A stretch of 64,000 nucleotides of DNA from Gardnerella vaginalis. Its GTDB lineage: Bacteria; Actinomycetota; Actinomycetes; Actinomycetales; Bifidobacteriaceae. This document shows, one piece after another, positions 1 to 64,000 of the stretch (positions are counted from its first letter, which is position 1; every line of letters starts with the position of its first letter). Made by a program: the position numbers and the translations under genes. The stretch is from positions 248,001 to 312,000 of the forward strand of contig NZ_JBETXJ010000002.1 in the NCBI RefSeq assembly GCF_040427915.1. The letters run 5' to 3'. The notes beneath the pieces are model-generated. The model made no database searches. It saw only the letters and a program-made list of their open reading frames with translations, and was not told the origin of the DNA.

Positions 1-1660
1 ATGCAAAGCTTAAATACTCGCTTCCAACCGAATAATACATTGATGCCAACTCATAGTCTTTTGATTTAACACCTTCTAACGCTTCTTTAAACCATTCAGA
101 CGCTGCTGTTATGCGAGTTTTTCTATTTGAATCACTAACTTCTTCCCCGTTTTCAACGCTATAGTACCAATATGCTTTGCCCACGGATAAGCACAACTCA
201 TACCAATCTTCAGATTTTTTAAGCATGTTTTTATACTCATTGATCAATGCTGTAAAATCTTCTCTTTCATCAAGAGTCCACCGAAAATCTTCAATTTGAT
301 GCACTAAAAGTCTGAGTATTGGTTGAATGGAAAGCGGCTGAATATTGGCATTAAAAAGTTTTATTTGCAATCGCATGGCTTGCTTAACATTTTGAATCAC
401 CTGCTTAGAATCCATTGATTTTGCCGCTGTTCTCATGTAGTTTTTATATTTTTCAACATCACTTATTTTCTCTATAGCATTCTTGCTTCTTTTTTCATCA
501 TTGTCACGAGCCACTCGCGCATAATCATTTTTTCGACTATTTATTTGACTATTTGATGTTAAAGAATGCAACGATGTTCCTATAAAAAAGCAGCCAATAA
601 TCACCATTAGTATGCAGCAAATAATTTTGATTACAATATTTCGATGACTAATTCCACTACTCTTTTTATGACTATTTTTACGAATACTCCTACGACTACT
701 CTTACGCCTATCGCGACGATTATTCTTATAATGATTTACACGCGACCTGATATTTTCTATACCCTCCACGTCGGAATCTAAATTGTCACCTAAATAATTT
801 TCTAAGCAATCCTCTAACGACTGAGCAAATTCTTTACAATCCACATAACGCTCCAAAGGATTTTCTAACATGGCACGCATTAAAACAGCTTGAAGATTGT
901 TAGCAAAACCACCATCTGCTAAGTCGAAGTTAGTAAAGTGCTTTGTAGCATCATAATGCCCTGAGTTTTCTGAGTTTCCTGAGTTTATAGTCTCGTTATT
1001 ATCAGAAAAACATTTACCCGTAAGAACAAACCACAATGTAGCACCAAGAGAATAAACATCAGTAAAAACGCCTATTTTAGATTCAGTCTTAAAAAGTTCT
1101 GGAGCAGCAAATCCACGAGTAGCAAAACGCGCATCTTGTTTAAATCTGCTTGGTTGCACCAATACACCATCTTTATTTTTAATTTCTAATGCAGATCCGA
1201 AATCAATTAAATAAACCTTTGAATCTGTACCAAGCATAATGTTAGATGGTTTTAAATCACAATAAACAATAGAAGGATTAAGTGAATGAAGATATTGCAA
1301 CAAGCCACATAATCGTATGCCTAAATTACACACTTCGGCAGGATTCATAACACCTTCTTGTAAAATCATTGATTTTAAAGAAAATCCGTCAACATAGTCG
1401 CGAACAGCGTATGCTCTGCCATTCTCCTCAAAAAAATCAACAATTCTAGGTATAGAAGGATGATTGCAATGATTTAAAACCTCAACTTCTGCACGCAAAG
1501 ATTGCAAAATCAAGGCTTTTTTATCGTCATCAGAATCAGTAGCAGTTTCTTTTACAGCCCACTGCTTATGAAGAACATTATCTACCGCAAGATAAACAGT
1601 AGATGTTCCTCCAGATCCAAGTTTTCCGAGAATCTGATATCTTCCACCCACACAAACCAT
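1..1660 (-). CDS. Transmembrane Ser/Thr protein kinase, C-terminus beyond window
   Basis: The N-terminus is a Hanks-type kinase domain predicted to act at the inner face of the membrane. Visible motifs are the glycine loop LGSGGTSTVY (about residues 14-23), the ATP lysine in WAVK (K37), the catalytic loop YCDLKPSN (D135, N140), DFG at 153-155 and AAPE near 186-188. The usual HRD is YCD, so this is a non-RD kinase. A linker rich in Arg/Lys/Ser leads to one membrane helix at about residues 343-362, and the rest would lie outside the cell. At least 553 codons are open and the frame runs off position 1 with no stop. The start is ATG at 1658-1660, chosen because the glycine loop follows soon after; the ribosome site is weak. 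Ligand and substrates are unknown. Confidence 0.88.
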   Translation of the reverse strand, partial: MVCVGGRYQILGKLGSGGTSTVYLAVDNVLHKQWAVKETATDSDDDKKALILQSLRAEVEVLNHCNHPSIPRIVDFFEENGRAYAVRDYVDGFSLKSMILQEGVMNPAEVCNLGIRLCGLLQYLHSLNPSIVYCDLKPSNIMLGTDSKVYLIDFGSALEIKNKDGVLVQPSRFKQDARFATRGFAAPELFKTESKIGVFTDVYSLGATLWFVLTGKCFSDNNETINSGNSENSGHYDATKHFTNFDLADGGFANNLQAVLMRAMLENPLERYVDCKEFAQSLEDCLENYLGDNLDSDVEGIENIRSRVNHYKNNRRDRRKSSRRSIRKNSHKKSSGISHRNIVIKIICCILMVIIGCFFIGTSLHSLTSNSQINSRKNDYARVARDNDEKRSKNAIEKISDVEKYKNYMRTAAKSMDSKQVIQNVKQAMRLQIKLFNANIQPLSIQPILRLLVHQIEDFRWTLDEREDFTALINEYKNMLKKSEDWYELCLSVGKAYWYYSVENGEEVSDSNRKTRITAASEWFKEALEGVKSKDYELASMYYSVGSEYLSFA

Positions 1661-1835
1661 ATTTGCCGCACTTTCATAAAATCAAAATGACAATAATCCT
1701 GTGCTGCAAACTTTATAGACTAATTTGCGTATTGAAAATACTTACAGAACAATGTGTACCAAAGCCATCAAAACCCTAGAAAAATAAGGGAAAAGTTATC
1801 CACATTGCTCAAATTGCACAAATTACTCAAATAAC

Positions 1836-3215
1836 TCAATCAATATCCGCGCCAAGAGCAGTCAACTTACCGCGGAAATCTGCATAACCGCGGTCAATAA
1901 GCGAAATACCCTTAACGTTAGATGGACCTTTAGCTGCAAGAGCCGCAATAAGATGACTAAAACCGCCTCGCAAATCAGGAACATCAATATCTTGACCAGT
2001 AAGAGGTGTTGGACCAAAAATCACAGCAGAATGCTTGTAATTTCGCTGCTGGAATCGGCAAGGAAGAGAACCTAAGCACTCGCGGTACAACTGAATCATA
2101 GCACCCATTTGAACAAGCGGCTTTGTAAAGCCAAAACGATTCTCATACACAGTCTCGTGAACAATACTCAAGCCTTTAGCCTGCGTTAAAGCAACAACAA
2201 GAGGCTGCTGCCAATCAGTCATAAAACCAGGATGAACATCGGTTTCAATAGCAACAGGATGCAAATCACCGCCTGGATGCCAGAATCGAATACCGTTATC
2301 CGTAACGTCAAACTGACCACCAACTTTACGGAACACGTTTAAGAAGGTCATCATCTCTGGCTGAGTAGCCCCTTTAATAAACACGTCACCATGAGTTGCG
2401 AGAGCCGCCGAAGCCCAAGATGCCGCCTCAATCCTATCTGTTAAAGCCGTATGATTGTAACCTTGAAGTTTATCAACGCCCTCAATCCTAAATGTGCGAT
2501 CAACGTCAACAGAAATAATAGCGCCCATTTTCTGCAAAACAGCCACCAAATCCATAATTTCTGGCTCAATTGCAGCACCAGAAAGCTCTGTTTTACCTTC
2601 TGCAAGAACAGCGGCAAGAAGAGTTTGCTCAGTGGCACCAACCGATGGATAAGGTAGATGAATTTTAGTGCCATGTAAACCATTAGGAGCAGTAATATGA
2701 ATACCATCCTCATGATCTTTATCTACATTCGCACCAAGTTTACGCAAAGTTTCAAGATGGAAATCTATTGGACGTCCTCCAATATTGCACCCACCTAAAG
2801 CTGGAATAAAAGCCTCACCAAGTCTGTGAAGAAGCGGACCAGAGAAGAGAATCGGTATTCTAGAAGATCCCGATAATGTATCTACGTCTGCAACATCAGC
2901 AAGCTGAACCTTGCTTGCGTCAATGCTAACAACGCCTGCAGCACCATCAACATCTACGTTTACTCCATGCAAACGCAGCAAATCAGAAACAACGTGAACA
3001 TCTCTGATTTCTGGCACATTTTTAAGAACAGATTTCCCAGGAGCAAGCAAAGCAGCAACCATTGCCTTACTAACAAAGTTTTTTGCACCACGAACTTTAA
3101 TAGCTCCGTTAAGCGGCTTGCCACCTTCTACATGCAAAACGTCTGCAGCGTCAATGCCACTTTCGTTCTGTTCAGCCGTATTATGCGCAGACACATTTAC
3201 CTCTTTCGTTTGCAA
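1836..3215 (-). CDS. murA: UDP-N-acetylglucosamine 1-carboxyvinyltransferase MurA
   Basis: MurA transfers enolpyruvate from PEP to UDP-GlcNAc, the first committed step of peptidoglycan synthesis in the cytosol. The 459-residue protein has the two-domain EPT synthase pattern. Visible are the substrate lysine-asparagine pair in RGAKN (about 43-47) and the active-site loop GGCNIGGRP with Cys143, the fosfomycin-reactive cysteine of the family. The C-terminus DRGYADFRGKL is also typical. About 26 N-terminal residues precede the conserved core, so an internal start near DVLHVEGG cannot be excluded. It lies between the metallophosphoesterase and the kinase, all on the same strand, with 95 and 175 bp gaps. 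Confidence 0.95.
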   Translation of the reverse strand: MQTKEVNVSAHNTAEQNESGIDAADVLHVEGGKPLNGAIKVRGAKNFVSKAMVAALLAPGKSVLKNVPEIRDVHVVSDLLRLHGVNVDVDGAAGVVSIDASKVQLADVADVDTLSGSSRIPILFSGPLLHRLGEAFIPALGGCNIGGRPIDFHLETLRKLGANVDKDHEDGIHITAPNGLHGTKIHLPYPSVGATEQTLLAAVLAEGKTELSGAAIEPEIMDLVAVLQKMGAIISVDVDRTFRIEGVDKLQGYNHTALTDRIEAASWASAALATHGDVFIKGATQPEMMTFLNVFRKVGGQFDVTDNGIRFWHPGGDLHPVAIETDVHPGFMTDWQQPLVVALTQAKGLSIVHETVYENRFGFTKPLVQMGAMIQLYRECLGSLPCRFQQRNYKHSAVIFGPTPLTGQDIDVPDLRGGFSHLIAALAAKGPSNVKGISLIDRGYADFRGKLTALGADID

Positions 3216-3309
3216 CTAAAACTAATCACTATAATACCGACATGCGTGCCAATAACACGTACCAAATAACACGTATCAATCACACATATCAATTCGAGCA
3301 TTAACCAAG

Positions 3310-4719
3310 CTACTTTGCCACGCGAGACCGCCATCTTCTCAATAGCCTTGCAAAAAGCGAAGGTTTTTGCAATAAATCTACTTCTGGCAAATCGTGATCG
3401 CAATCCGCATTTAGCCCATAAGTATACGCCTTCTTAGACGAAGGTTTTCCAACTAAATCACCAAATTCAAGCATTTGCGTTCTAGGCTCATATGGGTGAC
3501 GCATATCAAATTCGATAAGTCTTGCACCACATTTAGATGCAGCAGGCCCATAAGATCCAAAACCACACGTTGCAGTAGACATAAGTAGCATATCCGAATC
3601 CTTACAACGTCCAGCAAACGCGTTTCTGTGATCATGACCTGCGCAGAAAGCAAAAGTGCCAATATTTTGCAAAATATCAAATTCGCCATTATCTTCATCT
3701 GGGCAGCTCACGCCTTCTCCCAAATAACCATCTGCAAGAACACGATTCTCATCTAACGCATAATATTTTCCAGCGAAACGCCTGTAACCCTCGATCGCGT
3801 GTTCCTGAGACGCATAATCTTTAGAAACTTCACGCATTAAACCATAGTATTGAGGAAGAGGAAAATGTTGGAAAACACAGAATTTTGGAGGCAATAACTT
3901 TGGCAGATTCCTCAAAAAATCAAGTGCCTTATCCGAAGGTTTCCCATAACCTCCACTCTTATCATAGTCTCCAGAATTAACTAAAACTAATGAAAATACA
4001 ACATTTTCCTGATTCACATCCATAACTGGAAGCGCAAACGTGCCAGCTTCACAAGGAAAAATGATTTGATTTGGCAATATGCATTTAGTGGACTGCAAAG
4101 CTGCAACATTGCAACTAGAAGAATCATAATTATTCGACTCGTTTTGCGAAGAACGGTTCATGCAACCCTTAAACTCTTGATACAAAGAATCCAATTCTTC
4201 ATTACTCAACCCACATTGAAAATCATGGTTTCCATAAGTCAACGCCCATGGAATTGAACGATCTTCCAAAGGCTTCACCATACGCTTAATATGCTCAATA
4301 ACTTTTTTTCGCGTTTCTTCTAGTTTTTCTGCATACGACTCATCTTTAGGTGAGTAATTATCAGAAAATCGTCCTGAGGAAGAGTCGCCAGCCTCCGAAG
4401 ACCAGCGTCTGCGTACAAATGTATCTGCAAAATCTTTAACATATCCAGCAATTTGATTACCCGTAAAAATTACAATATCTGGCTTAACAGCATCACAAGC
4501 GGACTCTATAAGCCTAATTGTATCTTTGCTAATTTTTGGAGCATCCTGAACATCTGCAAACTGCAAAACACGAAATTTGCCAGAAAGATGGAATTGCAAT
4601 TTACCTAATCGTGCAGAAATAGACATCGGCAAATTAGCCGATTCAGAAGAATTAGCCGATTCAGAAGCGGGCAAAACTTTAGACTCATCGCTATTCGTAG
4701 ATTCTGCAATTTCTGACAT
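3310..4719 (-). CDS. Calcineurin-like metallophosphoesterase
   Basis: A 469-residue protein with the metal-ligand motifs of the calcineurin-like superfamily in order: FADVQD (about 55-60), FTGNQ (GN where GD is usual, about 85-89), YGNHD, QHFP and AGHDH. The arrangement recalls Dcr2/purple-acid-phosphatase-like bacterial members, which hydrolyse phosphomonoesters, but the substrate cannot be read from sequence. No signal peptide is visible, so it is probably cytosolic. The N-terminal 30 residues are a Ser/Glu/Asn-rich low-complexity tail. One stretch, EAGDSSSG near codon 110, contains a variant of the dispersed AGTCGCCAGC word seen elsewhere in the window. Confidence 0.8.
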   Translation of the reverse strand: MSEIAESTNSDESKVLPASESANSSESANLPMSISARLGKLQFHLSGKFRVLQFADVQDAPKISKDTIRLIESACDAVKPDIVIFTGNQIAGYVKDFADTFVRRRWSSEAGDSSSGRFSDNYSPKDESYAEKLEETRKKVIEHIKRMVKPLEDRSIPWALTYGNHDFQCGLSNEELDSLYQEFKGCMNRSSQNESNNYDSSSCNVAALQSTKCILPNQIIFPCEAGTFALPVMDVNQENVVFSLVLVNSGDYDKSGGYGKPSDKALDFLRNLPKLLPPKFCVFQHFPLPQYYGLMREVSKDYASQEHAIEGYRRFAGKYYALDENRVLADGYLGEGVSCPDEDNGEFDILQNIGTFAFCAGHDHRNAFAGRCKDSDMLLMSTATCGFGSYGPAASKCGARLIEFDMRHPYEPRTQMLEFGDLVGKPSSKKAYTYGLNADCDHDLPEVDLLQKPSLFARLLRRWRSRVAK

Positions 4720-4902
4720 GATTCAAGCATACGGCACATCAGAGAACAGTATCAACAAAAGATTTAACAAAATTCAAAGAATTTAACGCGAAATTATTAA
4801 CATTGCACTCGAACTCAAGAAAAATAAAGAAATATACCCAAAAATGACGAAACGTAGGGATTTTTTACAAGATTTTCAGGTAATTCACAGGCAATAACAT
4901 CT

Positions 4903-4932
4903 TTGTCTTAAGTAAAGGGTGCCTATTATAGA
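4903..4932 (+). promoter_or_regulatory. Candidate promoter of a plus-strand small transcript
   Basis: A -35-like TTGTCT (4903-4908) is followed 18 bp later by TATAGA (4927-4932); TATTAT at 4924-4929 overlaps it. It points toward a terminator 85 bp downstream with no annotated gene between. Confidence 0.4.
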
Positions 4933-4960
4933 GACATCAAGGAAAAAGCAAATCAACATA

Positions 4961-5017
4961 ATGAATGATTTGCAAGAACCAATAACTGAACCTCTCTTCT
5001 TCTCTTCTCTTTCATAA
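4961..5017 (+). CDS. Possible 18-residue micro-ORF inside the small transcript
   Basis: ATG at 4961 opens MNDLQEPITEPLFFSSLS and stops with TAA at 5015-5017, where the terminator stem begins. The nearest AAGGA (4939-4943) is 17 nt upstream, too far for a good ribosome site. It may be chance, a leader peptide or a small protein. No homologue is recognised. Confidence 0.2.
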   Translation: MNDLQEPITEPLFFSSLS

Positions 5018-5045
5018 CCCCGGGTTACTAGCCCGGGGTTTTTGA
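5016..5045 (+). terminator. Rho-independent terminator of the small transcript
   Basis: AACCCCGGG (5016-5024), loop TTACTAG, then CCCGGGGTT (5032-5040) followed by TTTGA. T residues follow only on the plus strand, so it serves plus-strand transcription. Confidence 0.7.
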
Positions 5046-5089
5046 TTACATTACAAAGTTACATTACAAAATTACGGATTATTCCTCAA

Positions 5090-5135
5090 AACGCAAAACA
5101 AAAGTCGGGGCGCAGCAAACACCACACCCCGACTT
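5090..5135 (-). terminator. Terminator after nusG
   Basis: The minus-strand stem AAGTCGGGG (5127-5135) pairs with CCCCGACTT (5102-5110) and is followed by TTTTGTTTT on that strand. It ends the secE-nusG transcript. Confidence 0.75.
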
Positions 5136-5187
5136 ATGAACTGATAAAATCAGATGCGCGCAACAATCACAAAACGCGCATTAAAAA

Positions 5188-6042
5188 TCAAACAATAGGC
5201 TCTACCTGATTAAAGCCAAGCTCCACAGGAGTTTCGCGACCAAAGATAGAGACAAGAACCGTAAGCTTCTGCGTTGTAGGATCCACATCCGACACCACGG
5301 CAGCCATAGTCGCGAATGGACCATCGGTAACTGTAACCTGATCGCCAACCTTGTAAGCCACCTCAACGGTACGCTTACGAGCCGCAGCAGGCTTATCTCC
5401 AGCCTTCTTCAAAGCCTCAGACGCAATCATAGGAGCCATCATATCGATAACTTCCTTACGGCTAAGAGGAGCAGGCTCCTTAGATGGGCCAACAAAACCA
5501 GTAACGCCTTCAGTTTCGCGCACAATACGACGAGCATTCTCGTCTGGCCACATACGAATAAGCACATAACCCGGAACGCGCACGCGGGTAATAACCTTCT
5601 TACCCTTGTCAGTGTGCTTCTCAACCTCTTCCATTGGCACTTCAATCTGGAAAATCTTGTCTTCCAAACCAAAGCTTTGTACACGAGATTCAACGTTAGT
5701 TTTAACGCGCTTCTCATAGCCAGAGTAGGTGTGAAGAACATACCACTTACCCTCAAGAGTGCGCAAAGTCTTAGAGAACTCCGCAACAGCGACAGCACCG
5801 GCATCTGTAGCATCAACTTCTTGTGCAGCGGAAGAATCGCCAGCAACCGTTTCAGCAGACTCAGCAGGAGACTCGGTCTCACCAGCTACGTTTTCACTAT
5901 TTTCAGAAGCATCCTCTACGACAACAGCATCTGCAGCATCTGCGTTATCAACATTTGCAGAATCAGCCGAAATATCAGCTGCATCAAAATCCGCAAAATC
6001 ATTCACAGAATCAACATTTTCGAGATTCAACTCGTCAGTCAT
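5188..6042 (-). CDS. nusG: Transcription termination/antitermination factor NusG
   Basis: NusG binds RNA polymerase and modulates pausing, Rho termination and transcription-translation coupling. The NGN domain begins at [17 protein letters not shown] (about residues 98-114). The C-terminal KOW domain carries [14 protein letters not shown] (about 230-243). At 284 residues it is about 100 longer than E. coli NusG because of an acidic Ala/Asp/Glu/Ser-rich N-terminal tail, a common actinobacterial feature. That tail contains a copy of the dispersed word (encoding TVAGDSSA). The gene follows secE by 28 bp and the two are surely co-transcribed. The ribosomal protein genes that often follow nusG are absent here. 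Confidence 0.95.
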
Positions 6043-6070
6043 ATTCGCACACCCTCAAAATTCGTCGAAA

Positions 6071-6286
6071 TCAGCCAAACAGCCACATAACAGACTTACC
6101 TAAACCGAAGTCCATAACAGTGACGAAAACCATCAAGAAAATAACAAAAATAAACACGGAAGCTGACCAAGCAAACAATTCCTTGCCGTGAGGAGCAACG
6201 ACTTTACGCGTTTCGTCAATAGTTTGCTTAATGAACATGCCAATACGCATGAACAAATTCGGCTTCTTCTCTTTTGCCTTGGCCAT
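6071..6286 (-). CDS. secE: Preprotein translocase subunit SecE
   Basis: A short SecE of 71 residues with a basic cytoplasmic N-terminus (MAKAKEKKPN), the conserved amphipathic segment around IKQTIDETRKVVAP, and a single membrane helix (FAWSASVFIFVIFLMVFVTV). It clamps SecY in the Sec translocon. The frame stays open upstream to 6352, but that would overlap the tRNA-Trp gene; the ATG at 6284-6286 has AAGGA 8 nt upstream and gives the normal family length, so it is preferred. Confidence 0.92.
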   Translation of the reverse strand: MAKAKEKKPNLFMRIGMFIKQTIDETRKVVAPHGKELFAWSASVFIFVIFLMVFVTVMDFGLGKSVMWLFG

Positions 6287-6324
6287 GCTTGAATCCTTCG
6301 TTTGAAAATTGTTAACAATAAAAC

Positions 6325-6400
6325 TGGCAGGGACGGCGGGACTCGAACCCACAACCTACGGTTTTGGAGACCGTTGCGCTACCAATTGCGCCACATCCCT
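6325..6400 (-). tRNA. tRNA-Trp (CCA anticodon), CCA encoded
   Basis: The minus strand reads AGGGATG for the 5' acceptor arm (ending at 6400) and CGTCCCT for the 3' arm, with discriminator G and an encoded CCA at 6325-6327. The anticodon loop is TCTCCAAAA with CCA. The T arm has GTTCGAGTC. It is the first gene of a tRNA-secE-nusG unit. Confidence 0.95.
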
Positions 6401-6414
6401 AGGTGAACTTGCTA

Positions 6415-6443
6415 ATCATACCTTAAAAAGATTGACTTGGCAA
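6415..6443 (-). promoter_or_regulatory. Promoter of tRNA-Trp - secE - nusG
   Basis: On the minus strand TTGCCA (6438-6443) and TATGAT (6415-6420) are separated by exactly 17 bp, with the tRNA starting 14 bp after the -10. The -35 lies in the hairpin of the upstream aminotransferase terminator. Confidence 0.7.
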
Positions 6444-6454
6444 AACCGCCAAGT
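6425..6454 (-). terminator. Terminator after the aminotransferase gene
   Basis: ACTTGGC (6448-6454) and GCCAAGT (6435-6441) on the minus strand form a 7-bp stem with loop GGTTTT, then CAATC and five T. It sits about 110 bp after the aminotransferase stop and overlaps the tRNA promoter. Confidence 0.6.
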
Positions 6455-6564
6455 AGATATGTTAGCGGAAGGGCAAGATTTAAGGGTTTTATTATGATTA
6501 GCGAGTGTCGCTAAACGCGCGGTTGCTGGCGACTTTTGCGTGCGCAAACAACGCGCTGGCGACT

Positions 6565-7848
6565 TTAAAACGCGCTTCCGCTTTCAATCCACTGCTTCAT
6601 ACGCCTCATGCCCTCGGCAAGCTGACTGTCTGCTAAAGCACACGAGAATCGCAAGTAACCAGGCGCACCAAAGGCCTCGCCAGGAACAGCGGCAACATGC
6701 GCTTCATCAAGTAGCATTTGCGCGAGCACGGACGACGTGCCTGGAATCTTAGAATCCTTGCCTAGCGGGCGATTAAGCAGTGCCTCAACATTTGCAAACG
6801 CATAGAAAGCACCATGTGGCAGAGGACAAGTCACGCCATCAATATCGTTTAACGCTTGCACAATCGCCTTGCGACGAGCGTCGAAAGAATCACGCATTTT
6901 TGCAACTTCATCTAATGGTCCGCCGACTGCTGCAAGAGCTGCACGCTGTGAAATATTGGAAACGTTAGACGTCATGTGACTTTGAAGCTTAATCGCAGCT
7001 TTTGCGGCCTCAAGCGGCGCAACCATCCAGCCAACACGCCAACCTGGCATTGCATACGTTTTAGCAACACCGTTCAAAACAAGCAGCTGGTCGCGAACTT
7101 CTGGCACTTCTACGCCAATATACGACGTTTTTACGCCGTCGTAATGCAAGTGTTCGTAGATTTCGTCGGAAAGCACCCAAATATGGTGTTTTACAGCCCA
7201 TTCGCCAATCGCGCGAATCGTTTGCGCACTCCAAATAGCGCCTGTTGGGTTAGAAGGCGAAGTTACAATAATCGCACGCGTGCGTGGAGTGCAAGCCGCC
7301 TCAATCGCATCAATATCTGGCTCAAAACCGCGATCCGCGCCAGACATAACAGGCACAGGCACGCCACCTGCAAGTTTTACTGCCTCTGGATAGCTTGTCC
7401 AATATGGCGCTGGGATTATAACCTCGTCGCCATCGTTTAACAAAATCTGGCATGCTTCGTAAACAGCTTGTTTGCCGCCATTCGTTACAACAACTTGATT
7501 TGGGGAAACATCGTAGCCAGAATCGCGCTTAACTTTGCGCGCAATCGCCTCGCGCAATTCTGGAAGACCAGCCGTAGCCGTGTACTTGTAGTTTTTTGGG
7601 TCTTTGCATGCGGCTGCAGCGGCTTCAACAATGTAGAGCGGCGTTGGAAAATCAGGTTCACCTGCGCCGAAGCTAATAACGTCGATTCCTGCGGCTTTCA
7701 TCGCTTTCGCCTTGCCATCTACAGCAAGCGTTGCACTCGGTGCCACTTTGTTAATGCGATTGCTCATAGAGCGCCATTGAGAGTTTGATGTATTTACTGC
7801 GATTTGCGATGCATTTTCTGCCATATTTGCTGCGATATTTTCTGCCAT
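6565..7848 (-). CDS. aspC: PLP-dependent aminotransferase, aspartate aminotransferase type
   Basis: A class I/II fold-type I aminotransferase that would move the amino group between aspartate and 2-oxoglutarate in the cytosol. Visible are FGAGEPDFPTP, the substrate-binding TNGGKQAVYEA, the cofactor region SPSNPTGAIW, DEIYEHL with the pyridine-binding Asp/Tyr, and the Schiff-base lysine in VAKTYAMPGWRVGW. It is 427 residues; the first 27 are extra to the family core, and MSNRINKVAPSAT is an alternative start. Substrate preference is not certain from sequence. It lies between proB and tRNA-Trp. Confidence 0.9.
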   Translation of the reverse strand: MAENIAANMAENASQIAVNTSNSQWRSMSNRINKVAPSATLAVDGKAKAMKAAGIDVISFGAGEPDFPTPLYIVEAAAAACKDPKNYKYTATAGLPELREAIARKVKRDSGYDVSPNQVVVTNGGKQAVYEACQILLNDGDEVIIPAPYWTSYPEAVKLAGGVPVPVMSGADRGFEPDIDAIEAACTPRTRAIIVTSPSNPTGAIWSAQTIRAIGEWAVKHHIWVLSDEIYEHLHYDGVKTSYIGVEVPEVRDQLLVLNGVAKTYAMPGWRVGWMVAPLEAAKAAIKLQSHMTSNVSNISQRAALAAVGGPLDEVAKMRDSFDARRKAIVQALNDIDGVTCPLPHGAFYAFANVEALLNRPLGKDSKIPGTSSVLAQMLLDEAHVAAVPGEAFGAPGYLRFSCALADSQLAEGMRRMKQWIESGSAF

Positions 7849-7897
7849 ACTTACAGTTTAACCATTACACGTTATTTCCCGATTTTGTTTCTTTTTG

Positions 7898-7942
7898 CCC
7901 ACATTTGTTTACGTACTAGCCGATTTGGGAAACAAACGCGGG
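7898..7942 (+). repeat. Single unit of the 53-bp palindromic repeat
   Basis: A half-conserved inverted repeat starting CCCACATTTGTTTAC and ending GGGAAACAAACGCGGG, matching the units arrayed at 11182-11353 and 19316-19468. A partial unit precedes it at about 7878. It lies just upstream of the aminotransferase start. Confidence 0.7.
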
Positions 7943-7972
7943 AATCGAGGCATTTCCTTGTTTGGTGTGTAG

Positions 7973-8154
7973 GAGGGCTGGGTGTTTCTTGTCTCACAAC
8001 GCTCTGCCTCTTGCGTGTAGTCTGTTGTTGCGGTTGTTCCGTTTTGGCTTTGATTTTGTTTTTGGGTTGAAGTTTGTTTGTAGTGGTTGATCATTGGATT
8101 ATTTGGTATCGGCTGCCGCTCTTATACTGTTCGACCAAGAATCACCCAGCCCTC
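7973..8154. mobile_element. MITE-like element, copy I (182 bp)
   Basis: Nineteen-bp terminal inverted repeats GAGGGCTGGGTGTTTCTTG (7973-7991) and its near-complement (8136-8154) bound a non-coding segment. A second copy in the opposite orientation is at 37931-38114. No transposase is present; a target duplication was not evident. Together with the flanking repeats it fills the 480-bp gap between proB and the aminotransferase gene. Confidence 0.6.
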
Positions 8155-8190
8155 TTGCATGCTTGAACAATTGCGTATCGCTAGTCGCCT

Positions 8191-8278
8191 GAGATTCTCG
8201 ATTTTTCTTGCTGCTTCAGCGAATCACCATTTCATGCTGAGGTTCATCTCATTCAGTGCGAAAAATCTCGAATCTCTA
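8191..8278. repeat. 88-bp hairpin module B, copy I
   Basis: GAGATTCTCGATTTTTC at one end and GAAAAATCTCGAATCTC at the other form a long imperfect stem around a conserved centre. Other copies are at 37810-37895 (inverted) and 49085-49172. Confidence 0.65.
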
Positions 8279-8331
8279 CCTTGCTTGGCGTAATTTTAAG
8301 CGCACATGCAAATCGATTAGCAAGTAGAAGA

Positions 8332-9477
8332 TTATAAAAGCACAAGATTGTCGCGATGCACCACAGGATGCGCGTATTGCCGCCCCAAAGTCGCCTCTAA
8401 ATCATCCGTTGTAAGCCCCATTACCTGCGGTATCTCATCTGAATCGAATGCAACTAATCCTTTGGCCAAGTGATTGCCATGCTCATCGTCAATCCACACT
8501 GGATCGCTTGCAGAAAAGTCGCCAGCAACCCCTACGATTCCAGCAGCCAACAAACTTGCTCGTCCTCCTCGAACTGCTGCAGCAGCACCAGCATCTACAA
8601 TAATCGAGCCATGCGGATTAGACGCAAAACCAATCCAAAGCCTTCTGGAAGATGCGCGCGAATTTAGTGGCGCAAACACGGTTCCAACTGCATCGCCAGA
8701 TAGCGCACCCTCCGCGTTACTAGCACATGTCAAAAGCGTTGGGATTCCAGAAACAGCAGCAACGTGCGCCGCATCCATCTTGGTTATCATTCCGCCTGTG
8801 CCTACACCCGAAATACTGGAGCCAACTTTAACATCGTCTAACGCGCGCGTAACATCTGGAACAAAACTAATCCGCTTAGCATCTGGCTCGCTAGGCGGAG
8901 CCGTGTAAAGCGCGTCAACATCTGTTAAAAGAACCAGCGCATCTGCTCGCACAATGTTCGCCACAAGCGCCGCAAGCCTATCGTTATCACCAAAACGTAT
9001 TTCGTTGCTAGACAGAGCATCGTTTTCGTTTACGATTGGCACAACGCCCAATTCTAGCAGCCTAAGCATTGTGCGTTGGGCATTACGGTAACGCGAAGGG
9101 CTTATAGTAACGTCTGCCGTTAGTAGCATTTGCCCTACTCTTATGCCGAATTCCGCAAATGCTGACTCATATTGGTACATGAGCAAGCCTTGTCCAACTG
9201 ATGCTGTTGCTTGCTGAGTCGGCACATCTTTAGGACGTTCATTAAAACCAAGTAGTCCAAATCCCGCTGCGATAGCACCAGAAGATACTAAAACTACATT
9301 AGCTCCAGACATTTGAGCACGGCTAATAGCCGTAACAAGAGCACGTAATTTTTGCACGTCTAAATGACCAGATAAGTCTGTAAGCGAGCTAGAGCCAACT
9401 TTTACGACTATTGTGTTCGCATTGCTAATTGAACGCCGAATCTCATCTTCGGTAGGCTCAACTGCCTTATTAATCAT
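8332..9477 (-). CDS. proB: Glutamate 5-kinase ProB
   Basis: ProB phosphorylates L-glutamate to gamma-glutamyl phosphate, the first step of proline synthesis. The amino-acid kinase fold shows VVKVGSSSL (about 23-31), VLVSSGAIAAG, IVNENDALS, FGDNDRLAA and GVGTGGMITK. A C-terminal PUA domain (SLLAAGIVGVAGDFSASDPVW, about 300-320) completes the usual long form (381 residues). The start directly abuts the obgE stop, so the two are translationally close. The PUA codons for VAGDFSA share 22 identical bases with the disordered tail of the RNase E/G gene, part of the dispersed-word family. proA is not in the window. Confidence 0.94.
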   Translation of the reverse strand: MINKAVEPTEDEIRRSISNANTIVVKVGSSSLTDLSGHLDVQKLRALVTAISRAQMSGANVVLVSSGAIAAGFGLLGFNERPKDVPTQQATASVGQGLLMYQYESAFAEFGIRVGQMLLTADVTISPSRYRNAQRTMLRLLELGVVPIVNENDALSSNEIRFGDNDRLAALVANIVRADALVLLTDVDALYTAPPSEPDAKRISFVPDVTRALDDVKVGSSISGVGTGGMITKMDAAHVAAVSGIPTLLTCASNAEGALSGDAVGTVFAPLNSRASSRRLWIGFASNPHGSIIVDAGAAAAVRGGRASLLAAGIVGVAGDFSASDPVWIDDEHGNHLAKGLVAFDSDEIPQVMGLTTDDLEATLGRQYAHPVVHRDNLVLL

Positions 9478-11142
9478 TTACTCACCACGTCCAAATAAAC
9501 TCTGCTCATCGTGTTTGTCGTCATCTACCGATGGATCTGCCCAATGACCTTGCTTTCGTTCCGCCATCATAGCGTCTCGTACAGCGCTCTTTGCATCCAT
9601 CATCATGTGATAATCGCGTCTGCGCTCCGCATTCGTGCGTCTTGCACCTCTAGGGTCATTTGCTTCAAGTCGCAAGTCTTTTCCACGCGCTCCCAAGCTA
9701 GCACCGTCCAAACCTTCCGCACCTGCTGCAATGCTTGGATCCCAGTCGAAGCAAACCATGCGGTTTCCGCGACCAATCCTAATCTCGTCTCCTGGACGCG
9801 CACCCTTCTTGCGCAACTCGTCTTCTACACCAAGTTTTGCTAGGCGATCCGCCAAATAGCCAACTGCCTCGTCGTTGTCGAAGTTTGTTTGCACAACCCA
9901 ACGCTCCGGCTTAGCGCCCGTAACAGTAAACCAGAAGTCGCCATTTTTGTCTTCTTCGCGCTCGATTGTAAAGTCGCTAGCACTTCCGCGGCCATCATCT
10001 CTGCGTCGTCTCAATGCTGGCTGTTCAAGCGGCTGAATAACAACTCGCTCTTCTTCACGTGCCGCCTCTTGCTCAGCAAGCTTTTCGCGCATACTAGCCA
10101 CCATCTTTCCAAGCGCAAAACCAAGCTCTTTCAAGCCTTCGTGAGACGCAGTAGAAATCTCAAAAACTGGAAAGCCCATTTTTTCAAAGTCGCTTCGCAC
10201 AAATTCTGCCAACTCTTTTGCCTCTGGCACATCAATCTTGTTTAGCACAATAATTCGCGGACGCTCTGGAATCGGAATTGCTCCAAGCGGCAAATCCAAC
10301 TTGTTTGCGTATTGCGAAAGCTCGTGTTCCAAAGCCTTATAATCGCTGATTGGGTCGCGATTTGGCTCTAACGTTGCACAGTCGATTACGTGGGCGATTA
10401 TTTCCGTGCGCTCAATGTGGCGCAAAAATTCTAGACCAAGCCCTTTTCCTTCGGAAGCTCCTGGGATCAATCCTGGCACGTCTGCGATTGTGTAGCGGTA
10501 TTCGCCAAAGCTGACCACACCAAGATTTGGAACAAGCGTTGTAAACGGATAATCTGCGATTTTTGGCTTTGCAGCGCTGATTGAAGCTACAAGACTTGAC
10601 TTTCCTGCAGACGGGAAGCCCACTAGCGCCACGTCTGCTATCGACTTTAGTTCTAGGATTACGTCTCGTTCTTCACCAGGTTCGCCTAGTAGTGCAAAAC
10701 CTGGAGCGCGGCGAGTTTTATTGGCAAGAGCGGCGTTTCCAAGTCCGCCTGCGCCTCCTGCTGCAACTACGAATGTATCGCCTACGTGTTGCAAATCCGC
10801 CAAAACGTTGCCCGGCTTTTTCTGCGCTCCTACAGCGCCCTTCGCCTCAAAAACTACGGTTCCGACTGGCACTGGCAACATAAGGTCTTCTCCTTTGGAG
10901 CCGTCCTTTGTATCACCTAGACCCATTGTGCCACTCTGCGCTACGCGATGTGGCATGAATCGGTAGTCGAGTAGGCTGTTCGCGTTGCGATCGGCTACGA
11001 ATATAACGCTTCCGCCGTTTCCACCATTGCCGCCATTTGGACCTGCAAGTGGCTTGTATTTTTCTCTGCGCACGCCTGCGGATCCATTGCCGCCGTCGCC
11101 GCCTTTAACATGTACCGTTACTCGATCTACAAAATCGCTCAT
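9478..11142 (-). CDS. obgE: GTPase Obg/CgtA
   Basis: An essential ribosome-associated GTPase acting in 50S assembly and stress control. The glycine-rich Obg fold fills residues 1-158. The G domain shows G1 [10 protein letters not shown] (about 173-182), G3 [10 protein letters not shown] and G4 NKID. An OCT domain follows ([17 protein letters not shown] onwards), then an actinobacterial charged C-terminal extension, giving 554 residues. It stands in the standard rplU-rpmA-obgE order and is followed without gap by proB. Confidence 0.96.
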
Positions 11143-11181
11143 AACTTTTACCTTACTTGATGCTCAATACTCGCCAGATTT

Positions 11182-11353
11182 GCCTGCGTTTGTTTCTTTT
11201 TTCCCACGTTTGTTTACATATCAGCCGATTTGGGAAACAAACTCGGGCGCATTTTCCCGAATTTGTTTACTTATTTGCTCATTTGGGAAACAAACTCGGG
11301 CACATTTCCCCACATTTGTTTACCTTTTGTCCGATTCGGGAAACAAACTCGGG
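11182..11353 (+). repeat. 53-bp palindromic tandem repeats (three units plus a partial)
   Basis: The word TTTGTTTA recurs at 11209, 11262 and 11315, an exact 53-bp period. Each unit is an inverted repeat of the form CCCG..TTTGTTTAC ... GGGAAACAAACTCGGG. It lies upstream of obgE. The chance ORFs that cross it are not supported. Confidence 0.8.
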
Positions 11354-11375
11354 ATAAAACTCAGGCATGTCGTGT

Positions 11376-11503
11376 CGTTCGCGCGTTACAGCGCGCGAAC
11401 GTCTTCGCCACACGTAAAGTCCACTGGACTTTACGTTTGAGCGGCTCAGCGCTCCGAATTGCCTTTTCGCGCTACGCTTTAAGCGAAAAGGCAGGTCGTC
11501 GCG
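11376..11503 (+). repeat. Three-hairpin structured repeat (module C), copy 1
   Basis: Three hairpins follow each other: 11376-11401 (stem CGTTCGCGCG), 11413-11435 (CGTAAAGTCC, loop ACT, GGACTTTACG) and 11461-11492 (GCCTTTTCGC/GCGAAAAGGC). A conserved tail AGGTCGTCGCGCA ends near 11505. The second copy at 37667-37799 keeps all three stems with changed bases. It lies in the gap between the rpmA terminator and obgE. Confidence 0.75.
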
Positions 11504-11512
11504 CAAACAAAC

Positions 11513-11540
11513 AAAAAAGCCGCACCGAACTGGGTGCGGC
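11513..11540 (-). terminator. Terminator after rpmA
   Basis: On the minus strand GCCGCACC (11533-11540) pairs with GGTGCGGC (11519-11526), loop CAGTTC, followed by six T. Confidence 0.85.
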
Positions 11541-11559
11541 TAGAAGATTAATGAGTTAC

Positions 11560-11811
11560 TCAGGCGGTAACTACGTCTACAACCTTGCGATCGCGACGAA
11601 TGCCGAACTTCACATTGCCGTCCACCAAAGCGTACAGCGTGTGATCCTTACCCAAAGCAACGTTCTGTCCTGCATGGAACTTGGTGCCGCGCTGGCGAAC
11701 AATAATGTTTCCAGCCACAACAGCTTCTCCACCGAACTTCTTAACGCCAAGATATTGCGCCTGTGAGTCGCGACCGTTGCGCGAGCTAGACGCACCCTTC
11801 TTATGTGCCAT
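11560..11811 (-). CDS. rpmA: 50S ribosomal protein L27
   Basis: L27 sits near the peptidyl transferase centre of the 50S subunit. The 83-residue sequence begins [16 protein letters not shown] and contains GVKKFGGE and [15 protein letters not shown], hallmarks of the family. It begins with MAHKKG directly, without the cleavable N-terminal extension of Firmicutes L27. It is 33 bp after rplU, in one operon, and ends before a strong terminator. Confidence 0.97.
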
Positions 11812-11844
11812 CTTGCTGTCCTTTCAGGTTTATAACACCGTCAA

Positions 11845-12153
11845 TCAGGCGATGGCCGTGATCTTGACGAGAGTCAACTTCTGACGATGACCCTTGCGGC
11901 GAGCCACGCCAGTCTTGTTCTTATACTTCATAATGCTAATCTTTGGACCCTTAGCTTCGTCGTTAAGAACTTCTGCCTTAACTGTGATCTTTGCAAGATC
12001 CTTAGCGCTTAAGGTCACCTTAGCACCGTCAACAACGAGCGCGACCGGGAATTCCACGGTATCGCCCTTCTTTGCATCGAGACGGTTTACGAGGATGGCG
12101 TCTCCAACCTCAACCTTCTCTTGATGGCCACCGGCCTTCACAATCGCGTACAT
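11845..12153 (-). CDS. rplU: 50S ribosomal protein L21
   Basis: L21 binds 23S rRNA in the large subunit. The 102-residue protein has [18 protein letters not shown] at the start and the C-terminal RKGHRQ signature ([17 protein letters not shown]). It is the first gene of rplU-rpmA. A promoter and a small leader hairpin lie upstream, consistent with autogenous ribosomal-protein control. Confidence 0.97.
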
Positions 12154-12187
12154 AATTCGTTCCTTAGCTAAATTGAAAGCTTTACTA

Positions 12188-12219
12188 TTGCCTCACGCGC
12201 AGCGTTGAACCTGCGGCAA
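12188..12219 (-). promoter_or_regulatory. Leader hairpin of rplU (possible L21 leader)
   Basis: In the rplU 5' untranslated region TTGCC and GGCAA close an outer stem and GCAG/CTGC an inner one. L21 leader RNAs are known in other bacteria; equivalence here is inference. Confidence 0.4.
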
Positions 12220-12233
12220 GACACCGACTATCA

Positions 12234-12263
12234 AAATTACACCGACCCCTGTACTAACGTCAA
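12234..12263 (-). promoter_or_regulatory. Promoter of rplU-rpmA
   Basis: TTGACG (12258-12263) and TAATTT (12234-12239) on the minus strand, 18 bp apart, about 80 bp before the rplU start. Confidence 0.5.
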
Positions 12264-12334
12264 GTCTTAATTCATAAAGTCGAAATAAGCAATAGACATT
12301 ATTGTACTCGAGCCGTATACTTTGCGTCTATTTT

Positions 12335-15300
12335 TTAGTTTTCACTAGATTCTTGAGAGCTTTCTGTGGATTCTTGAGATTCTTGCGAATCATCAGATTC
12401 CTCAATTTTCCCGACTACCTGCGATTCTTCACTGCTTTCTGCAGATTCATTACTCGCATCTACTGCAGAAAAGTCGCCAGCAACCGAAGATTCATCAACA
12501 CTGTCAACACCATCAACACTGTCAACACTGTCAAAAACACTATCACCTGCATCGCCATTATTATCAACGTCATCTGCAGCTACAGCATTCACATCATTAT
12601 TGTTATCGTCTTTATTATCGTTACCGTCTTTTTCGTCACTTTTACGCAAAGACTCCTCCAAGAAAGCCGACGACGCTGCAGCGGCCGCAATACGCGCTAA
12701 TTTGGCGCGAACATCCGCACTGGACTCCTGCTTAACCACAGGCATAGGGTCCGCAATACTTCCATGACCGTGCTTATTGGTTTTAATAAACGGATCACCG
12801 CCCTTAAGCGCGTAAGGATCCGCATACTCCGAAGACACAGTCGGCTCGTCGTGAAGAATAAACCCACGACCCTTGCAAGTCGGGCACTCCTCCGAAAACG
12901 CCTCGACCAAACCCTGCCCAACGCGCTTACGAGTCATTTGAACAAGGCCAAGAGATGTGACCTCCGCAACCTGATGCTTTGTGCGGTCGCGCGCAAGACA
13001 CTCAACAAGACGGCGCAAAACAAGATCGCGGTTCGCTGGCATAACCATGTCAACGTAATCGATCATAACCATGCCGCCAATATCGCGAAGTCGCAGCTGA
13101 CGCGCAATCTCCTCGGAAGCTTCCAAATTGCAGCGAGTCACAGTCTCTTCCAAAGACTTACCGCGACCAATAAAACGACCCGTATTTACGTCAATCGTTG
13201 TCATTGCCTCCGTTCGGTCAATAACAATCGATCCACCTGCAGGAAGATAAACCTGGCGCTCCATGCCCTTTCTAAGCTGGCTGTCGATTTGCCACTTGTC
13301 GAACACGTCTTTGCCTTCATGCTCAGCAGGATCCCAATACTCAATCTTGCTGCGCAAATCAGGAGCCATCATCTCCAAGTATTCACAAATGCGGTCATAC
13401 GCGCCCTTGCCTTCCACAATCATCTTTTGGAAGTCATCGTTAAATATGTCTCGAACAACGCGAATAGCCACATCTGGCTCGCCTTGCAAAAGCTTTGGAC
13501 GCTTGCCATGCAAGAACTCTTCTCGCTTCGCTTCGATTCGTTCCCACTGTTTTACAAGCGATTCAAGGTCTTTTTCAATCGCATCTTCACTAGCACCATC
13601 TGCGGCGGTTCTAATGATTATGCCCATGTCTTTAGGCGCGATTTTGCTTACGATTGCGCGAAGTCTGCTGCGTTCACGGTCGGATAGCTTGCGACTTACG
13701 CCCGTCATAGCTCCAGACGGAACAAGCACAAGGAACCTACCAGCAAGCGTTACTTGCGATGTTAGTCGCGCACCCTTATGGCCTATAGGGTCTTTAGTAA
13801 CTTGCACTAAAACAGGGTCTCCTGCCTTAAACGCAAGCTCCATTCTGCGCGGCTGTCCTTCTAATCGTGTTGTATCCCAGTTGACTTCTCCAGCGTAAAG
13901 CACGCCGTTTCTAGCCTGACCAATGTCTACGAATGCAGCCTCCATGCTTGGCAACACATTTTGTACACGACCAAGGTAAATGTTTCCAACGGTTGCAACT
14001 TCTTGAATATCAGAAACATAGTGTTCTACAAGAATATTGTCTTCGATTACAGAAATTTGCGTGTGACGATCGCGCTCACGCACAACCATAAGTCGATCAA
14101 CGTTTTCACGCCTTGCCAAAAAGTCTTGCTCCATAAGCAAGTTTTGGCGATTACGCTCCCTGCGATTGTCGCGACGACGCTGTTTTTTGGCTTCAAGTCG
14201 CGTAGAACCTTCAATATCCGTAATCTCGTCAATATACTGTTGTTTTCTAGATCTTCGACTAGACGAATCGGAGTCTATTGACACAAAACGCGATTGTGTG
14301 CTTTGTGAATTTTGCGAACTTGAGGAACTTTGAGACGAATCGTCAGAAGATTTCGACCTGCGACGACGGCGACGACGAGTGTACACTTCCTCGTCATCTT
14401 GAGATCGCAACTCGTCTGGATCTGGAATTAAATCGCGGTCTTCTTGAGAAACTTCTATTTCGTTTATGTCATAATCGTCAGCGTATGAAGAATCGTCCGA
14501 AGATAGGTCGGATGTTGTTCTACGGCTTGATCTATCAGACTTATCTGCCCTATCTGTCCTATCTTCCTTATCTGCGCGAGACGGTCTGCGACGACGGCGA
14601 CGACGGGTTATCATTTCTCCGTCTTCATCATCATTATTTTCTAAATCAGAAGTTTTTGCATACTTGCGGGTTGATTCAGAATCTACATCATTATCTGACT
14701 CAACACTATTTTCAATTCTTTCGTCAATTACATCATCGATTGGAGAATAAACTATGTCGTCGTATTCAAGGTCTTCTTCTATTTGCTCGACTTCTGCGGC
14801 GGCGCGTCTTTCGGCAGCGTTTAGTCTGCGATTCTTGCGTGACTTTCTATGATTTTGATCATCGTAATTATCCTGATTGTCACGATTCTTACGACCATTA
14901 TTGTTATTCTCGCTATATTTGTCACCATTATCTTTGTCAAGGTTAGCTTTATCAAAATTAGACTTATCCAAGCTATCCTTATCCAGATAATCTCGACTAT
15001 TTCTACTTATTCTGCTATCGCTTCTATTATCAATTTCGTTTAAATCTTCAGAATTTGCACGATTAGTTCGATCTGCACGATCTGCACGATTTACTCTGGA
15101 ACGCACACGAATAACACGTGTATCATCGTCAGATTCAGAATCATAGTTATCGTCAAAATTGTCACGATTATTGCGATTTTTGCGACTACGTACTCTACTT
15201 AGATCCTCGTCTTCATTGCGATTCTTCCTGTCATTCCTGCCAGAACGCGTTTTACGCAACTTTCGCGAACTGCGACTATTGTCTTTGTCTAGATCATCTC

Positions 15301-15760
15301 GACTGTTTTCTCTATCGCTTTCATTTGCATCATCGTCGTAATCTAAATCGCGCATACGACTATTGTTTTCAGGCAAACGATGAGGTAAAACAGGCTCCTG
15401 AAAAAGTAGCGATGTTATCGGTCTTACAGGAGTTTGGTGTTCAACAACACTTTCAGATTCAGTTTCCTCAGAGCGTGTATCGTAATCGTTTCCGCCTTGT
15501 ACGTGTAGTTTCATCGATTCGCCAGCTGCTCCTGCAACTCTTACAACGCGTCTTCCAGCTCTTCTGCGTCGTGTGCTTGACGCTGCGTCTTGCGAACCTG
15601 AAACCACATTGACAACGCCTGCTGTAACGGGTGATGTAATAGTTGATGCAGCTGCTGATCTTTGCTCGTCAGCTGCGTTAGTAGATTCGTTCGCGCTTGA
15701 ATTTGCTGCTACGAATGAAAGATTTTTATCTTCATTTTTATCATTATTGGCTTCGGGCAC
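12335..15760 (-). CDS. rng: Ribonuclease E/G family endoribonuclease
   Basis: Main RNA-processing and decay endonuclease. After about 580 disordered, strongly charged residues come an S1-like domain (ISVIEDNILVEHYV onwards), the catalytic DNase-I-like region with TTIDVNTGRFIGRG and GGMVMIDYVDM, which hold the two metal-binding aspartates, and the Zn-link CPTCKGRG. A Ser/Asp/Glu-rich tail follows. Actinobacterial RNase E/G proteins carry such flanking disorder. The frame is open to 15877, but GTG at 15758-15760 has AGAAGG 7 nt upstream and is the better start (1141 residues). The N-terminal arm contains Arg runs (RRRRRRR) and Asp-Lys repeats; the C-terminal tail has tandem 9-bp repeats at about 12495-12530 and a copy of the dispersed word (SVAGDFSA). 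Confidence 0.92.
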   Translation of the reverse strand: MPEANNDKNEDKNLSFVAANSSANESTNAADEQRSAAASTITSPVTAGVVNVVSGSQDAASSTRRRRAGRRVVRVAGAAGESMKLHVQGGNDYDTRSEETESESVVEHQTPVRPITSLLFQEPVLPHRLPENNSRMRDLDYDDDANESDRENSRDDLDKDNSRSSRKLRKTRSGRNDRKNRNEDEDLSRVRSRKNRNNRDNFDDNYDSESDDDTRVIRVRSRVNRADRADRTNRANSEDLNEIDNRSDSRISRNSRDYLDKDSLDKSNFDKANLDKDNGDKYSENNNNGRKNRDNQDNYDDQNHRKSRKNRRLNAAERRAAAEVEQIEEDLEYDDIVYSPIDDVIDERIENSVESDNDVDSESTRKYAKTSDLENNDDEDGEMITRRRRRRRPSRADKEDRTDRADKSDRSSRRTTSDLSSDDSSYADDYDINEIEVSQEDRDLIPDPDELRSQDDEEVYTRRRRRRRSKSSDDSSQSSSSSQNSQSTQSRFVSIDSDSSSRRSRKQQYIDEITDIEGSTRLEAKKQRRRDNRRERNRQNLLMEQDFLARRENVDRLMVVRERDRHTQISVIEDNILVEHYVSDIQEVATVGNIYLGRVQNVLPSMEAAFVDIGQARNGVLYAGEVNWDTTRLEGQPRRMELAFKAGDPVLVQVTKDPIGHKGARLTSQVTLAGRFLVLVPSGAMTGVSRKLSDRERSRLRAIVSKIAPKDMGIIIRTAADGASEDAIEKDLESLVKQWERIEAKREEFLHGKRPKLLQGEPDVAIRVVRDIFNDDFQKMIVEGKGAYDRICEYLEMMAPDLRSKIEYWDPAEHEGKDVFDKWQIDSQLRKGMERQVYLPAGGSIVIDRTEAMTTIDVNTGRFIGRGKSLEETVTRCNLEASEEIARQLRLRDIGGMVMIDYVDMVMPANRDLVLRRLVECLARDRTKHQVAEVTSLGLVQMTRKRVGQGLVEAFSEECPTCKGRGFILHDEPTVSSEYADPYALKGGDPFIKTNKHGHGSIADPMPVVKQESSADVRAKLARIAAAAASSAFLEESLRKSDEKDGNDNKDDNNNDVNAVAADDVDNNGDAGDSVFDSVDSVDGVDSVDESSVAGDFSAVDASNESAESSEESQVVGKIEESDDSQESQESTESSQESSEN

Positions 15761-15987
15761 GGTGAAGCCTTCTCGTGTTACTCTGGGCACTATGCTCCTA
15801 GCGAAACTCTGCAATAGTTTCGCGCTCTTAGCCTGAAGAATGCACACGCTTATGCGAGCCACCCCTAAGGCTATCAATAAAGTCTAGCTGCACGACAGCG
15901 GACACCAGCCTCGCCCAAAATCATGCGTGAAAATCACGTGAGGGGATCGACGCCGTCGAATGCTCTGGCGGCTTGCAGCGCCACCGT

Positions 15988-16015
15988 TTTCTAGTATGCC
16001 ATATTGCAACGTCAA
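15988..16015 (-). promoter_or_regulatory. Promoter of the RNase E/G gene with long structured leader
   Basis: TTGACG (16010-16015) and TAGAAA (15988-15993) on the minus strand, 16 bp apart. Transcription from here gives a 5' untranslated region of about 220 nt with GC-rich inverted repeats. Confidence 0.45.
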
Positions 16016-16103
16016 ATAACATGCGCCAATAAAAGTAACATGCGCTAATAAAAGTCGATTGCGCATTACCCCCAATCCAAAAATCAGCGCTAAAATCGTT
16101 TTC

Positions 16104-17045
16104 ATGGGTTTAATCAGTGCTATGCAAGGATTTTGCGTAATTGGCATCGTAATCGCCGCTGGATATGTAACAGCACGTCTTCACATCGGCGGATCGCAAG
16201 CACAAATGGTGCTTAATCGCGTAAGCTTCTTTGTATCTAGTCCTTGTTTAATGTTCGCAATCCTTGCCAAAGAGCCAATTTTTGAGATTTTTCATTCTTC
16301 GATCTTTGTTGCGTTTTTCTCCGCAATGATTGTTGGCGTAGCATTTATTCTGCTTAATCGCCTGTTTTTCCGTCTTCCTGCAGCGGATTGCACAATTGGC
16401 GCGCTTAACTCGCTTTACTTAAACTCAAACAACATTGGATTGCCTGTTGCAACTTACATTTTGGGTAATCCCGCGCTTGTTGCCCCGATTTTAGTTATGC
16501 AGCAAGCTGTTTTTACTCCTGTTGGTCTTACTGTTTTAGATGTTACAACTACTGGAAAGTGCTCGCTTAAACGCATTGCTCAGCAGCCGCTTAAGCAGCC
16601 GCTTTTAATTGGGTCGCTTGGAGGAATTATTATTTCGGCAATTTCCGCAAAAGTTGGATATTTCCCTGTGCCGAATTTTCTTTATGACCCGATTAAGATG
16701 ATTGGCGATTCCGCGGTTCCTATGATTTTGATGGCTTTTGGAATGTCACTTTACGGCAGCAAGCCGCTACAAAAGGATTCTAATCGTGCTGCTATTGCGA
16801 CTGTTGCTATTCTGAAAAACTTGATTATGCCAATTGTTGCGTTTTTATTGGCTTATTTTGTTATGGGTTTCCGAGGTGCCACTCTTTACGCGTGTGTTGT
16901 GCTGGCGGCGCTTCCGACTGGTCAAAACGTGTACAATTACGCTGCTCGATACAATGTTGGTTTGAGTTTTGCGCGTGACGGAATCCTGTTTTCTACGGTA
17001 ACCAGTCCAATTTGTATTGCTCTAATCGCAGCAATTTTAGGGTGA
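16104..17045 (+). CDS. AEC-family (auxin efflux carrier type) permease
   Basis: A polytopic membrane protein of about 313 residues with the two five-helix halves of the AEC/BASS-like fold. Visible are VIGIVIAAGYV near the start, the family word YLNSNNIGLPVATYILGNP in the first half, and ALPTGQNVYNYAARYNVG in the second. Members export or import small carboxylates such as malate; the substrate is not readable here. It is divergent from the RNase E/G gene. The frame opens at TTG 16059; ATG 16104 or 16122 places the first helix properly, and no clear ribosome site distinguishes them. Confidence 0.85.
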   Translation: MGLISAMQGFCVIGIVIAAGYVTARLHIGGSQAQMVLNRVSFFVSSPCLMFAILAKEPIFEIFHSSIFVAFFSAMIVGVAFILLNRLFFRLPAADCTIGALNSLYLNSNNIGLPVATYILGNPALVAPILVMQQAVFTPVGLTVLDVTTTGKCSLKRIAQQPLKQPLLIGSLGGIIISAISAKVGYFPVPNFLYDPIKMIGDSAVPMILMAFGMSLYGSKPLQKDSNRAAIATVAILKNLIMPIVAFLLAYFVMGFRGATLYACVVLAALPTGQNVYNYAARYNVGLSFARDGILFSTVTSPICIALIAAILG

Positions 17046-17053
17046 CTAATACT

Positions 17054-17098
17054 CCCGCGTTTGTTCCCTTTCTGAGCAAATATAGAAACAAACGTGGG
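17054..17098 (+). repeat. Single unit of the 53-bp palindromic repeat
   Basis: CCCGCGTTTGTTCCC ... GAAACAAACGTGGG directly after the AEC stop; nearly identical to the first unit at 19316. Its hairpin could stop plus-strand transcription. The rest of the gap to 17389 holds the terminator below and otherwise nothing recognised. Confidence 0.65.
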
Positions 17099-17149
17099 CG
17101 AATCTACGACTTCGAGCTTAAAGCATAGCGCGAGAAATCACATACCACA

Positions 17150-17204
17150 AAACAAAAAATGCTTCCGGTTTTGCAAGCCCCTAGTAGCAAACAAAACCGA
17201 AAGC
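17150..17204 (-). terminator. Terminator after the coiled-coil surface protein gene
   Basis: On the minus strand GCTTTCGGTTTTG pairs imperfectly with CAAAACCGGAAGC around a 14-20 nt loop and is followed by ATTTTTTGTTTT. Confidence 0.6.
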
Positions 17205-17389
17205 AACAACACTCAACACCCAAAACCCAATAAGCTAAACGAATCAACACTGGGAAGAAAAGAAAAACAATAGCAAACCAATGTTAAAACAATAAAACCA
17301 AAGAGAATCGGGAATAAACCAGTGTGATGCTTCCCTACAAAACACCACACCAGTCGTTGAGCGCAAACCTTAAATAAGGCAGCAAATGC

Positions 17390-18814
17390 TTAGTGACGCA
17401 TCTTGCGAACAGCAGCACCCATACCAGCAAGCATAGAAGCAGCCAAAGCAGTCAAAGCAACACCAACACCAGCATTACCAAGCTTCTCGCCAGCCTTACC
17501 ATGACCATTGCCACCCTTAGCAAGCTCACCCTTAGCAGCAGCAGCCTTACCAGCAGCAGCACCAGCAGCGGCTGGAGCAGCAGCCTGAGCCTTAGCAGCC
17601 TCAGTCTTCTTAGCAGAAGCCTGAGCAGCAGGACCAAACTTACCATTCAAAGCATCAGCATAAATCTGCTTCGTACCAGGAACAGCTGGGAAATCAGCAG
17701 CCAAAGGATCAGAAGTCACAACAGGAGGAAGAGCAGCAGGATTCACACCCAAACGAACTGCATCGTTATAAGCATCCTTATACTCAGCCAAAGCCTTGTT
17801 ATAAGCAGCAACAGCAGCGAAAGCAGCATCACGAGCAGCATTAAACTCAGCTTCAGCCTTCTGCTCAGCATCAAAAGCACGCTGCTCATGAGCATGAGCA
17901 CGGTTCACTGCATCACGAAGAGCAGTTTCCTTAGCAGAATTATTCTCACCAGAAGCCAAGAAATCAGTCAAATCCTGGTTAGCCTTCTCAGCAGCAGCCT
18001 TACGAGCAGCAAGCTCAGTCATAGTGTCAAGAAGAGTCTTCCTCTTAGCAGCATAATCAGCCTTCTTCTCAGCAAGATTATTATCAGCCTCATCCAAAGC
18101 AAGCTTAGCCTCATACACGTAATGAGCAGCAAGCTTCTTCTTAGCAGCATCAGACAAGTTCAACTTACCAAGATCCTTGATCTTCTCATCAGGAGTGGTA
18201 GTATCATCCTTCTTGTCGTCCTTCTTGTCATCCTTCTTAGGAGCCTTCTCATCATCCTGCTTTGGAGTACCATCAGGATTCTCCTGACGCAAAGTACCAT
18301 CTTCCTTAAGGAATGGATGATATGACTGACCATACTGGGAATGCTCATAAAGATCCTCAGCAGCCTTAGCATCCTCAGCATCCTTAGCATCCTGAAGCTT
18401 CTTAGCAAGTTCAGCTGCAGAGAAATCATCTGTAGACTTGCGTAAAGCTGCATTAGCCTTACGCAACTCAGCCTTCTTAGATGCAAGAGTTGCATTAGCT
18501 GTGTTCATCGTCTCAAACAAACCCTTGCCAGTATTATCCTTCTGGTAATCAGATTCTTTCTTACCTTGATTAGCAGCTAAGTAAGCTTTAAGACCATCTT
18601 GGTATGCCTTGGTTGCTTCAGTTGCGGAATCCTGAGCAGTTTTAACATCAGCCTGAGCAGTTGCAGCTTTAGTCTCAGCATTAGTCTTAACAAGGAGGGC
18701 TTCTGCATAAACCTCGTTAGTGTAATCACCAGCGAATGCTGGGGTTGCCATTGCAAAGCCAGCAAGCAAAGTAGCGCCAGCAGCGAAAGCGGCGATAGCC
18801 TTCTTATTCATCAT
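17390..18814 (-). CDS. Secreted alanine-rich coiled-coil surface protein
   Basis: Not matched to a named family. The start at 18812-18814 (MMNKKAIAAFAAG) has an AAAGGA ribosome site and gives a signal peptide ending ATPAFA before GDYTNEVYAE. The mature protein is mostly long Ala/Lys/Glu/Asp helices with heptad-like spacing, broken by a charged DDKKDDKKDD segment near residue 200. The end has an Ala/Gly-rich stretch, a hydrophobic helix (VGVALTALAASMLAG) and a basic tail (RKMRH), the layout of a wall-anchor signal but without LPXTG; KLGNAG is where it would be. Alanine codons are almost all GCA/GCT with few rare codons, suggesting high expression. Its promoter spacer contains a G10 tract, so expression is probably phase variable. 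A role in adhesion or surface shielding is inference. Confidence 0.75.
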   Translation of the reverse strand: MMNKKAIAAFAAGATLLAGFAMATPAFAGDYTNEVYAEALLVKTNAETKAATAQADVKTAQDSATEATKAYQDGLKAYLAANQGKKESDYQKDNTGKGLFETMNTANATLASKKAELRKANAALRKSTDDFSAAELAKKLQDAKDAEDAKAAEDLYEHSQYGQSYHPFLKEDGTLRQENPDGTPKQDDEKAPKKDDKKDDKKDDTTTPDEKIKDLGKLNLSDAAKKKLAAHYVYEAKLALDEADNNLAEKKADYAAKRKTLLDTMTELAARKAAAEKANQDLTDFLASGENNSAKETALRDAVNRAHAHEQRAFDAEQKAEAEFNAARDAAFAAVAAYNKALAEYKDAYNDAVRLGVNPAALPPVVTSDPLAADFPAVPGTKQIYADALNGKFGPAAQASAKKTEAAKAQAAAPAAAGAAAGKAAAAKGELAKGGNGHGKAGEKLGNAGVGVALTALAASMLAGMGAAVRKMRH

Positions 18815-18934
18815 TTTAATTTCCTTTCTTCTTCTCCTCCGTGCAGGTACACGAAGAAAAATTTTAAACATCCAACAACATTCAAAACATTGTGGATAAC
18901 TACCAACCAGAGCATCTAGCTAGCAGCTGTTATT

Positions 18935-18965
18935 AACATACCCCCCCCCCGTTTAAAAAAGTCAA
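18935..18965 (-). promoter_or_regulatory. Putative phase-variable promoter with G10 spacer tract
   Basis: On the minus strand TTGACT (18960-18965) is followed by a 19-bp spacer, nine bases plus ten consecutive G (18941-18950), then TATGTT (18935-18940). Loss of one or two G would bring the spacer to 18 or 17 bp. Transcription would begin about 115 nt before the surface-protein start codon. Confidence 0.65.
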
Positions 18966-19308
18966 GAGGCAATCACACAAAACAAACAGAAAAAAATAAT
19001 GTTACACACAAACTAATCCACAATAAAAACTATTTTCACCATAATATTTGTGGATTAACACTAATAAAACCGTAAAAACACATTGTTTCAAGGTTTTTAA
19101 AGAATTTTCCCAGACTTTTCTCAGGAAACTACTCAGACAAGAACACTAACACTATAAAACCATTGAAAAATCAACATTCCACTCAACCCACACACGCAAC
19201 ACGCCGACACCACACTAACACCAAACTAACACCGCACAAACATCACACCAAACCGAATACCACACTGGCGCCAGATCAAATGCCACACTACAAGACAATC
19301 GCACCCAA
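18966..19308. other. Non-coding AC-rich stretch
   Basis: About 340 bases upstream of the surface-protein promoter. The plus strand becomes strongly A/C-rich (many ACAC and CCACAC words) towards 19250. I see no gene, RNA or convincing regulatory site in it. Confidence 0.5.
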
Positions 19309-19315
19309 TTAAATT

Positions 19316-19468
19316 CCCGCGTTTGTTCCCTTTCTGAGCAAATATAGGAACAAATGCGGAAACACTTGCCCGTGTTTGTTTACGTATTTGGCAATTTTGG
19401 AAACAAATGCAGGAACACTTTCCCGAGATTGTTTACACATTTGGCGATTTTGGAAACAAACTCGGGCA
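19316..19468 (+). repeat. 53-bp palindromic tandem repeats (three units)
   Basis: CCCG words at 19316, 19369 and 19422 give an exact 53-bp period; each unit is an inverted repeat closing with GGAACAAATGCGG, GGAAACAAATGCAGG or GGAAACAAACTCGGG. Same family as 11182-11353. Confidence 0.8.
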
Positions 19469-19510
19469 AAAAGAAACAAAACAAGAGAAGTCACTTCAAT
19501 TCGCTGAGCT

Positions 19511-19535
19511 TGAAAAGGCAGGTCGTCGCGCAACT
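19511..19535 (+). repeat. Module C tail, left edge of the accessory island
   Basis: TGAAAAGGCAGGTCGTCGCG followed by CAACTAG matches the conserved end of the three-hairpin repeats. A direct-oriented partner is at 28999-29027 on the other side of the island. Confidence 0.6.
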
Positions 19536-19642
19536 AGCGAATCCATGCAAGAAATCGATAAGCGCGCAGAAACTGTACTGCACGCATACACTAAAACGAG
19601 GTAAATATCAGTATTAAGCGCAGAATTAAAAAGTGATTAAAC

Positions 19643-20503
19643 TCAATTTTTTAGCGCGGAATCCAAACTCTTTATTCCAGAATTATTCAAATTCTCAAGA
19701 GATAAAATCTGCGTTCGCGCCAAATTTCTAAGTTCCACCATTCGATCTGCCTGTGGCAAACCCTTAGAAATCAAAACAGCGTTATAGCTTTCCATATTCG
19801 CCAATACAAGAAGTTCATTAATACTCGCCTCGTCTCGAATGTTGCCTTTTGACTTAGGATTTGCATCTCTCCATTGTTTAGCAGTCTTATTAAACAGTGC
19901 AACATTTAACAAATCTGCTTCATTTGCATACTTATACATCAACTGCTCAGGAGTCAAATCCTTCAACAAATATTCTTTAATAGCATCCGTATGAATCTTG
20001 TAATTAATCTTCGAAATCTCACGGTTCAAATTCCAATTCAGTGAAAGCCTTGAGTTCTCATCAGATTTAAGTCTTTGATAATCTTTGATAATATATAGTT
20101 CAAATTCTGCTGAAATCCAAGCTGCAAACTTAAATGCTATATCTTTATGAGCGTAAGTTCCACCATACTTACCAGATTTAGAAACTATGCCAATAGCATT
20201 TGTTGATTCTACCCATCTTTTAGGAGATAAAGTAAAAGCATTAGAACCAGCCTCATTCTTAAAGGAGTCGAATTCGACCCCTTTAAAATTCGGGTTGTTA
20301 ATACTCTCCCACAATCCCAAGAATTCAATAGTATTCTTCACTCTCAGCCAGTTTTTAACAACATCTTTAGGCTCTTCTTTGTTTTTATATCTCGCAATAT
20401 CGGTTAAACTAACGTAATCATTCATAAAATCTTCCGTATAAACCTGAATTGTAAAGCCTTTTGCCTTAATAATATCTTTTTTAATATTTGACACATTAGA
20501 CAT
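19643..20503 (-). CDS. KilA-N domain protein
   Basis: A 286-residue protein whose N-terminal half matches the KilA-N DNA-binding domain: YVSLTDIARYKN (about 30-41), VVKNWLRVKNTIEFLGLWE, then WVESTNAIGIVSKSGKYGGTYAHKDIAFKFAAWISAEF, the diagnostic segment (each part short of the whole domain). Such proteins are typical of phages and mobile islands and are often antirepressors or regulators. The ATG has a strong AGGGGG site. It lies downstream of the Type ISP enzyme, separated by 400 bp that hold three 18-bp palindromes, which are possible targets, although that is only inference. Confidence 0.85.
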   Translation of the reverse strand: MSNVSNIKKDIIKAKGFTIQVYTEDFMNDYVSLTDIARYKNKEEPKDVVKNWLRVKNTIEFLGLWESINNPNFKGVEFDSFKNEAGSNAFTLSPKRWVESTNAIGIVSKSGKYGGTYAHKDIAFKFAAWISAEFELYIIKDYQRLKSDENSRLSLNWNLNREISKINYKIHTDAIKEYLLKDLTPEQLMYKYANEADLLNVALFNKTAKQWRDANPKSKGNIRDEASINELLVLANMESYNAVLISKGLPQADRMVELRNLARTQILSLENLNNSGIKSLDSALKN

Positions 20504-20793
20504 AATTTCCCCCTAATTTTTACGCAAATCTACGCAAATAGTTGCTTTATTTGATTTGTTTACTTTATTTCTATGCGCTTAACACAAAACCCATGAATCA
20601 CAAGCAAAATTACAAAATCAAGCACAAGCCATATAACATCTAACAACTAGTAGAAAACTAGCATGCATCAGCGCATAAACATAATTCTATAAGATTTCAC
20701 AGATAAGAATCAACAAACTCGGATTATTCCCCAAAACTCAAGCAAAATAAAGAGCTAATCCTCAAAACAATGCTCTAACTAAACTAGCGCAAG
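20504..20793. other. AT-rich gap between KilA-N gene and palindrome array
   Basis: Apart from the KilA-N ribosome site and the palindromes that follow, I see no coding sequence or clear hairpin terminator here. Confidence 0.5.
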
Positions 20794-20890
20794 TTGGAAG
20801 TCTACTTCCAAGTTTAGTGCAAAATGGCAAAAGTTGGAAGTCTACTTCCAAATTCTGCAAAACTAGCTAAGATTTGGAAGTCTACTTCCA
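20794..20890. repeat. Three 18-bp palindromes at exact 40-bp spacing
   Basis: TTGGAAGTCTACTTCCAA occurs at 20794 and 20834, and all but its last base at 20874. Each has 7-8 bp arms around TCTA. The 22-bp intervals between them are unrelated. They lie just after the stop of the Type ISP gene. Possible operator array, RNA hairpins, or recombination sites; no cas genes and too short for CRISPR. Confidence 0.8.
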
Positions 20891-20905
20891 GCCACTCTAC
20901 ACTTT

Positions 20906-23900
20906 CTAATTCCACGCATCTGGCCAGCAATCTGGCTTATTAGTGATTTCGTTAAGTTTTGGCAAACCGTCAATAATGTTCATTGTTTCTACGCTAACGC
21001 GAACTACCTTTTTAACCAAATCAACAATATAGCGCGGATTATCGCAAGCTTCGTTTGGATTTCGTACAATACCAGTCTTCTTATCTACAACTACTTGATA
21101 TCGCTCAATCAGCCATTTGATTGCACTTTTACCGTTCACAACATACCTGTATGCTTGCAAAGGAATATTTTCAAGCACAAGATTTTGAGATACTTGCAAT
21201 ACCTTTAAATCGTCCTCTTTTTTGCCAGTTTCTGGATTGACGATTTTGCGAGGATACTTCATTTTGATTGTTTCGCCAGGATTTTCACTGTCTCCTACTT
21301 CGCAAATATCATCCCACGGCTTAACTTTTTCATAGTTTAAGTGCAATTTAGCGAGTTTTTCACCAGCTTTTTTGAAAGCTAAGAAGTCTTGAGCTAATGG
21401 AATTCGAGGTAAGTCTTTTTGCAAATTATTAGCAAAGCGACTGCGATAATCCGAGCTGTGCAAAACTCCGTAAACATAGTAGAAAATGTCTTCTTTAGTA
21501 ATAGTTAGACCAGGATATGCTGCTTGGAATACTGCTAAACCTGCGTCTGTGATTGCATCGTGACGCACGTATCCAGATTTATTTTCTTCAACATTGGTGC
21601 TGAAAAGATCTTGATCTTGGCACACCTTTTCGTACCAATAAAGTGGGAAACATTGCGAATCACCAACAAAATGTAGATCAGGAATAGAATTTGCAATTAA
21701 TACATAATTCCCAGATACACAAATCACCATATTTTCAGCACAAGAGGAAGAGTGTTGCTGACATGTCATTTCGCGCGCATTTTCATTATTAGCATATGAG
21801 GATATATTGCGGTTGCTGACATGTCCTTTCACCCGATTGTCTCCGACAATCGGGAAAATGCGCGGTTGCTGACATGTCATTTCATTCATTAACGAATCGA
21901 AATACAACCAAGACTTAGTAAAAGGTCTATACATTCCTTGCACGCAATGTTCTGGAACGTACGGAATATATGTACCTTTTTTAGCATAATCCTGTACTCT
22001 TCTTGACCAACTATATTTTGTAGTATCTTGCGGAAGTTGATTATTGTTATTTTGCAATTCTTTCATTGCATTATTAGTATTATCAATTAAAGTTCTTACG
22101 TTATCTTGCAACTTCAATAAAGACATATTCCAAACCCAAGCATCACGATTGGTTGCAACTCCGAGAGAATACATCTTAAATAATCCATCCGGCATTTTGT
22201 CAGGCTTATTAACCAATCCCATAGGAATGAAGCCATCAAAATTGCTATCTCGCTTATTTAGCCAATCACCATGCTCATCTTCATTAAGAATCTGCCACTG
22301 CGGATCTTCTTTAACAGCATTTTTAAGAATAGTAAATTTGTCTTCTCTAGTTAAATAATCGCCAATATCGCAATAATGAATAACGCCATGCTCTGCAGAA
22401 TTAGTATTCTTAACAAGCATTGTTATAGCAATAGTAGTTTTTGTACCATCTCCAAATACATTTTCTCTTTCTTTACGACGTTCTTCACCTTGAGTACGAG
22501 CATTCCCACGTAAGTTATATACATAAATCGAATTGAATTCTTTACTTATAGTTTTTCGCATTCCAGCTCCACTAGCACTAGAAAGCCAACCTCCATTAGA
22601 AACAAAGCATATAACACCATTATCTTCAATACGGTCACTCGCCCAACGGAATGCACGAATATAATGGTCATACAACTTACCATTTAGAGATGCATTGCTA
22701 AGTTTCACATACGTTTCTTCAATACGCTTATCTAAATGTTCATACTTAGTATTTTGATTACCAGTATTATCTTTATCCCCAGAACGGTAAGGAGGATTGC
22801 CAACAATCACTCGAATAGGTAAATGCAATTGATGTTCAACGCGCTCAGTATTCTCCGAAAAAGTAGTAGTATCAATCGGATCGTCTGGCTCATACATTTG
22901 GAAAGTATCCGCAAGAAGCGCACCAGCAAACGACTTATACTCTCCACCAACACGCGCATGATACGACTGCTCAATATTTACATCCATAATCATAGAAGCC
23001 AAAGGAACAATCTCATTAGAATGCAAATCATGCTCATACTTGTACGTTAAATTATCTAAAGGAATAAGTGACTCATCTTCAATAAGACGACAAATATACG
23101 TGCCAGTACCAGCAAAACCATCCAACACGTGTACATCACGGTTTCCAAGGCTTAAGCCAAACTCGTGCTTAAGAACACGATTAACCATGTGAAGCTGAGC
23201 ATCAACCACTTCAACAGGCGTATACACAATGCCAAGCTCATTAGCCATCTCGTTAAACGCAACCGAGAAAAAGTCGTTATAAATTTCCTTAACAAGATTC
23301 TGACGAGCCGAATCCTTAACAACTTGAGAAGCTTGCATCTTAACAGAAGAATACAAGTCTTGCAGCTTAGAATCACCTAAGTCTCTTGGCAAACCAGCAA
23401 GATACAAGCTTTCCAAAGCGCGATTCATACCCTTAACAATAGGATTATTCTCAATAACACTCGGATTATTAAATAAACTTTCAAAAATCGGGCGCGTAAT
23501 CTCATGCTGAGCTAAAACACTTACAGCTTGCTCTCTTGAATAATTAGAATTAAGACTATTGCGCAAACCTTGTAAGAACCTATTAAACTCTTCAACAGCA
23601 GCACCCGATTCCAACATTTCATCAATCGCTTGTGCGCGAGCAGTAGTAACTTGAGCAACGTCCTGAGTCCACTCATTCCAATACACCTTAGTTCCACATT
23701 TGCGCACAATTTGAGCATTAATTGAGCGACTCAAATCACGTAAAGAATCGATTTCAAAAACGCCTTGAGTAGCGTTAATAGAACCATCATCTCCATAGCA
23801 GGCATGACATAAATCATCACCTTGCGCATCTGAGCCAATAAGATGCGAGTTACCATTTTTATTAGCTTTAGCAACATTTAGCGCATCAAGTTTATTGCGT

Positions 23901-25966
23901 ACACTTTCTTCGCCAAGAACATCGACTTCAACAATATGATTAAGAGCATCAGTGTCTCCTAATGCAGCAGCATTAATCTTAGCTTCCAAACGCTCATCAT
24001 GGCCTCGAAGAGCATTAACAACTCTCCACACAATCTTATAAGCATCACTACTTGCTAAAGCCTCACTAGGGTCTACACCGCTAGCAACAAAAATAGGCAA
24101 AATAATATAACCAAATTCTTTACCCTCTGCTTTACGCATTACTCTGCCAACACTTTGAATAATCTCCACTCTGCTCTTACGCGAACTCAGGTAAATAATC
24201 GCATCTAAAGCAGGAACATCAATACCTTCCGCCAAGCAACGCGCGTTAGAAAGAATATGACAAGAACCATCTTCTGCAGCTAAAGCTTTAAGCTTTTGCG
24301 CGCGAGTAGAAGAATCCATGCTTCCATCAACATGATCCACTTCAAATTTAGTGTTTCCAGAAGCATCCAAAAGAGCATCACGCTCAGCAGCATCCTCTTC
24401 ACCAAGAGCTTTAGTATAAGCTTTAATAACTCGCTGAAATTCATTACTAAGCTGCTTCGAAGCCTTAATACTGGAAGCAAAAGCTATAGCATGATGCAAA
24501 ACGCGTTTAGCATCATCGGAACTCTGAATAGCATGTTTGCCAATATTTTTCAGCTCATTTGCATGACGACGATCAAAAAGAGCTTTCCAAATGCCAACAA
24601 ATTTAGCCTGATCATCAACTTCAATTGACGGGCCTGCAGACAAATGTTGCTGCATACTCTTAGGCAAGGCATCTTGACTTATTTGCATAACAACAATCTT
24701 GTAATCAGTAAGAATACCTTTTTCAACAGCCTTACCAAAACCAAGGTGGTAACACATGCGTCCATATGTTTTTTCATCGTCCATGCTTGCAATAGTCACA
24801 GCACCTTCAAGACTAGCTGCACGTTTAGCGCTCGTATCATAAATTCTAGGAGTTGCAGTCATATACAATCGTTTTGAGCATCGCAAAAAATCGTTATCAT
24901 GAACTTTTTGGAAGTAGCCTTCGTCTTCACCAACCAAGCCAGTTGTACGATGAGCTTCATCGCATATAACTAAATCAAAATCAGGTAAACCTTGCTCTTG
25001 AGCATCATGTAAAACTTGAATCGACTGATACGTACTAAACACAACATTAAGAGCATCAGGCTTGTGCTTAAAACGATGGACTAAAGTATAAGCGTTAGTA
25101 GTAGCTGGAGACGGAATATCGCTGATTTGACCATAATTATCTTCACTATCGATATTCGATGCTCCGCCATCCGAACAAACAACATACACATTGATTTTTT
25201 CACGAACTTGGTTCACCCAAGACTTCATTGTTTGACTTACCAAACTAATAGACGGTGCTAAAAACAGCACGGTTCCAAAACCACAAAATTCTTCTGCAAA
25301 ACGCAAAGAAGTCAAGGTTTTACCAGTGCCACAAGCCATTACAGCGAGCGCACGATCATGATTTCTTAACTCTGCACTAATAGCATCAATAGCTTCACGC
25401 TGATAATCGCGAGGCTCATTTACTTTTCTAGCGTTCGAAGGTTTTCCATTGAAATAATCACGCCAGTCAATATTTGAACAGCTTATAGTCTCTTTATCAA
25501 TACGAACTATATCGATTCCATCAGCAACACTTTTATTAATATATTTTCTAAGCTCGCTAGTAATTCCAGGAGCACTATCTGCAATAATATAGTGACTGTA
25601 TTGTTTATCTGCTAAAGCGTTAGCAAAGAACGTACTTAAATTTTTATTGCTTAACTTTTCTTTGTAGCATTTTGCTTGAATTGCCCAATACTCTCCATCT
25701 GTATCTTGAGCCACAAGATCTATGCCAATGTCTTTGCTTCCTGGATTGGTTGGAGAATCGTTCCACATCCAAACATTTGTAAATCTACTTTTCCACTCTG
25801 GACTTGTTTGCAAGAAGTATCGAATAGCAAGTTCCCAAGATGTGCCCTTTTGACGCTGGTCTACTGAATCTTTAACAATACGATTTATAACATCATCTAC
25901 TGTGAGATTTTCGTTATCAATCTCATCATTGAGATTGTAAGACTTAGCGCTTGCATAATCAGTCAT
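20906..25966 (-). CDS. Single-chain Type ISP restriction-modification enzyme
   Basis: One polypeptide of 1686 residues combining nuclease, translocase, methyltransferase and target recognition, as in the LlaGI/LlaBIII class. The Mrr-like nuclease shows GIDLVAQDTDGEYWAIQAKCY (about 75-95, D...E...QxK). The SF2 helicase shows MACGTGKTL (Walker A), CDEAHRTTG (DEAH box) and QSVGRVMRKAEGK (motif VI). The adenine methyltransferase shows VLDGFAGTGTY (motif I) and GNPPY (motif IV). The C-terminal third is the target-recognition part. It should methylate one strand of an asymmetric site and cut unmodified DNA after head-to-head translocation. ATG at 25964-25966 is preferred over 25981 because AGGAGAG lies 4 nt upstream. 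The recognition-domain segment at 21753-21884 holds three copies of a 17-bp repeat. Confidence 0.92.
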   Translation of the reverse strand: MTDYASAKSYNLNDEIDNENLTVDDVINRIVKDSVDQRQKGTSWELAIRYFLQTSPEWKSRFTNVWMWNDSPTNPGSKDIGIDLVAQDTDGEYWAIQAKCYKEKLSNKNLSTFFANALADKQYSHYIIADSAPGITSELRKYINKSVADGIDIVRIDKETISCSNIDWRDYFNGKPSNARKVNEPRDYQREAIDAISAELRNHDRALAVMACGTGKTLTSLRFAEEFCGFGTVLFLAPSISLVSQTMKSWVNQVREKINVYVVCSDGGASNIDSEDNYGQISDIPSPATTNAYTLVHRFKHKPDALNVVFSTYQSIQVLHDAQEQGLPDFDLVICDEAHRTTGLVGEDEGYFQKVHDNDFLRCSKRLYMTATPRIYDTSAKRAASLEGAVTIASMDDEKTYGRMCYHLGFGKAVEKGILTDYKIVVMQISQDALPKSMQQHLSAGPSIEVDDQAKFVGIWKALFDRRHANELKNIGKHAIQSSDDAKRVLHHAIAFASSIKASKQLSNEFQRVIKAYTKALGEEDAAERDALLDASGNTKFEVDHVDGSMDSSTRAQKLKALAAEDGSCHILSNARCLAEGIDVPALDAIIYLSSRKSRVEIIQSVGRVMRKAEGKEFGYIILPIFVASGVDPSEALASSDAYKIVWRVVNALRGHDERLEAKINAAALGDTDALNHIVEVDVLGEESVRNKLDALNVAKANKNGNSHLIGSDAQGDDLCHACYGDDGSINATQGVFEIDSLRDLSRSINAQIVRKCGTKVYWNEWTQDVAQVTTARAQAIDEMLESGAAVEEFNRFLQGLRNSLNSNYSREQAVSVLAQHEITRPIFESLFNNPSVIENNPIVKGMNRALESLYLAGLPRDLGDSKLQDLYSSVKMQASQVVKDSARQNLVKEIYNDFFSVAFNEMANELGIVYTPVEVVDAQLHMVNRVLKHEFGLSLGNRDVHVLDGFAGTGTYICRLIEDESLIPLDNLTYKYEHDLHSNEIVPLASMIMDVNIEQSYHARVGGEYKSFAGALLADTFQMYEPDDPIDTTTFSENTERVEHQLHLPIRVIVGNPPYRSGDKDNTGNQNTKYEHLDKRIEETYVKLSNASLNGKLYDHYIRAFRWASDRIEDNGVICFVSNGGWLSSASGAGMRKTISKEFNSIYVYNLRGNARTQGEERRKERENVFGDGTKTTIAITMLVKNTNSAEHGVIHYCDIGDYLTREDKFTILKNAVKEDPQWQILNEDEHGDWLNKRDSNFDGFIPMGLVNKPDKMPDGLFKMYSLGVATNRDAWVWNMSLLKLQDNVRTLIDNTNNAMKELQNNNNQLPQDTTKYSWSRRVQDYAKKGTYIPYVPEHCVQGMYRPFTKSWLYFDSLMNEMTCQQPRIFPIVGDNRVKGHVSNRNISSYANNENAREMTCQQHSSSCAENMVICVSGNYVLIANSIPDLHFVGDSQCFPLYWYEKVCQDQDLFSTNVEENKSGYVRHDAITDAGLAVFQAAYPGLTITKEDIFYYVYGVLHSSDYRSRFANNLQKDLPRIPLAQDFLAFKKAGEKLAKLHLNYEKVKPWDDICEVGDSENPGETIKMKYPRKIVNPETGKKEDDLKVLQVSQNLVLENIPLQAYRYVVNGKSAIKWLIERYQVVVDKKTGIVRNPNEACDNPRYIVDLVKKVVRVSVETMNIIDGLPKLNEITNKPDCWPDAWN
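21753..21884 (-). repeat. Three 17-19 bp direct repeats inside the Type ISP recognition region
   Basis: GTTGCTGACATGTCATTTC (plus strand) occurs at 21753 and 21865, and with one change at 21812. On the coding strand the outer two are read as EMTCQQ and the middle one in another frame as GHVSNR. A 10-bp hairpin (CCCGATTGTC/GACAATCGGG, 21833-21854) lies between the last two. Confidence 0.75.
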
Positions 25967-26122
25967 AGTACTCTCCTGCAATCTAAAGTCACTCTATTGT
26001 CACTCTAAAGTCACTAATAAGCACGATATAGAAAAACAAATTACTCTAATTCTACCGCCATTAATAACTATAGAAGTATAGCGTTTAATAAATTCACCCA
26101 CCCACACCACAAAAGAACTAGT

Positions 26123-26389
26123 TTATGTTTGAAAGTCTCTTACAGTCACTCCCACCGCAGTGAGCATATAAATACCTTGCTCAGTAAAAGCATAAGGAAG
26201 ATCTCTGCGACCACCCCAACTTGATGTAGAATTTTTCGACATCAAGTTTTCGAACTCATCAGCGGTTAGCTTAAACATAAAGTCGTTATCAAATTTTTCT
26301 ATGTTATTTTTTACCTGCTCGTTGAACCTTGCTGTAGTGTACCCATAAATCTCAGCAATCTCAAAATCAATCGCAAGAGAATAACACAC
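26123..26389 (-). pseudogene. ORF6N-domain remnant
   Basis: Eighty-eight codons, starting with GTG immediately after the stop of the upstream gene, encode most of an ORF6N domain: EIAEIYGYTTARFNEQVKNN, then FDNDFMFKLTADEF and SSWGGRRDLPYAFTEQGIYM. Intact phage-type proteins begin with a further strand and usually continue with a C-terminal domain. Here both ends are missing and the frame stops after VTVRDFQT. It is probably a fragment left by recombination, though a short expressed protein is possible. Confidence 0.65.
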
Positions 26390-26851
26390 TTACTGCAATA
26401 AATTATGATTTGAATAATACTCTTTCAAAGAAGTCTTAGTAATTTTCTGAACGCATATTGCAGAGCCATCAGTAACATCATAAGCATTCTTCCATGGATC
26501 CTCGCGATGTGTAAGATTGCTCAAATCGCTACCAGAATATTCAGCAAACTTTTCGCATACCTTTTTCACAATGAGCTTTTGATCATCCGTTAAAGAATTC
26601 TCATTCAGTTTCTCGGTATCGGGAAGCGCGATTTCTCCCTTACGAATCAAAAACTTCCCGCGATGCATTGCGAATAATTCCGGGCAAACAGGACCATTCC
26701 TCCATGCCTGAAAATCCTCGTTAAATAGCGGATATCCAGTGGTAGCCAAAGAATACGCTTGTGAATAGTAAGCTAACTTCTGAAGCTTCATAGTGGTAAT
26801 GGTTCCAGTAATATCAAGGATGTACGATGCCACGTTAAAGATTGTTGTCAT
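26390..26851 (-). CDS. DUF4065/Panacea-domain protein, likely antitoxin
   Basis: A 154-residue protein with the SocA/GepA-like pattern of DUF4065: TTMKLQKLAYYSQAYSLA (about 17-34), YPLFNEDFQAWRNGPVCPEL and LSNLTHREDPWKNAY. This domain (Panacea) is established as an antitoxin that neutralises varied toxins, including toxSAS RelA/SpoT enzymes. The ATG at 26849-26851 has GGGAGG 5 nt upstream and is chosen over GTG 26857. The start is only 46 bp from that of the divergent RelA/SpoT-domain gene, so the two share a control region. Pairing with that gene is inferred; known Panacea systems are usually co-directional. Confidence 0.85.
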   Translation of the reverse strand: MTTIFNVASYILDITGTITTMKLQKLAYYSQAYSLATTGYPLFNEDFQAWRNGPVCPELFAMHRGKFLIRKGEIALPDTEKLNENSLTDDQKLIVKKVCEKFAEYSGSDLSNLTHREDPWKNAYDVTDGSAICVQKITKTSLKEYYSNHNLLQ

Positions 26852-26897
26852 ACGCACCTCCCTTTTATAAAACAGACAAGTTATATATTATATTCGT

Positions 26898-28037
26898 ATG
26901 ACGATAATTAGCCGAAAGCAAGCCACTGCAGCTGGAAAAATACTGAAGGAATTAAACGGCCAGCAAAACTCAGAAGAGTATGGCAAGCAGATATTAATAC
27001 TCGACTCATGGCGTCATCAGCATGAAGAACCGGCACAAATCTTTTTCAAGAAACTTGTTGGAATCATAAATAAGTATCCAGACGCAATGGCTACGTATCG
27101 TCTTAAACGCAAAGAATCAATACTTAAAAAGTTATACCGCAGCAATGGAAATTTTGAGCTTGGTGCAATGGATGACATCGCAGGATGTAGGGCGATTGTA
27201 AATTCTGTTAGTGAAGTTTACGAAGTTTATAATGAAATTCTTAATCTTAAAGAAGCTGGTGAAATCGATATTAAGAAAACGAAAGACTATATAAAAAATC
27301 CAGAAAAATCCGGATATAGGTCACTGCACATAATAGTAAAACAGACATTAACACAAGAAGACATAGATAGACAATATAGGATTGAACTGCAAATACGCAC
27401 TAAACTGCAACACTATTGGTCAACAGCAGTAGAAGCTATGAGTGAGATAGATAACGTAGAATACAAAGATCCTACTTTGATAAGTAAAGGTAATACTCGA
27501 ATACAATCTTGCTTACAATTCTTCAAAGTAATCTCTAAGTTATTTGCTTGCTGTGAAAATAACGATGATGAGCTTAAAGAAGAACTAGCAAATTCAGTGC
27601 GAACAAACGATAATTTTAAAGAAATTATTGAGGATCTCAAAGCTGCGCGCAACAGTGTAACTATTAATATGCAAAAAAATAGCGCACAAGGCGGCGAAGG
27701 ACTTTACTTACTTGAGCTTTCTCGAGAAACACAAGAATTAACCATACATTCATACACTATGGATTGCGTAGAGAAAGCTATAAAGAATTATAATAGCAAG
27801 GAAAATAGCAGCATAAACAATGAAGCTAACACAATTCAATATGATACAGAAATTGATAACTGTAGCGTAAATAAAAACCTGACAGTTGAGAAACCAGATG
27901 CGCAAACCTCATATATAACTAGTATTAACAGGGTACTTATTTATGCGAAAAACGAGGATCAACTAGGAGATACTTATCCTAATTACTCATATAACATAGA
28001 AAAATTTATTGAAAAAGTAGAAGAACTAATTCATTAA
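26898..28037 (+). CDS. RelA/SpoT synthetase-domain protein (toxSAS-like)
   Basis: A 379-residue protein with a stand-alone nucleotide pyrophosphokinase fold and no HD hydrolase. Motifs: YRLKRKESILKKL (about 67-79), DDIAGCRAIV (92-101), DYIKNPEKSGYRSLH (130-144), IELQIRTKLQHYWSTAVEAM (162-181) with the catalytic glutamate in ELQIR. A further 200-residue C-terminal region has no recognised domain. Relatives either make (p)ppGpp/(p)ppApp or transfer pyrophosphate to the tRNA CCA end as toxins. A divergent DUF4065 antitoxin-like gene supports the toxin reading. There is no ribosome site, and a -10-like TATTAT ends 6 nt before the ATG, so the mRNA may be leaderless. A housekeeping alarmone synthetase role is the alternative. 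Confidence 0.85.
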   Translation: MTIISRKQATAAGKILKELNGQQNSEEYGKQILILDSWRHQHEEPAQIFFKKLVGIINKYPDAMATYRLKRKESILKKLYRSNGNFELGAMDDIAGCRAIVNSVSEVYEVYNEILNLKEAGEIDIKKTKDYIKNPEKSGYRSLHIIVKQTLTQEDIDRQYRIELQIRTKLQHYWSTAVEAMSEIDNVEYKDPTLISKGNTRIQSCLQFFKVISKLFACCENNDDELKEELANSVRTNDNFKEIIEDLKAARNSVTINMQKNSAQGGEGLYLLELSRETQELTIHSYTMDCVEKAIKNYNSKENSSINNEANTIQYDTEIDNCSVNKNLTVEKPDAQTSYITSINRVLIYAKNEDQLGDTYPNYSYNIEKFIEKVEELIH

Positions 28038-28059
28038 TTAATGAAAATTGTGGTAATAA

Positions 28060-28971
28060 TCATGAATTCTTCTTCACCTGAGCGTTATCTTTGCAGTCAA
28101 ATATATTCTTTATGCATGATGAGATTGCATTCTGCTTACTTTGAAAAAGATTACATACAATAATGAAAATAACAGCTAAAATAATAAACCTGTAAAATCC
28201 TAACCACATATGTTCTGTAATAATTTCATTATTTAGCAATCTCGTACCACCACTAACATTAGCGCGATCATAAATCCAATTTAATAATTCTGATAAATAC
28301 TCAGAAAGTTTCAAAGATAAATACAACATTGCCTCAAAAACTACTGTCATAATATTGATAATAATTAATTTATATTTATTACTATCTGAATCTTCTATTT
28401 TTATATCAAATATCACTTTACATAGAATCTGTAAATTTTCAAATTTAAGCAAAAATACAATGCATGTTATTGTCAAAGCAACTATCGTCCAATTAGACTC
28501 ACTTAGAAACCCTAAAAGTATAAAAAATATTGACAAAACAGAAATCAAGAATTTTGAACTTTTCAAGAAAGCTCTAACGCTTCTGCGTACTAAAAAGCAG
28601 AACGGTATAAACCATAGAATGAACATTACTAGCGATTTATAACATTCTGGCAACCCCTTAGTTGTATCATAATAAGTATATGCCAAAATGCAAAAGGATA
28701 AATACAATTGAATAAAAGGTATTAAAAATAGAATTTCATTGTTTTTAAACTTTAAATAAATAAGAAACAATAAAAATAGTATTAAGTACACCACACAAGC
28801 ATTAATAATAGAATATATTCGCTTTGAGTATCCAATATGACCGTAAAAAATTATACCTATTGTAAAATACAGTAAAAGCGCAGATAACAGCATTAAAAGT
28901 ATGCGTGACACTATTATACAATTCCTACGACTGCTAAAAAAGGAATATAATTTATCTTTTAAATTAAGCAT
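28060..28971 (-). CDS. Polytopic membrane protein of unknown function
   Basis: No family recognised. The 303-residue protein has about eight hydrophobic helices (for example LLMLLSALLLYFTIGIIF, VVYLILFLLFLIYL, FIILAVIFIIVCNLF) and Lys/Arg-rich ends. Composition is Ile/Leu/Lys/Asn-rich with AT-rich codons, unlike the flanking core genes, and fits transferred DNA. It is convergent with the RelA/SpoT gene (22-bp gap) and ends the island. It could be an accessory membrane component of the toxin or restriction genes, but nothing in the sequence proves it. Confidence 0.6.
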   Translation of the reverse strand: MLNLKDKLYSFFSSRRNCIIVSRILLMLLSALLLYFTIGIIFYGHIGYSKRIYSIINACVVYLILFLLFLIYLKFKNNEILFLIPFIQLYLSFCILAYTYYDTTKGLPECYKSLVMFILWFIPFCFLVRRSVRAFLKSSKFLISVLSIFFILLGFLSESNWTIVALTITCIVFLLKFENLQILCKVIFDIKIEDSDSNKYKLIIINIMTVVFEAMLYLSLKLSEYLSELLNWIYDRANVSGGTRLLNNEIITEHMWLGFYRFIILAVIFIIVCNLFQSKQNAISSCIKNIFDCKDNAQVKKNS

Positions 28972-28998
28972 TTCAAACTCACTTTTAGTAAGTGCAAT

Positions 28999-29027
28999 GC
29001 GCGCGAAGGTATGTCGTCGCGCAGCTA
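28999..29027 (+). repeat. Module C tail, right edge of the accessory island
   Basis: GAAGGTATGTCGTCGCGCAG, a variant of the GGCAGGTCGTCGCGCA tail, in direct orientation to the left-edge copy at 19511-19535. The Maf-Nudix stop codon lies in its last bases. Confidence 0.55.
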
Positions 29028-30455
29028 CCTTTGCGAGTCAAGAGAATCAAGGCGCGCACGGAAAGACGGCCAATCAGTGCGCATTGCCGTAAGCAGCTTT
29101 AGCTTTGGCACATCATCAATCGGCACCCACTTGATTTCCATGCTCTCGTCGTCATGTGCGCACGGATTCACACAATGACCCGGCTTTTCAAACGCGAAAA
29201 CCGTTGTATACCGCCAATTCCCGTGACTTTCGCAATACGCTCCGACAACATCAATGTCTTGAGATGTTATGTTCGCTTCTTCAAACGACTCGCGCAATGC
29301 GCCCTCAATCGCAGTTTCGCCATCAGATATTGCGCCGCCAGGAATACCCCACGTGCCACCTTCCGCACTCCAAAGCGCGCGATGTTGCATAACAACGTGA
29401 GTCACACGCCCAGTTGCTTCGTCTCTCCTAGCAAGCAGCACGCCAGCCGCGCCATTATGCCCCCAATGCCTGCGTCCACAATCGCACATCACCCATCCGT
29501 CTCCTGGCTGATGCACGTTTTCTTTAGGCACTTGCGCGGAAGAAGGATCGTCCTTAATCGCCTCGACCTCTAGCTTGCGAGTATTCCACAAATCATGCCA
29601 AGTGTACCCAAGCTCGCAAACCATTTGTCTAAGAATCGGCAAGCTAATGCCAAGAACTCCATGTGGATCTCCCTGAATTCCCTCAATAAAAGCCCCGCCG
29701 AAGCCTTCTAATGTAAAGGATCCCGCGACTTCCAACGGCTCGCCAGTTTCCACATACGCGCGAATTTCCTCATCGCTCATATGCGCAAAAGTCACGCTTG
29801 CGCGGCTCACTTTGCACACGGTTTTGCCACTTTTTGCGTCGATTAAGCAATGACCAGTAAACAATTCTCCAGTTTTTCCGCTCATCTGCTTGATTCGCGC
29901 AGCAGCCACTTCGGGAGTATGCGGCTTTCCGTAGCATTCGCCATCTAACAAAAACATGGAGTCGCAGCCAACAATCAGCACGTTGTTGGAATCAGCAGAA
30001 GACTTATTCACGTGCGCAAAATCGTGAATATCAAAAGTCTTAGTAGGCACTTTTACGCCCGAAAAATCGCGAGTTTGCGCGGTATCTACATTGTGCGTTA
30101 CATGCGATTGCGAATCGTTTGCTAAAGAGTTACTACCAGTTACAGAAGATCCAGCAGCCTCAGCAACCTCAGCCTCCAGCGGATACCCCACAACCAAATC
30201 ACCACTAGCCGAAGCCGCTGCATTTGCAACAAGTTTCCACGACTCATACACCGCCAAAGCCTTTGCTCGCGCCAAAATCGAAACGCGCTCCTCGGCGCTC
30301 ATCTGCTCCACGCTAACGCCTCGCGCATTTGCAGCATCACGCAAAGCCGCTGGCTCATCCACCTCGCTCACATGAATCACAGGAATCACGCCTGCAGCAG
30401 CCAGCACTGCTCTACGCGATGGCGATTGAGAAGCCAAAATCAACGAAACTGTCAT
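29025..30455 (-). CDS. Maf-family nucleotide pyrophosphatase fused to a Nudix hydrolase
   Basis: Residues 1 to about 280 form a Maf domain, starting LILASQSPSRRAVLAAAG, with VGCDSMFLLDGECYGKPHTPEVA and TGHCLIDAKSGK further on. Maf enzymes hydrolyse non-canonical or modified nucleoside triphosphates. A 70-residue Ser/Thr/Asn-rich insert splits its first part. The C-terminal 150 residues are a Nudix domain with the box GGAISDGETAIEGALRESFE followed by EANI. A fused pair suggests a nucleotide-pool sanitising enzyme. It is 30 bp downstream of thrB. Its start has AGAAGGG upstream. Confidence 0.88.
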   Translation of the reverse strand: MTVSLILASQSPSRRAVLAAAGVIPVIHVSEVDEPAALRDAANARGVSVEQMSAEERVSILARAKALAVYESWKLVANAAASASGDLVVGYPLEAEVAEAAGSSVTGSNSLANDSQSHVTHNVDTAQTRDFSGVKVPTKTFDIHDFAHVNKSSADSNNVLIVGCDSMFLLDGECYGKPHTPEVAAARIKQMSGKTGELFTGHCLIDAKSGKTVCKVSRASVTFAHMSDEEIRAYVETGEPLEVAGSFTLEGFGGAFIEGIQGDPHGVLGISLPILRQMVCELGYTWHDLWNTRKLEVEAIKDDPSSAQVPKENVHQPGDGWVMCDCGRRHWGHNGAAGVLLARRDEATGRVTHVVMQHRALWSAEGGTWGIPGGAISDGETAIEGALRESFEEANITSQDIDVVGAYCESHGNWRYTTVFAFEKPGHCVNPCAHDDESMEIKWVPIDDVPKLKLLTAMRTDWPSFRARLDSLDSQR

Positions 30456-30485
30456 ATTCCCTTCTTCCTTTTATATTTTTGCAAA

Positions 30486-31544
30486 CTACGCGCGAGAGGC
30501 GGTTACGCCGTGCGAGTCGATTTTTACGTGCAAAATTTTCCAATCGCAGCCATCTAAAAGCGGTTTTGCAATTTTTTCTATTTTTTCGCTTATATTAGTG
30601 GCGTTATTGGCTTCTACGGTTGCTTGCGACTTTTCCTCGTAGAACACCGCTGCGCAAGATCCAGCTCCCGAAATAGCAGCTGCAAACCCAGCATCTCGCA
30701 AAGTTTTTACTAAATCCCAAGTTGGTTGCATAAGACTTGCTCGGTACGGCTGGTGAATAGAATCTTGAGTAGCTGTAAAGAGCAAATCGTTTCTTGAAAG
30801 AGTGGTTTTTGCGCAAGAATCGCAAGAGTTGGCAGAATCGCAAGAATGGGCAGAATCGCAAGAATGGGCAAACGCGCTAAAATCTCCAAAATCACCAAAT
30901 GCAATCGGCAATAAGCAAGCGCGCGAAACATTAAACACAGCATCTGCGTACGGCACTTTTTCTGGAAGCGCTTGGCGAGCCATTTGCGTTGAAAGAGTAA
31001 AGTTTGGCACAAAAATCGTTGCGCGAATCTTCTTAGAAACGTTGTATCGAACAGTGTGGAACTCCTCGCCATTCTTCCAGCTGGTTGTCAATCCGCCAAA
31101 AACCGCTGGAGCAACATTATCTGGATGACCTTCAATTGTAGCTGCAAGCTCAAAAATCGCCTGCTTATTAAGATCCTCATTATGTGCAAAAGACCAAGCC
31201 GCAGCCACGCCCGAAACAATCGCACTGGCGGAAGACCCCATTCCGCGCGCTTGTGGAATACGATTACGCGCTTCTAGAGTAAATCGCAAATGCGGCAAGC
31301 CAAACTCTTCACACGCTTTACGAAATGCGCGAACAACAAGATGCGTCTCGTCTTTTGGCAACGTATCTTCGCCTTCGCCGTGAATAATCACGCGAACATC
31401 TTGCGAATCATCAAGCGAATCATCAAGCGTAAAAACTAGCGAATCCGCATAATCAAGCGCAATTCCTGCAACATCAAATCCAGACCCAAGATTTGCGCTG
31501 GTTGCTGGCACGCAAACTGACACACTGTTGCATACTGGTTTCAT
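30486..31544 (-). CDS. thrB: Homoserine kinase ThrB
   Basis: GHMP-family kinase that phosphorylates homoserine in threonine synthesis. It begins VCVPATSANLGSGFDVAGIA, carries the ATP loop ARGMGSSASAIVSG (about 104-117) and GHPDNVAPAVFGG, and ends with AAISGAGSCAAVF. At 352 residues it is longer than usual because of an Ala/Asp/Ser/Cys-rich insert encoded by 18-bp tandem repeats (30814-30867). It lies 90 bp after hom, in a hom-thrB pair. Confidence 0.93.
   Translation of the reverse strand: MKPVCNSVSVCVPATSANLGSGFDVAGIALDYADSLVFTLDDSLDDSQDVRVIIHGEGEDTLPKDETHLVVRAFRKACEEFGLPHLRFTLEARNRIPQARGMGSSASAIVSGVAAAWSFAHNEDLNKQAIFELAATIEGHPDNVAPAVFGGLTTSWKNGEEFHTVRYNVSKKIRATIFVPNFTLSTQMARQALPEKVPYADAVFNVSRACLLPIAFGDFGDFSAFAHSCDSAHSCDSANSCDSCAKTTLSRNDLLFTATQDSIHQPYRASLMQPTWDLVKTLRDAGFAAAISGAGSCAAVFYEEKSQATVEANNATNISEKIEKIAKPLLDGCDWKILHVKIDSHGVTASRA
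30814..30867 (-). repeat. 18-bp tandem repeat inside thrB (three units)
   Basis: Two perfect GCAGAATCGCAAGAATGG units (30832-30849, 30850-30867) and one diverged unit encode AHSCDS, AHSCDS and ANSCDS. Confidence 0.85.
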
Positions 31545-31564
31545 TTCGCACCTTTTCTATTCGA

Positions 31565-31645
31565 GCAGCCTACTAAATTACTAAATTACTCAATTACTCA
31601 ATTACTCGATTACTTAATTACTCAACTACTCAATTACTCAATAAT
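31565..31645. repeat. 9-bp tandem repeat between hom and thrB
   Basis: About eight copies of the unit AATTACTCA with small changes fill the gap and include the hom stop codon. It lies directly in the thrB translation leader. Confidence 0.75.
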
Positions 31646-33031
31646 TCGCAAAGCAAGAGGCTTTTCGCACACAACATCCACTTTTTGCAAATCAGCAAGA
31701 ATTGCGAGTAAATCTGCCTCTGCACAATCTTTTACAATCACGCGCAAATCGCCTGGACCGCCAATTCCGCAAGCTGGGCAATCACCTTCGCCCTCATATT
31801 GAGTTTGGCACAACATTGGCAATCGCTTAGCACTAACTCCATGCTCCTCAAACACGTCCATCACTTCGCTGCACAGTGCAAGCGAAGTATCCTCCATGCT
31901 GCATCGCACAACAAAATCCGCACGAATCGAGCGCGTGGAAGCCAAAGATTTGGTGTTATACATTGGCACGCTAGCATCGTTGCAGCCGCGCGCTATGTTT
32001 CTAGCGGCTCCAACAATATCTCCAACCACCGCGCTGGCTGTTGGCGCTCCACCAGCGCCGCGGCCGTAGAACATAAGATCATCCGCCGCTTGCGCTTTAA
32101 CAAAAACGGCGTTAAAGCTGCCATGAACGGAAGCCAGCGGATGCTCTTTGCTTACCAACGCTGGGTAAACGCTTGCGCTCACCAACCCACTCGAATCGCA
32201 AGCAACCGCCGCAAGCAGCTTAATCACGCGATTTTCTGCACTTGCCGCAGCAATGTCTTCAGCCGTAATCGCGCTAATTCCTTCAACGCTAACGTCATCA
32301 ATGCTTATTGGCATCTGGAATGCAAGCGTTGCCAAAATAGCAGCCTTGTTTGCCGCATCAAATCCTTCAACGTCTCCTGTAGGATCCGCCTCCGCGTATC
32401 CCTTTTCTTGAGCCGCGCGCAAAGCCGAATCAAAATCAAGCCCGCGCACCGTCATTTCGTCAAGAATGTAGTTTGTAGTTCCGTTTACGATTCCAAAAAT
32501 TTGCGTGATTTTGTCGCCTACAAGCGACTCTCTAAGTGGACGCAAAATCGGGATTGCTCCTGCCACAGACGCCTCAAAGCTTAAGTCCACTCCATTTTTT
32601 TGCGCGCACTCGTAGAGTTCTGGACCAAACTTTGCAAGTAATGCTTTGTTCGCTGTTACAACCGATTTTCCGCATTCTAGCGCAGTTTTTACAAATGTGC
32701 GCGCTGGTTCCAATCCGCCAATTAACTCAACGATTATGTCTATATCTTCGCGTTCACATAATGCTAGAGCGTCTGCGCTTAGAAGATTTTTGGCAATCCA
32801 TGGAGCATCCACATCTTCTGGATGCAAGCATGCTACTCCTGCAAGTTCTAGTGGAGCACCGATTCTCGCGGATAGTTCAGAATTTTCTTCGACTATTAGA
32901 CGCGCTGTTTGCGATCCTACTGTTCCGGCGCCTAAAAGACCCACGCGGATTGGCTCAGCAGAAGAGTCGCCAGCAACCGATCCATCACTATGTTCTGCAT
33001 TTTTTGCATTTACTGCATTTACCGTAACCAT
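31634..33031 (-). CDS. hom: Homoserine dehydrogenase
   Basis: Reduces aspartate semialdehyde to homoserine with NAD(P)H. The Rossmann start is VGLLGAGTVGSQTARL (about 31-46). The catalytic region shows VVTANKALLAKFG, VNGTTNYILDEM and KGYAEADPTGDVEGFDAANKAAI. A short C-terminal ACT-like part (GDLRVIVKDCAEADLL) suggests threonine feedback. The 465-residue protein has a 28-residue disordered N-terminal tail that contains a copy of the dispersed word (SVAGDSSAE). It heads the hom-thrB-(maf) unit. Confidence 0.95.
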   Translation of the reverse strand: MVTVNAVNAKNAEHSDGSVAGDSSAEPIRVGLLGAGTVGSQTARLIVEENSELSARIGAPLELAGVACLHPEDVDAPWIAKNLLSADALALCEREDIDIIVELIGGLEPARTFVKTALECGKSVVTANKALLAKFGPELYECAQKNGVDLSFEASVAGAIPILRPLRESLVGDKITQIFGIVNGTTNYILDEMTVRGLDFDSALRAAQEKGYAEADPTGDVEGFDAANKAAILATLAFQMPISIDDVSVEGISAITAEDIAAASAENRVIKLLAAVACDSSGLVSASVYPALVSKEHPLASVHGSFNAVFVKAQAADDLMFYGRGAGGAPTASAVVGDIVGAARNIARGCNDASVPMYNTKSLASTRSIRADFVVRCSMEDTSLALCSEVMDVFEEHGVSAKRLPMLCQTQYEGEGDCPACGIGGPGDLRVIVKDCAEADLLAILADLQKVDVVCEKPLALRIIE

Positions 33032-33145
33032 AAAATCGCCTCCAATATATCAAATAATCCCAAATAATCCCAAATTAATCTGGAATAAATCCAGAATCAA
33101 TCCCTAATAGACCCGTAATCTAAATCACACTAAACGCGTTCTCGC

Positions 33146-34138
33146 TCACACAAAAAGCATTATCATATTCATAAGCACTGAAACCACAAGGAAACCCATA
33201 ATGCCGATTGTTCCGTAGAGCGCCTTTGTTCCAGCGCTCCCACGAATTTCAAGCGGCGAATCGTAGAATTCAAGATATTTTTTGCTCCTTGCTAACAACA
33301 CAATTCCAAACACAAACATAACAATCATGAACATCGCGTAAAGACCTATGAACATGAATCCAGGAGCCAGATCCGCTATTTCTTGCGGTGTAAGATTCTC
33401 CACTTTAATTAAGTTCCCGTTTGAATCCATCATATTGTCGGAAATCCACATCGCTATAACGCTTCCTTGGAAATTCACAATCATGTGCAAAAATACGCTG
33501 TATCTAAGCTGCGATGTGCGCGCATACATGTAGCCGAACACAAGCCCCAGCCCAAAAGCGTAGAAGAACTGGAACATGTTCATATGGAACAGCGCAAACG
33601 CCAACGCCGAGAACACAATTGCGCGCTTTTCGCCATACACTCGCAGTCTGTCTATAATCTGCTTTCTAAACAGCCATTCTTCCACAACTGGAGCAAGGAA
33701 AACAACGAAAATTATGGTTTCCCATACGTTTCCGCCTGCCACTATGTCTGCAATCCTGTTTTCAGCTTTGCCGCCAGATATAAGCGCAGAAATCGCCAAA
33801 CCTAGGTAGCTTCCTGCGTACATTATCGGTACGCTCACTGCGAAAAATCCACCAAACTGTCTGAACGTCATTGTGAATTTGCGTGTTTCTACCGCTGGCA
33901 CTCGTCTTAAAACAAGCATCGCTATCGGCAACGCTATTAAGTATTGCGCAATGTCTGACGAAACAAAGGAGCTTAGCGAAGGACTTAGAACACCTTTTGG
34001 AACGAACAAGCCTATAAGTTCACCTATTAAAATAGTTGCAAGAATCCAAACAAATAGGAATAAGCATAGCGATATGCCAACATCTCCTTGACGTTTTCGC
34101 GCTAGATGGTACATGTCGTTATGCTGAGTTTTCCGCAT
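33146..34138 (-). CDS. CPBP/CAAX-type intramembrane metalloprotease
   Basis: A 330-residue multi-helix membrane protein with the three glutamyl-protease motifs of the family: EEWLFRKQ (EExxxR, about 163-170), ALFHMN (FxxxH region) and FLHMIVNF (HxxxN). The catalytic site is expected within the membrane. Bacterial members act in prenyl-type processing, bacteriocin self-immunity or peptide maturation; the substrate is unknown. It sits alone between hom and ddl, with a 140-bp gap to ddl that holds one copy of the dispersed word at 34231. Confidence 0.87.
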   Translation of the reverse strand: MRKTQHNDMYHLARKRQGDVGISLCLFLFVWILATILIGELIGLFVPKGVLSPSLSSFVSSDIAQYLIALPIAMLVLRRVPAVETRKFTMTFRQFGGFFAVSVPIMYAGSYLGLAISALISGGKAENRIADIVAGGNVWETIIFVVFLAPVVEEWLFRKQIIDRLRVYGEKRAIVFSALAFALFHMNMFQFFYAFGLGLVFGYMYARTSQLRYSVFLHMIVNFQGSVIAMWISDNMMDSNGNLIKVENLTPQEIADLAPGFMFIGLYAMFMIVMFVFGIVLLARSKKYLEFYDSPLEIRGSAGTKALYGTIGIMGFLVVSVLMNMIMLFV

Positions 34139-34279
34139 TTTTACCTCTTCGTTTGTGTTTTAAGTTTTCTTTTAAATCTGATTTTATACAGACTTTAAGA
34201 TTTGATATTTGCGCGAATTTGCACAAATTCTTCGGTTGCTGGCGACTAATCCTCAAAAACTATGATTTTTAAGATTGTT

Positions 34280-35425
34280 TCAGTCTAAAATCACGCCTTC
34301 AATAAGCTTTGTGATTAAATCACTGTAGCTTATTCCGGTTGCTTCCCAAGCTTTTGGATACATGGAGATTGGCGTAAATCCAGGCATTGTGTTGATTTCG
34401 TTAATCATTACATGTCCTTCTGGAGTAACGAAGGAATCCACGCGACTAAGTCCTCTGCCATCTGCCGCTTTGAACGCTGCAAGCGCTGTTTTGCGTACAA
34501 GTTCCAAAGTTTCTTCCGGAAGATTTGCTGGCACTTCCACGTGTGAAGCTGCAGAATCCATGTATTTGCTGTCAAAATCGTAGAACTGGTCTTCTCCAGC
34601 CTCGCGCTTGTCAAGCACAACTTCTCCAGGCCAGCTTGCCTGAGGCTCGTCGCCGTCGCGCGCCGCAAGAACAGCGCACTCGATTTCGCGCGCGTCAATT
34701 CCCTGCTCTACCAATACTCGCCAATCGTGCTTTGAAGCCTCATAAACGGCATCTGCTAAAGCTTTAGAATCGCGCGATTCAACTTTTGTTACGCCAAAAC
34801 TAGATCCTGCTCGGCTTGGCTTTACAAAAAGCGGATATTCGAGTTTTGCAGCTTCAACTTGCTCAAGAATTTCGTTTGCGTACGCATTAAAGTGATTTGC
34901 CGCGTCGCTAGCGAACTTTCGCACATCCAGCGCGATTCCTGGGGCAACATCAATTCCTGCTGCCTTAAAAAGTTGCTTAGCGTAATACTTATCCATGCAC
35001 GCAGCGGATGCCAAAACTCCGCAACCAACGTATGGAACTTGCATCATTTCTAGCAAGCCTTGCAAGGTGCCGTCTTCGCCGTTTGGACCGTGAAGAACTG
35101 GGAAAACTGCGTCAATACGACCTAAGCTTGTAAGCGTGCCATCCGCCTCTCGCACCAAAAATCCATCTGCTCCCTTTGCAGGGTCTAGTACAACATCGCG
35201 CGTTTCCGCGGTTTTTGTTATTACCGGAAGCTCTCCTTCTTCCATGCGGAAGTTTCGCGGATCTTCGCCACCAACAATCCACTCGCCTTGCTTTGTGATT
35301 GCAATGCGCACGATTTCAAATCGACTTTCGTCTACAGCACTGAGCACTCCAGCAGCAGATATGCAAGAAATCGAATGTTCGTCTGCTTTACCGCCATACA
35401 AGAACACTACACGCTTTTTAGTCAT
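34280..35425 (-). CDS. ddl: D-alanine--D-alanine ligase
   Basis: ATP-grasp enzyme that joins two D-alanines for the peptidoglycan precursor. The start VVFLYGGKADEHSISCISA (about 5-23), HGPNGEDGTLQG, YPLFVKPSRAGSSFGVTKV and INEINTMPGFTPISMYPK are clear family motifs. At 381 residues it is of normal length. The YPK end is the sensitive-type motif near the active site. It is followed by the CPBP protease and preceded by gpsA, as in other bifidobacteria. Short TTAGTTATT-like repeats (35447-35485) lie just before its start. Confidence 0.95.
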   Translation of the reverse strand: MTKKRVVFLYGGKADEHSISCISAAGVLSAVDESRFEIVRIAITKQGEWIVGGEDPRNFRMEEGELPVITKTAETRDVVLDPAKGADGFLVREADGTLTSLGRIDAVFPVLHGPNGEDGTLQGLLEMMQVPYVGCGVLASAACMDKYYAKQLFKAAGIDVAPGIALDVRKFASDAANHFNAYANEILEQVEAAKLEYPLFVKPSRAGSSFGVTKVESRDSKALADAVYEASKHDWRVLVEQGIDAREIECAVLAARDGDEPQASWPGEVVLDKREAGEDQFYDFDSKYMDSAASHVEVPANLPEETLELVRKTALAAFKAADGRGLSRVDSFVTPEGHVMINEINTMPGFTPISMYPKAWEATGISYSDLITKLIEGVILD

Positions 35426-35518
35426 TTTTTTCCTTTGAAAATTATTTTAATTATCTTAGTTATTTAGTTATTTTAGTTATTTTGAATTATCTACGCGCAC
35501 TGCTTATCAGGCGCTTCA

Positions 35519-36514
35519 CTATTCTTCGCAAACATCTTCCTTAAAAAGCATTGCAAGCATTTCTTGGCAAGAGATTCCTTCTTCAAGCACGCGAGCCATT
35601 GCGCTTGCAAGCGGAGTTTCAACGCCTAAACGCTTGCCCATCGCTATAACCGCGCCAGTTGTTGGCACACCTTCAGCCACACCATTGCTTACGGCAGTTG
35701 CTTCCTCAACGCTCATGCCTTTTCCAAGATTTGATCCGAAAGTGTAGTTGCGGCTTAGAGGAGATCCGCAAGTTGCCACTAAATCGCCAAAGCCTGCAAG
35801 TCCTGCAAAAGTGCGAGAATCTGCGCCTTCCGCAACGCCCAATGCCGTCAACTCTGCAAGACCGCGCGTTTCAATCATCGCAGCCGTGTTTTCGCCGTAT
35901 CCTGCGCCTCGAGCCATGCCGACTGCGAGCGCAACCACGTTTTTAAGCGATCCGCACATTTCTACGCCGATTACGTCGGTTGATACAAACGCCTTAAAGT
36001 AACTATTTGAGCATGCTTTTGCAACGACTTCGGCATTTGCGCGATTCTCGCACGCCACAACCGCCGCTGCGTGCTGCCTTAATGCCACTTCTTTGCTTAA
36101 GTTTGGACCCGATAGTGCTGCGAAGCGGCTTCGAGGTAAGCTTAAAGCTTCGCACACAACTTCGTCCATACGCTTTCCTGTTGTGCGCTCAATGCCTTTC
36201 ATAAGCGAAACAACAATCGCATTTTGCGGAATTTTGCCAGCAAATTCTTCGAGCGCAACGCGCGCAAACTGTGCTGCAATTGCCACGACTACAATATCCG
36301 AGTTTGCTACGGCTTCTTCGCGATCCCCAGTAGCTGTCATGTTTTCTGGCAATCGCTCTACGATTGGCAGTCTCACTTCGTTGCGGTGATTATCTCGAAT
36401 GCCTTCAACAATCTGTGGCTCTATTGCCCACATTGTCACTTGATTTCCTGCATCTGCAAGCACTTGCCCAAACGCAGTACCCCAAGCTCCAGCACCCAAC
36501 ACCGTAACATTCAT
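35519..36514 (-). CDS. gpsA: Glycerol-3-phosphate dehydrogenase [NAD(P)+]
   Basis: Makes sn-glycerol 3-phosphate from dihydroxyacetone phosphate for phospholipid synthesis. The Rossmann motif is VTVLGAGAWGTAFGQVLADAG without its last residue (residues 3-22). Catalytic signatures are SLMKGIE, LSGPNLSKEV and VEMCGSLKNVVALAVGMARG, and GFGDLVATCGSPLSRN is near the C-terminal half. Length 331 is standard. It lies after plsC, and the two act one after the other in phosphatidic acid synthesis. Confidence 0.95.
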   Translation of the reverse strand: MNVTVLGAGAWGTAFGQVLADAGNQVTMWAIEPQIVEGIRDNHRNEVRLPIVERLPENMTATGDREEAVANSDIVVVAIAAQFARVALEEFAGKIPQNAIVVSLMKGIERTTGKRMDEVVCEALSLPRSRFAALSGPNLSKEVALRQHAAAVVACENRANAEVVAKACSNSYFKAFVSTDVIGVEMCGSLKNVVALAVGMARGAGYGENTAAMIETRGLAELTALGVAEGADSRTFAGLAGFGDLVATCGSPLSRNYTFGSNLGKGMSVEEATAVSNGVAEGVPTTGAVIAMGKRLGVETPLASAMARVLEEGISCQEMLAMLFKEDVCEE

Positions 36515-36720
36515 GTTTACGCCTTGCCTTTCGATTTATGAGTTTGTAAATTACTTTGGTCGTAAGCCATTTGTAGCGATTTACAACTAGTCAAGTTATA
36601 GTCAACTTAGTCAACTTTTAATCACACTATTACATAATTCTACACAGTGCGCTTTACGGATGATTCACAAAAGTTTTACGGCTTAATGAACCGCAAATTT
36701 ACAGCCACTATTCTTTGACT

Positions 36721-37650
36721 CTATTCTTTGACCCTCTTCATAAGTCTATAGTCAAAGTATCCTTCTGGTGCTTTTTCGCCGCGAATCTCTTCCATAATTT
36801 CCGTCATTCGCACGCGAATACGACGAGCTAATTCGGCAGCAGAGTCCATAGGAGGCAAATCACCCCAACTTTCCATATCTTTAAGAAGATCCGAATAATC
36901 AAGACGCGCATCGTAGCACATTACAACATTCTTCTTTGGCCATGGCCACCAATGATTGATGCTTGCAGCACCCCAGACAACGGCGCAAAATAGCGGAATT
37001 TGATGCCCCAGCCTGCGCGATGCTTCTAGTGCAATCACACCCACTCCTGGCTTCATACTCATAGGCCATTTTTGTGGGTCTCGCGTAACCGTTCCTTCTG
37101 GCCATACGCTAAGAGGTCTACCATTTGTTAGGATTTTAATCGATTCTTCCTCGATTTCACGCGCTTTTCCGCTTCTACGAGGTACTGGTTGCATTCCAAC
37201 AAGCTGGAACCATTTTCCCATGATTGGCCAATGAGCGAGTTCTGCTTTTGCCATGTATCGCGGCCTGCGGCCTTGGTGGAATAGAGACGTCATTGGCACA
37301 AAAACGTCGAACATTGTAACGTGCGTGCAAGCGGTTATAAACACGCCTTCTTCTGGCACATTTTCCAATCCCCAAGCGCGCACTTTGCAACGAGATCTAA
37401 GAACTCTAGACGTTCCTTCAAGCAGGCGTTCGGTTGCTTTTGGATTTTGCGCGTTGATTTCTGCCGTGTTTGGCGTGCGCGCTCCCGTTGGATAGTAATA
37501 AGTGGGGTCAACTAATTCGTGTGCACGCGCTAAGCGTTCTACTTGCTCATCGCTGAGCGGCTTAACTGCGCTTCTAGGCGAAGGTTTTCCTTTAGATACC
37601 ATACGTCTATTGTGCCGCAAACTATAAACCGCGAAATCTTCCACAATCAC
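36721..37650 (-). CDS. plsC: 1-acyl-sn-glycerol-3-phosphate acyltransferase
   Basis: PlsC-type membrane-associated acyltransferase adding the second acyl chain to lysophosphatidate. The acceptor motif HVTMFD (HX4D, about 112-117) and the later PEGT (SVWPEGTVTRD) are visible, with YMAKAELAHWPIMG between. It is 309 residues with a basic N-terminus. It lies 206 bp upstream of gpsA. The gap on its 5' side is filled by the composite repeats at 37667-38114. Confidence 0.88.
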   Translation of the reverse strand: MIVEDFAVYSLRHNRRMVSKGKPSPRSAVKPLSDEQVERLARAHELVDPTYYYPTGARTPNTAEINAQNPKATERLLEGTSRVLRSRCKVRAWGLENVPEEGVFITACTHVTMFDVFVPMTSLFHQGRRPRYMAKAELAHWPIMGKWFQLVGMQPVPRRSGKAREIEEESIKILTNGRPLSVWPEGTVTRDPQKWPMSMKPGVGVIALEASRRLGHQIPLFCAVVWGAASINHWWPWPKKNVVMCYDARLDYSDLLKDMESWGDLPPMDSAAELARRIRVRMTEIMEEIRGEKAPEGYFDYRLMKRVKE

Positions 37651-37666
37651 TCACATAGAAGGTTGT

Positions 37667-37799
37667 CGTTCGCACGGATTAGCCGTGCGAACGTCTTCGC
37701 TTGCGTTGAAAGCACACTGTGCTTTCAACCTTAAGCAAGCTCAGCGCTCCGAATTACCTTTTCGCGCTACGCTCTAAGCGAAAAGGCAGGTCGTCGCGC
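37667..37799 (+). repeat. Three-hairpin structured repeat (module C), copy 2
   Basis: Hairpins at 37667-37693 (CGTTCGCACGG/CCGTGCGAACG), 37705-37729 (GTTGAAAGCAC, loop ACT, GTGCTTTCAAC) and about 37757-37787 (ACCTTTTCGC/GCGAAAAGG), then the tail AGGTCGTCGCGCA. Loop ACT and the third stem are the same as in copy 1, while the second stem has five base-pair replacements. Confidence 0.75.
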
Positions 37800-37809
37800 A
37801 AGCTGGGTA

Positions 37810-37895
37810 GAGATTCGAGATTTTTCGCAGCGGATGAAGCGAACCTCAGCATGAAATGGTGATTCGCTGAAGTAGCAAGAAAAATCGAGAATCTC
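37810..37895. repeat. Hairpin module B, copy II (inverted)
   Basis: GAGATTCGAGATTTTTC and GAAAAATCGAGAATCTC bound 86 bp that match module B at 8191-8278 on the other strand. It directly follows the module C tail. Confidence 0.65.
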
Positions 37896-37930
37896 GGTGA
37901 TGAAAACTACGTAATTGTTCAAATACGTAA

Positions 37931-38114
37931 GAGGGCTGGGTGATTCTTGGTCGAACAGTATAAGAGCGGCAGCCGATACCAAATAATCCAGATGACCAAC
38001 CACTACAAACAAACTTCAACACAAAAAACAAAATCAAAGCCAAAACGGAACAACCGCAACAACAGACTACACGTAATAGGCGGAGCGTTGTGAGACAAGA
38101 ATTAGCCAGCCCTC
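37931..38114. mobile_element. MITE-like element, copy II (184 bp, inverted)
   Basis: Terminal inverted repeats GAGGGCTGGGTGATTCTTG (37931-37949) and its near-complement (38096-38114). The interior matches copy I on the opposite strand. A partial module C hairpin (38144-38165, GCGCGTTACAGCGCGC) follows and reaches the stop codon of the next gene. Confidence 0.6.
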
Positions 38115-38165
38115 GCGCAACAGTAAATAGTAAATATTAAATGTCGCTCGCGCGTTACAGCGCGC

Positions 38166-39038
38166 TCATGCAACAACTGATCGCAGTTTTGGCACAATCC
38201 TCGCTACCAACCCGTGTTTAGGCGAGCACACCCACGCTAGAACAAACATAAAAGTCGCAACCAAAACGATTGTTCCGCCAGTGGCAGTGTCTAAACTCCA
38301 AGACAGGTACATTCCAAGAATCGAAGAAGCGCAACCAATAGCAGGCGCTAAAATCATCATCTTTCCAAGTCGGTCGGTAAGCAAGCGCGCAGTTGCCGCA
38401 GGCGTGATCAAAAGCGCTAAAACAAGCACGTTTCCGATTATTTGCACAGATACTACTACAGCAATCGCAACTAAAACGTATAGCATTCCATCTAACCACG
38501 CTACTGGCAATCCCATTGCGCGGCTTGTTTCTCGATCCATTGAAACGCATACTAGCTCTTTGTGGAACATCATTAGAAGCGTTACGATTATTAGCCCTGT
38601 TATTGCTACTACAGCAATGTCGGAGTCTGGGATTCCTGTAATGGAGCCGAATAGGAACGATTCCAGGGATCCCGCATAGCCTGAAGCTTTTGATATTACT
38701 ACGATTCCGAGCGCAAATGCAGACACAAAAAATACGCCGATAAACGAGTCTTCGCGAAGTCTACGATTTTGGCTAAAGATTGATACGATTAGCGCGGTTG
38801 CAACTCCTGCTAGCGCGCCACCAAATAGCAAGTTTCCTTGCAACACAAATGCGATTGCGAGTCCTGGAAAAACGGAGTGAGCTACTGCGTCTCCAATAAA
38901 CGCCATTCCGCGCAGCACTACGTAGCATCCTACAACTCCGCATATTACGCTAGAAAGGCACGCTACTATAAGCGCTTTGAGTAAAAACCAAAGGTCTGGG
39001 TTTGTAAGGTCTTGTATAAAGTCGATTGGAGATAGCAT
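38166..39038 (-). CDS. Metal ABC transporter permease, anchored-repeat type
   Basis: A 290-residue ABC-3 (ZnuB/MntB-type) permease with about eight helices, including the conserved GGVGCYVVLRG-like segment (CGVVGCYVVLRGMAFIGDAV, about 35-54), which is the expected cytoplasmic coupling and entry region, and VLALLITPAATARLLTDRLG. It belongs with the next two genes upstream: its start overlaps the ATPase stop. Family knowledge places such permeases in Zn, Mn or Fe uptake. In actinobacteria a distinct subfamily is always next to surface 'anchored repeat' proteins, as here. Confidence 0.9.
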   Translation of the reverse strand: MLSPIDFIQDLTNPDLWFLLKALIVACLSSVICGVVGCYVVLRGMAFIGDAVAHSVFPGLAIAFVLQGNLLFGGALAGVATALIVSIFSQNRRLREDSFIGVFFVSAFALGIVVISKASGYAGSLESFLFGSITGIPDSDIAVVAITGLIIVTLLMMFHKELVCVSMDRETSRAMGLPVAWLDGMLYVLVAIAVVVSVQIIGNVLVLALLITPAATARLLTDRLGKMMILAPAIGCASSILGMYLSWSLDTATGGTIVLVATFMFVLAWVCSPKHGLVARIVPKLRSVVA

Positions 39039-39859
39039 TATTTTTCTACCACACTTTCATGCGCCATGACGCGCTCTACTGCTTTGATTAGTGGATTTTG
39101 CGCATCCACATGGAATGTTTGCACCCATTGATTTGCGTTTAACGATTCTGGAACACCGTCTCCTACTATGCTTCCGTCAAAAAGCATGATTCTAGAACAC
39201 GAGTTTATGGATCCGATTATGTCGTGCGAGCTCATCAAAATCGCTTCTCCCGACTTTGATAAATCCAAAAAAAGACTCGTGAGTAGCTCTTGAGTAGGCA
39301 TGTCTAAGCCTGTAAATGGCTCGTCTAAAAGCATCAATCGCGGTTGTCCTGCGAGAGCGCGCGCAACGAGTACGCGCTGCCTTTGGCCGCCTGAAAGCTC
39401 GCCGATTGTGCGATCCCTAAAATCCGCCATTCCTGTGCGCTCAAGAGAAGCGAGAGCTATCTCGTAGTCCTCTTTTTTTGCGCGACGCACGTAGCCAATG
39501 TGGCGAATGCGGCCCATCATTACCACGTCTAGTACGGAAAGTGGGAAATCCCACGCAATATCGTGGCGTTGTGGCACGTAACCAACGTTACTCACTCGCG
39601 AATTAATCAAAGATTCACCGCTTTTATTAGCGTGCACTTCGAGTTTTCCAGTATGCGGAATCAAACCCATAATCGCGCGGAAAAGCGTTGTTTTTCCAGC
39701 TCCATTTGCACCAAGAAGTCCCACAAATTCGCCGCTTTTAATCGTAAACGAAACGTCTTTTACAATCGTGCGACTGCCGTAACTTACGATTAAGTTTTGC
39801 GCGCTTATAACAGTATTTTCGTCCATATTCGCGTCCATATTTCCCTTATTAATCTTCAT
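39038..39859 (-). CDS. Metal ABC transporter ATP-binding subunit, anchored-repeat type
   Basis: Cytoplasmic ATPase of 273 residues with Walker A GANGAGKTT (about 53-61), Q-loop YVPQRHDI, signature LSGGQRQRV, Walker B LMLLDEPFTG and H-loop MSSHD. It drives the permease encoded immediately downstream and is 16 bp after the substrate-binding gene. Together they form a complete importer. Confidence 0.93.
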   Translation of the reverse strand: MKINKGNMDANMDENTVISAQNLIVSYGSRTIVKDVSFTIKSGEFVGLLGANGAGKTTLFRAIMGLIPHTGKLEVHANKSGESLINSRVSNVGYVPQRHDIAWDFPLSVLDVVMMGRIRHIGYVRRAKKEDYEIALASLERTGMADFRDRTIGELSGGQRQRVLVARALAGQPRLMLLDEPFTGLDMPTQELLTSLFLDLSKSGEAILMSSHDIIGSINSCSRIMLFDGSIVGDGVPESLNANQWVQTFHVDAQNPLIKAVERVMAHESVVEK

Positions 39860-39875
39860 AAATTCAACTTCAATC

Positions 39876-41720
39876 TCACTTCAAGCATTTCGCTAAAGAA
39901 TCCGCGTTCGCTCGCATCATATCCGCATAAGTTCGCACTTTAGAATCGAAAGCATCTCCATAAATCGGGCAAACTTTTACGTGCGCTTGCGCCGCAAGCT
40001 CTTTAAGCACAGACGAACGCGATATTAAATTTGGCTCCAAAAACACAGCTGGGATCTCTAAATCGCGCAAAATCTGCTGCAATCTACGCCTATCTTGCAC
40101 GCTCGGCTCACTCGAAGGATTAATCGTTACAAATCCTGCAATATTCACGCCGTAAGTTTTACCTAAGTACGCAAAAGCGTCGTGTGTTGTAACCAAATTG
40201 CGCTTCTCTTTTGGTATTGACGCCACTTTTTTGCGCATATACGCGTCTACATCTAGCAACTTGTTAATGTATCGGTCCGCATTTTCGCGATATTTACGAG
40301 CATTTTTAGGGTCCACTTCGCAAAGGCGATCTGCGATTGTGCGCACGTATGCTATGCCATTTTTTACGGATTGCCACAAATGCGGGTCAATATCTCCGTG
40401 AACGTGCTTTCCTAAAACTGCTTGCGGCAGCTGATAAATCTTTTGCCTTGCAGCTCCCAAAAACCTGTATCCTTGTTCGGCTGGTATCTCTTTTAGCGCG
40501 TTAGTTGGAACCTCTACAACCACATCGCGAGGCGCATAATACACGCGTTTTGGCGTAGTGGATCGTTTTTCTTGCAAAGTATCTACGCGGTACACAAATC
40601 CGCGTTTTGCTAAGTCGTAAGCTAAATCTGCATGACCCTTGTTCAGCACTACGCTAGCTCCACGCTTTTTGGCTATTTTTTGCGCATTTACGCCTACAGC
40701 AAATCGCATTTTAGCGTTTCCAAGACTAGAAACTACCTCGTTTTGCGCGTTTAGCATGTCGGCGTGCAATTCAAGCGTGTATTCGCCTGGCTTACTAAAC
40801 GCCCAACTTAAATGCGTGTGCGCGTCTGCTGGCAAGTCTACGTGGTCTTCTGCGCTTATGCCGTTTGCACTGTTAAAGTATGTTTCTACGCTTCCAAAAG
40901 TGCCAGTCAAGTAAGCAAAAAGCGCGCCTGGCCCTTTTACTTTTGTAGCTGTTAAGCGTATTCTATCGGACCTTTTCATGTTGTATGCGTTCGGCTTTAT
41001 TACAGTTGCGCGACCTTCTTTTGTTGCAGTTGAAGGCGCATTTGATTGCAAAGATTGACCTGACTTTTCTAGTTGGCTAGCTTGCTGTGAATTTGTTTTT
41101 GTTTTATTGAGATTGTTTAGCGAAGTTAACTCACCAGCCGCCGCCGAGGGCGATTCTTCCGCACGCTTTTGCGGATTTGCATTTGCACTGCCTTGCACGC
41201 TATGCGCTTCCTCGCTCGGTTGCGCAGCCATGCGTTCTGTAGCAAGACCTAGCCAAATCGTGTCTAAAGACACGTCTTCTACCATCGGAATAATATCTGC
41301 AGCGTGCTTCACACTTTCTTCCGCAAGCTGAACATTTGGCACGCCTTTTCGCAAATTCGCATCTAAAGCAGTAATTACGCCGTGCTCTTCCAGCATCATG
41401 TAGTTGCTAAAAGCTACATCCGCGTACACAACGTCTCTAATTGAACGTAAACGCGGCTCGTACGAATGTGGATCCGCGTTGTCTGGCACAATCGCGCTAA
41501 CGTTTGCTGCGTCTCCTGCAACATTTGCCACCATGTCTCGCAAAACGCCCGTTGTTGTTACAACGTTAATTTTCCCAGATTTTGCGTTATTCGCGCTATT
41601 TGCACGAAGCGCGTTGTTAGGCGCACCGCATGCGCCCATCGGCAGCGCGGTTAAAACTGCTAGAGCAGCAGAAACCGCGCGCTTCACACTTTTTTTACCT
41701 AGTAAATCAACGATTTTCAT
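39876..41720 (-). CDS. Metal-binding lipoprotein with inserted surface-anchor repeat
   Basis: A cluster A-I (ZnuA-like) solute-binding protein split by an insert. A hydrophobic leader ends in PMGAC, a likely lipobox (Cys about 31). Metal-ligand regions are DNADPHSYEP, HGDIDPHLWQ, TTHDAFAYLG and GDAFDSKV. Between the first two lies the repeat typical of actinobacterial anchored proteins: KGPGALFAYL, HTHLSWAFSKPGEYTLELHA and GHADLAYDL. This matches the anchored-repeat ABC substrate-binding subfamily. ATG 41718-41720 is taken; the frame opens with TTG at 41732. The insert probably docks the binding protein to the three surface proteins that share the repeat. Confidence 0.9.
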   Translation of the reverse strand: MKIVDLLGKKSVKRAVSAALAVLTALPMGACGAPNNALRANSANNAKSGKINVVTTTGVLRDMVANVAGDAANVSAIVPDNADPHSYEPRLRSIRDVVYADVAFSNYMMLEEHGVITALDANLRKGVPNVQLAEESVKHAADIIPMVEDVSLDTIWLGLATERMAAQPSEEAHSVQGSANANPQKRAEESPSAAAGELTSLNNLNKTKTNSQQASQLEKSGQSLQSNAPSTATKEGRATVIKPNAYNMKRSDRIRLTATKVKGPGALFAYLTGTFGSVETYFNSANGISAEDHVDLPADAHTHLSWAFSKPGEYTLELHADMLNAQNEVVSSLGNAKMRFAVGVNAQKIAKKRGASVVLNKGHADLAYDLAKRGFVYRVDTLQEKRSTTPKRVYYAPRDVVVEVPTNALKEIPAEQGYRFLGAARQKIYQLPQAVLGKHVHGDIDPHLWQSVKNGIAYVRTIADRLCEVDPKNARKYRENADRYINKLLDVDAYMRKKVASIPKEKRNLVTTHDAFAYLGKTYGVNIAGFVTINPSSEPSVQDRRRLQQILRDLEIPAVFLEPNLISRSSVLKELAAQAHVKVCPIYGDAFDSKVRTYADMMRANADSLAKCLK

Positions 41721-41745
41721 TAATTTTACCAATGTTTTCTACGCT

Positions 41746-44172
41746 TTATTTCAAATTCATAAGTGCTCTAAATAAGCCTCCTGCAGGTATTAGTCCACGT
41801 TTGCGTAGAACGAACAATCCAGCTGCACAAGTTCCAGAAATTGCTGTAATACCAAGGCTTAAAGCCGTGTATGCAACTACTGGCTTGCGTTTGAACAATC
41901 CTACTATTCCTCTAGGCTCTTCGCTTTTAACGCCGCTTTGCAAACTTTTTCTTAGACCTTTAACTCGTTTGGAATTGTATTTTGATTGGATGCCTTTGTT
42001 TGCATGATTTCCAATTCCGCCAGAAAGACTTACAGATCTGCCAGTTTTGCCTCGATTAGCGCTTTTCGATGCTCCAATTCCACCACCAAAGAATGACGCT
42101 CCCGAACCAGAGTTTCCTCTAGCTGCAGCTGCTAATGGCGTCGTGCCACTATTATTGCCAGAATTTCCATTATTTCCAGAATTGTCGTTGTTATTGTCGC
42201 TGTTATTATTGTTATCTTTGTTATTTTTATTGTTGTTTTGTTTGTCTTCGTCGTCGGAGTTATTCTCAGAGTCATCACCATTTTCATCAGTTTCATTTGA
42301 CTTATCATCTGAATCTCCGTCTTCGCCATCGACCTTTGTCGTAGAGCAGCTCATTGGCTTTTCCATTGGATCCACACCAATTGCAAAGTGGAAGTCTTTT
42401 GTAACTGTTTTTCCATTTGCGCTTACAGCAAAAGTAATCGTATAATATCCAGACTTTGAGAAGTCCCAGTTTAAATGCATATGCGTGTTTGCTGGGATTG
42501 TATACGTACTGTTTCCACTGCTAGACATGAGTGTTTTAGCTTTTACACCAAGTCCGCCTTGCAACCAAATTCGCACACTTCCTGGTCCTTTTACGGATTT
42601 AAGGCTGATTTTGCTTGGCTTGTGTGGGCTTAAATTCTGGTTACTCCAGCCAACCCACGGTACGCTATTTTTTTGCGTTTGTGGAAGTCTCCACACGTTA
42701 CCGTCTTTAGCTGATTTTCCAGCATAAAACACAACTTTGCTCGGGTCGCGTTTTACGTGACTTCCAGTCACGTCTTCTTGTACAGCAAATCCTATTCCGT
42801 TACCAGTTGAATATGTTGCTAAATCAACGTGACCATGTTTAATAACTAGCTTATCGCCTTGTAAATCCTTAAATTTTGAGCATTTTTTGACGGTTTTTTG
42901 CTTTTTGTTTTTGCCTTTAGATTCGGCTTCAGATCCAGATTCGGTTTCAGATCCGTTACCGCCTTCACTTTTCCCATTGCCATCTTCCTCGTCGGAACTT
43001 TGGTTAGCTAGTCCGCCATTTGGCTTGGCTCCAGGCCATGGTGTTACGTAAACTCTATTATTGTTTCCGTTTATGACTATTGAAGTGGAAGAATCTTCAT
43101 CATTTTCATCTTCATCTTCGTTGTCTTCAGATTCTTCATCTTCATTATCGCTATCGTCGCCGTCTTCGTCACTTTCGTTTGTATTCTGATTTTCGTGTTT
43201 ATTTAATTCGCCATCATCATCAGGATCTTTATCTTCTATACGAAAATATTCACCAGTAGCACCACCTTGCATATCCACATTAAACGTGTATCCTTGCGAA
43301 TCTTTAAGTATTTTCCCGTCTTTTGTTTTAACTGTTACTTCTATACCCAGACCATATTCACCTGGTTTTGTAAACACCCAATTAACATGCAAATGCGTGT
43401 TATCGTTTTTATAAAACTTGTGAGGAAAATCAGTATTAGGAGACCCTAAAACAGGTATTACCTTACCGTGAGAATCATTCTCATAAACATACACTGCTCC
43501 GCCTTCTGGAATAGTCGCAGACTTTAAGCGAAACTTTACAGTAGAAACAGTTTTACGCGGCAATGTTTGTGTTGTAAATCCTAGCCACAACTTGTTATCT
43601 TCCTGTCCTTGAGGCAAAGCCCAAACATACTCGCCACTGTTATCTTTAGGAAGGAAGCTTAATTCTTGTTCAAAATCAGATTTTTTTAATTTTGTGTTGC
43701 TTCCAAGCACAAATTCTATGCGATCAGAATTGTACCTAACACCGTTTTGGGGTACGCCTGGGAAATAATCGCCTTGCGTTCCCAACACAAGATGCCTGCT
43801 TTTATCCATATACACAGCAATGCCATCAGTATGACCCTTGTACACCTTACACTTTTCGTATCGAGTATCTGAATCCTTTGGCTTACTGGAATCTCTATCC
43901 ACAACAGCAGCTTTGCAAGCTTCTTCATTTTTAGCTTGACTAGAATCTTCATTCTTATTGTCAGAATACTGATTGGAAACTGTAGAAGAATCCTCTTGCT
44001 TAGCAGGAGCATCTTGCCCATTTTGCTCAGCAGACTCCTCTTGCGCAGCTTCACTCGCATACGCGCTACCGCAATTGCAGCAGCATATTGACGCCAAGAA
44101 TCCAAAAGATATTATTGCGCTTAAAATCGCGCTTAGTAATCTAAAGCAGATTAAGGTTGATTTATTACGCAT
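41746..44172 (-). CDS. Surface-anchored repeat protein, two repeats
   Basis: An 808-residue secreted protein. The signal region is unusual for its Cys cluster (ICCCNCGSAYA). Two repeats of the actinobacterial surface-anchored type follow: THLHVNWVFTKPGEYGLGIE (about 265-284) and THMHLNWDFSKSGYYTITFA (about 560-579), each preceded by a GHxD motif. Acidic Asp/Glu/Ser linkers and Asn/Asp-rich linkers connect them. The C-terminus has one helix (VVAYTALSLGITAISG) and a short basic tail but no LPXTG. The motif TTPLAAAARG before the end recurs as TTPLVARA in the protein encoded at 45567. It overlaps the upstream gene by 8 bp. Confidence 0.85.
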   Translation of the reverse strand: MRNKSTLICFRLLSAILSAIISFGFLASICCCNCGSAYASEAAQEESAEQNGQDAPAKQEDSSTVSNQYSDNKNEDSSQAKNEEACKAAVVDRDSSKPKDSDTRYEKCKVYKGHTDGIAVYMDKSRHLVLGTQGDYFPGVPQNGVRYNSDRIEFVLGSNTKLKKSDFEQELSFLPKDNSGEYVWALPQGQEDNKLWLGFTTQTLPRKTVSTVKFRLKSATIPEGGAVYVYENDSHGKVIPVLGSPNTDFPHKFYKNDNTHLHVNWVFTKPGEYGLGIEVTVKTKDGKILKDSQGYTFNVDMQGGATGEYFRIEDKDPDDDGELNKHENQNTNESDEDGDDSDNEDEESEDNEDEDENDEDSSTSIVINGNNNRVYVTPWPGAKPNGGLANQSSDEEDGNGKSEGGNGSETESGSEAESKGKNKKQKTVKKCSKFKDLQGDKLVIKHGHVDLATYSTGNGIGFAVQEDVTGSHVKRDPSKVVFYAGKSAKDGNVWRLPQTQKNSVPWVGWSNQNLSPHKPSKISLKSVKGPGSVRIWLQGGLGVKAKTLMSSSGNSTYTIPANTHMHLNWDFSKSGYYTITFAVSANGKTVTKDFHFAIGVDPMEKPMSCSTTKVDGEDGDSDDKSNETDENGDDSENNSDDEDKQNNNKNNKDNNNNSDNNNDNSGNNGNSGNNSGTTPLAAAARGNSGSGASFFGGGIGASKSANRGKTGRSVSLSGGIGNHANKGIQSKYNSKRVKGLRKSLQSGVKSEEPRGIVGLFKRKPVVAYTALSLGITAISGTCAAGLFVLRKRGLIPAGGLFRALMNLK

Positions 44173-45553
44173 TGTTCTGTCCTAAATTATTAAAATCTGT
44201 GTTCGGTAAAATCGTTGTTTCCTCTGTAGGATTCACTAAGTCACTGAGTGAACTTTGATTTTCAACATACTGAGGATTTGGATTCGCATAAGTCTGATTC
44301 ACTTGAGGCTGAACATACTGCTGCGAATATGGCTGAGCATAAGTCTGTGCTGGTGCAACTGTCTGCACTGGCATATTAGACTGAGCATACATTGGTTGCT
44401 GCGGAACGCCATACTGCTGTTGTTGTACAGGCTGTTGTACGTACTGCGGTTGCATTTGCTGCACTGGAGCTACCATTTGCGGTTGTGCTTGCTGCTGCAT
44501 AGGAGCCATCGGCGGAACTTGCTGATTCACACCATGCTGACTAATCGCCTGCTGCTTTGCCTTCTTGCTTTTGATTACAGCGAATACAATAAACGCAATA
44601 ATTACGATTGTTAGAATTACAAACACAATCATCACAATCTGTGCTATCGCTACTGTATCGTCAGCGCTACTAGCTTTCTTATGCTTTCTGGCGGAAGCAT
44701 TGCTCGATTCGCTTCCTTCCGCATTCTCATCATTGTTGTCTGCGTCAGACTCTTCGTTATTTTCTCCGTCGTTTCCTTCGTTTGCATTTGATGAGTCAGA
44801 CTGAGAGTGCGCGCCTGAAGATGCTGCTCCTGCTGCGCCAGATAACGCAGCTTGTGGATCTGTTTTTTCTCCCACTGCAAAATTAAGCACACGAGTGTCA
44901 CTTACAGCGCGTCCGTTCTTTAGCTTTCCAGAGAACGTGAGTTTAACGTGGTATATGCCAGGCTTTGAGAATACCCAGTTTACGTGAGTGTGTGCGTTCG
45001 CTTCAATCCAACTGTTTTGTGGGTACCCTTTAGTGCTATCCCATAATTGCTGTGGAGCATTATTGCCATTTTCAAGGTAGACGTGCAGTTTTCCAGGTCC
45101 GCTAACGCCGTTTAAAGAAAGGTTTGCTCCACGGTCTAGTTCGTTAAGAACTCCGCCTTCCTGTGTGTTCCATCCGAGCCATACCACATTAGAGTTTTGT
45201 GTTTGTGGAATCACATAAAGCTTTGTTCCTGGTTTTTCGCCGATAAAGTTGTATGTTGCATCGTTTGGCATAGGAACTATTGAGCTGTTGCCAAGTTTGA
45301 ATACTACGTTTTCTGGGTCTCTCCACACTGGCTCGTCGCCAGTATCATCGCGAATTTGTATTTTCCAATTTCCGCCAGAAAGTGTTGGTCCAAAATCGGC
45401 GTGACCTGCCTGAATCATAACTGGCTGGTTGCTTGTTGCAGCTTTGGCGGACCCCATAAATGGAGATGGGAGTAGAGCCGTAGCTAGTAGCATAATTGCT
45501 GTGCATATTGATGCTATTATTGCCGTTGCTATATAGTGCTTGTTTTTAGTCAT
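44165..45553 (-). CDS. Surface-anchored repeat protein, single repeat, Gln-rich cytoplasmic tail
   Basis: A 462-residue protein with signal peptide (AIIASICTAIMLLATALL, cleavage after SAKA). It has one anchored repeat (AGHADFGPTLSGGNW near the start and AHTHVNWVFSKPGIYHVKLT about 185-204). Then come an acidic linker, a single membrane helix (IVMIVFVILTIVIIAFIVFA) and, unusually, about 130 residues of Gln/Pro/Met/Val-rich sequence on the inner side. That tail may be cytoplasmic and interaction-prone. The start has AGAAGGAGAAG upstream. Confidence 0.85.
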   Translation of the reverse strand: MTKNKHYIATAIIASICTAIMLLATALLPSPFMGSAKAATSNQPVMIQAGHADFGPTLSGGNWKIQIRDDTGDEPVWRDPENVVFKLGNSSIVPMPNDATYNFIGEKPGTKLYVIPQTQNSNVVWLGWNTQEGGVLNELDRGANLSLNGVSGPGKLHVYLENGNNAPQQLWDSTKGYPQNSWIEANAHTHVNWVFSKPGIYHVKLTFSGKLKNGRAVSDTRVLNFAVGEKTDPQAALSGAAGAASSGAHSQSDSSNANEGNDGENNEESDADNNDENAEGSESSNASARKHKKASSADDTVAIAQIVMIVFVILTIVIIAFIVFAVIKSKKAKQQAISQHGVNQQVPPMAPMQQQAQPQMVAPVQQMQPQYVQQPVQQQQYGVPQQPMYAQSNMPVQTVAPAQTYAQPYSQQYVQPQVNQTYANPNPQYVENQSSLSDLVNPTEETTILPNTDFNNLGQNNA

Positions 45554-45566
45554 TTTTCTTCTCCTT

Positions 45567-47993
45567 CTACAACAACTTCATACGTGGTCTCATCAAGAAA
45601 GCCCCAGCTCCTGTTACAGCGCACAAGCTCACGCTTGCAGTTCCTACAGCAGCAGCTACCCACTTTGTTTTGTGACTTTTCGCTTCTTGTTCTTCTTCTG
45701 AATCTTCTAGTACTTCTGAATCCTCAATGTTTTCATCATCAGAATTGTATGAAGCAGCTTTAGTCTTATTTGACTTTTTGCCTTTTTTACTAAGCAGTTT
45801 CACTTTTTTCATCTTCTTAGAATGTTTTGAAGAAGAAATACCATTTGACAATCCGCCTAATCCTTTAGAAGAAGATTTTGTGAAGCTTCCACTAGCATTT
45901 GTAAATACATTATTAGTATTAGCTCTTGCAACTAACGGAGTGGTTGCGGATTGCTTAAAACTGTTATTGTCAGAGTCTGACGATTCGGAAGAGTTATGCG
46001 AATTGGAAGAATCAGACGAATTGGAATCATCTTCGTTTTCATCTGACTTATTCTTATTCTTCTTTTTATCTTTATCCTTATCGTTTTTCTTTTTGTTCTT
46101 TTTAGAATCTTTATTATCTGACTCTGATTCCTTGTTGTTATTCTTTTCCTTTGATCCACCTGTGTTATTGGATTCTTCGTTCTGATTGCCGTCTTCTATC
46201 TCATTCTGGCCATCAGATTCATCGTTTCCATTAGACTTATTGTTCTTATTCTTTTTACGATTTTTCTTATTTTTCTTGTTCTTCTTGTTTTTTGTTTTAT
46301 TGTTCTTGTTGTTCTTGTTGTTCTTGTTATTCTTGTTATTCTTGTTATTCTTGTTATTCTTAGAATCTTTTGAGTTTTCAGGTTGCGCATGATCTTTTTT
46401 GCCTAAATTCTTTATATTGACATTCCAATCGCAAAAATCGTCGAAACCTGCATTCCTATATAGCGTTCCGTTGTCTAGCACAAGATAAGCGCGAACCACG
46501 GCATCCTGCATGCTTTCATCAATTGTTAATTCGCATGTGCTTCCGTCAGCAGAACCTTCAATATTTTTAAACTCTTTTTCGCCATCTTTTTTAATCATCC
46601 ACTTGTATTTTTTTACTATGGATGTAGTTGGCTCTTCTGGATCAGAAGCTTCACCGTTTACAGTAGGCACTCGTGGGGAGAACAGTTTAGCTTTTAGATG
46701 AACTTTTTCTCCTAAATTAACCTTGGACTTTCCATATGCTTGCACTACTGGGCGTCCGTCAGCGCCATGATCTTCTACGACTATTGTTCCAAAAGCTCTG
46801 TCTCTATCGAAAGGATAGATTCCTTCCCCTGTTAGAATCACGCGAACTTTCATTCCGTTCATCGCAGGTTCAGCTGGCAGCTTGAGCCTTTCGCCTAAGA
46901 AGCATGATGCAAACGTATCTTCTTGTTCGTCAGCCCTGTTTATACACCATTCGTATGATGGTTTTTTTATTGTTCCGTTTTCAATATCTTTTTTGAATCC
47001 TTCACGATACGTGTAAAGATTCAATCCACCGCCTGGCTCATAGGAATGATAATGTGGGTGGCTACCTGTATTGCGAATCCCTAGTATGCACAGATTGCCA
47101 TCAGCACAGTCAGAGTTTTCAGAAGGATCATCGTCTTTAGTGTTTGTATCCAAAACTGGAATTTCCGCTTTTCCGCGTTCTTTAATAACAGACTCAGATG
47201 GCACGGTATGATTATGACTTGCTTCAACAATAAAAGTATATTTGGCAGTATTAGTGGTTTTAGTTTCTTTCGTTGTCTTGTTCTTAATAACAGCGTACGC
47301 TTCTAATGTATAGGTTCCAGGCTGAGTAAATACCCAAGCTGCATGTTGATGTGTAACTTGAGATTGATGAATCACTCCTGGAAGCTCGAATCGGCTGCCT
47401 TCTTCTTTTTCATCATCTTTATCTTGATATTCAAATGATTTTGCTATGGATTTTTTATCCTTATTTTTTGCAGACTGCCATATTAATAGTTTTGCACCTT
47501 TAGGAGCTGTTACTTTTTGTATAACAATATCCGCTGATGCGCCATCTGGATTTTCCGCTCCAACAGCATATTTTGCTATAGACGTATCCCACCCTGGGAA
47601 CAGCTCTTTATCTTGTTTATTACCAGATTCGTCTAAAAGCCAATAACCTTGTGAAGCATCGAATGGTAACTTGTTTTTGTAATTATCAAAATCTTGCGTA
47701 CTGTATGATGACTCGCCAACCTTCATTGTCACATTTTCAGGCTTGTATAGCATAGAGTTGGCTTCAAAACCCATTATGAGCTTGCCATTATGCATAAATG
47801 GATAGAAGATGTCCATATGGCCGTTTGACAGCACATCTTTTGCGCTTGCATCATACTTATAGGTAGTTTGTTCTTCATCCGCATACGCAGGATTCGCAGC
47901 ACCGAACCCCGATACCAGCACCGCAAACGCAAGTATCGCAACGCCGCACATCGCGAACGCGCGTTTTACCATATTCTTAATGACCTTAGTCAT
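45567..47993 (-). CDS. Surface-anchored repeat protein, first gene of the metal-uptake unit
   Basis: About 808 residues from ATG 47991-47993. The signal peptide ends NPAYA before DEEQTTYKY. An anchored repeat is visible (NGHMDIFYPFMHNG and VTHQHAAWVFTQPGTYTLEA). A central region of unknown fold contains His-rich GSHPHYHSYEPGG, a possible metal-binding patch. A very long Lys/Asn region follows, encoded by 9-bp tandem repeats (46285-46370). Then come Ser/Asp/Asn-rich linkers, TTPLVARA, and a C-terminal helix with basic tail. The frame is open to 48092, but that start would lie in the promoter, so 47993 is preferred; the ribosome site is weak. Confidence 0.82.
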   Translation of the reverse strand: MTKVIKNMVKRAFAMCGVAILAFAVLVSGFGAANPAYADEEQTTYKYDASAKDVLSNGHMDIFYPFMHNGKLIMGFEANSMLYKPENVTMKVGESSYSTQDFDNYKNKLPFDASQGYWLLDESGNKQDKELFPGWDTSIAKYAVGAENPDGASADIVIQKVTAPKGAKLLIWQSAKNKDKKSIAKSFEYQDKDDEKEEGSRFELPGVIHQSQVTHQHAAWVFTQPGTYTLEAYAVIKNKTTKETKTTNTAKYTFIVEASHNHTVPSESVIKERGKAEIPVLDTNTKDDDPSENSDCADGNLCILGIRNTGSHPHYHSYEPGGGLNLYTYREGFKKDIENGTIKKPSYEWCINRADEQEDTFASCFLGERLKLPAEPAMNGMKVRVILTGEGIYPFDRDRAFGTIVVEDHGADGRPVVQAYGKSKVNLGEKVHLKAKLFSPRVPTVNGEASDPEEPTTSIVKKYKWMIKKDGEKEFKNIEGSADGSTCELTIDESMQDAVVRAYLVLDNGTLYRNAGFDDFCDWNVNIKNLGKKDHAQPENSKDSKNNKNNKNNKNNKNNKNNKNNKTKNKKNKKNKKNRKKNKNNKSNGNDESDGQNEIEDGNQNEESNNTGGSKEKNNNKESESDNKDSKKNKKKNDKDKDKKKNKNKSDENEDDSNSSDSSNSHNSSESSDSDNNSFKQSATTPLVARANTNNVFTNASGSFTKSSSKGLGGLSNGISSSKHSKKMKKVKLLSKKGKKSNKTKAASYNSDDENIEDSEVLEDSEEEQEAKSHKTKWVAAAVGTASVSLCAVTGAGAFLMRPRMKLL
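46285..46370 (-). repeat. 9-bp tandem repeat encoding Lys-Asn-Asn units
   Basis: Nine or so units of TTCTTGTTA/G on the plus strand encode successive KNN triplets in the surface protein. It is flanked by more degenerate Lys/Asn codons to 46240. Confidence 0.8.
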
Positions 47994-48092
47994 GTTACTG
48001 TTTCGCTCTCTACACTTCATCTTCTCAAATTCGCCTATTCGCGCTCTTCTTTCACGAATGACTATTGAAGACATCTTTGCAACGTCTATCAA

Positions 48093-48121
48093 TAATAATA
48101 ATGATTCTCATTAATAGTCAA
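48093..48121 (-). promoter_or_regulatory. Promoter with Fur/Zur-type operator in its spacer
   Basis: On the minus strand TTGACT (48116-48121) and TATTAT (about 48092-48097) are 18 bp apart. Between them lies TAATGAGAATCATTA (48099-48113), an inverted repeat with arms TAATGA/TCATTA. It resembles the ATGA-TAA-TCAT core of actinobacterial Zur boxes and related Fur sites. A bound repressor would cover the promoter. It heads the six-gene surface-protein/ABC unit. Confidence 0.7.
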
Positions 48122-48140
48122 GTCGACACTCCGAATAAAC

Positions 48141-48171
48141 AAAAACGCTGGCAGCTCAAAGCAACCAGCGT
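48141..48171 (-). terminator. Terminator after the nicotinamidase-like gene
   Basis: On the minus strand ACGCTGG pairs with CCAGCGT around a 13-nt loop and is followed by TTTTG. Confidence 0.7.
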
Positions 48172-48226
48172 CGATTATTTTTAATAACTATTTAATAATT
48201 ATTTAAATAGTTTGTAGCTAAAATTC

Positions 48227-48781
48227 TCAGCCTTCTACAATATCCGCATTAAGACAAGTCTTAAAATGTCGAAGCGCCCACTCGTGACCTTGCGGATCAA
48301 AGCTTGCGACTGCATCTTTGTGAACCACAATCTTGAATCCAAGATTATACGCGTCAACAGCAGTGTGGAGCACGCAAATATCTGTGCAAACTCCAACCAA
48401 GTGCAACTCCTCAATATGACGTTCGCGAAGCTTAATCAGCAAATCCGTGCCATTAAAGGAAGAGTAGCGAGTTTTATGAATGTAATACACGTTGCTTTTA
48501 TCTTTATTTGCCTCATAAAAATCACCAAGAGTTCCATAGAGCTCCTGACCATGAGTTCCAGCAATATTGTGAGGTGGGAAAAGCTTAGTTTCTGGATGAT
48601 ACGGATCATTTAGATGATGCGTATCAATTGCAAAAACCACGAATTCACCAGCATCGAGAAATTCTTGCGATATTTCAGTAATGCGCTTCTCAAGCTTTTG
48701 CGCAGGCTCTCCTACCGTAAGCGAGCCATCACTTGCCACGAAATCATTCGTGTAATCAATGTTAATAAGAGCCTTTTTCAT
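48227..48781 (-). CDS. Isochorismatase-fold hydrolase, nicotinamidase-like
   Basis: A 184-residue cysteine hydrolase. The catalytic triad is visible as Asp9 in NIDYTNDF, Lys in HKTRYSSF and Cys in VGVCTDICVLHTA; the metal-site motif AIDTHHLNDPYHPE (about 51-64) is that of nicotinamidase/PncA. It would convert nicotinamide to nicotinate for NAD salvage. Isochorismatase-like relatives with other amide substrates exist. It is a single-gene unit with its own terminator. Two 13-bp direct repeats lie upstream of its start. Confidence 0.85.
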   Translation of the reverse strand: MKKALINIDYTNDFVASDGSLTVGEPAQKLEKRITEISQEFLDAGEFVVFAIDTHHLNDPYHPETKLFPPHNIAGTHGQELYGTLGDFYEANKDKSNVYYIHKTRYSSFNGTDLLIKLRERHIEELHLVGVCTDICVLHTAVDAYNLGFKIVVHKDAVASFDPQGHEWALRHFKTCLNADIVEG

Positions 48782-48835
48782 ACATACTTCCGTTTAATCA
48801 GTTTAATTGTGTTAAAGCTACACTTACAACAGTAC

Positions 48836-48866
48836 TCTTTACGCTAACAAGGTTCTTTACACTAAC
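48836..48866. promoter_or_regulatory. Direct repeats upstream of the nicotinamidase-like gene
   Basis: TCTTTACGCTAAC (48836-48848) and TCTTTACACTAAC (48854-48866), 18 bp apart, in the 5' region of the gene. Possible regulator site; no consensus assigned. Confidence 0.35.
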
Positions 48867-48904
48867 ATGTTTTGGTACAATCGCGCTATGGCGGCACGTG
48901 AATC

Positions 48905-49196
48905 ACGCGCGCGACGACCTACCTTTTCGCTTAAAGTGTAGTGCGACATTTCCTATTTGGTGTTGTGCGAGGTTTGAGTATTTCTCTCCTCGCAAGTCCC
49001 GTCGCTACGCTCCTCTTTTATTGCTCGTAGAGAAATACATCAAACCTTCTGAATATCTAAAACTTTTGCGTATCTTTCATCACCGAGATTCTCGATTTTT
49101 CTTCTTCATTCGATGAATCACCATCAAAGATGCTGAGGTTCATCTCATTCAGTGCGAAAAATCTCGAATCTCCACCTCACTTGCGCGACGACCTGT
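48905..49196. repeat. Composite repeat locus (truncated modules C, A', B)
   Basis: GCGCGACGACCT occurs at about 48907 and 49185 in the same orientation, both being module C tails on the minus strand; the first keeps half of the third hairpin. Between them are a 78-bp inverted-repeat element (48970-49047, ends AGGTTTGAGTATTTCTCT and near-complement), a diverged A-like element, and module B copy III (49085-49172). No gene is present. Confidence 0.6.
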
Positions 49197-49206
49197 TTTA
49201 AATAAT

Positions 49207-49236
49207 AAAAAAGCGGGGAGTTGAAACTCCCCGCTA
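49207..49236 (-). terminator. rRNA operon terminator
   Basis: AGCGGGGAGT (49226-49235 read on the minus strand) pairs with ACTCCCCGCT (49212-49221), followed by six T. It directly follows 5S. Confidence 0.85.
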
Positions 49237-49246
49237 GAAGAATAAT

Positions 49247-49360
49247 GCGGCAGCGTGCTAGTCTCCCACACCCTATCGAGTGCAGTACCCTCACCGTGTC
49301 AGGCCTTAGCTTCCGGGTTCGGAATGGGACCGGGCGTCTCACCTGAGCCATGACCACCGC
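49247..49360 (-). rRNA. 5S ribosomal RNA
   Basis: The minus strand begins GCGGTGGTCATGGCTCAGG and contains the conserved CCCGGTCCCATTCCGAACC loop; ends close a helix with ACGCTGCCGC. About 114 nt. Confidence 0.93.
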
Positions 49361-49521
49361 AAAACTAAATTATACACTCACTATAAGCGAGCGGCAAACT
49401 GGCGGTTTGGGAACCGGACATGAACGCGAGCAACAGAAAAACAATCATCAAAATCAACAACTCAACCATAATCATGATCATTTAACACTCCATACTATTA
49501 AGAGAATTAAACGATAAACAA
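49361..49521. other. 23S-5S spacer
   Basis: About 160 bp, AT-rich, no tRNA seen. Confidence 0.6.
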
Positions 49522-54492
<4,971 letters not shown>

Positions 54493-54957
54493 ACTTCAAT
54501 GAAGAGCCAACAAAAGGCTCCAATATAAAAGAAAAAGACGAGACATTCTTTAAGGAAAGAACATCCCAACAAAAAACCTCACCATCATTTAACCATCTCT
54601 CAGGCACCCCACAATCCGTGAGGCTGACAATGAACTGGCAATAATTAACTAATAAGTAGTACAGACACGCTCTTGAGTTCTCAAACCACCACCACACCAG
54701 CCGGCCCATCAACCTCAACCGAGGAGAACCAGCCGCGCTGAGCAGCAAGAGATAAACTTACACCAAACCCCACCAAAACGCAAACCAACACCAAACAAAC
54801 ACCACAAAACCATTGAAAACAAGCCAAAACATCGGCGTGTCGAAAACACGCAAAAAACCACAACAAACCACAACAACCACCAACACAAAACCAAAAACAA
54901 CCCAAAAAACAAACAAAAAACCATAAAAAACACAAAACCCGGGAGTGTCGCAAACAA
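54493..54957. other. rRNA leader and promoter region, strand-asymmetric
   Basis: The proximal part contains TTTGAGAACTCAAGAGCGTG (minus strand, about 54666-54685), like the box in the 16S-23S spacer. From 54750 to 54950 the plus strand is almost only A and C, so the rRNA-sense strand is G/T-rich. The hairpin GCGTGT/ACACGC is at 54835-54851. The rRNA promoter must lie here, but I cannot choose a -35/-10 pair. The open frame crossing it (54681-54971) is low complexity and not a gene. Confidence 0.6.
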
Positions 54958-54993
54958 AAATAGATGGGCAATTAACACATAACTGCCCATCTA
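54955..54993 (-). terminator. Terminator after gnd
   Basis: On the minus strand TAGATGGGCA pairs with TGCCCATCTA around a 13-nt loop, then ATTTTTG. Confidence 0.75.
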
Positions 54994-55060
54994 TACAATC
55001 TTTATCTATTTTTTACCTATTTTACCTATTTTTACCTTAGATATTTTCTACTTACTTTGA

Positions 55061-55936
55061 CTATTTTTTAGTGACATGACCACCAAACTGCGCACGCAAC
55101 GATGAAACTACTCGCAAAGTGTCATCTCCACCTCCGCGAGATACTTGGCGAGCCCACAATGAGCATGCGGTAACTGGGGTTGGAACACCAAGTTCAAGTG
55201 CAGCTTCAACCATCCACTTTGCTTCACCAGATTCATTAGCAACAGGAGGCATAGATTCTAATGTAGGATCGTCTTTTGCAGCGCGCGCGAATAAGTCAAG
55301 AAGCCAAGACTGAACAACAGAACCTTGGCGCCATGAAGACATAACCTTAGCTGGATCATCTATTAATTCTGAACGCATCATTGTTGCAAAGCCTTCACCA
55401 AAAGCCTGCATCATGCCGTATTCAATTCCATTGTGAACCATCTTGGCAAAATGACCACCGCCAACAGCACCAGCGTGAACGAGTCCGTCAGGGCCTTCAG
55501 GCTTCAAGGTCTCGAAAATTGGTAGCATTCTCTGATAATCTTCATCGGAGCCGCCAGCCATCAATGCGTAACCACGAGTAGATCCCCAAACTCCGCCTGA
55601 AACTCCAACATCCATAAAATGGATTCCCTTTGCTTTTAATTCAGCAGAATGACGCTGATCATCAACATACCTAGTATTGCCTCCATCAATTACTAGGTCA
55701 TTATCTTCGAGAAGATTGCTTAATTTTTCGATAGTTGTGTCTGTAGGAGAACCAGCTGGAACCATAACCCATACAATACGCGGACTAGAAAGTCTTTGTA
55801 CCAATTTTTCTAAAGAGTCAACATCTCGATTTGATTCGGCACTAACATCGTATCCAACAACTTCATGACCTCCTTCGCGCAAGCGCTTAACCATGTTTCC
55901 ACCCATGCGCCCTAAACCTATAACACCTAATTGCAT
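55061..55936 (-). CDS. gnd: 6-phosphogluconate dehydrogenase, decarboxylating, short form
   Basis: Converts 6-phosphogluconate to ribulose 5-phosphate. At 291 residues it is the short, often NAD-preferring type rather than the 470-residue form. Visible are IGLGRMGGNMVKRL (about 5-18), VIDGGNTRYVDD, MDVGVSGGVWGS, and GGHFAKMVHNGIEYGMMQAF with the catalytic lysine and histidine-asparagine. It sits next to gntP and gntK and completes gluconate use. Repeats of TTTTGATAAC (55955-55995) lie just upstream of its start. Confidence 0.93.
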   Translation of the reverse strand: MQLGVIGLGRMGGNMVKRLREGGHEVVGYDVSAESNRDVDSLEKLVQRLSSPRIVWVMVPAGSPTDTTIEKLSNLLEDNDLVIDGGNTRYVDDQRHSAELKAKGIHFMDVGVSGGVWGSTRGYALMAGGSDEDYQRMLPIFETLKPEGPDGLVHAGAVGGGHFAKMVHNGIEYGMMQAFGEGFATMMRSELIDDPAKVMSSWRQGSVVQSWLLDLFARAAKDDPTLESMPPVANESGEAKWMVEAALELGVPTPVTACSLWARQVSRGGGDDTLRVVSSLRAQFGGHVTKK

Positions 55937-56022
55937 AATAAATGCCTTCTTTCAAATTTTTTGATAACTTTTGATAACTTTTAATAACTTTTGCAAAACT
56001 TATTCAGATAATCTTTTTAATT

Positions 56023-57363
56023 TCATATGAACACAGGAACAACAGCAGAAACTAGCATAATAATTGCAAGTCCAACAACAGACAATACTGTTTCCATTAA
56101 TGACCATGTTTTAAACGTTTGTCCTACGCTCATACCGAAATATTCTTTAACCAACCAGAATCCAGCATCATTTACATGAGATAAGAAGATTGATCCAGCA
56201 CCAATAGCTAGTACGAGTAACGCTAATTGTACTTGATTTAGATTTGCAGCCAAAGGTGCAACAATTCCAGATGCAGTTACGGTTGCAACGGTTGCAGATC
56301 CAGTCGCCAGCCTAATTAGTACAGCAACAATCCATCCAGCAAGAAGAGGATTAAGATTTGCCTGAACAATGCCCGTAGCAATAACTTTACCAATTCCAGA
56401 ATCTACAAGAGTTTGCTTAAATCCGCCCCCAGCAGCAACGATCAACAAGATACTTGCAATTGAGGAGAACGAAAGGCCTACCAGAGAATTTAATGTATCC
56501 CTACTCCACTTTGCGCGAATAGCAAATAATATCATCGCAAAAATAGTAGTGATTGTAAGAGCTTCAAGTGGTGTTCCAATCCATGCGATTACACTACCAA
56601 ATGTAGATTTTGATTGCCCCGTAATATCAACAACACTGGCTGCAAGCATAAGAATTACTGGAAGTAAAATTACGCTAGACGCTTCCGCGAATGTAGGACG
56701 ATTTTGTGGCTTATCTTCCTTCTTATTGTCTTCTTCTTGCTTAGCTTGAATAGGAACCATTTTTACCATCCAATGAACCATTAGAGGTCCTGCGATTGCT
56801 ACAGTTGGTATGGCGATAATCAAACCAAAAGCCAAAGTCAATCCAAGGTTTGCATGCAAAGCATCAATAGCAACAAGTGGTCCAGGATGTGGCGGTACAA
56901 AAGCATGCAAAGCCGATAAGCCTGCGAGCGCTGGTATGCCGAGAGCAATTACTGGCATTTTTGTACGACGAGCAACAAGAAGAATAATCGGTATAAGTAT
57001 CACTACACCAACTTCAAAGAACAGTGGAATTCCAACAATAAATGCGCTCAGAGCCATGGCCCATGGAAGCTTATGTTCTGGAGCTTTCTTAAGTATGGTG
57101 TCACAAATCACGTCTGCTCCACCAGAACGCGTAAGAAGAATTCCAATAATTCCGCCTAAAGCAATGAGTAATCCAACTCCTGATGCTGTGGAGCCAACTC
57201 CATTAGTAAAGCTTGTAAGACTTTTATCATATGGAACTCCTGCAATGATTGCAGTTGCAACCGAACCAATCATTAACGATAGGAACGGATGCACTTTTAC
57301 CACTGCAATAAGTACGACAATAAGCGCTATACCTAATATTGCCGCAAGAATTAATCCACTCAT
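56023..57363 (-). CDS. gntP: Gluconate permease, GntP family
   Basis: A 446-residue polytopic carrier of the GntP family that imports gluconate by proton symport. Family signatures include LIALGGIIGILLTRSGGADV (about 64-83), ALHAFVPPHPGPLVA (about 158-172), the conserved proline-rich loop, and HVNDAGFWLVKEYFG near the C-terminus. About 12 helices are evident. It lies between gnd and gntK, on the same strand. Confidence 0.94.
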   Translation of the reverse strand: MSGLILAAILGIALIVVLIAVVKVHPFLSLMIGSVATAIIAGVPYDKSLTSFTNGVGSTASGVGLLIALGGIIGILLTRSGGADVICDTILKKAPEHKLPWAMALSAFIVGIPLFFEVGVVILIPIILLVARRTKMPVIALGIPALAGLSALHAFVPPHPGPLVAIDALHANLGLTLAFGLIIAIPTVAIAGPLMVHWMVKMVPIQAKQEEDNKKEDKPQNRPTFAEASSVILLPVILMLAASVVDITGQSKSTFGSVIAWIGTPLEALTITTIFAMILFAIRAKWSRDTLNSLVGLSFSSIASILLIVAAGGGFKQTLVDSGIGKVIATGIVQANLNPLLAGWIVAVLIRLATGSATVATVTASGIVAPLAANLNQVQLALLVLAIGAGSIFLSHVNDAGFWLVKEYFGMSVGQTFKTWSLMETVLSVVGLAIIMLVSAVVPVFI

Positions 57364-57528
57364 AAATCCTCCATGATTTTGTGAATTGTTTTAATTATCG
57401 TGATGCTTTGTTTATAGTTCCTTGTGATCTTTTGTTTACGATCAATGCGCTAACAACTTTGTTATTTGCGTTAGTAATTTTTGAATATATCCTTTTGCAT
57501 GCTTTACAATTGCGCCATTTTACAATTG

Positions 57529-58071
57529 CTATTGTTTTGCATTTACGATTGTTTTTTGAAGTTGCGATTGTTCATATGATTTCACTGCTTCTATAGCTCT
57601 ATGAACCATATCTTCAACAGAACCTTCAATAGAGATAACGGTACCGTTTTCTTCTTTATCTAGAGGCTCCAAAATTGCGAACTGACTTGGCAATAAAGAT
57701 GGCGGCATAAAGTGTCCTTTACGATCTTTTAGCCTCTGCGCTATTAACTCATGGCTTCCGTTTAAATGCAAGAAGTACACGTTTAAATTTTTAGAAAGAA
57801 CTTCGCGATATGACCGTTTTAATGCAGAGCTTGAAACAACTGTGTTTTCTCCAAGACTTTCACGCGCAACCATCCATTTGTTAATAAGATCCAGCCAAGG
57901 CCAACGATCTTCATCTGTTAGCGCAATTCCTGCGGACATTTTATCTATATTAGCTTTTGGATGAAAATCATCGCCTTCTGCCAAAGTGTAATCAAGCTGA
58001 TCGCGAATTGCCTCAGAAACAGTAGACTTGCCACAACCAGCAACGCCCATCACTACAATGTGAATCGCCAT
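57529..58071 (-). CDS. gntK: Gluconokinase
   Basis: Small P-loop gluconokinase (181 residues) that phosphorylates gluconate to 6-phosphogluconate. The start ATG 58069-58071 has AAAGGAG 6 nt upstream and gives MAIHIVVMGVAGCGKST with the Walker A at once. EGDDFHPKANIDKMSAGIAL and DRWPWL are diagnostic. The frame extends to a GTG at 58113 that would overlap the promoter. First gene of gntK-gntP-gnd, divergent from gntR. Confidence 0.94.
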   Translation of the reverse strand: MAIHIVVMGVAGCGKSTVSEAIRDQLDYTLAEGDDFHPKANIDKMSAGIALTDEDRWPWLDLINKWMVARESLGENTVVSSSALKRSYREVLSKNLNVYFLHLNGSHELIAQRLKDRKGHFMPPSLLPSQFAILEPLDKEENGTVISIEGSVEDMVHRAIEAVKSYEQSQLQKTIVNAKQ

Positions 58072-58101
58072 AATAGCTCCTTTGTTATTGACAACACTAT
58101 A

Positions 58102-58145
58102 AGAATACCACACAAAGACTCTTTGTCAAAGAATTAAGAGTCTTT
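58102..58145 (-). promoter_or_regulatory. gntK promoter overlapped by a 10-bp inverted repeat
   Basis: TTGACA (58124-58129, minus strand) and TATTCT (58102-58107) are 16 bp apart. AAAGACTCTT (58114-58123) and AAGAGTCTTT (58136-58145) form a perfect 10-bp inverted repeat flanking the -35. This is the likely operator of the adjacent GntR-type regulator. Confidence 0.65.
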
Positions 58146-58232
58146 AATGTGTTATTTTTTGAGCATAACTATATTTTCATTTTCTATTTGCTAGGATGAA
58201 ACCATAAATATACATAAAACTGCGAGGCAAAT

Positions 58233-58973
58233 ATGGTGTCTAATACCACACAAAGTCAAATTTCCAGTGACTTAGTGACCGAAAACGCTCCTTTACATCT
58301 ATCTATAGCGGATGCTCTCGCAGACGAAATAGTAAATAACAAATGGGAGCCAAAAACTAATCGAAAACTAGAAGATATTCAAAAACAATATGGAATATCT
58401 AGAACAGTAGCTCGAGAAGCAACAAGACTATTAGCATCTTTGGGGTGTGTACAATTTCAACGCGGAACAGGCGTAATAGCTTGTAGCCCAGAAAATTGGG
58501 ACGATTTAAATACACGCGTAATCACATGGAAATTACATTCACCATACAGAGAAAACGAACTACGAGCATTAACAGAACTTCGTCTCGTTGTAGAACCCGC
58601 TGCAGCAGCTGGATGCGCATTACGCGGAAATGTAGAAATACGCTATAAAGTGGGCGTAATTGGTCACGATATGGTAAAAGCAGTGGAAGAAAATAGACTG
58701 ACAGATTTTCATGAATTAGACATACAGTTCCATACTCTTTTGCTTGCAAATAGCGGTAACCCGATTTTCGCAAAACTTAGTTCAATAGTTGAAAGCGTAT
58801 TACGAGGCAGAGTTGAACTTAATCTTTATCCACCAAAACCAAACAAAGAAGCGATATTAAACCATAAAAAGGTAACACAAGCAATTATGGAAGGTGACGC
58901 AGCTGCAGCAAGCGCTGCTATGCACGATATTGTAGCCGAAGTAAACACTGCACTTGGATTAGCGGCTTTATAG
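58233..58973 (+). CDS. gntR: GntR-family (FadR/FCD subfamily) regulator of gluconate genes
   Basis: A 246-residue transcription factor. The N-terminal winged helix-turn-helix includes LADEIVNNKW, KLEDIQKQYGISRTVAREAT and GVIACSPENW (about 28-90). The C-terminal FCD ligand domain has ELRLVVEPAAAAGCALRG, the HELDIQFHTLLLANSGNP segment with metal/ligand histidines, and NHKKVTQAIMEGDAAAASAAM. GAGG is 7 nt before the start. It is divergent from gntK and likely represses the gluconate operon until gluconate or 6-phosphogluconate binds. Confidence 0.92.
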   Translation: MVSNTTQSQISSDLVTENAPLHLSIADALADEIVNNKWEPKTNRKLEDIQKQYGISRTVAREATRLLASLGCVQFQRGTGVIACSPENWDDLNTRVITWKLHSPYRENELRALTELRLVVEPAAAAGCALRGNVEIRYKVGVIGHDMVKAVEENRLTDFHELDIQFHTLLLANSGNPIFAKLSSIVESVLRGRVELNLYPPKPNKEAILNHKKVTQAIMEGDAAAASAAMHDIVAEVNTALGLAAL

Positions 58974-58992
58974 CCATAAAAGCAAAATCTAA

Positions 58993-59011
58993 GATTAAGC
59001 AAAGCTTAATC
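58993..59011. terminator. Bidirectional hairpin between gntR and the HD gene
   Basis: GATTAAGC (58993-59000), loop AAA, GCTTAATC (59004-59011), a perfect 8-bp stem between convergent genes. T runs on both sides are weak. Confidence 0.45.
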
Positions 59012-59019
59012 AACTTTGC

Positions 59020-59853
59020 TTAATCAACTTTAAGCCCAAAGAAATCTGCAAGCTTGCAAACGCTCACTCTGCCATACTTATTAACCAAGCCCATCCATCG
59101 CTTCGCATTTTCTTCGCCAAATCGCGCAGCCTTACGCCTGTAGGTGTCAACTGTTAAAAATCGCGGCGGAATCGACTTACTGTTGTATTTATCTGCAACC
59201 ATCACAATTTCTTGTTCAATAGTTTGCGGAATATAGTCGCCAGCTGGAAGCGGTAAATTCTGCGCAACAACTTGCTCGCGAGTCAGCCCTACACCAGTAT
59301 GGTTACGCGCAAATTGCGCAGTATCTTCGCTAAAACCATTATCAATCAAATAGTTGTAGCCGCGCAAACCGTGCAAAATGTAATGGGGACCGTCAAACTC
59401 CAACTTACCGTTCTCTTCGCGCGAACCGTCTTTATCTAAAACAAAATAAGTTCCGATATCGTGCAGCAATCCTCCAGCAAATGCAGCATATTCGTCTACA
59501 TAATCACTTGGAGCCACACCTCCATCGATCTGAGGAAGAGATAGCGGATCTAAATTTATTAATTTTTCAAGACACGACTTTGCTAAATCACATCTACTTT
59601 TTAAGTCTTTATTGATTTTAGATATTTGACAGAGCATAATCCGCTCAACGGATGCTGGCGACTTATCCGCAAAATCCTCAATACTACCAAGTTGCTCAAA
59701 AGCCAACAACTGATTTTGGTGTCTTGCGATCATCCAAGAAATCGTAGCAATAACAACACAATGGCAGTGAATCAAATTGTAAGCAGCTTCACTTGGCGCA
59801 GTAGCGCGATGCAACTTTTCGATCCTATTAAAATCAGGCAAATCTGCAAGCAT
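59020..59853 (-). CDS. HD-domain hydrolase of unknown substrate
   Basis: A 277-residue protein with the pattern of HD phosphohydrolases: LIHCHCVVIAT (about 27-37), GGLLHDIGTYFV (the HD pair, about 127-138), YILHGLRGYNYL, FARNHTGVGLT and IVMVADKYNS, which supplies the final metal Asp. Such enzymes act on nucleotides or tRNA ends; which one is not clear. ATG 59851-59853 (MLADLPDF) follows AAGGAG and is preferred over the upstream start at 59892. It is close to kup. Confidence 0.8.
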   Translation of the reverse strand: MLADLPDFNRIEKLHRATAPSEAAYNLIHCHCVVIATISWMIARHQNQLLAFEQLGSIEDFADKSPASVERIMLCQISKINKDLKSRCDLAKSCLEKLINLDPLSLPQIDGGVAPSDYVDEYAAFAGGLLHDIGTYFVLDKDGSREENGKLEFDGPHYILHGLRGYNYLIDNGFSEDTAQFARNHTGVGLTREQVVAQNLPLPAGDYIPQTIEQEIVMVADKYNSKSIPPRFLTVDTYRRKAARFGEENAKRWMGLVNKYGRVSVCKLADFFGLKVD

Positions 59854-59936
59854 AATTACACCGCGCTCCTTAAAACAAAGCAACACAAACAAAGCAACAC
59901 AAACAAATCACTTGTTGCTTAGTTGCTTAAATCACT

Positions 59937-62465
59937 TCACTTTTTAACTGCTTTAATCTGACCAGTATCTATTCTAGCGATTTTGCCAGTGTTAGATATT
60001 TTAGATTCCTTAGTCTCCTTATTTGCAGACTTTTCAGACTTTTCAGTCTTCTCAGACTTGCCTCCGCTAGAAACATTTGCATTGGCAATATCTCTAGCGT
60101 TCATAATAGTGGTTTGTTCAACGTCTGCAGAAACATCTGCTGCAGCATCAGAACCTTGCAAAGACTGAACAGCCCTAGATGCAGATACCTCTTCTCTCTT
60201 TAAACGAGGAGGTCTACGAGTGGAAACAAACAACGGCTGAACTTCTACAACAGGATTATACGGAGCTAATCCAAACCACTTAACAGGCGTTCCAGCAATA
60301 TGACGAATAGCATACTTCATTTTTAGCGACAATGCACCGCGCAAAGAAATATTTGACTCAGGCATCAAAGCCTTATGCAAAAGCACGTAACGAATTGGAC
60401 CAATATCTGGGTCCGCATCAACCTTAGGATACACAGATTGTTGCTGAGGAAGCTCACCAGTATGCGACAAATCGTGCATAATCTGATGCAAATACGCAGG
60501 TATCGAAGGAGAAACCTTAAACCCAAGTTTGATCTTAACGCGGAACAAATAATCCGTGCCAAAATTCTCCACGCAATATTCGCGTGTAAACGGAGCATCA
60601 TCCGTTTCCACTGACACAGCCCACCACGCGCGAGCACGCTTAGGATGATCAGCAAAAATAGAGAAGAAGATTCCAGTATCCAAACGCTTCATTTCCTTAT
60701 CGGAAGTCAAATAAACAATGTTATCCGCAAAATAAGGAATACGGAAATCGCGATGAAGCTTATCTAGCACAGGCAGAAAATCCTTAGGCTTCATGTGCAA
60801 GCGTTGCGAACGCTCAATCTTAGTGCCATCCTTCCAAGTGAGCATAACGATAAGAATCGTAGCCCCAAGAATCATGGTGAACCAACCACCATGCATGAAT
60901 TTTGCCATAGATGCTATAAAGAACAAAATCTCGATAATCAAGAACACAGTGGCAAAAATTAAAGCAGCAATCTTCTTCTTTTGATACCACATGTGAACAG
61001 TAAGAAGTGTTGTTGTAGCGATCATGGTAAGCGTAAGAGCAAGACCATACGCTCCCGAAATATGCTCTGAATCTTTAAACACGGCTAAAACCGTAAGAGT
61101 TGCAAGACAAAGCACAAAATTAACAACTGGAATATAAAGCTGACCACGAGTACGCGCAGGGTAACGCACCTGAAGATGAGGCATCCAATTAAGGCTTGTA
61201 GCTTCTGAAACCATAGTGAATGCACCAGTAATCAAAGCCTGTGACGCAATAATGCCCGCTGTTACAGAAAGCACAACAGCTACATAACGTAAATTCGGGC
61301 TTAGCATCTGGAAGAACGGATTTAAGCCTTCTATAGACCATAATGCTTTATTGTTTTGATGTTGTAGCATCCAGCTGCCTTGACCAAAGTAGTTTAGAAC
61401 AAGAGCAACTTTAATAAACGGCCACGTAACGTAAACGTTTCCACGCCCAACATGACCCATATCAGAATACAAGGCTTCCGCACCTGTTGTGGAAAGGAAT
61501 ATGATGCCCATTAACGCCATTCCTTGCACATTGTGCGAGCTAAACAAAAACTTCAAGCCGTAAATTGGGTTTAATGCTTCAAAAATTGCCCAATCTTCAC
61601 CAATGTTCATAATTCCAACAAGCGCTAGGAATCCGAACCATATCATAACTACTATGCCGAAAACTTTGCCTATTCTTTCAGTTCCTCGCTGTTGAACCGA
61701 AAACAGAATCACAATAATAACCACGGTGATCATTAAAGATAGATTGTCGTTTTCTAAGAAAATAGGCCTAAACGCAGATATAGTTCGCAGACCTTCTACT
61801 GCAGAAGATATTGAAACTGCTGGAGTTAAAACAGAATCAGCAAGGAACGCAGCACCGCCAATCATTGCTGGAATCGCAAGCCACGCGCCTTTTCGTCTAA
61901 TAAGCGAGTAGAGTGCAAAAATTCCACCTTCGCCTTTGTTGTCTGTGCGCATAGCTACAAACACGTATTTTACGGTTGTGATCAGCGTGATTGACCAAAA
62001 CACTAGGGATAACATTCCGTAAACGGCTTCGCGACTAATGTTTTGCAATCCGCCTTGACCAGCTAAGAATGTTTGAGCAGTGTACAAAGGAGAAGTTCCA
62101 ATATCTCCATAAACAACGCCCAATGCCACTATCGACATACCTAAAGTAAATTTATCTGAGCTGGTTTGGATCTTCGCCCACCATCTGCCAAGTGGACCTC
62201 TAACCGCACTATCCGCAAGCTTTTCAGCCTCTTTAACTTCTTTAGCCTGCTGATACGCCAACGCCTCTCGTTCTTCGCGAGTGGTGGTTTTCTGAGAAAC
62301 TTTTGGCGCTTTTGTAAAAGAAGCGGCTTTTAGAATCGCCTCTTTAGGGTTCGTTACTCCCTTAGCAGCCTTCTCAGACTCCTTCGCCCCGTTGCGAAGA
62401 TCCTTAGCGTCATCGTTAGATAGCGCTGAAACGCGTGACTTAGTCATGCTTGATTTTTCCTCCAA
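59937..62465 (-). CDS. kup: Potassium uptake protein Kup
   Basis: KUP-family K+ transporter of 842 residues. The core begins SIVALGVVYGDIGTSPLYTA without its first residue (about 113-131) and spans about 12 helices, including FLADSVLTPAVSISSAVEGL. A soluble C-terminal domain (FRIPYFADNIVYLTSDKE onwards) follows, with a further 90-residue Ser/Lys/Glu-rich tail. The N-terminus has a 115-residue charged cytoplasmic extension not seen in E. coli Kup. The start MEEKSSMTKSR lies behind GGAGG close by, with MTKSRVSAL as an alternative. A long hairpin precedes it (62468-62525). Confidence 0.94.
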   Translation of the reverse strand: MEEKSSMTKSRVSALSNDDAKDLRNGAKESEKAAKGVTNPKEAILKAASFTKAPKVSQKTTTREEREALAYQQAKEVKEAEKLADSAVRGPLGRWWAKIQTSSDKFTLGMSIVALGVVYGDIGTSPLYTAQTFLAGQGGLQNISREAVYGMLSLVFWSITLITTVKYVFVAMRTDNKGEGGIFALYSLIRRKGAWLAIPAMIGGAAFLADSVLTPAVSISSAVEGLRTISAFRPIFLENDNLSLMITVVIIVILFSVQQRGTERIGKVFGIVVMIWFGFLALVGIMNIGEDWAIFEALNPIYGLKFLFSSHNVQGMALMGIIFLSTTGAEALYSDMGHVGRGNVYVTWPFIKVALVLNYFGQGSWMLQHQNNKALWSIEGLNPFFQMLSPNLRYVAVVLSVTAGIIASQALITGAFTMVSEATSLNWMPHLQVRYPARTRGQLYIPVVNFVLCLATLTVLAVFKDSEHISGAYGLALTLTMIATTTLLTVHMWYQKKKIAALIFATVFLIIEILFFIASMAKFMHGGWFTMILGATILIVMLTWKDGTKIERSQRLHMKPKDFLPVLDKLHRDFRIPYFADNIVYLTSDKEMKRLDTGIFFSIFADHPKRARAWWAVSVETDDAPFTREYCVENFGTDYLFRVKIKLGFKVSPSIPAYLHQIMHDLSHTGELPQQQSVYPKVDADPDIGPIRYVLLHKALMPESNISLRGALSLKMKYAIRHIAGTPVKWFGLAPYNPVVEVQPLFVSTRRPPRLKREEVSASRAVQSLQGSDAAADVSADVEQTTIMNARDIANANVSSGGKSEKTEKSEKSANKETKESKISNTGKIARIDTGQIKAVKK

Positions 62466-62467
62466 AA

Positions 62468-62525
62468 AGTAAGACCTCTTCTTTGCAATAATCTGCCATA
62501 ATAAGAAGTCGCATATGGTCTTACT
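62468..62525 (-). promoter_or_regulatory. Leader hairpin of kup
   Basis: On the minus strand AGTAAGACC (62517-62525) pairs perfectly with GGTCTTACT (62468-62476); inside, CTTCTT pairs with AAGAAG. The hairpin ends a few bases before the GGAGG of kup and is followed by TTTT. It may control translation or stop transcription early. It does not look like a ydaO (c-di-AMP) riboswitch, being far too short. Confidence 0.5.
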
Positions 62526-62555
62526 GCTTACAGTTTTATTTATTTGTACCTAAAT

Positions 62556-62567
62556 ATTGTATACAAT
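62556..62567. promoter_or_regulatory. 12-bp palindrome in the kup promoter region
   Basis: ATTGTATACAAT, perfectly palindromic. TATACA within it can serve as a -10 with TTGCTT 16 bp upstream on the minus strand. Possible operator. Confidence 0.35.
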
Positions 62568-62647
62568 AACAGATATATAAAGCAAAGTCAGCATAGAATC
62601 CTTGAAAAATAGGGATTAATCAAAGCAAGAATATAAGGCTAGATCGT

Positions 62648-63628
62648 CTAAAAACCGTAGATTTCTTTCGTTGTTTTTAAAGTTGACTTTGCCACTTCTA
62701 GCAAAGAGCAATCAAGAGCATTAGCTAGCGACTCAAGAGTGTAAGGAACCATATAAGGAGCGTTCGGGCGACCTCGATACGGCATTGGCGTAAGGTATGG
62801 TGCATCCGTTTCAACAGTAATGTGATCTTTGCCGATAATTCGCGCAGATTCTTGTAAATCTTCGTTACCCTTATAGCTAATCGTTCCAGAAAAACTCGCG
62901 TACCAGCCATTTTCTTTTAACACTTGAGCTAAGTCTTTTCCGCCAGAATAGCTGTGAAACACCGTGCGCTCTGGCGCTCCGTCTTTTAGCAAAATTTCTA
63001 CAACATCACTATGAGCATCTCTATCGTGAATTTGAAGCGGCAAATTAAGCTCTTTTGCAAGTGCTATATGCGCGCGGAATGAGTCGCGCTGGTAAATTCT
63101 TGCAGATTCGCCCGTGCGGAAATAGTCTAAACCAGTTTCGCCAATCGCAACTACTTCTTTTGTGTTATCTACAACTAGCGAGCGCAAGTGTTGCATCGCC
63201 TCATCAAATGAAATATCGTGATACGGCTTATAAACTACTGGTAAACCATCTGGTCCTTCTGCTCCCCTATGGCCATGTAGAGGCGCTTCGTTTGGGTGAA
63301 TCGCTATTGCAGCACGCACGCAATCAGGGTGAGCAGCTGCAAAATCTATTGTCGGCTGCCAATCTGGGTATTCGCATCCAACTTCGATCATTTGCGAAAC
63401 CCCTGATGCTTTTGCACTATTTACTAAGTCATCTGCAGTTGGTTCAGCAATTGGTTCTCGCCCTTTTTGCGCTAATTCTTGATTAAGATTTTGCACAAAG
63501 TCCACTACGCTTAACATGTGCGTGTGGTCGTCTGCGATTGTTATGCCTTCTTTAAGCAAATTTTCCCATATTGTAGATTGTTCTGTTAAAGAAGGTGCCC
63601 AATTATGTTCGCGATGATGCTTACTCAT
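62648..63628 (-). CDS. tatD: TatD-family metal-dependent hydrolase
   Basis: A 326-residue TIM-barrel hydrolase. Metal-binding motifs are DDHTHM (about 33-38, normally DSHCHL), GETGLDYFR, LQIHDRDAH (about 196-204), FHSYSGG and VETDAPYLTP. TatD enzymes have 3'-5' exonuclease or endonuclease activity in DNA repair. A preceding 30-residue N-terminal extension and a longer loop at 130-150 are present. It lies between kup and an ABC exporter gene, all on one strand. Confidence 0.9.
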   Translation of the reverse strand: MSKHHREHNWAPSLTEQSTIWENLLKEGITIADDHTHMLSVVDFVQNLNQELAQKGREPIAEPTADDLVNSAKASGVSQMIEVGCEYPDWQPTIDFAAAHPDCVRAAIAIHPNEAPLHGHRGAEGPDGLPVVYKPYHDISFDEAMQHLRSLVVDNTKEVVAIGETGLDYFRTGESARIYQRDSFRAHIALAKELNLPLQIHDRDAHSDVVEILLKDGAPERTVFHSYSGGKDLAQVLKENGWYASFSGTISYKGNEDLQESARIIGKDHITVETDAPYLTPMPYRGRPNAPYMVPYTLESLANALDCSLLEVAKSTLKTTKEIYGF

Positions 63629-63693
63629 GATTTACAAGTGTAGTCACATATTTAACGTGGCTTAAAACGTGACTTAAAACGCAACTTTTGTAA

Positions 63694-64000
63694 TTACGCA
63701 ATCGCCGCACTAATCGCAGCGTATTGCGATTCCACAAGCCTGTAATACGCACCTTTTTGCGCCATAAGTTGCTCATGACTTCCGCGCTCCACGATTTGCC
63801 CATGGTCAATCACGCAAATCAAATCCGCATTCTCGATTGTAGAAAGTCTATGTGCAATTACAAAAGAAGTGCGATTTTTAAGCAATTGAGCCAATCCTGC
63901 TTGCAACGCCTCTTCTGTACGCGTATCAATATTGCTTGTTGCTTCGTCTAGGATTAGAATTCGCGGATTCGCAAGTAATACTCGAGCAAACGATATAAGC
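63694..64000 (-). CDS. ABC transporter ATP-binding/permease protein, C-terminal end only
   Basis: The frame is open from the window edge to the stop at 63694. It shows the last part of an exporter-type ATPase: FARVLLANPRILILDEATSN (Walker B) with IDTRTE, the H-loop FVIAHRLSTI, and ENADLICVIDHGQIVERGSH. This matches MsbA/LmrA-like half-transporters. The rest lies beyond 64000, so the substrate cannot be judged. Confidence 0.88.
   Translation of the reverse strand, partial: LISFARVLLANPRILILDEATSNIDTRTEEALQAGLAQLLKNRTSFVIAHRLSTIENADLICVIDHGQIVERGSHEQLMAQKGAYYRLVESQYAAISAAIA

Follow-up and report, generated by a model that had tools for sequence, protein, structure and literature searches.

A candidate phase-variable promoter with a G tract in its spacer is shared by a family of predicted surface-protein genes in Gardnerella

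Results

The window, a 64-kb stretch of Gardnerella vaginalis DNA, carries on its minus strand a gene (17390–18814, ATG at 18814) that, according to sequence searches and fold prediction, encodes a 474-aa secreted, mostly helical member of a protein family. Comparison with paralogs delimited a signal peptide of about 28 aa (18731–18814, minus strand; cleavage site judged by eye) and a constant C-terminal tail (17393–17482, minus strand) made up of LGNAG, a hydrophobic stretch and RKMRH. The gene is preceded by a predicted 5′ leader of 120 nt between the -10 element and the start codon (18815–18934, minus strand; transcription start site predicted from sequence). The promoter was read directly on the minus strand at 18965–18935 and consists of a -35 element TTGACT (18960–18965), a 19-bp spacer (18959–18941) and a -10 element TATGTT (18935–18940). 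The spacer is composed of a constant part, TTTTTAAAC (18951–18959; also seen in the aligned copies described below), and a G10 tract (18941–18950) adjoining the -10 element. Thus, a homopolymer of at least 8 lies between recognisable -35 and -10 elements, as in promoters of the porA and tp0126 type, and the coordinates, hexamers and 19-bp spacer that an earlier note had given for this promoter were all correct.

Apart from the G10 tract, the window had no G or C run of at least 8. In the 1.64-Mb genome (both strands), ~0.43 runs of at least 10 G were expected from base composition vs 19 separate runs observed, the latter obtained by merging 32 overlapping matches by hand. We also looked for another canonical promoter on the minus strand, which would deprive the tract of its role. 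A simple sigma-70 consensus scan of 18700–19700 returned two matches, both on the plus strand, and no minus-strand promoter; the scan was restricted to spacers of 16–18 bp and so cannot report the window promoter itself (19 bp).

A repeat search showed that a dispersed 53-bp repeat is present twice on the upstream side of the promoter (19316–19421). With up to 1 mismatch allowed, repeats of this 53-bp period (CGCGTTTGTTCCC) occurred at 103 or more genomic places, vs 10 for a reversed control. At least 5 of 7 family genes had them about 275–360 bp upstream of the promoter, and at least 3 family genes had them about 290–340 bp downstream. They may contribute to the duplication of these genes or to exchange between them. 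The upstream neighbours (19643–25981) encode a KilA-N domain protein and a large type ISP restriction-modification enzyme.

The window genome contains at least seven paralogs of the gene. Six of them have the tract promoter, each with its own tract, while the seventh, located at 751 kb, lacks a tract. Signal peptides of the six tract-bearing paralogs were 96–100% identical and their 30-residue tails 100% identical; core identity was 26–46% in 13 of 15 pairs, and in the two duplicate pairs it was 100% and 83%. Within this genome, a constant export signal is therefore combined with a variable, putatively exposed part, as in the Vlp and Tpr systems, and, again as in those systems, several paralogs each have their own tract promoter (6 here, 36 in 12 genomes).

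The earlier note had described the product as an exported coiled-coil protein. Export was borne out, at the level of sequence, by the signal peptide and the sorting-signal-like tail. The predicted structure was mostly helical, with low overall confidence (mean pLDDT 57.8); a single helical hairpin, at about residues 222–354, was predicted with confidence. A PDB fold search gave 905 matches at E ≤ 10 and none at E ≤ 0.001, and the matches listed were taken as generic, uninformative helical hairpins. The window protein had only a sub-threshold match in Pfam (E 0.18), no match in NCBIfam, none among PDB sequences at E ≤ 0.01 and none in plasmid records.

Like LPXTG proteins, the window protein combines a signal peptide with a C-terminal hydrophobic stretch and a basic tail (read by eye). 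Neither LPXTG nor LAXTG was found before its hydrophobic stretch; LGNAG stands in this place, which puts the protein outside strict LPXTG membership. Relatives had LPTTG (L140), LPGTG (L145), LAKTG, LSKTG or HTGTG. Across species the motif thus ranged from LPTTG/LPGTG through LAKTG/LSKTG to LGNAG/HTGTG, as if the mode of anchoring had changed or been lost. The sortase SrtE prefers LAXTG. For strain ATCC 14018, the available text of PMC12519793 mentions the sortase gene srtE. The signal peptide of the family, as read from the sequence, has no lipobox cysteine.

A search of 112 genus-level genomes with TTGACTTTTNNNAAC-G6 as the query revealed 36 promoter copies, spread over 12 genomes with 1 to 6 copies each; the other 100 genomes had none, and the reversed pattern occurred at 0 places in the same 112 genomes. 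Genome sets of this kind place Gardnerella together with Bifidobacterium. The window protein, searched against these genomes at E ≤ 0.001, scored in exactly the 12 promoter-bearing genomes, with several of these 12 genome-level matches covering the signal peptide or tail only. In one copy (L146, the only copy in genome G107) the bases right after the tract were masked and unreadable, leaving 35 readable copies. A looser search for TTGACTTTT, any 3–28 bases and TATSTTRA gave 36 places, comprising 35 family copies and one unrelated site. Within this range of 3–28 bases no short or interrupted version of the tract was found in the family (35 of 35 family tracts were pure), and more diverged promoters would be missed since the search demanded exact flanking elements. 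In a species-wide collection, 24 of 30 named stretches with the promoter came from Gardnerella or Bifidobacteriaceae and 6 of 30 from elsewhere.

Alignment of the 35 readable copies showed that the -35 hexamer and the following TTT were invariant (2.00 bits per column) and that TAT[GC]TT came right after the tract in 35 of all 36 copies (1.89 bits for the -10 element), compared to 0.92–0.93 bits in the upstream flank and 0.52 bits from 12 nt past the tract. A chance origin of the promoter was ruled out by the 36 copies vs 0 reversed, the pure tracts, the conserved elements and the ~0.43 runs expected. In the Gardnerella genomes under study, near-identical predicted promoters precede an entire family of genes that are related but diverse, and the single promoter in the window is one copy of this genus-wide promoter family, which is invisible from the window alone.

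The conservation profile also bears on whether the tract acts by changing the binding or phasing of a regulator, beyond sigma-factor spacing, as was proposed for opc or shown for nadA. Some columns of the upstream T-rich stretch were invariant, and there are precedents, as a CRP homolog modulates poly-G tpr promoters and a regulator has been suggested for opc (PMC7864442), while the effect at nadA is repressor-based (PMC2791445). Against this, the upstream region had no strongly conserved block (mean 0.92–0.93 bits vs 2.00 at the -35 element) and the tract was strictly between the core elements in 35 of 35 readable copies. We consider regulator binding an unlikely explanation.

The readable tracts, all of pure G, were G9 in 10 copies, G10 in 23 and G11 in 2, corresponding to spacers of 18, 19 and 20 bp, respectively; the masked copy was an additional G9. 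G8, which would give the classical optimum of 17 bp, was absent from these 35 copies, all of which were at 18–20 bp. Tract length varied from 9 to 11 even between copies with 0–1 differences in 65 nt (50 nt upstream and 15 nt of the -35 region). Copies that differed at no more than 3 of these 65 nt formed 67 pairs, not independent of one another, and tract length differed in 32 of them. In the window genome (G000), two paralogs on contig C2, at 630 kb (G9) and 732 kb (G10), matched at 1,889 of 1,896 positions; besides two differences at the outermost edge of the aligned block, the tract was the sole difference up to about codon 424. The best core match of these genes in genome G105 (64–65%) had a G11 tract. 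Close copies thus differ in tract length, as at porA and tp0126, with the lengths here read from assemblies, in which homopolymers are error-prone and any single case may be an assembly error. Garcia et al. 2024 also note that homopolymer lengths in assemblies are error-prone (PMC11287997, section 11). Overall, the pure tracts, the 9–11 range between close copies and the G9/G10 difference in near-identical genes support the slippage-tuned spacer that had been proposed from the window.

Genes of similar start that have no tract offered a view of the active spacing. Of 12 such genes listed, 7 had a promoter-like pair at the corresponding place, which was TTGA[GT]T-17-TA[TA][CG]TT in 6 and TTGATT-18-TATGTT in 1; three of these seven pairs (-10 TAAGTT) were below the script threshold and were read by eye. 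The 18-bp spacer contained an interrupted G run, and the remaining 5 of the 12 listed genes had unrelated upstream sequence. This suggests an active spacing of 17–18 bp, i.e. G8–G9 in tract-bearing genes. Because the tract-less siblings use 17-bp (6) or 18-bp (1) spacers, G10 (19 bp) would plausibly be a low or intermediate state, and the most likely order of strength is G8/G9 high, G10 low or intermediate, and G11 off. G tracts are possibly underwound, in which case the optimal length could be greater.

Tracts of at least 8 G were also examined throughout the 12 promoter-bearing genomes. TAT followed directly after 110 of 216 such tracts, 35 of which were the family copies, and in the reversed control TAT preceded 12 of the 212 tracts with a readable preceding base. 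Among the 75 non-family tracts that abut TAT (upstream sequence readable in 67), a hexamer starting with TTG was found at spacers of 17, 18 and 19 bp in 9, 8 and 7 cases (24 of 67), and TTG was nearly as common at spacers of 23–25 bp (8, 5 and 7), in part owing to recurrent TATTCG sites. Similarity to the -35 element was in moderate excess (mean 3.19 for the 75 tracts, including 8 without readable upstream sequence that scored near 0, vs 2.87 in shuffles, sd 0.08), and 29 sites matched at 4 of 6 positions or better vs 20.9 in shuffles (sd 3.9). At 10 sites (L194, L197, L207, L219, L229, L249 and others) the tract, with TATTCG after it, appears to lie in the coding start of another surface-protein family; the Sanger-tested tract described below is one of them. 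With these ten tracts apparently inside reading frames and the -35 signal moderate, only part of the non-family tracts are likely to be promoters. Further promoter-like tract classes in the 12 genomes had the forms CTTGAAATCCTTCAT-Gn-TATAA and CTTGCAAATAGGCGT-Gn-TATAGT.

Garcia et al. 2024 reported that homopolymers are abundant and variable upstream of Gardnerella surface genes, that some 70% of G/C tracts are found in the 300 bp upstream of ORFs, many encoding surface proteins, and that one tract was 9 or 10 in sister colonies by Sanger sequencing (PMC11287997; the last in section 11). We located the Sanger-tested tract from the published primers. The forward primer TTCGACCAAGAATCACCCAG lies in a further dispersed element (13 exact copies and 1 one-mismatch copy in G000, 18 exact copies in G105) and occurs at G105 1306154–1306173, and the reverse primer had an exact match in L229. 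The hand-derived amplicon of about 545 bp (546 stated) identified the tested tract as that at G105 1305819, a tract outside the family promoter class and apparently within a reading frame; the Methods of that paper place it within a GA-module protein (PMC11287997).

A further alternative is a static weak promoter, whose G run would hold the spacing at a suboptimal value without serving as a switch. Such a promoter would fit the finding of exactly G10 in 23 of 35 readable copies, but is very unlikely in view of the 9/10/11 differences among close copies, the purity of all 35 readable tracts, the G tracts that abut TAT elsewhere in the 12 genomes, and the variation between sister colonies of a similar-sized Gardnerella tract, at another locus and apparently within a reading frame (PMC11287997).

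The predicted leaders were folded separately. As read from the minimum-energy folds, each of 33 distinct leaders formed three consecutive stem-loops, and the first 50 nt had a mean z of -2.45 relative to simple shuffles (single values -0.3 to -4.2). In the window gene these are stem-loop 1 (18899–18927, minus strand), stem-loop 2 (18869–18898, minus strand) and stem-loop 3 (18832–18861, minus strand), the last of which would sequester a first purine-rich site, GGAGGAG. A second, ribosome-binding-like purine-rich site, AAAGGAAA (18820–18827, minus strand), appeared unpaired when sequence and fold were judged by eye. A consensus fold, built on a MAFFT alignment not fitted to structure, had 17 pairs in two helices, which correspond to the first and last stem-loops, and did not include the middle one, which was thus seen in per-sequence folds only. 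Pairs were changed on both sides in 11 of 17 cases, and 91.6% of the consensus cells could pair vs 80.9% in shuffles. The covariation score was 0.466 vs 0.266 for shuffles that do not preserve relatedness, and 0.06–0.20 for slid controls. Alignment A2 comprised 16 of 19 rows, with L034 (taken on the wrong strand), L127 and L149 left out. The pairing and covariation comparisons make a strong but not final case for a conserved, structured leader with covarying helices 1 and 3. No Rfam match was found at E ≤ 0.1 for the leaders of five loci. The predicted structure may protect the mRNA or set translation. In the window leader and several paralogs' leaders we observed TTATCCACA (18891–18899, minus strand, in the window), which we take to be a perfect DnaA-box-like sequence, and other family leaders contained the related GTGGATAAC.

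The position of the leader is relevant to a last alternative, namely that transcription comes from further upstream and the G run acts in the RNA, through reiterative transcription or a leader effect. Against this, TTGACTTTT and TATSTT, at near-promoter spacing around the tract, show the highest conservation in the region, and the covarying hairpins start just past the predicted transcription start. An RNA-level action of the tract is highly improbable.

Discussion

Slipped-strand control of the spacing of a sigma-70-type promoter by the G tract is the best explanation of these results, and we regard it as probable. The G10 run would be the variable part of the -35/-10 spacer. Replication slippage that adds or removes a G would shift the spacer by 1 bp and so alter binding of RNA polymerase, and each of the six paralogs could be tuned up or down by its own tract. 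Since each paralog has its own tract and, between an unchanging signal peptide and tail, a usually divergent core, a population would present different mixtures of surface proteins. We infer slippage as the cause of the differences in tract length, and likewise both an effect of tract length on transcription and the display of family proteins at the surface. A more far-reaching proposal, which we put forward tentatively and would hold at slightly short of even, is a genus-wide contingency system on a portable cassette (G9–G11 switch, three-hairpin leader, fixed signal peptide and tail), in which dispersed loci, often flanked by short repeats, exchange their diverse cores, and many independent promoter rheostats determine the surface coat of each cell.

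This kind of switch is already known; within the Gardnerella and Bifidobacterium literature searched, the new part is the family with its shared promoter and leader, and no report of an entire gene family switched through its promoter spacers was found there. The family and its promoter offer a concrete mechanism and a defined set of genes behind the published variable homopolymers of Gardnerella. The shared promoter leads to a simple prediction, that the family members expressed by a culture of this strain should be readable from six short tracts. Switching of surface proteins would matter for how bacterial vaginosis persists and recurs, and for any attempt to use family proteins as antigens.

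The work of Garcia et al. 2024 concerns the same genus, and the promoter position, the family, the shared promoter and the structured leader are not described in the accessible parts of that paper, in whose main text the word 'promoter' occurs once (PMC11287997). In Bifidobacterium breve, of the same bacterial family as Gardnerella, pili are subject to replication slippage in intragenic G tracts that act by reading frame, and further tracts within promoter spacers are mentioned in the discussion of that report (PMC9187656). The pilus tracts, being intragenic, are unlike the promoter-spacer tracts of Gardnerella.

In more distant bacteria, porA is a single porin gene. In porA and fetA of Neisseria meningitidis, a homopolymer between the -35 and -10 elements sets their spacing by its length (PMC2791445, PMC7864442). 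The Gardnerella promoter has its homopolymer in the same position, but, unlike porA, belongs to another phylum and to a multigene family of Gram-positive surface proteins. Poly-G tracts in promoters are also found in Treponema pallidum, where that of tp0126 lies between the -35 and -10 elements with 17 nt being optimal, tprE, tprG and tprJ are transcribed only at 8 G or fewer, and tprL likewise has a poly-G promoter (PMC7864442). Gardnerella resembles tp0126 and the tpr genes in having poly-G in the promoters of predicted surface-protein genes, whereas the proteins are unrelated (by annotation), and the tract-bearing members in Gardnerella share one promoter sequence, with predicted effects of tract length. 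The Vlp genes of Mycoplasma hyorhinis lie at one locus. They encode several surface proteins, each gene with its own promoter homopolymer that gives ON/OFF switching (PMC10502178). The Gardnerella paralogs similarly have their own promoter homopolymer each; in contrast to the poly-A tracts and lipoproteins of Vlp, the tracts are poly-G, the genes are dispersed and the signal peptide is without a lipobox cysteine.
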